Positions 1 through 27,917 of a stretch of DNA of 27,917 nucleotides are shown here, piece by piece. The notes beneath the pieces are model-generated. The model did not search any database and was not told the origin of the DNA. It saw only the letters and a program-made list of their open reading frames with translations. How positions within the stretch are numbered: the stretch's first letter is position 1; the number at the start of each line of letters is the position of its first letter. Source of the stretch: a virus; IMG/VR virus record IMGVR_UViG_3300025276_000168, positions 1 to 27,917 of that record; one strand, written 5' to 3'. Both the position numbers and the translations under genes were made by a program.

Positions 1-48
1 GGTATCGCTGCAAGCGCCGCCTTGTTCCTGCCCTTGGTGCTGCAATGA
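1..48 (+). CDS. 3' end of a protein with a hydrophobic C-terminus (partial)
   Basis: The first frame is open from base 1 to a TGA at 46-48 and encodes 15 residues ending in a hydrophobic run (AASAALFLPLVLQ). The stop overlaps the next start codon in an ATGA junction (45-48), the spacing used throughout this genome, which is the main reason to believe it. The bulk of the gene lies left of the window. The hydrophobic tail suggests a C-terminal membrane segment, but family and function cannot be told from so little. Confidence 0.5.
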   Translation, partial: GIAASAALFLPLVLQ

Positions 49-260
49 CCTACTTTTTCCTCCTAGTCCTAACGTACACATTCGACGGCACAACATACGT
101 TTCACAAATAGCGTTCAGGGATCAACCTAGCTGCGCTAATGCAATGGACCCCATATTTGAGACAGTCCTTGCCCACTATCCCGACAGTATGGCGCAATGC
201 ACCGCCACGGATACGCCATCAGGGTTCAACATCCGGCCCCGATCACGTCCAACCAAATAA
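45..260 (+). CDS. Small hypothetical protein, hydrophobic N-terminus, 71 aa
   Basis: It starts with an ATG that overlaps the stop of the upstream partial gene by 4 nt. It begins with a short hydrophobic stretch (residues 3-10), followed by a soluble segment with two cysteines (about residues 30 and 52) and a basic, proline-containing tail. The leader is too short and lacks a clear cleavage site, so export is uncertain. It is the last gene of a rightward operon, because a terminator hairpin follows 6 nt after its stop. I do not recognise the family. Confidence 0.6.
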   Translation: MTYFFLLVLTYTFDGTTYVSQIAFRDQPSCANAMDPIFETVLAHYPDSMAQCTATDTPSGFNIRPRSRPTK

Positions 261-265
261 ATCAA

Positions 266-293
266 AGCCCTGCAATCATGCGGGGCTTTTTTT
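266..293 (+). terminator. Intrinsic terminator closing the rightward operon, probably bidirectional
   Basis: An 8-bp stem (266-273 paired with 280-287, one T-G wobble) with a 6-nt loop is followed by seven Ts at 287-293. This is a textbook rho-independent terminator for the + strand. The converging - strand gene ends at 296, and on that strand the same stem is followed by a T-rich stretch (TTGATTTATTT), so it may stop both transcripts. Confidence 0.85.
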
Positions 294-295
294 GT

Positions 296-499
296 TCAGT
301 GGATTGTTTCGCCGTTCATCATGGGGCTGTCGTTCAGCCCATACAAACATTCAGCCAGCGCTTGCAGCATTGTTTCCGCCTCAACGCCGTCCTGCATACG
401 ATCGCCAACATAATCAGCCAGCGCGTCAAGCTCGTGGTTGGCTTCGTCGCTTTCGCTGCAATTCTCCAACAACACTTCAAATTGAATCCTGAACGACAC
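296..499 (-). CDS. Small acidic hypothetical protein, 67 aa
   Basis: This leftward gene starts with GTG at 499, preceded by AAGGTG with a 5-nt spacer. The product is acidic and Glu/Asp-rich, contains two cysteines, and is predicted mostly helical from its pattern of alternating hydrophobic and acidic residues. It is the last gene of the leftward module and ends against the terminator at 266-293. A different frame is open over the same bases on this strand (334-516) but has no comparable ribosome-binding site. Function is unknown. Confidence 0.6.
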   Translation of the reverse strand: MSFRIQFEVLLENCSESDEANHELDALADYVGDRMQDGVEAETMLQALAECLYGLNDSPMMNGETIH

Positions 500-591
500 C
501 GCGTCACCTTATGCAAAAAGCGCTAGACGACTGTGGGAAGCCGCCTAGCTAGTTGTGCGGGCCTATATGTAGGGAGGACGCCCGCCCAATA

Positions 592-621
592 CTAATACCG
601 CCTTGTTCGGCCTTATATCAA
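592..621 (-). promoter_or_regulatory. Weak candidate promoter in the 131-bp gap upstream of the 67-aa gene
   Basis: On the - strand a TTGATA element (616-621) is separated by 18 bp from TATTAG (592-597), a moderate sigma70-like match. The gap 500-630 also holds a 6-bp inverted repeat (557-562 with 580-585, 17-nt loop). No ORF in the gap looks real. Confidence 0.25.
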
Positions 622-630
622 GCCCCTGCA

Positions 631-906
631 TCATTTGCGTTTGCGCTTCACGTTCTGCATCTCAACCTTGCGCGTGATAATCGCCGCACGTTGCTCATCA
701 GTCCAGCGCGGCAATGTTGGATCAAACTGACGCCGGTTTGCAAATCCCTGAAGCTCGAGGATGCACGCGCAAGCGTTCAGCCGATGCTCAAACCCCTGCA
801 ATGGTTCCGGCAACTTATGAGTGCCAGCACAATGGACAACTGCCCGACCTGAGGAAATCCCATTTTCGACCCAAGCTTTTATCTTTTCTATTCTGTCTTG
901 ATCCAT
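631..906 (-). CDS. Small basic-tailed hypothetical protein, 91 aa
   Basis: I chose the ATG at 906 because AGGGGG lies 6 nt upstream. The frame is open to 990, but the upstream part runs through the operator region and looks non-coding. The product has an amphipathic N-terminal helix (MDQDRIEKIKAWVENG), a central Cys/His-containing segment and a strongly basic C-terminus (KRKRK), compatible with nucleic-acid binding. It is the first gene behind the operator array at 930-1080 and is therefore probably directly controlled by it. The family is not recognised. Confidence 0.65.
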   Translation of the reverse strand: MDQDRIEKIKAWVENGISSGRAVVHCAGTHKLPEPLQGFEHRLNACACILELQGFANRRQFDPTLPRWTDEQRAAIITRKVEMQNVKRKRK

Positions 907-929
907 CTTATCCCCCTGCTCTGCCCAAG

Positions 930-1080
930 GTGTATGATGTAATAATAATTGTGTATTATCATACACAATATTATATTCATACACAGACACCCGATTGTAA
1001 TATTAGTGTATGAATTGCGTAATAATTGTAATAATCACAGCACCAAACCCCTTGTTTATATAGCCCGCACAATTCATACA
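930..1080. repeat. Operator-like array of GTGTATGAW half-sites
   Basis: The 198-bp AT-rich gap 907-1104 contains repeated copies of one half-site in both orientations: GTGTATGAT at 930-938, a GTGTAT/ATACAC palindrome with a 4-nt spacer at 951-966, ATTCATACAC at 975-984, GTGTATGAAT at 1006-1015 and ATTCATACA at 1072-1080. The copies at 975-984 and 1006-1015 form a perfect 10-bp inverted repeat. The copies at 930-938 and 958-966 form a perfect 9-bp one. A second weak promoter (TTTGTA 1077-1082, 16-bp spacer, TATAAA 1055-1060, - strand) overlaps the last copy. This looks like a multi-site repressor-binding region. Confidence 0.65.
970..975 (-). promoter_or_regulatory. Candidate -10 box inside the operator array
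   Basis: A perfect TATAAT on the - strand (970-975) lies between two repeated half-sites (958-966 and 975-984), about 64 bp upstream of the start of the 91-aa gene. No good -35 stands at 16-18 bp; the best option is TTACAA at 995-1000 with a 19-bp spacer. The promoter would thus be weak or activator-dependent. Any protein bound to the flanking repeats would occlude it. Confidence 0.4.
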
Positions 1081-1104
1081 AATTATTACACCGGCCCAAT
1101 CCCC

Positions 1105-1572
1105 TCAAATCATGGTTTCTGCCGCGTAGAGGGCAATTAGCACCGCCTCAGCGCGTCCATCATCCTTTGCGCGGCTAAACTCCGACGCATAATCCGGGAA
1201 CCTTTGCATCGCTAATCCACGGCTCAGGCCCTTATCGCGGTTTAGCCCGAAGTATTTTTTCCACTTAGCAGGCGTCACGTAATGCAAGGGCAGCTTGCTT
1301 GCCGCTGCACAGGCCTCCAAATTGCCCACACCCTGTCCGAAGCGGTAGGTTGAGCTAGACCCTTGACCAGGCATTGCTCCAACTTGCTCAATTACTGCCA
1401 ACGACTTGCCGCCCTCATTCGCAAGTATGTCCAACACCCCGTGAGGGTTGATGATCGTCTTGCCCTTTGGGTTGGTCATCACTGGCATATCGTGAACCTC
1501 GATTGTGCCAGCGTCAGGCCAGTACAGGGCGATTGCGCCCGTGAAGCCCGGATCAATGCCATATATCAGCAT
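1105..1572 (-). CDS. RuvC-like Holliday junction resolvase
   Basis: A 155-aa protein with the RNase H-like fold signature of phage and poxvirus-type RuvC resolvases. It carries YGIDPGFTGAIAL at the N-terminus with the first catalytic Asp (residue 7), an IEQV motif with Glu62, a STYRFGQGVG segment (about 75-83), a TPAKWKK segment, and a C-terminal KDDGRAEAVLIA motif with Asp137/Asp138. All expected acidic residues are present and the length matches the family. It would cleave branched recombination or replication intermediates before packaging. The ATG at 1572 overlaps the stop of the RHH gene by one base (TGATG), so the two are translationally coupled; a TTG one codon earlier is possible. Its distance from the replication operon, together with a regulator, is notable. 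Confidence 0.85.
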   Translation of the reverse strand: MLIYGIDPGFTGAIALYWPDAGTIEVHDMPVMTNPKGKTIINPHGVLDILANEGGKSLAVIEQVGAMPGQGSSSTYRFGQGVGNLEACAAASKLPLHYVTPAKWKKYFGLNRDKGLSRGLAMQRFPDYASEFSRAKDDGRAEAVLIALYAAETMI

Positions 1573-1733
1573 CAATCAACCGCCGGTGCTTTGGCTTCAA
1601 CCAATGCACTAGCCTTTTCAATCGCTGCGCTGCGTGTAAATGCGCTGAAGCTCAGTCCTAGTTGGCGCGCTGCACTGCTGATTTGCTGTTCTGCTGCGTC
1701 GCTAAATCCGATCAGCTTTTTCTTGTCAGACAT
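1572..1733 (-). CDS. Small ribbon-helix-helix (Arc/CopG-like) DNA-binding protein, 53 aa
   Basis: The ATG at 1733 has AAGGGGAA about 6 nt upstream, whereas the longer open frame to 1844 runs through the promoter region. After a basic N-terminus (MSDKKKLIGFSD), the sequence reads as an RHH fold: a short strand, a helix (AAEQQISSAARQLG) and a second helix starting at the SFSAFTRSAAIEKA segment, typical of CopG/Arc proteins. Such proteins bind short palindromes as dimers or tetramers and often repress their own operon. It is the first gene leftward from the divergent promoter region, so autoregulation, or binding to the array at 930-1080, is a reasonable inference but is not shown by the sequence. 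Confidence 0.7.
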   Translation of the reverse strand: MSDKKKLIGFSDAAEQQISSAARQLGLSFSAFTRSAAIEKASALVEAKAPAVD

Positions 1734-1760
1734 TGGTATTCCCCTTTTTATGCTGGTTTT

Positions 1761-1788
1761 ACTATATATCGCGGGGATATGCGCACAA
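1761..1788 (-). promoter_or_regulatory. Candidate leftward promoter for the RHH-RuvC operon, with palindrome
   Basis: On the - strand, TTGTGC (1783-1788) and TATAGT (1761-1766) are separated by 16 bp. A perfect ATATC-N5-GATAT palindrome (1766-1780) fills the spacer and touches the -10, which is a classic place for an operator. The SD and start of the RHH gene lie about 30 bp downstream. Confidence 0.5.
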
Positions 1789-1801
1789 GTAAAATAAGCT
1801 A

Positions 1802-1830
1802 TTGCAAAGATATTGCGGTTCTGATTTAAG
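1802..1830 (+). promoter_or_regulatory. Candidate rightward early promoter
   Basis: TTGCAA (1802-1807) and TTTAAG (1825-1830) are separated by 17 bp, with a TG one base upstream of the -10 (extended -10 form). It lies 31 bp before the first gene of the rightward operon, whose AAGGAG (1847-1852) stands 8 nt before the ATG. Each hexamer matches consensus at four of six positions, so strength is uncertain. Confidence 0.4.
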
Positions 1831-1860
1831 GTAGGCACACACAAACAAGGAGTTTACGAC

Positions 1861-2325
1861 ATGACCGATCTACACAAAACACCGGAGTTCTGGGAAAAGA
1901 TTAAATGCAAGTATATTGCACGCGGCAAAGAGCTTGCTGCACTTGGCAGCGATGAGCGAGACGCCCTGAACGATTTATTCCATTCAAGCGCAAGTCTTTC
2001 CGAGTCCGTCGATTATTTCTTGGACCTTGAATACGATGATTTAGTTGTATTCATTCGATCCGCTGAATCGCTTTCAGAGACATTCGATTGGAACCCGTCT
2101 TTTGCTGGTTTCTGCGAGGACAAGCGCTGCATATCCAAAACGTCTTCAAAGCTTGCCGCGCTTATTCAAATGCACGATGCCCGCCTTTCACTTCGCCAAG
2201 TCAGGGACTTCAGCTCTATTTCTGACATGATATTCCATTACCTCAAGTGCAAGCCCAACAAGTACCAAATGGAGCGCTTTGCTGAACACGGCATTACATG
2301 GGAGGGCGAAGTCGATGACCGTTAA
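1861..2325 (+). CDS. Hypothetical early protein, 154 aa
   Basis: First gene of the rightward operon, with a strong ribosome-binding site (AAGGAG, 8-nt spacer). The product is soluble, acidic and mostly helical by pattern, with several Ser-rich and aromatic-acidic turns (SESVDYFLDLEYDDLVVF) and no membrane segment or recognisable catalytic motif. First-position early phage genes are often host-takeover or regulatory proteins, but nothing in the sequence tells which. Its last codons overlap the start of the next gene by 11 nt, indicating coupled translation. Confidence 0.75.
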   Translation: MTDLHKTPEFWEKIKCKYIARGKELAALGSDERDALNDLFHSSASLSESVDYFLDLEYDDLVVFIRSAESLSETFDWNPSFAGFCEDKRCISKTSSKLAALIQMHDARLSLRQVRDFSSISDMIFHYLKCKPNKYQMERFAEHGITWEGEVDDR

Positions 2326-2578
2326 TATTGATTTGCCGGATGTAACCATTGGCGCAATGATGAAGCTTACAGAGACTGACCGCCAGCTTATTGGCACGCC
2401 TGACTACATGGGACTTGCTTGGTTCTGGAAGTTTTCCAACCCGCAAAAGCAAGTGTTCTCAACTGCGTCCATTAAAAACCGCCGCCAGATACACAATGAG
2501 TATCTGGCGCAGGGCTTAGACATTGACGGGGATAGCGGCATTCATCGCATGATTGTTCACCGCATACTCAAGGATTAA
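2315..2578 (+). CDS. Hypothetical protein, 87 aa
   Basis: I chose the ATG at 2315, inside the end of the upstream gene and preceded by GGGAGGG; the frame is open from 2279 but that part would lie deep inside the neighbour. The protein has an N-terminal strand-like segment (TVNIDLPDVTIGAMMKLTETDRQL), a WFWKF aromatic patch and a basic C-terminal helix (SIKNRRQIHNEY). No family is recognised. It sits 3 nt before the PD-(D/E)XK gene, so the two may work together. Confidence 0.6.
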   Translation: MTVNIDLPDVTIGAMMKLTETDRQLIGTPDYMGLAWFWKFSNPQKQVFSTASIKNRRQIHNEYLAQGLDIDGDSGIHRMIVHRILKD

Positions 2579-2581
2579 ACT

Positions 2582-3085
2582 ATGCTCGTTAAGCTTTCAC
2601 CCAAGGAAATGTCCAAGTGCAATCAGGCTGCTGCGTTACGCTGGCAACTTGCTAGGGCTTCAGGCGTTGTGAACCAGCGGCGAGACAATGGGCGAAGCGA
2701 TGCTGATTTGGATTTGCTGGGTGTTAAAGCGGAGGTAGCCGTGTCCAAGGTTTTCAACCTTGATCACGACTATTCCATGGGAGTTGATGACGGCCATGAC
2801 CTTTGGCTTGATGATATTTCTGTCGATGTGAAGGCCACGTTCCACAAGGGCGGGCGTCTACTGTTTAAGAAAAAGGAGGCATTCAAAGCAGACTGCGCGG
2901 TTCTGGTTTGCCAGATACGACCAGACCAATTCAACGTGGCAGGATACGCGTCCAAGGCCACGTTTATGGACAAGGCAATCGAAATGGACTTAGGCCACGG
3001 CAAGGGCTGGGCTATGGATCAAGACCAATTGTCACCACTTGAGCGGCTATGGTTTGCCGCGAGAAAATCAAACTTAAATATCTAA
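2582..3085 (+). CDS. PD-(D/E)XK-fold nuclease-like protein, 167 aa
   Basis: The arrangement of acidic residues fits a PD-(D/E)XK nuclease core: GVKAE (Glu51) in a helix, then GHDLWL (Asp73) on a strand, then VDVKAT with Asp82 and Lys84 on the next strand, followed by an LLFKKKEAFKADCAVLV segment typical of the alpha/beta continuation. The N-terminal 45 residues are helical and basic and could bind DNA. It starts 3 nt after the upstream stop, with AAGGA in the preceding codons. The role could be a structure-specific or host-DNA-degrading nuclease. Assignment rests on motif order alone, since overall similarity in this fold is low. Confidence 0.6.
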   Translation: MLVKLSPKEMSKCNQAAALRWQLARASGVVNQRRDNGRSDADLDLLGVKAEVAVSKVFNLDHDYSMGVDDGHDLWLDDISVDVKATFHKGGRLLFKKKEAFKADCAVLVCQIRPDQFNVAGYASKATFMDKAIEMDLGHGKGWAMDQDQLSPLERLWFAARKSNLNI

Positions 3086-3098
3086 AGAGGAAATACAA

Positions 3099-3626
3099 AT
3101 GCTAGCTGAAGTAATCGTAACGAACGTCCACAAGCACAATTTCGCCTTTGGTCACGCTGTTGACCCCGTGAACGAGCAAGTCTTTATCCCGGCACACGTT
3201 GCCGAGGGGCTTGGACTAAAGCCGTCTGACATTGTTGAGGCCACATTGGTCCCCAACTACGCAGACAAGTCCAACTCAGGCACGAAATACATGGCTGTGA
3301 AGGTTTCTCGAAAAAATACCCCCGAATTAAACAAGATTGACAGCGCGGAAGCGGATTTAATTCAAGTTGAGCCTAAAACCGTAGAGCCGGTTGGCGATAG
3401 CGTTGATGAAATGGTGTTGAATTTTATCTATGAAACCACGTACTGCACGACAGCAGAGATTGCGAAAAACCTAAACGTCGAACACTTAGTTGCCAGCAAT
3501 TCGGCTATGCGGGCGTTTCGCAATGGCTTGATTAGCAAGGCTGACGTTTACAACCGCACCGGCCAACGCCGCGCCTCGTTCACAATGTGGGCTGGGGAAG
3601 CTAATCGCTTTACCGACTGCGACTAA
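3099..3626 (+). CDS. OB-like/cold-shock-like domain fused to winged helix, 175 aa
   Basis: Two parts are visible. Residues 1 to about 72 form a beta-rich segment with NFAFGHAVDPVNEQVFIPAHVA and SDIVEATLVPNY, resembling a cold-shock/OB nucleic-acid-binding barrel (aromatic KHNFAFG strand, then the VFIP strand). Residues about 100-165 look like a winged helix: helix (DEMVLNFIYET), TTAEIAKNLN turn helix, recognition-like helix, then a wing (RTGQRRASFTMW). A Glu/Val-rich linker joins them. It sits 13 nt after the PD-(D/E)XK gene, with a good AGAGGAAA site before the ATG. A role as RNA/DNA-binding regulator is inferred. I cannot name a family with certainty. Confidence 0.55.
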   Translation: MLAEVIVTNVHKHNFAFGHAVDPVNEQVFIPAHVAEGLGLKPSDIVEATLVPNYADKSNSGTKYMAVKVSRKNTPELNKIDSAEADLIQVEPKTVEPVGDSVDEMVLNFIYETTYCTTAEIAKNLNVEHLVASNSAMRAFRNGLISKADVYNRTGQRRASFTMWAGEANRFTDCD

Positions 3627-3634
3627 AATTAGTG

Positions 3635-3668
3635 CTTGCGCGTATCGTAATGTTATGCGCAAGATACG
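3635..3668 (+). promoter_or_regulatory. Interlocking inverted repeats between the OB/wHTH gene and the exonuclease
   Basis: In the 64-bp gap, CTTGCGC (3635-3641) can pair with GCGCAAG (3657-3663), and CGTATC (3641-3646) with GATACG (3663-3668). The arms alternate, so the two stems compete or interlock. The GGGAG ribosome site and the ATG at 3691 follow within 25 nt. It may be an operator or an RNA switch. Confidence 0.35.
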
Positions 3669-3690
3669 TTAAACATAGGGAGACACGACA

Positions 3691-4482
3691 ATGATTACAT
3701 CCGACGGAATGTCCAACGAGCAATACCACGCCCACCCGGCGCTTGGTTCATCGTCAATCAAAACAGTAGCCACGAAGTCGCTGGCGCATTGGAAGGGTCA
3801 GGTTCGCAAGGACAGCCCCACCTTTGCATTGGGCAGCGCCGTTCACGCCGAGCTGCTAGAACCTGAAAAGCAATTGCTTGTTCGCGGGCCAGACACACGG
3901 CGCGGCAAGGCATGGACCGAAGGCAAGGCCGAAGCCGAAGAGAAGGGTAAGATATTCCTCACCGAAGCTGATTTCGATCTGGCCAAGGAAATGTCAAACG
4001 CTTGCCTTAAAAACCGCATGGCGAACCACTTGCTCACCAACCCTAAGATGATTGCCGAAGCATCGTTCTTTGCTACATGCCCTGAGACCGGGTTAGAGCT
4101 AAAGACGCGACCAGATGGCATCATCATGGACTCAGGACTTGTGCTGGACATCAAAACCACAATGGACGCCTCACCGCGCGGCTTTGACCAGACGACACGC
4201 AAATTCGGCTACGACTTGCAGGCAGCCCATTATTTCTATGTACTGAGCCTTTGCGGTGTGCGCGTAGAAAACTTCATTTTCATCTGCATCGAAAAGGACA
4301 AGCCACACGTCACCGCGTGCTATGAGCTTTCCGAAATGTATTTACAGCACGCCCATAATCGCCTTATGGACACGCTGCGCCTAATTCAGAAGGCTGAAGA
4401 GGACGACCACTACGGAACGCAGTGGCCAGACCTCGGCACCGTCCACCTTCCTGCGTGGATGGACAGCTCCGAAGCCTTTTAA
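3691..4482 (+). CDS. RecE-like (exodeoxyribonuclease VIII-type) PD-(D/E)XK exonuclease
   Basis: A 263-aa protein with the features of the RecE C-terminal-type exonuclease domain found in many phages: a GSAVHAELLEP helix with His52 (50-58), LKTRPDGI with Asp142, VLDIKTT with Asp153 and Lys155, and a YDLQAAHYF helix with Gln177. This is the full lambda-exonuclease/RecE active-site order. It would resect double-stranded ends 5' to 3', making single strands for annealing. It is followed directly by the SSB gene and the primase-helicase. No RecT, Beta or Erf-like annealing protein is seen in the window. A GGGAG site precedes the ATG. Confidence 0.85.
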   Translation: MITSDGMSNEQYHAHPALGSSSIKTVATKSLAHWKGQVRKDSPTFALGSAVHAELLEPEKQLLVRGPDTRRGKAWTEGKAEAEEKGKIFLTEADFDLAKEMSNACLKNRMANHLLTNPKMIAEASFFATCPETGLELKTRPDGIIMDSGLVLDIKTTMDASPRGFDQTTRKFGYDLQAAHYFYVLSLCGVRVENFIFICIEKDKPHVTACYELSEMYLQHAHNRLMDTLRLIQKAEEDDHYGTQWPDLGTVHLPAWMDSSEAF

Positions 4483-4491
4483 CTTATCCCA

Positions 4492-4508
4492 GCGTAGGGG
4501 TGCTACGC
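4492..4508 (+). promoter_or_regulatory. Intergenic hairpin before the SSB gene
   Basis: A perfect 6-bp stem (4492-4497 with 4503-4508) encloses a 5-nt GGGTG loop, within the 45-bp gap between exonuclease and SSB genes. There is no T-tract, so it is not an ordinary terminator. The SD AAGGAG follows 7 nt later. Confidence 0.4.
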
Positions 4509-4527
4509 ATACTATAAGGAGTTGCAC

Positions 4528-5157
4528 ATGCAACACATGCTAACAGGGGTCACAGCCCGCTATCCACGGCTCAACTCGACCTATAAATTCGACACCTATG
4601 AAAACAAATCGGTAAAATGCGACGCTTTCGATGATGGCGCAGCATACGAAATGTCTTTCGTTATGTCTGATGAGACAGCCAAGGAATTGCACAACTTGTG
4701 CATGGACGCCTACAAGAACGCGTCTGCATTGGATGCGAAGCGCAAGTGGCCTGAAAAGCCATCCATGCTTCCATACAAGCGCAACGACGAAGGTGAAGTC
4801 GTCGGTAAGTGCAAACTTAAAGGCGCATACGGTGGCGACAAGACACAGCCACCAAAGCAGGTTGACGCAGCACGCAATAAGCTGCCGGATGACTTCATGC
4901 TGACTACAGGCAGCAAGTGCAACGTCGCTGTTGTGATTGTTCCATACAACACGGGCAGCATTAACGGCGTATCACTTCGCCTGCGCGCTGTTCAGGTTTT
5001 GGAGCTTGCAGAAATGCAGGGCGCGGATGATCCATTCACCGCAGTCTCTGGCGGCTTTACCGCCAGCGCAGCGGTGAAAAATGATGATCCGTTCGGACTA
5101 CCCGCTACATCCGCTACACCGTCTATCAACGATCTTGACGACGAGATTCCGTTTTAA
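4528..5157 (+). CDS. Phage single-stranded DNA-binding protein (gp2.5-like)
   Basis: A 209-aa protein. The ATG at 4528 is chosen because AAGGAG is 6 nt upstream; a TTG at 4522 overlaps that site. Residues about 15-165 look like an OB-fold body with a basic, Lys-rich loop (KRKWPEKPSMLPYKRNDEGE) and strands such as CNVAVVIVPYNT and VSLRLRAVQVLEL. The C-terminus is a flexible Ala/Ser/Thr linker ending in the acidic tip NDLDDEIPF, the hallmark of SSB proteins that recruit partners. The gene sits between an exonuclease and the primase-helicase, as expected for replication and recombination. The tail resembles bacterial SSB, while the body is closer to phage-type SSB families. Confidence 0.8.
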   Translation: MQHMLTGVTARYPRLNSTYKFDTYENKSVKCDAFDDGAAYEMSFVMSDETAKELHNLCMDAYKNASALDAKRKWPEKPSMLPYKRNDEGEVVGKCKLKGAYGGDKTQPPKQVDAARNKLPDDFMLTTGSKCNVAVVIVPYNTGSINGVSLRLRAVQVLELAEMQGADDPFTAVSGGFTASAAVKNDDPFGLPATSATPSINDLDDEIPF

Positions 5158-5172
5158 GCTATACGCAGTATG

Positions 5173-5202
5173 GGGGTAGCAACTTCGATAGGTTGTTACC
5201 CC
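5173..5202 (+). promoter_or_regulatory. Strong intergenic hairpin before the primase-helicase
   Basis: An 11-bp stem (5173-5183 with 5192-5202, one G-T wobble) with an 8-nt TTCGATAG loop stands in the 78-bp leader between the SSB stop and the chosen primase start. It is followed by TTAACAAAAC rather than a run of Ts, so termination would be partial at best; attenuation or RNA processing is as likely. The hairpin argues against the longer frame start at 5170. Confidence 0.55.
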
Positions 5203-5235
5203 TTAACAAAACAGGAAGCTATGAAAGGAAACGCA

Positions 5236-7143
5236 ATGGACCACACATCCGACACCAAGTACCCGACAGCAAGTTGGGGTGAATTTGGGAATGTCATTAT
5301 TAGCAATTTAGACCTGAAGAAGACAGCGCAGGGAGAATACCACGGCCCATGTCCATCTTGCTCAGGCACAGACCGCTTCTGGATTAAAGAGTTCCAAGGC
5401 GAAGTTATGGTCAATTGCCGCAAGTGCAATGATTATAAGTCTATCAAGGACAGACTACGAGACTTGTCCCTTTGGCCAGAGCAAGGCCATACTCCGCAAG
5501 TCGCACCCAAGAAAAGCGAAATAGATTGGCCAGAGCGTGACCCCATGAGTAACCACCCATACTTGGAAAAGAAGCGCCTCAAGCTACACAATGCAACGAT
5601 TGATGGTGACAAGCTTTCCATCCCAGTCATCGACCCGACAGGGCGTAGGGTTGGTGTTCAGTTCATCGACGCAGATGGCCGCAAGAAGTTCTCATACCAA
5701 CTACCTGTCGTCGGCAACTTCAGCGTCATTGGTGGCCCCGTTAAGGACTTCACATACATCGCTGAAGGTTGGGCTACTGCGGCCACCATCCACGAGGCCA
5801 CTGGGAAGCCCTGTGTGTTTGCACTGAACGCGGGCAACATAGTTCCGGTAGTCGAGGCACTCCAGAAGGCAAAACCACATGCAGAGCTGGTTATTGCTGG
5901 CGACAATGATGATGCTGGCCGCAAGGAATGTGAGCGTGCCTTCTCCGAGCTTGGTGTGGAGTATATCTTGCCAGACCAAGAGGGCTGGGATTACTCCGAC
6001 CTTTGGGTTGCGCAAGGCCCGGAGGCCACACGCAAGGCACTGACTGTGCAGAGCGTAATGGACCAAGTGTTTCTCCCAAACCAGGCCATCCCGCAGCTTG
6101 GCCGCAACTACCTTGTGAAAGGCTGGCTTGGCGAAGGCCAGATGTCAGTGATCTACGGCCCATCAAACGTCGGCAAGTCATTCTTTGCGCTAGATATGTC
6201 ATGGCATGTATCATGCGGTGAGACATGGAATGGCCACAAGGTTATTGGCGGCTCAGTTCTGTACCTTGCTACTGAAGGCGGCATGGCTTTCCACAACCGC
6301 GTTGTTGCACTCAGCAAGCAGTATCCAGACCATAAGGATGTGAAGCTTGCCGTGCGACCTGCCCCCGTCAACTTGCTTGATGGCGAGATTGATATGAACG
6401 TGCTGGAAAAGCTTTGCCGTGAGGTATCGCGCCGCCACGGTCAGGTTAAGCTCATTGTTGTGGATACACTCAGCCGGTCTATGGCTGGTGGCAACGAGAA
6501 CTCGCCAGAGGACATGACGCGCTTCATTGGCAACTGCGATAAGATGCGTGAAATGACAGGCGCACACGTCGCCATCGTCCACCACTCAGGCAAGGATAAG
6601 GCCGCAGGTGCGCGTGGTCACAGCTCACTTCGTGCCGCCACTGACACCGAGATTGAGCTGGACTACAATGAGGAAAGCGGGATGCGCTCGGCAAAAGCAA
6701 CCAAGCAGCGCGATATGGAGACAGGCGCGACATTCTCATTCAAGCTTGATGTAGTTGAGCTAGGCAGAGACGAGGATGGCGATGCCGTTACCACATGTAC
6801 TGTTAAACAAGCGTCTGACAGCGAAATTGAGGAAGCCAACCGACCACGTATCAAGGGCAAGAACCAAGTCCTCATACGCCAAGTGTTCACCCAATTGCGC
6901 GGCGAAGGCATAGGCCGGCCAAACCCTGCTGGCGCAGGATTTCCCGAACCCCGCACCCACTGGATGATCCAAGAGGAAACGGTGAAAGATCACTTTGCTG
7001 GCAAAGTGTCGTCATCGTCCAACCCAAGGTCAGTGTATAAGCAAGCTATGGACGCCCTAATCGGGTCTGGCCACGCTGTACTCAACGACGGATTCATTTG
7101 GTTCACAGATACAAACGGCAAATATAAGGAGGCTATACAATGA
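5236..7143 (+). CDS. Primase-helicase: zinc finger, Toprim and RecA-like (RepA-type) helicase
   Basis: A 635-aa bifunctional replication protein. The N-terminal zinc-binding site has Cys39-x2-Cys42 and Cys61-x2-Cys64 with DRFW between them. A Toprim domain follows, with YIAEGWATAATI (Glu177) and VIAGDNDDAGR (Asp223, Asp225). A RecA-like ATPase then carries Walker A GPSNVGKS (308-315), an LYLATEGG segment, Walker B LIVVDT (Asp410) and a VHHSGKDKAAGARG motif. The ATPase resembles RepA/AAA_25 helicases rather than the DnaB-like half of T7 gp4. The C-terminal 130 residues are probably a winged-helix-like tail. The ATG at 5236 has AAGGA 6 nt upstream; ATGs at 5221 (AGGA upstream) and 5170 are possible, the latter lying next to the leader hairpin. 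Confidence 0.9.
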   Translation: MDHTSDTKYPTASWGEFGNVIISNLDLKKTAQGEYHGPCPSCSGTDRFWIKEFQGEVMVNCRKCNDYKSIKDRLRDLSLWPEQGHTPQVAPKKSEIDWPERDPMSNHPYLEKKRLKLHNATIDGDKLSIPVIDPTGRRVGVQFIDADGRKKFSYQLPVVGNFSVIGGPVKDFTYIAEGWATAATIHEATGKPCVFALNAGNIVPVVEALQKAKPHAELVIAGDNDDAGRKECERAFSELGVEYILPDQEGWDYSDLWVAQGPEATRKALTVQSVMDQVFLPNQAIPQLGRNYLVKGWLGEGQMSVIYGPSNVGKSFFALDMSWHVSCGETWNGHKVIGGSVLYLATEGGMAFHNRVVALSKQYPDHKDVKLAVRPAPVNLLDGEIDMNVLEKLCREVSRRHGQVKLIVVDTLSRSMAGGNENSPEDMTRFIGNCDKMREMTGAHVAIVHHSGKDKAAGARGHSSLRAATDTEIELDYNEESGMRSAKATKQRDMETGATFSFKLDVVELGRDEDGDAVTTCTVKQASDSEIEEANRPRIKGKNQVLIRQVFTQLRGEGIGRPNPAGAGFPEPRTHWMIQEETVKDHFAGKVSSSSNPRSVYKQAMDALIGSGHAVLNDGFIWFTDTNGKYKEAIQ

Positions 7144-7292
7144 TTGAATGCGAAGAGTGCGGAGGCACCGGCGAAATGGAAGTCGATTACCACATGTCGC
7201 ACAACAGTGGGCGAGATGTGGGGTTTATCGACACGCAAGTTGAAGAATGTGACTGGTGCTGTGGCGCTGGTGAAGTTGAGGGGGACGAATGA
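7140..7292 (+). CDS. DnaJ-type zinc-ribbon mini-protein, 50 aa
   Basis: The ATG at 7140 overlaps the primase-helicase stop (ATGA). The protein is built around two halves of a DnaJ-like zinc site: CEECGGTG (residues 4-11) and CDWCCGAG (37-44), that is, a CxxCxGxG pair separated by 25 residues. This is the metal-binding core of the DnaJ cysteine-rich domain without the J domain. The remainder is acidic. It likely chelates one zinc and may act as an adaptor or accessory to the primase-helicase translated just before it. It is short, but motif, overlap and full-length frame make it convincing. Confidence 0.75.
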   Translation: MIECEECGGTGEMEVDYHMSHNSGRDVGFIDTQVEECDWCCGAGEVEGDE

Positions 7293-7319
7293 TGGTCAAT
7301 ATAATTGGAGAATTTAGAA

Positions 7320-7472
7320 GTGTCAGAAACAACAATAATCACGCAGCGCCTGCTGCGGATCAACGAGATCATGGTGAAGCAGAGTGCATCCAAGGATCGG
7401 CCAAACCTGAAGCAGCAATTGGAAGAGCAGAAGGCGCTGTTGCAGATGTTAGAACGCTCCCTAAAGCGGTGA
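7320..7472 (+). CDS. Small coiled-coil protein, 50 aa
   Basis: This gene starts with GTG at 7320, with GGAG (7307-7310) 9 nt upstream, and ends in a TGA that overlaps the next GTG start by 4 nt. The product is a single long helix by pattern (RLLRINEIMVKQ and NLKQQLEEQKALLQMLERSL), with Leu/Ile/Met spaced as in a coiled coil, probably dimeric. Another frame is open across the same bases (7289-7468), but it reads as low-complexity sequence and lacks this heptad pattern, so I take 7320-7472 as the real gene. Function is unknown. Confidence 0.65.
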   Translation: MSETTIITQRLLRINEIMVKQSASKDRPNLKQQLEEQKALLQMLERSLKR

Positions 7473-7918
7473 CAAAGGCTGAACGCGCCGAAGAAAGGCT
7501 TGGTATAGCCATGCTGCGCGAGGCTTTGAACGACCCGCTGATACCAAATCCGCCCAAGTGGAGAGCGGCCACATCGTTCGCACAGGCCCAACGTGCGCAG
7601 CTTGCAAAAGAGCGTCGTGAGCGCGTTAGACTCTACGCAGAAGAGGGCATAATGACTGTGCCGCAGGTTGCTCAGTTGGAGCGTGTAGTGCAAACAACCA
7701 TACGGGCTGATTGTCAGCTCTTAGGTGTGCGGCTTCGTGCCAGCATAATCAAGGTGTCTCCGTATCAGGGGCAAATCTCGGCTCGACGTGACAGGCTTGA
7801 GGAAATGGCCACAACGGGAATGACACGCGCCGCAGCAGCAGAAGAGCTGGGCGTGTCCGAGGCTACGGTAAGGCGAGACCTTATGGTGGCGCGTATTAAA
7901 TGGGAGGGGAACCGCTAA
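7469..7918 (+). CDS. Helix-turn-helix protein with two HTH segments, 149 aa
   Basis: I chose the GTG at 7469, which overlaps the upstream stop as GTGA; the in-frame extension to 7289 overlaps the coiled-coil gene and looks non-coding. The N-terminal third is helical and basic (TSFAQAQRAQLAKERRERVRLYAEEG). Two HTH-like motifs follow: one at about residues 55-80 (GIMTVPQVAQLERVVQTTIR) and one at about 115-140 (GMTRAAAAEELGVSEATVRR), the second a very good match to sigma70 region-4/resolvase-type HTH. It is likely a DNA-binding regulator acting after the replication genes. The family name is unknown. Confidence 0.7.
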   Translation: MTKAERAEERLGIAMLREALNDPLIPNPPKWRAATSFAQAQRAQLAKERRERVRLYAEEGIMTVPQVAQLERVVQTTIRADCQLLGVRLRASIIKVSPYQGQISARRDRLEEMATTGMTRAAAAEELGVSEATVRRDLMVARIKWEGNR

Positions 7919-8109
7919 TGTCTGATCGCCGCATACTAATGCTTGAAAACAATCTCAACGAGGCCCGGACGCTGATCAGCGTCTTGCAGTCTAAGGTCGC
8001 ACGCCAGCGCGATGACGTGACAAGATTGCGCAATCGCGTTGATACGCTGATGCTGGATAAAAAAGAGATCACAAAAAAGCTCAATGAGCTGCGAGAGGAA
8101 AAACAATGA
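7918..8109 (+). CDS. Small coiled-coil protein, 63 aa
   Basis: The ATG at 7918 shares its A with the upstream stop (TAATG), with GGAGGGG about 10 nt before it. The entire protein is a predicted parallel coiled coil: Leu, Val and Ile recur in heptads from residue 6 to 55 (ENNLNEARTLISVLQSKVAR, RLRNRVDTLMLDKK), rich in Arg, Lys and Glu. It probably dimerises or acts as an adaptor for the HTH proteins on either side, with which it is translationally coupled. No family is recognised. Confidence 0.65.
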   Translation: MSDRRILMLENNLNEARTLISVLQSKVARQRDDVTRLRNRVDTLMLDKKEITKKLNELREEKQ

Positions 8110-8483
8110 CGGATGGTCGGCGTCACCCGTACAGCAATCGCACCAAGGAAATTTGGTCGATATACAACGAACATCCATCGCTATCGAACCCTGCAATCGC
8201 TAAGATAGTTGGGACCACTCCCAATATTGTGGCTGGTGCTATCACGCGCGGGAAAGTTAGCGGTCATTGCCGCCACAGACCAAAGACAAAGGCGACAGTG
8301 CTAAACTCCGCGAGCATTACGGGCGGCTATATCGGCCAAGTTCTTGACGCGCTTGACGTTCAGCAAATGCAGTGGCTATTTGATGAGGCCGAGAATTGCG
8401 CGTGCTTGACTGCTGCTGAATATATTGCAGAGCTTGTTCTTGATGCCTATGAAGAAGCAACAGCAGTAGGAGCCAGTAAATGA
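8106..8483 (+). CDS. N-terminal HTH protein, 125 aa
   Basis: It starts in an ATGA overlap with the coiled-coil gene. The N-terminal 60 residues read as a GcrA/HTH-like segment: WSIYNEHPSLSNPAIAKIVG then TTPNIVAGAITRGKV, a good helix-turn-helix with basic flanks (CRHRPKTK). The C-terminal half is acidic and helical (QQMQWLFDEAENCACLTAAEYIAELVLDAYEE), likely a dimerisation or partner-binding part. It is a probable transcriptional regulator in a tight cluster of DNA-binding and coiled-coil genes. Confidence 0.65.
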   Translation: MTDGRRHPYSNRTKEIWSIYNEHPSLSNPAIAKIVGTTPNIVAGAITRGKVSGHCRHRPKTKATVLNSASITGGYIGQVLDALDVQQMQWLFDEAENCACLTAAEYIAELVLDAYEEATAVGASK

Positions 8484-8764
8484 ACAGAGACGAGATACTT
8501 CAAACCGCAGAGAACTGCATCACAGTGGACCGCGCAGCGACCCACGGCGATGCCGAGGATAGCTTCCAGACCATAGCCGAGGCTTGGTCGTGGTGGCTGT
8601 CAAATCGCAGCATCCCAGAAAGCCCACTTGAGGCCAGCGATGTCGCAATAATGATGTCACTGTTTAAGATAGCCCGCATTGCTGGCAACGCACAGCACGA
8701 AGACAACTACATTGATTTGGCTGGCTACGCCGCGCTGGCTGGCGAAATATCAACGGTGGAATAG
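8480..8764 (+). CDS. DUF6378-like protein, 94 aa
   Basis: Last gene of the rightward operon, starting in an ATGA overlap. The sequence follows a small domain frequent in phages: a DRAATHGDAEDSF segment near the N-terminus, a WSWWLS helix, and the C-terminal pattern DVAIMMSLFKIARIAGNAQHEDNYIDLAGYAALAGEI. The His/Asp-rich helices recall all-alpha nucleotide pyrophosphohydrolase-like folds, but enzymatic activity has not been assigned to this family to my knowledge. Its last 15 bases overlap the end of the converging leftward gene. Confidence 0.7.
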   Translation: MNRDEILQTAENCITVDRAATHGDAEDSFQTIAEAWSWWLSNRSIPESPLEASDVAIMMSLFKIARIAGNAQHEDNYIDLAGYAALAGEISTVE

Positions 8765-9124
8765 ACCCGCAATATCATCAGCCTCGGCCTGTTGGGTAAA
8801 TTCAGCAGGCCGAAGCGTCGTCGTCTGGTGGCCTTTTAACTGATACTCGCTAAACACGCGGATCAAACTCAGCGGCATACAGACGAACACGAAAATCTCC
8901 GCATCTGAGCCGCCACGGCTAAATTTGAATGACCCAGAAAGTGTTGGCACAATCGACGACTTCACTTCAACGCGCAGCACACGCTTGGACGGTAGCGTCA
9001 CATGCAAGTCGCACGAACCATCGACGTGGGCCGTTTCCAGCCCAGCCGCTTCAAACCTTGACGCAGCAAGGAACTCGCCAGCACGACCAATGCCCGTAGA
9101 ACTTAGTTTAGTTGATTTATACAT
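8750..9124 (-). CDS. PD-(D/E)XK nuclease-like protein (resolvase-type), 124 aa
   Basis: Motif order fits a short PD-(D/E)XK nuclease of the archaeal Holliday-junction-resolvase/endonuclease class: a GRAGEFLAASRFEAAG helix with the first Glu, GSCDLHV with the Asp, then RVEVKSS giving the E-x-K pair, and a strand pair (EIFVFVCM, LIRVFS). I chose the ATG at 9124; no clear ribosome-binding site precedes it, and the frame is open to a TTG at 9169. It is the final gene of the leftward block and is separated from the endolysin by a 12-bp hairpin. Its 3' end overlaps the early operon by 15 bases. Confidence 0.6.
   Translation of the reverse strand: MYKSTKLSSTGIGRAGEFLAASRFEAAGLETAHVDGSCDLHVTLPSKRVLRVEVKSSIVPTLSGSFKFSRGGSDAEIFVFVCMPLSLIRVFSEYQLKGHQTTTLRPAEFTQQAEADDIAGLFHR
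8784..8813 (+). terminator. Hairpin just after the early operon, inside the converging gene
   Basis: An 11-bp stem (8784-8794 with 8803-8813, one U-G wobble in the + strand RNA) with an 8-nt loop starts 20 bp after the last early stop. No T-run follows, so it may rather protect the 3' end or work with other factors. It lies within codons of the converging leftward gene. Confidence 0.4.
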
Positions 9125-9136
9125 TTTGGGAAATCG

Positions 9137-9195
9137 TGTGGCTGAGTGAAGACCAACAACAGCACCCAATAATTAAATTGAGCCACCCAGCCACA
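9137..9195 (-). promoter_or_regulatory. 12-bp inverted repeat between the endolysin and nuclease genes
   Basis: TGTGGCTGAGTG at 9137-9148 is complementary to 9184-9195, giving a 12-bp stem with a single G-U pair in the - strand RNA and a 35-nt loop. It ends 13 bp before the nuclease ATG. It could reduce read-through or expose/hide the start of the last gene. No T-tract follows. Confidence 0.45.
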
Positions 9196-9200
9196 ACTTC

Positions 9201-9656
9201 TTATATTACCAACTCAAAATGTGGTCCATCAATAAACGGCCTACGACCCTGTGAGCGACGCAAGTCAACATAGGCGTTCATGGCTTCTTCCATTGTGCCA
9301 TCCCAGTCTCGGATGTCCTCAATGTGCCAGCAAGCCCCCCAGCGCAACGGGACGCCAAGTTGTATGGCGGCCTCTTTCATCGCGTCGGCAAGGTCATCGT
9401 ACAGGTTAAGTTCCCAAGACCCACGCGAACCGATATACGCCATGAGATCAACAGCGTTGCCACCGATATGCTTTGAGTTCATTGTCTTGCTGGCACCCTT
9501 GGCCACAAGCTCACGCTGCTCCTCAATTGTGCGGAGGCCGCAGATAACGCCGAAGTCAGTTTTCGTCATGCCAATGGCAGCCCGGACGACAGCGACTAAG
9601 CTCGCGTCTACGCCCTCAAGCTTATCAAGGCTGCGTTGTGATAGTTTGTAAGTCAT
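9201..9656 (-). CDS. M15-family endolysin (D,D- or L,D-type peptidoglycan peptidase)
   Basis: A 151-aa protein with the metal and active-site pattern of the VanY/M15 peptidases used as endolysins: SKHIGGNAVDL (His63, Asp70), a WGACWHIED segment (106-114) and a C-terminal GPHFEL with His146. The N-terminal half carries the usual CGLRTIEEQREL helix. No signal peptide is present, so it must be released by the holin encoded just upstream. Its ATG overlaps the holin stop (ATGA), giving a holin-endolysin pair. It would cleave the stem peptide of the cell wall at lysis. Confidence 0.85.
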   Translation of the reverse strand: MTYKLSQRSLDKLEGVDASLVAVVRAAIGMTKTDFGVICGLRTIEEQRELVAKGASKTMNSKHIGGNAVDLMAYIGSRGSWELNLYDDLADAMKEAAIQLGVPLRWGACWHIEDIRDWDGTMEEAMNAYVDLRRSQGRRPFIDGPHFELVI

Positions 9657-9997
9657 TTTTTAAACCCTTTCATGGTTCTTATACCAAAGCTGGCTGCGAT
9701 ACTCGCATACATTGCCCACTGAAACCAGCTCGGCGCTTTTTCTAGGTTGGCAAAGCCCTCGGCCATGTAGGGTTGAAGTCCGGGGATAAAACTGCCAATT
9801 ACAATGGCGATGAAAGCCACGGTCCACGCCTCATCCTTCCAGCTATCCTTGCTGGCCTCAATAGCTGATTGCTCCCAGCTAATTTCACCTGTAGCTATCT
9901 TCATTTTCGTTTCAGCTTCAGCCTTCTTAACAGCAGTCTTGCCGTCAATCACGCTGGTTGCCAGACCGACAACGCTGTTTAAAATTGCACCAATCAT
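9653..9997 (-). CDS. Holin, three-helix GTA-release type
   Basis: A 114-aa protein with a hydrophobic amphipathic N-terminus (MIGAILNSVVGLATSVIDG), a charged middle (residues about 20-53, with the WEQSAIEASKDSWKDE pattern seen in holins associated with gene-transfer-agent release), a membrane helix at about 56-73 and a second at about 91-109, and a basic C-terminal end. Position directly before the endolysin supports the call. AAGGA lies about 7 nt before the ATG. It would make the inner-membrane lesion that lets the endolysin out. Confidence 0.75.
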   Translation of the reverse strand: MIGAILNSVVGLATSVIDGKTAVKKAEAETKMKIATGEISWEQSAIEASKDSWKDEAWTVAFIAIVIGSFIPGLQPYMAEGFANLEKAPSWFQWAMYASIAASFGIRTMKGFKK

Positions 9998-10000
9998 AGC

Positions 10001-10303
10001 TCAATCCTTTTTGGCTTGGTACGCATTGGCACCGAAGAAGGCACCAAGTATCAAGCTGGTTGCTGGGAAGTAGATCGTGGCCATAGAGCCAAGGATGTCA
10101 GCCGCAGCGGTCAAGCCGATAAAGGTAGCGCCAATGACAAAAAAGGGATAACCCAACATGCCAGCAAGCACCCACCAAATCATCTTGCGGGATTGGTCGC
10201 GCTGGGCGTTGTCGTCCTCAATACGCATTCGGCGGTCTTGCATCAGCAGCTCACGCTCATCAATGTCCAAGACACCGTTGCCGTTCAAGTCATAGTCATT
10301 CAT
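10001..10303 (-). CDS. EF-hand two-helix membrane protein, 100 aa
   Basis: Residues 5-16 form a complete canonical EF-hand loop (DLNGNGVLDIDE: ligands at Asp5, Asn7, Asn9, Asp13 and Glu16, Gly10 at the turn and Leu12 at the hydrophobic position). A charged helix follows to residue 40, then two membrane helices (about 41-64 and 67-92) and a short KKD tail. One loop on an otherwise small membrane protein in a lysis cassette suggests Ca-dependent holin/antiholin or membrane function, but this is inference. It overlaps the coiled-coil gene by 4 nt and ends 3 nt before the holin start. Confidence 0.7.
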   Translation of the reverse strand: MNDYDLNGNGVLDIDERELLMQDRRMRIEDDNAQRDQSRKMIWWVLAGMLGYPFFVIGATFIGLTAAADILGSMATIYFPATSLILGAFFGANAYQAKKD

Positions 10304-10713
10304 AGCGGTTTTCCTAACTCGTCAATCGCATCCCATGTACTGTCGATGTCAGATTGAAGTTGCTTTATTTTGGCGTCGATACCGTCGGTGATTAGCTCCG
10401 CACGCTCGACTTTACTGCGCAGGTCAAGCAGCGTCTTCTGCTGCTCAAGGATGCTAATCATCTGCGTACCGATCTGGGTTAGCTGCGTGTTTAGTCCAGA
10501 TACGTTGTTGTCACCAATGGTTTGTTCCAGTGCTTGGATACGGGAGGTGGTGGCAAGGACTTCATTAACGGCGTCCTCAACGCCCCAAAAGCGATTAACC
10601 ACATCATAGCCATAATAGATGCCGCCGCTAAGACTGCCGAGCAAAGGAAGGGCAGCAGCGAGATATACTCCCTTAAACGTAAACCCGCCGACTTTAACTT
10701 CCGCATCACCCAC
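10300..10713 (-). CDS. Membrane-anchored coiled-coil protein (spanin-like topology), 137 aa
   Basis: I chose GTG at 10713, overlapping the upstream stop by 8 nt; the open frame extends to 10815, but that part runs inside the neighbour. The N-terminal 15 residues precede a membrane helix (about 16-38, VYLAAALPLLGSLSGGIYYGY), followed by a long helical stretch (about 50-130) with heptad-spaced hydrophobics and many Gln, Glu and Asp (QLTQIGTQMISILEQQKTLL). This matches an inner-membrane anchored periplasmic coiled coil, a type that includes i-spanins. The start codon is the least certain part. Confidence 0.6.
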   Translation of the reverse strand: MGDAEVKVGGFTFKGVYLAAALPLLGSLSGGIYYGYDVVNRFWGVEDAVNEVLATTSRIQALEQTIGDNNVSGLNTQLTQIGTQMISILEQQKTLLDLRSKVERAELITDGIDAKIKQLQSDIDSTWDAIDELGKPL

Positions 10714-11476
10714 CGTATGCAATCCCTGCTTCGTAAATATCTTCGACTGTTTGGAAGTCAGCCTGCAAAAGTTCAACCGTAGACAAGTAGACCCTTCCGC
10801 CTCCGCTGCGCACAAACGACATCACTAGCCTGTCGTTCGCAGCGTTGTATGTAGCACTTGCTCTCTGATCCACGCGCACGTTGTTGCGCCTAGCCCAAGT
10901 GTCAGTCACGCTGGTAAAGTTAGTGTTTCGTGATGCAGCCAGAAACCCAGCGGCCTCTTGAGCATAGGTCTCAACTTCAGCCAGCGCGGTGTTGTACTCA
11001 GACACATCGGCGTCTGTAATGGTCATGTCAGAGGTATTGAGTGTGGCCTGCAAATCTTGGCGCTCAGAAATGGTGTCCGCTTCCGCAGCCATTTCAGCAA
11101 CAGCACTGACCGCAGCGAACGTAACGGTTGCCGCAACTAGACTGTCCACTGCCACTGACAGGTTACCCAGCGAAACGGCGGCACTGTCTTCCAGCAGGTT
11201 AGCTGTGTTGTAATAGGTTGCACTCTGAACATTTGAGATGGCCGCGTTGTATGCGCTAGCCATCGTGGCACTTAACTGCGCCCTAGTCACAGAGCCGTCA
11301 GGTGCAATACCGCCACGGGCCGCGTAGTAACTAGCCCCCGTTGCCAGTGTCCGTGAGAGACTCACCTGATCCATCACCGCGTCTGCCGTCGTTTGCAGGT
11401 CGGTTATCGTTTGGTCCGCCATTGCGCCTGAAGCGGTCAGACAGACTAGGCTGGTTGCGATTGCTTGCTTCAACAT
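10706..11476 (-). CDS. Secreted protein with Sec signal peptide, 256 aa
   Basis: The ATG at 11476 (AAAGGAA 8 nt upstream) gives MLKQAIATSLVCLTASGAMA, a clear signal peptide with cleavage after AMA. The mature part is Ala/Thr-rich and helical, with a repetitive 'TTADAVMDQVSLS...SATMASAYNAAISNVQSATYY' character, ending in a beta-rich tail (NNVRVDQRASATYNAANDRL then VYLSTVELLQADFQTVEDIYE). It has one cysteine, in the leader. It lies in the lysis cluster and its first 146 nt overlap the end of the upstream gene in another frame. No family is recognised; a periplasmic or cell-surface role is inferred. Confidence 0.75.
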   Translation of the reverse strand: MLKQAIATSLVCLTASGAMADQTITDLQTTADAVMDQVSLSRTLATGASYYAARGGIAPDGSVTRAQLSATMASAYNAAISNVQSATYYNTANLLEDSAAVSLGNLSVAVDSLVAATVTFAAVSAVAEMAAEADTISERQDLQATLNTSDMTITDADVSEYNTALAEVETYAQEAAGFLAASRNTNFTSVTDTWARRNNVRVDQRASATYNAANDRLVMSFVRSGGGRVYLSTVELLQADFQTVEDIYEAGIAYGG

Positions 11477-12068
11477 CGGGCAATTCCTTTCCAATCATCA
11501 ATATGGCGTCCCAAAAAGCCCTATCTTGCGCGTACCCTACCACAAAAATTGACGCGTTTGAACGATACTTTTCGAAGGCCTGCCTGCCAATAAGAAGACG
11601 ACCAGAACCAATGTCATTTACTGGGCAGGGTGTGTTGGCTAAAGCCATTGCCTTGAACACACGCGGGTTGCTGCACATGATGCTAATGCCGCTGACCTGA
11701 AGCCCTAGCCCGCCAACAGCCTGTGGAGCGCCAAGCAATCTGGCGTCCTTGCGCCTGCCACATTCAAGGTCTTGCGTCATGCTACCTTCAGCTATGCCAA
11801 ATAGTGATACTTGAAAGCCGCGTGATGTGGGTATCAAACAAGAGTCGTTTCCACCGCCACCCATCATCGTTGGTGCCATCGCAGTGGGTACAGGATTTCC
11901 CATGACGCCCTGACCGCCGTTGTTGACGACGCTGTTAGTGTCGCTGGTATTATTGCTGTCCACGTTGGAACCCGCACCAATGTTGGTGTTCAGGTCGCCA
12001 TTAACGTCTTGGGCAGCGCATGGAGACGTTAATAAGACTAAAAATAGGATAGCGTGCTTGACTCGCAT
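11331..12068 (-). CDS. Secreted Asn/Gly-rich protein with Sec signal peptide, 245 aa
   Basis: The ATG at 12068 has a perfect GGAGG before it. MRVKHAILFLVLLTSPCAA is a signal peptide, cleaved about residue 19. An Asn/Gly/Ser-rich segment (21-75) follows, then a compact cysteine-containing domain (about 76-170: NDSCLIPTSRGFQVSLFGIAEG, TQDLECGRRKDARLL, IMCSNPRVFKAMALANTPCP), and a low-complexity polar tail. The domain pattern occurs in periplasm-directed phage proteins of unknown function. Its tail overlaps the next gene by 146 nt and its start overlaps the lipoprotein gene by 31 nt. Confidence 0.75.
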   Translation of the reverse strand: MRVKHAILFLVLLTSPCAAQDVNGDLNTNIGAGSNVDSNNTSDTNSVVNNGGQGVMGNPVPTAMAPTMMGGGGNDSCLIPTSRGFQVSLFGIAEGSMTQDLECGRRKDARLLGAPQAVGGLGLQVSGISIMCSNPRVFKAMALANTPCPVNDIGSGRLLIGRQAFEKYRSNASIFVVGYAQDRAFWDAILMIGKELPDVEASNRNQPSLSDRFRRNGGPNDNRPANDGRRGDGSGESLTDTGNGG

Positions 12069-12268
12069 TCCACCTCCAAAACGTCTCTGATCTGAGTATC
12101 AGCACACAGCACAACAAGCCCGGCGTCAGTAAAACCCATTTCAGCAAGCGTTTTTGCATTTTTTCTAGCCTCGCAAGTCGCCTCGCCCATACAGATTGAC
12201 GGATACAGTATCGGCTGATTGACCGTTGTGCAGCCTGCAAGAATCATGACGGGCAACACGCGTATCAT
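12038..12268 (-). CDS. Small lipoprotein, 76 aa (o-spanin-like candidate)
   Basis: MIRVLPVMILAGC carries a lipobox (LAGC) with the lipidation cysteine at residue 13, so the protein is predicted to be anchored in the outer membrane after cleavage by signal peptidase II. The mature part has four further cysteines (26, 32, 55, 68), enough for two disulfides. The ATG overlaps the stop of the upstream membrane/coiled-coil gene (ATGA), the arrangement of Rz/Rz1-type spanin pairs. Unlike classical Rz1 it is not proline-rich, so the spanin role is only inferred. Confidence 0.65.
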   Translation of the reverse strand: MIRVLPVMILAGCTTVNQPILYPSICMGEATCEARKNAKTLAEMGFTDAGLVVLCADTQIRDVLEVECESSTLSYF

Positions 12269-12489
12269 TTGCGCTCCAGTATACGATCAATTTTTGCGTC
12301 CAGACCGTCAAGGCGTGACATTACGCGGTCCATCTGAGCATTGCTGTCTGATTTTGTCATGTATTCTTCGCGGGTGCGATTAAGCAATATTTGGACTCGC
12401 TTCGTTTCGTCATGCTGCGCCTTCAGCCACCAAGCCATGAACCCGATTATTGTGGTCAGCAAAATATTCCATAGCGCATCCACCTCCAT
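12265..12489 (-). CDS. Short N-anchored coiled-coil protein, 74 aa (i-spanin-like candidate)
   Basis: The ATG at 12489 follows AAGGGA by about 8 nt and overlaps the upstream stop (TGATG). A single membrane helix (about 8-24, NILLTTIIGFMAWWLKA) is followed by a charged helical segment to the end, with heptad-spaced hydrophobics (MDRVMSRLDGLDAKIDRILERK). This N-in/C-out layout directly upstream of an overlapping lipoprotein gene suggests the inner-membrane half of a two-component spanin, although i-spanins are usually longer. The alternative is a head or holin accessory. Confidence 0.65.
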   Translation of the reverse strand: MEVDALWNILLTTIIGFMAWWLKAQHDETKRVQILLNRTREEYMTKSDSNAQMDRVMSRLDGLDAKIDRILERK

Positions 12490-12776
12490 CAGTAAGTCCC
12501 TTCCCAAACGCGGAACTTGTCAAACTCTCCAGAAATTATCTTTTTCTGGACAACCTCTTTAGCGGCTTGTGTATCAGACCACGCCACGCCTGCCTCTTTC
12601 AGCCAAGCACCAATTATGGCTGGCTCCAAGAAGCCAACGATTCGGTTCTCACCAGACATGCCTATGCCAGCGTCTCTGGCCATCCGCGCGTCTTTTAGCG
12701 CTTGACTTACGTCGTGGCGCTGCTTGATGACCATGTGGTCATGCTCAAAGCTAATCTTTTCTGAAATCTTTGCCAT
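12489..12776 (-). CDS. Hypothetical late protein, 95 aa
   Basis: A basic soluble protein with an N-terminal segment FEHDHMVIKQRHDVSQALKDARMARDAGIGM, a central helix (GFLEPAIIGAWLKEAGVAW) and a final KIISGEFDKFRVWEGTY. Small proteins of this sort follow capsid genes in many short-tailed marine phages and may be head-completion or head-to-tail factors, but the role is not established. The ribosome-binding site is weak, so translation is probably coupled to the gene 3 nt upstream. Confidence 0.65.
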   Translation of the reverse strand: MAKISEKISFEHDHMVIKQRHDVSQALKDARMARDAGIGMSGENRIVGFLEPAIIGAWLKEAGVAWSDTQAAKEVVQKKIISGEFDKFRVWEGTY

Positions 12777-12779
12777 GTC

Positions 12780-12971
12780 TTATTTGCTCTTGGCACGCTT
12801 AGTGGGTGCGGGAGCCGGAGCTGGCTTAACGTCCCCTAGCACCTTCAGTGCATCTGGACGGACGCGCATCAAGGTCTGAACCTCTGCATTGGGAAGCTCT
12901 GCCGTGTCACCCTGCACCAGCTTACCGATAGACGTGTGTACTTTAAAACCCACAACTAAAACTTTTTTCAT
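12780..12971 (-). CDS. Small head-region protein, 63 aa
   Basis: The ATG at 12971 has AAAGGAA about 6 nt upstream; the frame is open to 13265 but the extension overlaps the capsid gene and does not look coding. MKKVLVVGFKVHTSIGKLVQGDTAELPNAEVQTLMR is a compact beta-rich domain, followed by a flexible Pro/Ala/Lys-rich tail (PAPAPAPTKRAKSK). The tail suggests an extended contact with DNA or capsid, and position right after the major capsid gene suggests a head decoration or completion protein. Confidence 0.7.
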   Translation of the reverse strand: MKKVLVVGFKVHTSIGKLVQGDTAELPNAEVQTLMRVRPDALKVLGDVKPAPAPAPTKRAKSK

Positions 12972-12992
12972 GTCGTTTCCTTTGATGAAGTT

Positions 12993-13016
12993 AGAGGGGC
13001 GGCTTGTCGCCCCTCT
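12993..13016 (-). promoter_or_regulatory. Hairpin between the capsid gene and the next late gene
   Basis: A 9-bp perfect stem (12993-13001 with 13008-13016) with a 6-nt loop stands 10 bp after the capsid stop. It is GC-rich but has no following T-run on the leftward transcript. Such hairpins after capsid genes can act as partial terminators or mRNA 3' stabilisers, raising capsid mRNA relative to downstream genes. Confidence 0.5.
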
Positions 13017-13026
13017 ATTTAATGTA

Positions 13027-13983
13027 TTACGAAGTTGTGTTGTCGTAAATTGCGCCGTTTGCTTTTTCGTTCTTGGAGCAAAGAGCCAATTCGGTTGTGA
13101 CCTGACGAGTAGTGTTGTCGCCATTTTTCGCAAGTGCAACATTCTTGGTTCCACGCAATACTGCGCATTCCCACATGTTGTCCTGCAAAATAAACACGTC
13201 GCGTGAACGGTTCTCCCTTGAGGGGTGAAATTCGACAGTACCCCACGGAGTGACATACACCGCAAGAGATTTTACAACAGTCTCATCGCCAGCCTGTACG
13301 GAAGAACGCTGATTGTTGTTACCAGTGAAGCCCAGAGCTACATTCATTTGGAATGCAGACAAGTACACTGTATCCGGCTTTCCGCCTTCTTCCCAGATTG
13401 ACTGCATAACGTCGTCAAACTTGTCCTGCGAGAATGCAGTTGGTGTGCCGTCGTCTGTACGAGCGTCTGTGCCGTCGCCGGTTGGGTTCGCGCCGGCGTT
13501 ACCAGACTGGAAGTTTACGTTAGTAATCAACCATGATGGTACGCCACCAGTTTTACGAGCAGCAACATTTGAGCCAACTACGTTGCCTTGGTTTGCGAAC
13601 AAAGCTCTTTCAATGTCAAGCTTCTGCTCTTTTGCGATAAGCAGTGTTTGGTAGGCCAATTCCTTGGCACGACCTGCATTGTCCACCGCTTCATCCGTAT
13701 CGGACACAACCACAGCATTTTTGAAAATCTGTGTGCGTGCGCCAAGACGTACAGTTGGGGTAACTGCATCGGCGGCTGTTGCGTCGCCTTCAATGTGAGC
13801 ATTTACGGCGGAAGCGCGCAATGCCTGAGTTTGCCACTCAACGAGAGTGTTCTTTGCTTTGGTTTTGCTCGACTTTGAGTAAAACGGAGTATCACTTGGG
13901 TCTACATTGTAGATCATGTCACTTAGGTCTTCACGAATGCCTACGGCATCGTATGTATCGAATGTATTTGCTGGCTGTGCCAT
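13027..13983 (-). CDS. Major capsid protein (DUF5309/SU10-type, HK97 fold)
   Basis: A 318-aa protein with the opening TFDTYDAVGIREDLSDMIYNVDPSDTPF and body features of the DUF5309 capsid family: VEWQTQALRA, RLGARTQIFKNAVVVSDT, a KLDIERALFANQ helix, DTVYLSAFQMNVALGFTG and a WGTVEFHPSRENRSRDVFIL strand segment. This family is the HK97-fold major capsid protein of many marine podovirus-like phages. It assembles the icosahedral shell with the scaffold protein encoded just upstream. GAAAGGA precedes the ATG. Length is typical. Confidence 0.9.
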   Translation of the reverse strand: MAQPANTFDTYDAVGIREDLSDMIYNVDPSDTPFYSKSSKTKAKNTLVEWQTQALRASAVNAHIEGDATAADAVTPTVRLGARTQIFKNAVVVSDTDEAVDNAGRAKELAYQTLLIAKEQKLDIERALFANQGNVVGSNVAARKTGGVPSWLITNVNFQSGNAGANPTGDGTDARTDDGTPTAFSQDKFDDVMQSIWEEGGKPDTVYLSAFQMNVALGFTGNNNQRSSVQAGDETVVKSLAVYVTPWGTVEFHPSRENRSRDVFILQDNMWECAVLRGTKNVALAKNGDNTTRQVTTELALCSKNEKANGAIYDNTTS

Positions 13984-14004
13984 TTGTTTAGTCCTTTCAA
14001 AGAC

Positions 14005-14976
14005 TTAGGAGTTAAGCATCAAGCTCAATGCGTCATTGATTGAGCCTGATTTCTGCAAGCGCTGTTGCGCTTTTTTGCGAGTGTTGGCTTTGCTGTCCGC
14101 AGTTTTCTTTGCACCAGCTTTAACAACAGGTCGGGCGTTTTGGCCTTTCTGCTGTGTCTTTCCGCGCTTTGCTACCAATGCCCGGTACTTACGAGCGTCG
14201 TTCAATGCCCGCACATAACGTGCGTCTGACACGTTGGCCATTTCCTCGGCGGTAAAGCCGTAGTCCATACCCACTTGCATCAAATCACCCTTCAACTGCT
14301 CACCCCGTTCCGGGTCGGCAATTTCAGGTATGTGCTGCTTCAAAATCTCAGCTTGCTCTTGCAGATACGACGTGTGCGCTTGCTGTTGCTGCTGTGATTG
14401 CTGTTGCTGCATTTGTTGAACTTGGTACATTTGCTGGTCGTGACCCGCCTTAGCCTCGTCATATTTGAGCTTTTCTTCCATGTACCCGATTGGGTCACTT
14501 TCAAATAGCTCTCGGGACGGTGGGATTGGGGCAGTAACGCCATTTTGCGCTTGCTGGTACAACTGCAAGACTTGCTGTTGCCGTTGTTGCAGCTCGGCGG
14601 CCTGCTGTTGAATTTGCTTTCGCGCCTCCGCAGCTTCTTGAAACCGCTTGCTGATTGCCGCTTGACCCGCAGCAGATTGTTTTAGCTGCTCAAGTGTCCA
14701 GTGTTCATCTTTGCCGTCAACTTTAACGGGGATGAGGTTGGGTTGAGCGTCTTCAACTTCTACTGAGTCTTCATCGTCAATTTGGTCGTCATCGTAATCG
14801 TCGGACGCCTCAACGTCATCTGAATACTCTTCTGATGCTTCAATCTCGTCACTTGGACCGTCGTCTTCAGGCTCAGTAATCAAGTCAACAGCGTCACTCA
14901 GATTATCCGATGCTTCAGGTGCTTCGGAGGTCGATAGCAGGCTCTCAGCCGCTTGTTCTAGGGTAGTCGCTTCCAC
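14005..14976 (-). CDS. Scaffolding-like protein, acidic and Gln-rich, 323 aa
   Basis: The GTG at 14976 follows AAGGAAG by about 7 nt. The N-terminal third is extremely acidic (EASEEYSDDVEASDDYDDDQ), then a VDGKDEHWTLEQLKQ linker, a long Gln-rich coiled coil (about 105-210, including a poly-Gln stretch), a small helical segment (PERGEQLKGDLMQVGMDYGF) and a very basic Lys/Arg tail. An acidic head, coiled coil and basic C-terminus directly upstream of the capsid gene is the standard layout for a scaffold protein; the basic tail would bind the capsid interior. No catalytic motif is present. Confidence 0.8.
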   Translation of the reverse strand: MEATTLEQAAESLLSTSEAPEASDNLSDAVDLITEPEDDGPSDEIEASEEYSDDVEASDDYDDDQIDDEDSVEVEDAQPNLIPVKVDGKDEHWTLEQLKQSAAGQAAISKRFQEAAEARKQIQQQAAELQQRQQQVLQLYQQAQNGVTAPIPPSRELFESDPIGYMEEKLKYDEAKAGHDQQMYQVQQMQQQQSQQQQQAHTSYLQEQAEILKQHIPEIADPERGEQLKGDLMQVGMDYGFTAEEMANVSDARYVRALNDARKYRALVAKRGKTQQKGQNARPVVKAGAKKTADSKANTRKKAQQRLQKSGSINDALSLMLNS

Positions 14977-14980
14977 GGTG

Positions 14981-15223
14981 CTACTTCCTTTGCTTGCGAT
15001 CTAAAAATGTCTCTGCCGTCGTAGCGGCGTCGAGTTTCATTTCGATCAGGTTTAGCGCACAGATTATCCCGTGCGCCGCTTCGCGTGCCTCTACGTCAGA
15101 GGCAACGCTGTCTGTGAAAACCTTTATCTGGTCATCACGAACGTCTTGCACAAACGACAGAAACGCGGTGTCAGCCTTTAGCCGCCGCGCTTCGTCTGCT
15201 TTTATGCGTATTTCTGTTGTCAT
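14981..15223 (-). CDS. Hypothetical late protein between portal and scaffold, 80 aa
   Basis: It starts in an ATGA overlap with the portal stop. The product is a helical, amphipathic protein (MTTEIRIKADEARRLKADTAFL, FVQDVRDDQIKVFTD, HGIICALNLIEMKLDAATTAETFLDRKQRK) with alternating acidic and basic patches. A gene of this size between portal and scaffold is common in short-tailed phages, where it may help head assembly, but I do not recognise the family. Confidence 0.7.
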   Translation of the reverse strand: MTTEIRIKADEARRLKADTAFLSFVQDVRDDQIKVFTDSVASDVEAREAAHGIICALNLIEMKLDAATTAETFLDRKQRK

Positions 15224-17304
15224 TGCTGTGGCATCCCTTGAGCCATTCCGCCAATCATGCGGACTTTATCCTGCTCGGCCTGCACACGGGCTACATCAAC
15301 GGCAGTGCCGTATTCGCCGTAAACCTTTGCTGCATCCACCAGCAAGTCTTGCGCCATCTGGTCACGCTTCAAGTCGTCCTCAGCAGAAGCTTTTTGCGCC
15401 TCAAGCTGCAACTTAGCCATGTCAGACTGCATCTTGGCTTGCGCCTTGATTTGCTCAGCCTGCAAGAACGCTGCATTTGGATCGGCTGCCTGACCTTGGG
15501 CTTCCTGAGCCTGTTGCTGCATCTGCAACATCTGCATTTCAATCTCTGGCGTAATTGGTGCAAAGTAGCGGTCAGCATTGCGTATGCCAGCGACAGCTAG
15601 TTGATCGGCCAATGTGTTGCGAATGTTGGTCATGCTGACCAAACCATTCTGCGGGCCGTATGTCTGGTAAACCATAGTCTGCATTTGCAGCGCTTGGTTT
15701 AGAGCCATCATCTTCTCTTCTTCACGGCCAGTGCCGAGGCCGACGTTGATTGATACGTCCATTGACGTATTCCAGACGCGCGGGTCAACTGGCACAAATG
15801 AGCCGTTCATTCGCATCATTTGCTCTTCGTCTACGTTCTTGCTGTAAAGGCGAAGCATAATGCCAAATAGGTCACGCATACCGTCTGCAAGGTTACGAAC
15901 CATAACCTCAACTTGGCCCGCAGCAGACTGTACAGTGGCCTGTACGGCTGCTTTGGTTGTTGACTGCATCGCATCTGGGTCAAGGCCCATAGAGGCTCTG
16001 GAAACGCCTGTTTTGGTCTCCACCAAGCCATCAAGATAAGTCAGCGCACCAAGTGTCTGGCCGGCAGTAAATGGCACTGACAGCTCCTGCACTGAGCCGG
16101 GCTGACGCATGCGAACGATTGCGCCGATTTCGTTGTTTAGCACATCGTCAATATTGACTGCGCCCTCAACAATGCCCAGGCGAGGATTGTTTGTCATTGC
16201 CACATTGTCGAGGATTGAGCGCAGCACAGACGTAGCTGCGTCCTGATCGTCCATGACAATTTCAGCAAGCGATTGACCGTAGAATGCGTGTGGCTCTGGG
16301 TCGATCTCAAACTTGGCAAATGGCAGCTCATCGCATGGCTCAAAATCAAGCATTTCGTATGCTGTGCCGCCGCAAGTAATCTTGTGCAAAACAGGAATGC
16401 CAGTGCCGTCTACGTCAATTCGCATATAAGCTTCTGTCACGGCAACATTACGCATAGACGGGTCTTGCTCATCCTCGTCTGATGTATCCGCTCCGTAGCC
16501 TTGGCGCTCGAACACCTCGGCCTGCGTAATGTCAGACCCTTCCTCAAAGTTGTCCAAGTTTATGACAACCTCTGGGTCGTAGCCCATAGCAATCAAATCG
16601 CCAGCACGCATGTCTGTGCGATGAGCTACAACGTAGGCGTCGGCAAGGCTTCGAGCATCACGGTTAATGAAAAACTCTTCTGGCGGCACGCTTTCAATGC
16701 AAAGCTCACCCTTTTCCTTTTGGCGGCTAATCTTTGTGCTGTGGACAGGCATTTCAACTTCCATGCCCATTTCGTCAATTTCAGCCGTATATACAACTGT
16801 ATGCTCAATCACGGTCACATCATCGTCATCAACAAGATACGTGTACTCATCGTCTGACAGGTCTGTGAACGTGTAAATCTCAGCCTCTGGGTACGTCATC
16901 CAGTAGGCTTTCACGATCCCTTGTTTTTTAACAAGGGCGTCTTGAAAGGCGTCATTCATCACGCGATACCCGTTTAGGCGGGTAAACTCATGGTGCATAA
17001 ACTCAGTGGCCTGCTCCGCCATTGCCACATCTTCTGGACCGTTTGGCGTGTACTCAACAGGTTTGGCTGTGCTGAGGAAAATACGCATTAAACTTGGCTT
17101 CACTGCACGTACGGTATCCCGTACCTTTGTGGCTACAACTTTGCTGCGTCCATCCTCATGGCCAAGGTCAACCTCGCCATCATAATAGCGTTGCGCCTTA
17201 ATGCGGTCATGGCTAATTTCGCCTTCAATGAAGTCTACAGCGTCGGAGATTGCGTCTTGGACAATGCTTTCAACTTCGCTATCTGATTTGGGTTTAAGTT
17301 CCAT
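15220..17304 (-). CDS. Portal protein
   Basis: A 694-aa protein beginning with helices typical of P22-like portals (SIVQDAISDAVDFIEGEISHDR), followed by the RAKV-type segment DTVRAVKPSLMRIFLSTAKPVEY, a beta-rich body (SVPPEEFFINRDARSLADAYVVAHRT) and a YGQSLAEIVMDDQDAATSVLRSILDNVAM stem helix. The C-terminal third is a Gln/Ala-rich coiled-coil barrel (MQMLQMQQQAQEAQGQAADPN). The portal ring is the packaging gate and connector at the capsid vertex. Its ATG shares a base with the stop of the upstream internal-protein gene (TAATG). Length fits podovirus portals. Confidence 0.9.
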   Translation of the reverse strand: MELKPKSDSEVESIVQDAISDAVDFIEGEISHDRIKAQRYYDGEVDLGHEDGRSKVVATKVRDTVRAVKPSLMRIFLSTAKPVEYTPNGPEDVAMAEQATEFMHHEFTRLNGYRVMNDAFQDALVKKQGIVKAYWMTYPEAEIYTFTDLSDDEYTYLVDDDDVTVIEHTVVYTAEIDEMGMEVEMPVHSTKISRQKEKGELCIESVPPEEFFINRDARSLADAYVVAHRTDMRAGDLIAMGYDPEVVINLDNFEEGSDITQAEVFERQGYGADTSDEDEQDPSMRNVAVTEAYMRIDVDGTGIPVLHKITCGGTAYEMLDFEPCDELPFAKFEIDPEPHAFYGQSLAEIVMDDQDAATSVLRSILDNVAMTNNPRLGIVEGAVNIDDVLNNEIGAIVRMRQPGSVQELSVPFTAGQTLGALTYLDGLVETKTGVSRASMGLDPDAMQSTTKAAVQATVQSAAGQVEVMVRNLADGMRDLFGIMLRLYSKNVDEEQMMRMNGSFVPVDPRVWNTSMDVSINVGLGTGREEEKMMALNQALQMQTMVYQTYGPQNGLVSMTNIRNTLADQLAVAGIRNADRYFAPITPEIEMQMLQMQQQAQEAQGQAADPNAAFLQAEQIKAQAKMQSDMAKLQLEAQKASAEDDLKRDQMAQDLLVDAAKVYGEYGTAVDVARVQAEQDKVRMIGGMAQGMPQQ

Positions 17305-18890
17305 TATTGCTGGTCCTCGATTAGCTCATTAGAAACCCCAATTGAGGGCATTAGCAGGCTGTTTACAAAAGTCTTGTCGATTAGTTCTTTTGGCGCGCCA
17401 CCTGCAACAACCAAATCCTGAAGCTGCTTAGTCGCCTTTGTGATCTTGGACTGAGAAAGCTTGCGAGACACGCCAGACACGGCCGTCAGACCAAGAAACG
17501 CGGGGTTGATATAGGCCGTGGCAATGTTGAGGTATGTCATCAGGCCATTTCCATTTGGCGCAAGCTTACCCGCAACATTCATAACACGCTGGGGAACGCT
17601 ACCCCTGACAATGCTCTCCATTGCGGAGACCTCATCTGGGCTGAAGAATTTAATCTTGTTTGGGTTTTCTAGTATCTTTGATATGGATGACTTGTACTTC
17701 GATACAACATCAACAGACGCACCAGAGGAGACTTTCCTCCTTGTTTTCCCAAACTCTTTTTCGAGAAGCATAGCCTTTGCATACTTTGAGTTTGCTGCTC
17801 GCGCCGCTTTGACCAGATTGTCGCTTCCAGCTTTAGATGCAAGGCTATCATCCAGTGACTTTATCATGGTCAATATTTCTGGCTGGTCTTTTGCGCCGTT
17901 GTAAATCTTACTAAGCTTGCGAACCACTTTGTCATACTGCGCAAGAGTTACGCTTTGCCCTCCTAAGCCCTCCAGCAAATTAACCGCTGCCATTGTGGCG
18001 TCGTCTGTTGCCGCGTAAGCACCTTGATCAAAGGCGCTGCGAACGGCCTTGTTAATCATGTCCTGAGTTTCATTTGCGTCGAAGCTCTGGCCTGACTTCT
18101 TAACTTGGTCATAGGCGTAATTTTTTTCTGATTTCAGGCTCTGAACTGTTGGTGCGTGAGCGTTTCGGCTCCTCACTGCATTTAGTGTTTTGTTGCCTGT
18201 ATTCACGGCGTTGATTGCCGCTACCGGCGAGAGGAAAGCACCCGCAACCCTAGCAGTCGTCTCAAGGCCAGCTCCAGCACCAGCAGCCTCAGCTAATTGC
18301 CCAGCCGCTTCACTGCCAGCACCAGATACCACCGCAGCAGATTGCGCCTGACCTGAAAGGCCAGCTCTGTCTAGAGCTTCACCAACCTTACCTGCTCGAC
18401 CACCTGAAGCGCCAGCAAGTTTGGCCCCGCCTTTTACCAGCTTACCTACTCCACCTACGGCACCGCCACCGCCAGCAAATTCGCTAATAGTGCCAGCAAA
18501 CTTACCAGCGCGGGTTTTGCCCTTATAATCAAGCTCATCGTCAAGCCCCAAAGCCTCAACACCCGAACGCAAGACTCTACCTGTGGCGGTGTCAAGTACT
18601 GGCAAATCCTCACCAACATCTGCCCCAAGATATTGCAATGCCTCTTGGCCGCCGCGAAGTATTGCGCGACCAGCCATTTCAGGTAGCTCAAGGGTTCCAA
18701 GCAAGCCACGGCCAGCTCCTGACGCGGCTGCTTTTCCAATATCTTCTGCGTATTCGCCAACTGTGTCGATTTCGTCAGCGGGCTGATTGCCAGCAAGGCT
18801 CTTGCGCAACGCGGCATAAGCACCTTCAGCACTATTACCCGTTACTTCATAAGTTTTGCCGTTTGGCGCGGTTATTTCAAATGTTGGCAT
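17304..18890 (-). CDS. Internal virion (DNA-ejection) protein, 528 aa
   Basis: A beta-strand opening (MPTFEITAPNGKTYEVTGNSAEGAYAAL, like small domains at the start of podovirus ejection proteins) is followed by a long Ala/Gly-rich amphipathic region (about 55-225) with several potential membrane-active segments, then a helical, charged C-terminal half (NLVKAARAANSKYAKAMLLEKEFGK) and a final hydrophobic stretch (YINPAFLGLTAVSG). Genes of this character lie immediately upstream of the portal in short-tailed phages and encode proteins that leave the capsid to form the DNA channel. Enzymatic motifs are absent. Function is by analogy. Confidence 0.65.
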   Translation of the reverse strand: MPTFEITAPNGKTYEVTGNSAEGAYAALRKSLAGNQPADEIDTVGEYAEDIGKAAASGAGRGLLGTLELPEMAGRAILRGGQEALQYLGADVGEDLPVLDTATGRVLRSGVEALGLDDELDYKGKTRAGKFAGTISEFAGGGGAVGGVGKLVKGGAKLAGASGGRAGKVGEALDRAGLSGQAQSAAVVSGAGSEAAGQLAEAAGAGAGLETTARVAGAFLSPVAAINAVNTGNKTLNAVRSRNAHAPTVQSLKSEKNYAYDQVKKSGQSFDANETQDMINKAVRSAFDQGAYAATDDATMAAVNLLEGLGGQSVTLAQYDKVVRKLSKIYNGAKDQPEILTMIKSLDDSLASKAGSDNLVKAARAANSKYAKAMLLEKEFGKTRRKVSSGASVDVVSKYKSSISKILENPNKIKFFSPDEVSAMESIVRGSVPQRVMNVAGKLAPNGNGLMTYLNIATAYINPAFLGLTAVSGVSRKLSQSKITKATKQLQDLVVAGGAPKELIDKTFVNSLLMPSIGVSNELIEDQQ

Positions 18891-18899
18891 GTGTTTACC

Positions 18900-20345
18900 T
18901 CATGGCTTTTGCTTGATGGTGTAAACACCGTCTTCCGCCTCGATTTCTTGAGTACTTCCAGTGGAAGCCTCTGAAATCTTGGTTCTGGTGTAGCCGACCT
19001 TCGCCCTTACGTCTTCTGGATACTCGTTGAACTTGTTAAGTATAGCTAAGTATTGCGCTTCAATGCCCTGCAACTGATCTGCAAATTGTTTCTGTGACTG
19101 TGCCTGATTCAAATTGCCCAAAGTTGCCTGAAGGGATGTAAGTTCCTGATTTGAAACGTTACCCAATGCCCCACCTGTAGGGCTTTCCATGCGCATTCTC
19201 TGTAATCTATCAAAGCCAATATTTGCTTTAATAGTATCAGCCAACGCACTAACGTCGTAAGCGCTTGTGCCGGGAACCTTTTGCAACATGTTTCCAGTCA
19301 GACCGGCAATAGGAAGCTTTGAGTTCTTGAGCATGTCCTGTATCGAGTTAATGTTGCCCAAAACCAGACCTGCTGTTGTCACAACAGTGGCTTCGCCCTC
19401 TTTAGTTTTCTGCGCGCTCCTGTCGATTTTGCCGCCCTCTATAGGCACAAGCTTGTAACCCACAATGTTGCCACGCTCATCTTTCTCAAACTCATACGCC
19501 ATTCCAGACTCAGGCTTGGGCAGGTTGGCGCGAATTGCAGCCTCTTGGCTAAAGATGTCACCACCACTTGCAATAAATCTTTGATACTCTGGCGTACCCG
19601 GCTTGTAACCAGCGGCTAGTGCATTTCGGATTAGGGCTGTGTCTTTTGTGTTCCCAGCCTTCTGAGACATTTGCAGACCAGCAGAACCAGTAATCGCACC
19701 GCTAAGTACGCCAGCGCCAATCTCCTTAAAACCATTGTCCGAAAGCCACTTCCCAGTGGCATTGCGCTGTTTATCCTCACGACGCTGCTCAATGCCACCC
19801 TGCAATGCAGCCATCATCCCTTGGTTCGGGTTGTGCGTCATGCCTTGCAGCGCCATTGCTAAACGAGCGCGCTTATCTTTGTCTCCGAATAAGCCCGAAA
19901 GGATGCCTTTTGGTTTTTGATCTGGCTGCATCATTTGCTGGCCCCCCGTAGGTGTAGCCCCAGTGCCAAGGGCATTGTTGAATTTATTAACATACTTCGA
20001 ACCTGTGGTTCCAAGCATGTCTGATCTGTTAGCGCCTTCAGACGCTGGACGACCCGTAAACCAGACCGACGCTGCGTCCTGCGGATTGCCGTATTTAGCA
20101 ACGCTTGAGCCAAACTCACCTTTAAACACAGCATCCTGTGCTTCAGGGCTTCGCAAGAATTGATCTGGTGTCAGCTCTTGACCAAGATGTTTTTTAGTCC
20201 AGCTTGGAATGTTGAAATCCATCACTTGATATTTGCCGTAGGCTCGGTTGCCCTTTTGAGTGACAGGCCCGACGGCATTATAGCCGCCGCTGCCTTGGCT
20301 CTCAATCGAAGCAATCGCGTTAGCCCATGATGGATTCCAGTTCAT
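18900..20345 (-). CDS. Virion-associated muralytic/ejection protein, 481 aa
   Basis: Residues 1 to about 115 are a lysozyme-like/transglycosylase-type domain: WANAIASIESQGSGGYNAVGP with the catalytic Glu (residue 14), GNRAYGKYQVMDFNIPSWTK, an LTPDQFLRSPEAQDAVFKGE helix and DAASVWFTGRP. It would cut peptidoglycan during DNA entry. The remaining 365 residues are an Ala/Gln-rich helical virion part (RARLAMALQGM, LGNINSIQDMLKNS, LQGIEAQYLAILNKFN) without further catalytic motifs. The start shares one base with the upstream stop (TAATG). The layout, muralytic domain on a large internal protein, is like T7 gp16 or P22 gp4 in concept. Confidence 0.75.
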   Translation of the reverse strand: MNWNPSWANAIASIESQGSGGYNAVGPVTQKGNRAYGKYQVMDFNIPSWTKKHLGQELTPDQFLRSPEAQDAVFKGEFGSSVAKYGNPQDAASVWFTGRPASEGANRSDMLGTTGSKYVNKFNNALGTGATPTGGQQMMQPDQKPKGILSGLFGDKDKRARLAMALQGMTHNPNQGMMAALQGGIEQRREDKQRNATGKWLSDNGFKEIGAGVLSGAITGSAGLQMSQKAGNTKDTALIRNALAAGYKPGTPEYQRFIASGGDIFSQEAAIRANLPKPESGMAYEFEKDERGNIVGYKLVPIEGGKIDRSAQKTKEGEATVVTTAGLVLGNINSIQDMLKNSKLPIAGLTGNMLQKVPGTSAYDVSALADTIKANIGFDRLQRMRMESPTGGALGNVSNQELTSLQATLGNLNQAQSQKQFADQLQGIEAQYLAILNKFNEYPEDVRAKVGYTRTKISEASTGSTQEIEAEDGVYTIKQKP

Positions 20346-21982
20346 TAAGCTGCCTCTAGCTCTTTAGTGAGTCCAGTGTAGTTTACCCGCAAATAGCCAT
20401 CTTTGCCACGTTGAACTAGGTGCGGATGCGTTTCTTGTAACTCATCTGCGATAACGCCGAAAGTAGGCTGGTCAGGGTTTGCGATACGCTTGCCCTCATC
20501 ATTCCAATCCCAGTTGTAAAACTTAACGCCGTTAAGCTCACCCGCTGGCACAATGTTGTCCTTGAGGCGCACGTCAGACATTCCAATACCCAAGCTAAGA
20601 TAATCGAATAGACCCGGCTGGCTGCTAGACGTAGTTGACTGTGGCACTGGCGTAACGCCAAGTGCAGCCAATGGTGCTGACAGTGCTGCGCTTGGTGCGC
20701 CTGTGTAGCCTGCGTATTGGCCGCGTGCTGCGTCGATGAGTGCCTGCTGCAAGCCCTGCTGCATAAGACCCTGCTGCAATTGGTTCTGTTGGATAGTTTG
20801 GCCCGTGTTGAACGCTTGATTGCCAAGCCCGCCAAGCTGGCCTGCCGCGCCAAGACGCGCCTGATTGCCCTGCAAACCTGCTGACTGGTTAAGCTGCTGC
20901 GCCATCATTGCGTTTCCAGCGTTATACTGACCCGCTTGATTGAGCGCGCCCATGTTTGACAGCGCCATTTGGTTTTGCGCGCCTGCACCAAACTGAGCCG
21001 CTGCGTTTTGCGCACCCATGTTTGTTGCCGCTGCTTGATTTGCTGCGCCTGCACCAAACTGTGAGGCTGCGGTTTGTGCTGCCGCCGCTTGCTGTGAAGC
21101 AACATTTTGCGCTCCTGCACCAAACTGAGCCGCTGCCTGCTGTTGAGCTGACTGCTGCATCCCTGCTTGGTTTGATGCTCCTGCACCAAACTGTGAAGCC
21201 GCATTTTGAGCCGCCGCCGTTTGCGCCGCAGCCTGATTTGCTGCTCCCGCTCCGAACTGTGAAGCTGCGTTTAATGCTGCTTGGTTTGACAGGTTTGATT
21301 GTTGACCGAAGCCAGCGCTGGTTGTGCCTGCCTGCAAGTTTGCTTGCTGGTTGGCCAACGCAGCTTGTTGAGCTGTGCCAATGTCCTGCTGCGCCATTTG
21401 CTGCGCCTGAGTAAAGCCAGCCTGACGTAAGCCTGAAACAGCTTGGGCCGCTTTGTCTGCGTACCCTTTGCGGGTTTCAGCTTCGGCAATGCCCTGACGT
21501 GAACCGCCAAACGCGCCAGCAGCGCTTGCCTGCGCTCCCATTTGGTTTAGTTCTTTTTCCTGCGCACCCTTTAAATCTGTCAGCGTTTGCTGAACAACTT
21601 GGCTTTCATACGGGTTTGTGTATGCGCCAAGGTTTGAGCCAGCAAGCTGACCAGCCTGCACGTTTTGCGCGGATACCGTTGGCGATTGACCAATGGTCGA
21701 TGCGCCGTAGCCAGTAGAGCCTGTTCCGGCAGCATTATACCCTTGAGAACCAACACCAGCCGCTTGAAAGCCTGTCGCTTGAGGCCCAGTAGCCTGATAG
21801 CCTTGGCTTTGCATTGCGCTTGGGCGGTATCCAGTAGCTTGCGCAGTTTGCGCTTGGTAGCCTGTTGGCTGAACTGACTGAGGCTGATAAGTCATTCCCG
21901 CCGCAGTGCCTAGCATGGCTTGCTGAAGGCCACTAGCAGCAGCTTGATTGACGTTGAAACCGCCTGTTGGTGAACCCGCCAT
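20345..21982 (-). CDS. Repeat-rich virion protein with C-terminal S74 chaperone domain, 545 aa
   Basis: Three regions are clear. Residues 40-99 are six exact decapeptide repeats starting TGY/QGY/TGF (bases 21686-21865). Residues 240-371 are six 22-residue repeats around QFGAGA, the last degenerate (20870-21265). The C-terminal 77 residues are a Peptidase_S74 intramolecular chaperone: MSDVRLKDNIVPAGELNG, a FYNWDW strand, then PTFGVIADELQETHPHLV, with Ser469 and Lys474 as the likely cleavage dyad. S74 domains usually trimerise tail spikes or fibres and then cleave themselves off, so this is probably a trimeric tail or ejection-apparatus protein. Between the repeats is a helical stalk (KELNQMGAQASAAGAFGGSR). 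Confidence 0.75.
   Translation of the reverse strand: MAGSPTGGFNVNQAAASGLQQAMLGTAAGMTYQPQSVQPTGYQAQTAQATGYRPSAMQSQGYQATGPQATGFQAAGVGSQGYNAAGTGSTGYGASTIGQSPTVSAQNVQAGQLAGSNLGAYTNPYESQVVQQTLTDLKGAQEKELNQMGAQASAAGAFGGSRQGIAEAETRKGYADKAAQAVSGLRQAGFTQAQQMAQQDIGTAQQAALANQQANLQAGTTSAGFGQQSNLSNQAALNAASQFGAGAANQAAAQTAAAQNAASQFGAGASNQAGMQQSAQQQAAAQFGAGAQNVASQQAAAAQTAASQFGAGAANQAAATNMGAQNAAAQFGAGAQNQMALSNMGALNQAGQYNAGNAMMAQQLNQSAGLQGNQARLGAAGQLGGLGNQAFNTGQTIQQNQLQQGLMQQGLQQALIDAARGQYAGYTGAPSAALSAPLAALGVTPVPQSTTSSSQPGLFDYLSLGIGMSDVRLKDNIVPAGELNGVKFYNWDWNDEGKRIANPDQPTFGVIADELQETHPHLVQRGKDGYLRVNYTGLTKELEAA
20870..21265 (-). repeat. 66-bp tandem coding repeats (22-residue QFGAGA units)
   Basis: Six consecutive 66-bp units encode 22-residue blocks starting at residues 240, 262, 284, 306, 328 and 350 of the S74 protein. 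Five share the core QFGAGA at positions 3-8 of the unit; the sixth has QYNAGN. Twenty-two residues equals two hendecads, the period of right-handed or amphipathic helices, so a long Ala-rich helical rod is likely. Unit identity at DNA level is lower than at protein level, indicating an old duplication. Confidence 0.8.
21686..21865 (-). repeat. 30-bp tandem coding repeats (decapeptides with GY/GF)
   Basis: Six 30-bp units encode 10-residue blocks at residues 40-99 of the S74 protein, each beginning T-G-Y, Q-G-Y or T-G-F and continuing with Gln/Ala/Ser-rich sequence. An exact 10-residue spacing of an aromatic suggests a regular beta or polyproline-like surface in the virion rather than a coiled coil. 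Confidence 0.75.
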
Positions 21983-21983
21983 C

Positions 21984-23486
21984 TTATGCGTCCCTCTTTA
22001 CTAGGCCGACAGCAAAGAACTGCGCCGTCCGAATTGTGAATGTAATCGCACCACGAAGCGTGCGGTCCTTGCCGCGAGCGAATGCAATGTAGCGACGGAA
22101 CTCGCTGTAATGCTCACGAGCTTTGCCTTTAGCAATCTTCTTGTTGCCGCAGTGACGATACCCACGGCGAATTGCCTCGCCCCACCATTTTCCGTGCAGC
22201 ACGTTCATGCACCAAACAACGGCTTCGCGCTTCATGCTTGGGGTAAATGCGCCGCTTTCAACTGCGTGGGTTGCAACTACACAGCCGTCGTCGGAGCTGC
22301 CCGCATAACCGCTATCACTTGATTCATCCTTCTTGCCTGCTCCGACGTTTAGCGCGCGGCTAATTACGTTTCCGGGAAGGTCAGTGGACGTAGCAACTGA
22401 GTTGCCGAGGTCAGAAATTACGCCGCCACCTGAGTATGTATCGCCGCTATTGTTGGGACCGCCACCATTAAGCATGTCAGCGATACCAGTGTATCCTTCA
22501 GATGTCTCTGGCGCAGTGTAGCCAGCGGCTGCCGCCAAGGCGGGGTCTACCTGACCCACATCGTAGCCCGTTTGCACCGTCGATCCAAAATCATTACTTG
22601 CAGTGTTGCTGTCAGTGTTTTCAACACTTGAGTAATTAGTATAGTCCGTGCCGCTCAAGGAGCTTCCTAGCGGAAAGTCAGATGAGGAGTAGATCGGATT
22701 GCTTGGGTCATTGTAAAAGTTAGGGTCGATACCATACTCATTTGCCATCGCGTCAACAGCATCAGAATTTGGCTGCAAAACTCCTACCGTTTCGTTTGTT
22801 GAGGGTGACGTGGTAGCGCCTTCATAATTTATATCTGGATTGTAGTATTGAGTGCTTTGGCCACCAACACCCACATTGGTCCCGCCGACAGTTGTACCTC
22901 CAACACCTACATTGGTCCCGCCGACAACCACATCTGTCTGAGGTGTAAAATTGTAAACGCTTTGCGGGCCTGCGCCAGCCTGCGCCTGCGCAATTGCCAA
23001 ATCATTTGCTCGGTTTGCTGCGCCTGTGTCACGCGCATCCTGTGCCATTGTTCCATACTGCGTGTAATCAACCATTGGCTGCATATTTGGTCCGGCAGCA
23101 CCTGTCCGTGGATTAATAAAGAAGCTGTCGATGTATTCCTTCTGACCGGGACGCTGCCTGCCAAGCTCGGCAAGTGATTCCTCGTACATAGGCGCAGATG
23201 AGTAACCGCGAACGCCGCCAGCGTACTCAGTTGGAGCTGCCATGCCGCCCATAATGTCTTGCTGGCTTGTTGGTGCTGCCATGCCAAATGCGCCAGCAGT
23301 GTCTGCTGTGTTCTGGAATGCTGCCTGCTGCATTGGCGTAAACGCTGCAACGTCAGGCCCGTAGTATGGCGTGTAGCCAATCTGTGAAATGCCTTCAGCT
23401 TTGTTAAGGTTGCGCTGTGCGGCAGCCTCAATGTATTCCGGGATTGTGACTTCGCTTGTGCTTGAGCCGCCTTTTCCGCCTGACAT
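21984..23486 (-). CDS. Large virion protein with Gly/Ser/Asn-rich body and a Cys-containing C-terminal domain, 500 aa
   Basis: The N-terminus (SEVTIPEYIEAAAQRNLNKAEG, then TPYYGPDVAAFTPMQQAAF) is a conserved start in tail/internal proteins of podovirus-like marine phages. The central 250 residues are low complexity with two near-identical GGTNVGVGG blocks. The last 100 residues form a distinct basic domain beginning DGCVVATHAVESG and containing WCMNVLHGKWWGEAIRRGYRHCG and ARGKDRTLRGAITFTIRT, which recalls CFI-x-TA-type cysteine modules found at the ends of phage tail proteins. It probably sits near the tail tip or is ejected. Start ATG shares one base with the upstream stop. Confidence 0.65.
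   Translation of the reverse strand: MSGGKGGSSTSEVTIPEYIEAAAQRNLNKAEGISQIGYTPYYGPDVAAFTPMQQAAFQNTADTAGAFGMAAPTSQQDIMGGMAAPTEYAGGVRGYSSAPMYEESLAELGRQRPGQKEYIDSFFINPRTGAAGPNMQPMVDYTQYGTMAQDARDTGAANRANDLAIAQAQAGAGPQSVYNFTPQTDVVVGGTNVGVGGTTVGGTNVGVGGQSTQYYNPDINYEGATTSPSTNETVGVLQPNSDAVDAMANEYGIDPNFYNDPSNPIYSSSDFPLGSSLSGTDYTNYSSVENTDSNTASNDFGSTVQTGYDVGQVDPALAAAAGYTAPETSEGYTGIADMLNGGGPNNSGDTYSGGGVISDLGNSVATSTDLPGNVISRALNVGAGKKDESSDSGYAGSSDDGCVVATHAVESGAFTPSMKREAVVWCMNVLHGKWWGEAIRRGYRHCGNKKIAKGKAREHYSEFRRYIAFARGKDRTLRGAITFTIRTAQFFAVGLVKRDA
22864..22926 (-). repeat. 27-bp direct repeat, two copies at 36-bp spacing
   Basis: Bases 22864-22890 and 22900-22926 differ at a single position and are 36 bp apart start to start. 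They encode the repeated GGTNVGVGG block in the Gly-rich part of the 500-aa virion protein. Near-perfect DNA identity shows a recent duplication, in contrast to the older repeats of the neighbouring gene. Confidence 0.8.
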
Positions 23487-23845
23487 TACTCGAACTCCTT
23501 AATGTATGAGGCGTGCTGGGCTGACCAGCCGTGTGCCTTTAATGGTTTCTTCCAGCCAAAACGGCCAGACATTGTTAGAGCGCTGCAACCTTGTGCTTTA
23601 GCCCAGTCTATCACGTCTTCGTGCATATCCATAATTTGATCCAGCTCACCGCCACCCAGAAATACGTTTAACACCGATTTCTTCGGGTATATCACGATTT
23701 CTGTAACGATGCACCCCCTTGGCGTTGGCCAAAGCTGTAACACACCTTTATGCAATCCCTCAACAATATCGTTAAAATCATGCGTACCACCGCTGTACTC
23801 AAGTGCGGCTTCAATCCAAGGCTTACAACGATCAATCTCGTTCAT
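23486..23845 (-). CDS. T7 gp13-like/GNAT-like internal virion protein, 119 aa
   Basis: A small alpha/beta protein with TPRGCIVTEIVIYPKKSVLNVFLGGG in the centre, AKAQGCSALTMSGRFGWKK and a final LKAHGWSAQHASYIKEF. This pattern (strand, GGGELDQI helix, GR-x-GW, HGW near the C-terminus) is typical of the acetyltransferase-like proteins encoded with podovirus tails, including the T7 gp13 type needed for virion assembly. The acetyl-CoA loop is not evident, so a structural or assembly role is more likely than catalysis. It overlaps both neighbours by 1 to 4 nt. Confidence 0.7.
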   Translation of the reverse strand: MNEIDRCKPWIEAALEYSGGTHDFNDIVEGLHKGVLQLWPTPRGCIVTEIVIYPKKSVLNVFLGGGELDQIMDMHEDVIDWAKAQGCSALTMSGRFGWKKPLKAHGWSAQHASYIKEFE

Positions 23846-24504
23846 GCGTTTACCCTAGATATAGCCAGCGTAGCCGCAGGTGTAGCTGGCGCAAATGCGT
23901 TAGCCGCGTGGTGCTGCAAGCTGCCCTGCGTACTGTCTGTGGCCCAATACGCTTCAAGGTAATCCCCAGCATTTACGTTGAAGATTTGCGTGCGTGATAT
24001 AATCATTGTCGCGTTGTTTTGGTGCAGCGTGTTTTGCATTGCGCTGTCAGCAATGTCTACTCCGTTCAATTTTGGCCAGAACCAAAAGTTGACTGTAGAG
24101 CCAGACGATGAATGCGTCTGAGCCGTAAAGCTCAGTGTGTACGCGCCACCCTCAGTGAAAACAATACGGGACGCTGGAGTGCCTAATGTCACACCGACAC
24201 TGCCCGAAACAATTGAAAACGTCAGCGGGTAGGCTGTATTGGTCGACGCTGCTGTTTGGTCAGATGTGATTTTAAGGTGAGCCACGCCGTTCGCCATAAC
24301 AATCTGACGCCAGACGCCAGACCTTGAAACTACAGGCCACTTGTTACCGCGATCCCACATTAGCGTGCCATCGTCTGCCGCGCTTTCCCCGCCAGTTTGC
24401 TGAACCAAGGCTGACCGCACCTGACTGAGGTGCTGCATCATACGACGGCCCCAAGTTTTCCAGTCATCGCCGTATGGTTCAGGTGCGCGGTTCTGCTGCG
24501 TCAT
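23842..24504 (-). CDS. Tail/appendage protein with jelly-roll-like C-terminal domain, 220 aa
   Basis: The N-terminal 60 residues are helical (DDWKTWGRRMMQHLSQVRSAL) with a WDRGNKWPVVSRSGVWR segment. The C-terminal 130 residues are beta-rich with alternating strands (TYPL-type strand, FTEGGAYTLSFTAQTHSSSG, NFWFWPKLNGVDIADSAM, NATMIISRTQIFNVNAGDYLEAYWAT), a C1q/TNF-like jelly-roll pattern that phages use in tail and surface proteins. It overlaps the stabilisation gene and the gp13-like gene by 4 nt each. Role as a tail accessory or receptor contact is inferred. Confidence 0.65.
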   Translation of the reverse strand: MTQQNRAPEPYGDDWKTWGRRMMQHLSQVRSALVQQTGGESAADDGTLMWDRGNKWPVVSRSGVWRQIVMANGVAHLKITSDQTAASTNTAYPLTFSIVSGSVGVTLGTPASRIVFTEGGAYTLSFTAQTHSSSGSTVNFWFWPKLNGVDIADSAMQNTLHQNNATMIISRTQIFNVNAGDYLEAYWATDSTQGSLQHHAANAFAPATPAATLAISRVNA

Positions 24505-25982
24505 CTACGACCACCAGCAACAACGTCAAGTCTGTTAATGCCTACGCGCCAATCGCCAAGCGTTTTGCCGTCAATACGCAAACGAACCTGTCGCCCGGTA
24601 AATCGCATAGACGTTGGCAATGACATATCAAATGGCCCGTAATCACGCTCGGTGCCATTGGGGTAGAACCGCGTCTTAAAGGTAACACTTACGTCACCTT
24701 GCGTTTTCTCGTCTGGTATCATCTCAACAACAGATGCCACCACATTGCCAGACCCAAGCATGATTGGTCCACTTTCCGCAAACGGCGTAAGGTTGTCGTA
24801 GTTAAAGCCAATTTCATGCTCATAAATTTTAAAGTCATCCGCGCTGGCCCAAAGAGGCTGGCGGAAGGCACCACGGTCAACGCCAGCAGTTCTTGCTAGA
24901 TCGCCAGTGTACCAAGTGTTTTCAATGTAGTTGTAGGCTGCGTAGCGGTCATTTTCCGTTGCGCTGCCTGACGGGTAGAACCAAAAGATTTCACCAAAGT
25001 TGCTGTTTGTCACGGCAAACGCTTTGCTGATTTGCGCTCTGTTCACGTCGTTAAACACGTAGTCTGATACGTCTGACTCAATTTCTTGCACAGCGCCGCC
25101 AGTGTAAGCGTAGAACGCGTGTGCGCCCATCCAGAATGCACCTGCATCAACAACAGCCACAGCCTCGTTTGCGATTAGACCACACGACGCACCAACACGC
25201 TCAATACCGTAAACGTAGGGTGGACCAATGTAGTTTGCTGCGTGTGCGTCTGTGCTGGTCAGGATTAGCGTCTGGCCACGGACACGAACGCCCTTCATTA
25301 CCTGACCGCTGGTTTCTAGCTCAAGATCACCAGCTTCGTTGGTTGCCGCTGGTGTCCACGTTGTGTTGTCTTCACGGTCAGACCATTGGACCAAACGTGG
25401 ATTGCCGCCAGCACCAAGCGCAAACAGGAAGCGTTCAGCAGTTACGACAAGTGACCTATTGGATGTGGGTGCGTTGGTTATGACAGCGGCAGGTGTGCCA
25501 GTTGCCAATGCCCACTCGTAAATCTTGCCATCATCTTCCGTACAGCCCACGAGATTTTCACCCCAAGTGTCTAGTGACCAAGATGTAGCGGGCTGAATGC
25601 GAACTGTGTCAGGCCGAGCAACACCGTAGCCATAGCTTCCGTAGAAGCTGCCGCCGTAACCCGTAAACGCTAATGCATCCTGCCTGCCCGCTGTAAATCC
25701 AGCCGGGGTAATATCATGCCGAATGCCTGTCTGCCCCCAGATGTAAAGTTTGTTGTAAGTGCCGCCAGCAATCCAGCGGTCATCGCTATTGTCAGACCAC
25801 GAAAGCATACCGCGTACTTTAGCAGCAGCAGCGTTTGCAGACCGCTCACGCCAGCCGCCCAGAGGCCGCATTGTGCCATCAATCCAACGCACAAGGTTGG
25901 CATCGCGCCAGCGGCCTTGTGATTGTAGGTCTGTGCCGTTGCGGTAAACGCCAGCGGGAATGTCGAGCGGAATAAGTGTCAT
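24501..25982 (-). CDS. Tail hub/packaged-DNA stabilisation protein (P22 gp10-like)
   Basis: A 493-aa beta-propeller-like protein: LIPLDIPAGVYRNGTDLQSQGRWRDANLVRWIDGTMRPLGGW at the start, then repeated WS/W-G-T blades (ERFLFALGAGGNPRLVQWSDRE; VAVVDAGAFWMGAHAFYAYTGG; NFGEIFWFYPSGSATENDRYAAYNY). This matches the phage stabilisation family that closes the portal channel after packaging and carries the tail. I chose the ATG at 25982 with GAGG 5 nt upstream; a TTG just before is possible. It is the first gene after a hairpin and candidate promoter, and starts the tail-hub/ejection cassette. Confidence 0.8.
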   Translation of the reverse strand: MTLIPLDIPAGVYRNGTDLQSQGRWRDANLVRWIDGTMRPLGGWRERSANAAAAKVRGMLSWSDNSDDRWIAGGTYNKLYIWGQTGIRHDITPAGFTAGRQDALAFTGYGGSFYGSYGYGVARPDTVRIQPATSWSLDTWGENLVGCTEDDGKIYEWALATGTPAAVITNAPTSNRSLVVTAERFLFALGAGGNPRLVQWSDREDNTTWTPAATNEAGDLELETSGQVMKGVRVRGQTLILTSTDAHAANYIGPPYVYGIERVGASCGLIANEAVAVVDAGAFWMGAHAFYAYTGGAVQEIESDVSDYVFNDVNRAQISKAFAVTNSNFGEIFWFYPSGSATENDRYAAYNYIENTWYTGDLARTAGVDRGAFRQPLWASADDFKIYEHEIGFNYDNLTPFAESGPIMLGSGNVVASVVEMIPDEKTQGDVSVTFKTRFYPNGTERDYGPFDMSLPTSMRFTGRQVRLRIDGKTLGDWRVGINRLDVVAGGRR

Positions 25983-26010
25983 CAAGACCTCAAGGCGTTA
26001 GGTTGCCGCG

Positions 26011-26040
26011 ACTATAGCACAAAAAAAGGTAAAGCGACAA
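26011..26040 (-). promoter_or_regulatory. Candidate late promoter with extended -10
   Basis: On the - strand TTGTCG (26035-26040) and TATAGT (26011-26016) are separated by 18 bp, with TGC just upstream of the -10 (extended -10, TGnTATAGT). It lies about 30 bp before the stabilisation gene and overlaps the hairpin at 26038-26065, in the only sizeable gap (92 bp) of the tail region. Confidence 0.4.
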
Positions 26041-26065
26041 CAGGGCGGAATAAACCGCCCCGTTG
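26038..26065 (-). terminator. Hairpin terminator candidate after the small tail-protein cassette
   Basis: A stem of 6 plus 4 bp (26043-26048 with 26055-26060; 26038-26041 with 26062-26065; one A-C mismatch) encloses a 6-nt loop. On the leftward transcript a T7 run (26021-26027) comes 10 nt after the stem, further away than in a classical terminator. It probably gives partial termination after the DUF6447-like gene. Confidence 0.5.
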
Positions 26066-26074
26066 CCTTATTTG

Positions 26075-26284
26075 CTACTCAGCTTCAACTTCAGCCAGTG
26101 CTTCTTTCAGTCGTGCCATGAAGAACTCACGACCCCCCTGTAGCTGCGTCAGGTTGAAGTTGGCCGAACCAATCTTCTGATCCAGAGAGTTAATGTGGTT
26201 GATGCAAACCTTCGCCGCATCAGACAGTTGGTCTTCAGTGTACTCAATGTCGTCAATCGTAATAACCTTTTTGTCTTCAGTCAT
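26075..26284 (-). CDS. DUF6447-like small protein, 69 aa
   Basis: VITIDDIEYTEDQLSDAAKVCINHINSLDQKIGSANFNLTQLQGGREFFMARLKEAL is the characteristic layout of DUF6447: a short beta hairpin (ITIDDIEY), then two helices with heptad spacing. These proteins are frequent in marine and cyanophage tail regions and their function is unknown. GGAG precedes the ATG. Here it follows two other short conserved genes and ends just before the hairpin at 26038-26065. Confidence 0.75.
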   Translation of the reverse strand: MTEDKKVITIDDIEYTEDQLSDAAKVCINHINSLDQKIGSANFNLTQLQGGREFFMARLKEALAEVEAE

Positions 26285-26301
26285 AGCGATCTCCTTTCAG
26301 T

Positions 26302-26607
26302 TTATGCCCAAGGATTTCCAGAGGCTTCGGTAGGGTTTTGTAGTTTGTCAATCTTTGCAGCAATGGCCGCTTCTGTATCATCCTGTGATACATTCTCCCA
26401 GACCCAAGTCTGCGCCATAGCTTCCGTTACGTCAGCGTAAGCTGTGAAGTCAGACTCAGATGGGTCAGGGGTTAAACCTACAGTGCCGTATGATGACGCT
26501 GTGTGGTCTCCATCGACACCTGTGCAGCGCCAGTGGACTACGTTAATGCCGCCAGTTGCGATGTCGTGTTCGCAGTTAGCGATAGTCCAAGTGTATTCAA
26601 TAGCCAT
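26302..26607 (-). CDS. Small conserved late protein, 101 aa
   Basis: MAIEYTWTIANCEHDIATGGINVVHWRCTGVDGDHTASSYGTVGL begins with beta strands and is followed by a helical half (FTAYADVTEAMAQTWVWENV, TEAAIAAKIDKLQNP). This type is common next to DUF6447-like genes in cyanophages and other marine phages; function is not known to me. The ATG shares one base with the upstream stop (TAATG). It contains two cysteines (residues 12 and 28). Confidence 0.7.
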   Translation of the reverse strand: MAIEYTWTIANCEHDIATGGINVVHWRCTGVDGDHTASSYGTVGLTPDPSESDFTAYADVTEAMAQTWVWENVSQDDTEAAIAAKIDKLQNPTEASGNPWA

Positions 26608-26867
26608 TATTCCATGCCCTCTGATTGTGAAGCTAGGTGTGCAGCGTAAGCATCCTTGACAGCCTGTGTGTGTACCGCAGCACAGATAGCCTGTACCTCT
26701 GCGCTTTCGCCAGTGATGTCAGCATCTGGTGCTACTACATGGCGTGAGAAGCTGCGGCTGATCTCTACATCGTCACGCTTGATGACCGTGGCTGTACGTA
26801 CTTGGATGTGCTTGTAGTCGCCTACGATCTCGATCTTGTCTTGGATGGTTTCTTCTGTAAGTGCCAT
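26607..26867 (-). CDS. Small conserved late protein, 86 aa
   Basis: A perfect GGAGG lies 5 nt before the ATG at 26867. The N-terminal part is beta-rich (ETIQDKIEIVGDYKHIQVRTATVIKRDDVEISRSF) and the C-terminal part helical (SAEVQAICAAVHTQAVKDAYAAHLAS). Such proteins lie with tail fibre genes in marine phages and may be small baseplate or fibre-attachment parts, but this is unproven. It opens the three-gene cassette following the fibre gene. Confidence 0.7.
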   Translation of the reverse strand: MALTEETIQDKIEIVGDYKHIQVRTATVIKRDDVEISRSFSRHVVAPDADITGESAEVQAICAAVHTQAVKDAYAAHLASQSEGME

Positions 26868-26887
26868 GTTGGCCTCCTTAGTTTATC

Positions 26888-26928
26888 GTGGCGTTGTTGC
26901 CACCTGACTACCCTGTAATCCAACAGGG
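26888..26928 (-). promoter_or_regulatory. Two short hairpins between the tail fibre and the small late genes
   Basis: In the 65-bp gap, 26911-26916 pairs with 26923-26928 (6 bp, 6-nt loop) and 26888-26892 pairs with 26899-26903 (5 bp, 6-nt loop). No T-run follows either, so they are weak attenuators or processing sites rather than terminators. Confidence 0.3.
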
Positions 26929-26932
26929 GTGG

Positions 26933-27917
26933 TTATGCGTTGGTGCGGTAACTAATCGTGCCTTGGATAGATGCACTTGACCCAAAGGAATTGCCACTTC
27001 TTCCACTAATAGGACCATTACCTGTTAGCGTTGCATTGGTCATGTAAAAAGTAGTAGCAGCTTGGCCTATGTAAGTTGAATCTGCAGTCGAAGTGTTGGA
27101 GCTTCCGTAGGCTAAAACGTTACCTATATAGCCATAATCATTAGCAGAACTAGCATAAGGTAGCCCCCCTATAATAAGACCAGTGGCATTTGTTCCAGTA
27201 AGAGCGCTTATCCAAAACCACACGGTTACATGGTTGCCTATTTTTGTGTAGTTAGCGTTCTGCACAGTAAAGCCAGAAGCACCTCCCACAGCAGTAGGCG
27301 TCCAAGTCCCCTCCTCATAGTCATCCAGCTTATTAGCCGCCCCAGTGCCGCCGAGGTATACACCGCCAGACAGGTAGAGGTCTTTGAAGCGTGCGCCTGA
27401 GAACCCAAGGTCAACTGCGTTATCCCGACCACTCCCGCCAACGGAAGCTACAGGGAAAATACTGTCAATCCCATCGTTGAAACGAATAGCAGTATCACCA
27501 GTGCCGATGTCTAAGTCACCACCAGAAGTCCCAATACTCCCCACAGTGGTGCCGTCTTTGTTGAATTGCAAAAGCGTGCCATCGGTGGACAGGCGACGAA
27601 TGTAAGCTGGAGTGGCCCCACTGCGTGTCACCCATAGCTCGCCACTGTTTGATAATATGCTTCCTGTCGTGGAGGCATCAAAAGCATTCTTACCCACCAG
27701 CAAGTTACCGCTGCTGTCGAGGCGCATGGCTTCGCCGCCACTTGAGCTAACAGTCAAGTCACCACCAGCAGTCCCAATACTACCTACAGATACGCCGTCT
27801 TTGCGGAACTCTGCTATGCCGCCGTCTGTGGTGTTCCTGTTAAAGTATGCAACTGTACCGCTTCTGGTCACTGAAAAGTACCCATCATACGCCACTGCGA
27901 AGCCTGTGCCTGATGTA
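26933..27917 (-). CDS. Tail fibre C-terminal part (partial; 5' end outside the window)
   Basis: The frame is open to the edge without a stop (upstream residues read TSGTGFAV), so the gene continues outside. The visible part contains a duplicated block about 80 residues apart, each with VTRSG, AY, TDG, F-x-KDG and VGSIGT-x-GGDL. A NLLVGK segment, the ARFKDLYLSGGVYLGGTG linker and the terminal LDDYEEGTWTPTAVGG domain follow, a layout common in fibre proteins of marine phages. The C-terminal beta-rich domain (NHVTVWFWISALTG to the end) is the likely receptor-binding part. It does not contain an S74 chaperone. Confidence 0.8.
   Translation of the reverse strand, partial: TSGTGFAVAYDGYFSVTRSGTVAYFNRNTTDGGIAEFRKDGVSVGSIGTAGGDLTVSSSGGEAMRLDSSGNLLVGKNAFDASTTGSILSNSGELWVTRSGATPAYIRRLSTDGTLLQFNKDGTTVGSIGTSGGDLDIGTGDTAIRFNDGIDSIFPVASVGGSGRDNAVDLGFSGARFKDLYLSGGVYLGGTGAANKLDDYEEGTWTPTAVGGASGFTVQNANYTKIGNHVTVWFWISALTGTNATGLIIGGLPYASSANDYGYIGNVLAYGSSNTSTADSTYIGQAATTFYMTNATLTGNGPISGRSGNSFGSSASIQGTISYRTNA

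Follow-up and report, generated by a model that had tools for sequence, protein, structure and literature searches.

The window analysed here is a 27,917-bp viral contig, and the phage that carries the gene under study is of marine type. This gene, an open reading frame at 20345–21982 with an ATG start, was confirmed on the minus strand and encodes a 545-residue protein. From N- to C-terminus, the protein is built from a short start, an array of 10-residue repeats, a first conserved block (A), an array of 22-residue repeats, a second conserved block (B) and a Peptidase_S74 (S74) domain. The features of the locus are the following:

15220–17304, minus strand: SU10-type portal protein (PF23899, E = 4e-191)
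17304–18890, minus strand: 528-residue virion protein, encoded between the lysozyme-like and portal genes, possibly a further ejection protein (position; PHROG 21712)
18900–20345, minus strand: protein with a lysozyme/transglycosylase-like N-terminus, likely the second ejection protein (TTAATGA overlap, PHROG match, synteny)
20345–21982, minus strand: ejection-type virion protein with a C-terminal S74 domain, 545 residues
20348–20578, minus strand: mini-S74 cassette, residues 469–545, with a predicted cut before Ser469 (Pfam match, dyad, pLDDT of about 94)
20594–20863, minus strand: conserved core block B, residues 374–463, ending in the GLFDYL motif (457–462; alignment of relatives)
20864–21259, minus strand: six 22-residue (2 × 11) Ala/Gln repeats, residues 242–373, predicted to form a continuous helix
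21383–21661, minus strand: conserved core block A, residues 108–200, NPY...GAFGGSR...QAGFxxAQQMAQQDI (invariant columns, 43 relatives)
21704–21883, minus strand: six 10-residue repeats, residues 34–93, predicted to be disordered (period test; pLDDT of about 40)
21984–23486, minus strand: upstream gene ending in a 99-residue 'CVVATHAV' domain, syntenic in relatives

The preliminary description reported six exact copies of each repeat; both arrays are present and each keeps an exact period, but the copies within an array differ from one another. The 10-residue array has a period of exactly 10, with 43–44% identity at lags of 10 and 20, and the 22-residue array, beginning at residue 242, has successive spacings of 22, 22, 22, 22 and 22 and 56% identity at a lag of 22; in each case 0 of 2000 shuffles scored as high. 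Among relatives, the 10-residue repeats differ in copy number or are absent. Compared with the families PHROG 4287 ('DNA ejection protein') and PHROG 6121 ('virion structural protein'), the repeats of the window protein are lineage-specific expansions. The nearest homologue in a named phage, gp18 of Octadecabacter Antarctic DB virus 2 (61% identity over residues 417–542, same gene order), has 301 residues and lacks the repeat arrays. The AlphaFold2 model of the whole protein is of low confidence; it shows a disordered 10-residue repeat region, long helices at 162–286 and 292–421, and a confident S74 domain (pLDDT of about 94). The model contains no β-helix, and the region upstream of S74 is helical or disordered, with no β-rich spike. 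A phmmer search of the PDB with the whole 545-residue protein gave no match, and neither did a Foldseek search of the PDB at E < 0.001 with the full, low-confidence helical model.

S74 is a folding sensor of trimeric β-helical spikes and of MyRF. In the window protein, Pfam Peptidase_S74 matches residues 469–523 (E = 3e-7; 30.9 bits against a curated cut-off of 22), in agreement with the earlier placement of this domain at the C-terminus, and the figures given for its start and length, Ser469 and 77 residues (545 − 469 + 1), are right. The Ser-Lys dyad of S74 has the form SDxxxK (PMC10769870) and is intact here as Ser469/Lys474. The domain shares this dyad and a GVIAQE-type motif with the S74/ICA domains of endoNF, GA-1 gp12, T5 LTF, MyRF and Bdellovibrio MAT. 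Substitution S587A or K592A abolishes MyRF cleavage, for which Tyr615 and Tyr617 are also important (PMC8326128); in the HMMER alignment, the WxW of the window protein (Trp491/Trp493) stands at these two tyrosine positions. A profile built from 16 mini-S74s matches solved S74 structures, namely a neck appendage (3gud), MyRF (7dc3) and tail fibres (6f45 and 8jov). Ser, Asp and Lys are invariant across these 16 aligned sequences at an alignment identity of about 40%, and the same invariance in the wider mini-S74 set is partly by construction, the set having been gathered in part by the SDxxxK pattern.

The window S74 differs from the known S74/ICA domains in its length, 77 residues versus 92–126 or more, in lacking the C-terminal coiled-coil helix, and in being carried by a helical internal protein, not a β-helix. 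It stops 77 residues after the serine with only a 10-residue helix stub in the AlphaFold2 model. Two surveys, which used single consensus-like queries and favour sequences holding certain 8-residue words, yielded 125 distinct S74 C-termini, 54 of them short (63–83 residues), 71 long (92–126) and none intermediate. The long S74s that were inspected finish in a LLIEAIKEQQKQIEELKEKI-type helix, and this coiled-coil helix is absent from all 54 distinct mini-S74s. Every S74 found on ejection-type proteins is of the mini form, ending 63–83 residues past the catalytic serine. The restriction of these proteins to mini-S74s that keep the SDxxxK dyad and lack the coiled-coil helix of the sampled tail-fibre S74s looks new; the descriptions of PHROG 4287 and 6121 contain no split between short and long S74, and in the open-access literature we found no paper pairing peptidase S74 with an ejection protein and no clear report of S74 on such proteins. 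On the contig L104 the two forms occur together: a 410-residue virion protein (L104:1992–3224) has the short S74, and a 280-residue fibre-like protein (L104:7134–7976) has the long one. The HMO-2011-type Roseobacter phages L003 and L008 and the similar contig L101 carry mini-S74 on proteins of 800–860 residues; those of L008 and L101 have N-terminal transglycosylase/endolysin matches, so the mini-S74 cassette serves more than one type of ejection protein.

The assignment of the window protein to the ejection-protein class comes from its match to PHROG 4287 (E = 1e-13), which covers residues 246–540 and hence both body and S74. The match is not due to S74 alone, because the S74-less relatives L049 (3e-6) and L066 (4e-14) also match this family outside the S74 region. 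Among relatives, matches extend to both PHROG 4287 and PHROG 6121. The ejection role, which the preliminary description had listed beside that of a needle or tube, is upheld at the level of class; for a needle or tube no support was found. The combination of S74 with such a virion protein had been called unusual, which proved mistaken, since S74 recurs on ejection-type proteins in many phages and within both PHROG 4287 and PHROG 6121. The partial fibre reading frame at 26933 does lack S74, as had been noted, and the sole S74 of the 27.9-kb contig is the one described here.

Gene order provides further context. The gene is translationally coupled through the TTAATGA overlap to the gene at 18900–20345, one of whose PHROG matches is to a family 'released from the phage upon host infection' and whose Octadecabacter homologue is annotated as a cell wall hydrolase; it has no Pfam match, and the lysozyme call comes from a motif and the annotation of this homologue. 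Relatives and Octadecabacter DB2 keep the order of upstream structural genes, S74 gene, lysozyme-like gene, another gene and portal. Among better-known phages, namely Pseudoalteromonas H6/1, AH02 and Vibrio phage 199E37-1, the S74 gene occupies the slot of P22 gene 7, ahead of gp20-like and gp16-like genes, in a gene order that parallels P22 gp10-..-gp7-gp20-gp16. PHROG 598 ('DNA ejection'), the P22 gp7 family, matches P22 gp7 itself (2e-95) and the mini-S74 proteins L122 (2e-30) and PVA1 (4e-17); judged by these profile matches, some S74 proteins in the gene 7 slot are true gp7 homologues. The body of the window protein was also considered as a gp7 homologue, but no homology was detected (hhalign probability of 0.4%, no hmmsearch match). 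Its likeness to gp7 is that of the first ejection-protein slot, and 'gp7-like' therefore denotes slot and class, not descent. P22 gp7 has 229 residues, similar in core size to the shortest S74-less relatives of the window protein (221–252 residues); it is without S74, and its N-terminus is trimmed by the host OpdA according to its record note. A tblastn search over a bacterial genome collection confirmed no prophage relatives. The upstream gene at 21984–23486 ends in the CVVATHAV domain (21987–22283), which lies behind a Gly/Ser-rich linker, starts with this sequence and hence with Cys, is strictly C-terminal and has no Pfam match; it also occurs in L019–L022, L180, L182, L188, L201, L212, L215 and L222.

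These observations bear on another possibility, in which the protein is a tail needle, spike or fibre on the outside of the virion and its S74 is a standard trimer chaperone. Fibres and spikes are the typical carriers of S74, and the Octadecabacter homologue is annotated as 'tail spike protein/chaperone'; however, the body is long, helical and Ala/Gln-rich with no β-helix, the family matches are to ejection proteins, the S74 gene takes the P22 gp7 slot in better-known phages, and the sampled fibre S74s have the extra C-terminal helix that the window S74 lacks. We regard an external appendage as very unlikely.

The C-terminus of this family behaves as a cassette. Scored by C-terminal type, 110 distinct relatives comprise 22 with mini-S74, 51 with a domain named here CWVAREVYG, 36 with neither and 1 unclear, with no long S74, these counts depending on how the sets were collected. 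The CWVAREVYG domain (62–75 residues) is C-terminal and unrelated to S74; it begins with the sequence that gives its name and sits at the junction where other members of this ejection family carry S74. It is predicted by AlphaFold2 to have a confident all-helical fold, and comparisons with Pfam and with PDB sequences and folds gave no match. Carriers include L017, L066, L083, L176–L255 and the Puniceispirillum phage HMO-2011 locus L095:5102–7222, and at least 591 among the 600 matches listed were confirmed as CWVAREVYG stretches. On a tree of the core, in which six open-ended rows have an unknown S74 state, the presence of S74 requires at least nine changes on well-supported branches, and parsimony gives 14 changes over all states. 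In the pairs L015/L025 and L032/L057, S74 is cleanly present or absent between near-identical flanks. The use of mini-S74 as a presence/absence cassette on ejection proteins also appears to be new, and the descriptions of PHROG 4287 and 6121 do not include it. Such frequent switching is what would be expected if S74 were decaying junk, gained and lost repeatedly without function, but this is very unlikely: the S74-less relatives hold no S74 remnant in any of the three frames beyond the stop, and the catalytic and structural positions are invariant at about 40% identity. The same three-frame search led us to reject the idea that these relatives reach an S74 by programmed frameshifting or stop-codon readthrough.

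The position of the junction has implications for the fate of the cassette. S74-less relatives end a median of 16 residues after the start of GLFDY (n = 25), versus 15 from GLFDY to the catalytic serine in carriers of S74 (n = 20; p = 0.85), and the end of P22 gp7 (..GLLGSLF) coincides with the start of S74 in PVA1-type homologues (..GLLAAF/SD, the slash marking that start). The shared end point of the S74-less relatives makes removal of S74 plausible. The matching end points are consistent with cleavage, and an S74 added at an old stop codon and left uncleaved would give the same pattern. In the main rival explanation, mini-S74 no longer cleaves and stays on the virion protein as a small tag for oligomerisation or for docking, with the portal or neighbouring ejection proteins as examples of docking partners. 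MyRF trimerisation is driven mainly by the C-terminal helix, and the trimer is required for cleavage (PMC8326128). The trimer state is less secure than usual because this helix is missing, and mini-S74 cleavage may thus be slow, conditional or lost. A tag would also accord with the ability of the CWVAREVYG domain, which has no known protease, to take the place of mini-S74. On the other hand, the Ser-Asp-x-x-x-Lys pattern invariant in the mini-S74 alignment, whose candidates were partly gathered by that pattern, would be needless for a mere tag, and we consider a permanent tag unlikely, though the strongest of the alternatives.

We favour, as the somewhat more probable reading, a podovirus ejection (internal virion) protein whose S74 chaperone tag would be lost by self-cleavage, either ahead of virion assembly or in its course. 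The gene product would be made in an operon just ahead of the lysozyme-like ejection protein, with a helical Ala/Gln-rich body that the 10- and 22-residue repeats lengthen in this lineage, and with its last 77 residues acting as a cut-down S74 intramolecular chaperone. The mini-S74 would fold on the nascent chain, where it may hold chains together, possibly as trimers, or shield the hydrophobic C-terminal segment GLFDYLSLGIGM; it would then cut before Ser469 using the Ser469/Lys474 dyad and depart. The remaining body, with the same kind of end as the natural S74-less homologues, would be packed and later ejected, and this helical protein is probably fired into the host before the DNA. A broader and rather doubtful extension is that one ejection-protein junction accepts interchangeable C-terminal maturation cassettes, either the mini-S74 with its nucleophilic serine or the helical CWVAREVYG domain with its conserved cysteine, both being self-removing chaperones that would cut before their first residue, the mini-S74 doing so without the usual trimer helix.

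If the favoured reading is true, the occurrence on internal ejection proteins of a mini-S74 that keeps its dyad and lacks the trimer helix would mean that this domain can serve quite different clients. The mini-S74 would also suggest a testable means by which membrane-active ejection proteins could be restrained until packaging, and the cassette pairs are natural with/without experiments.
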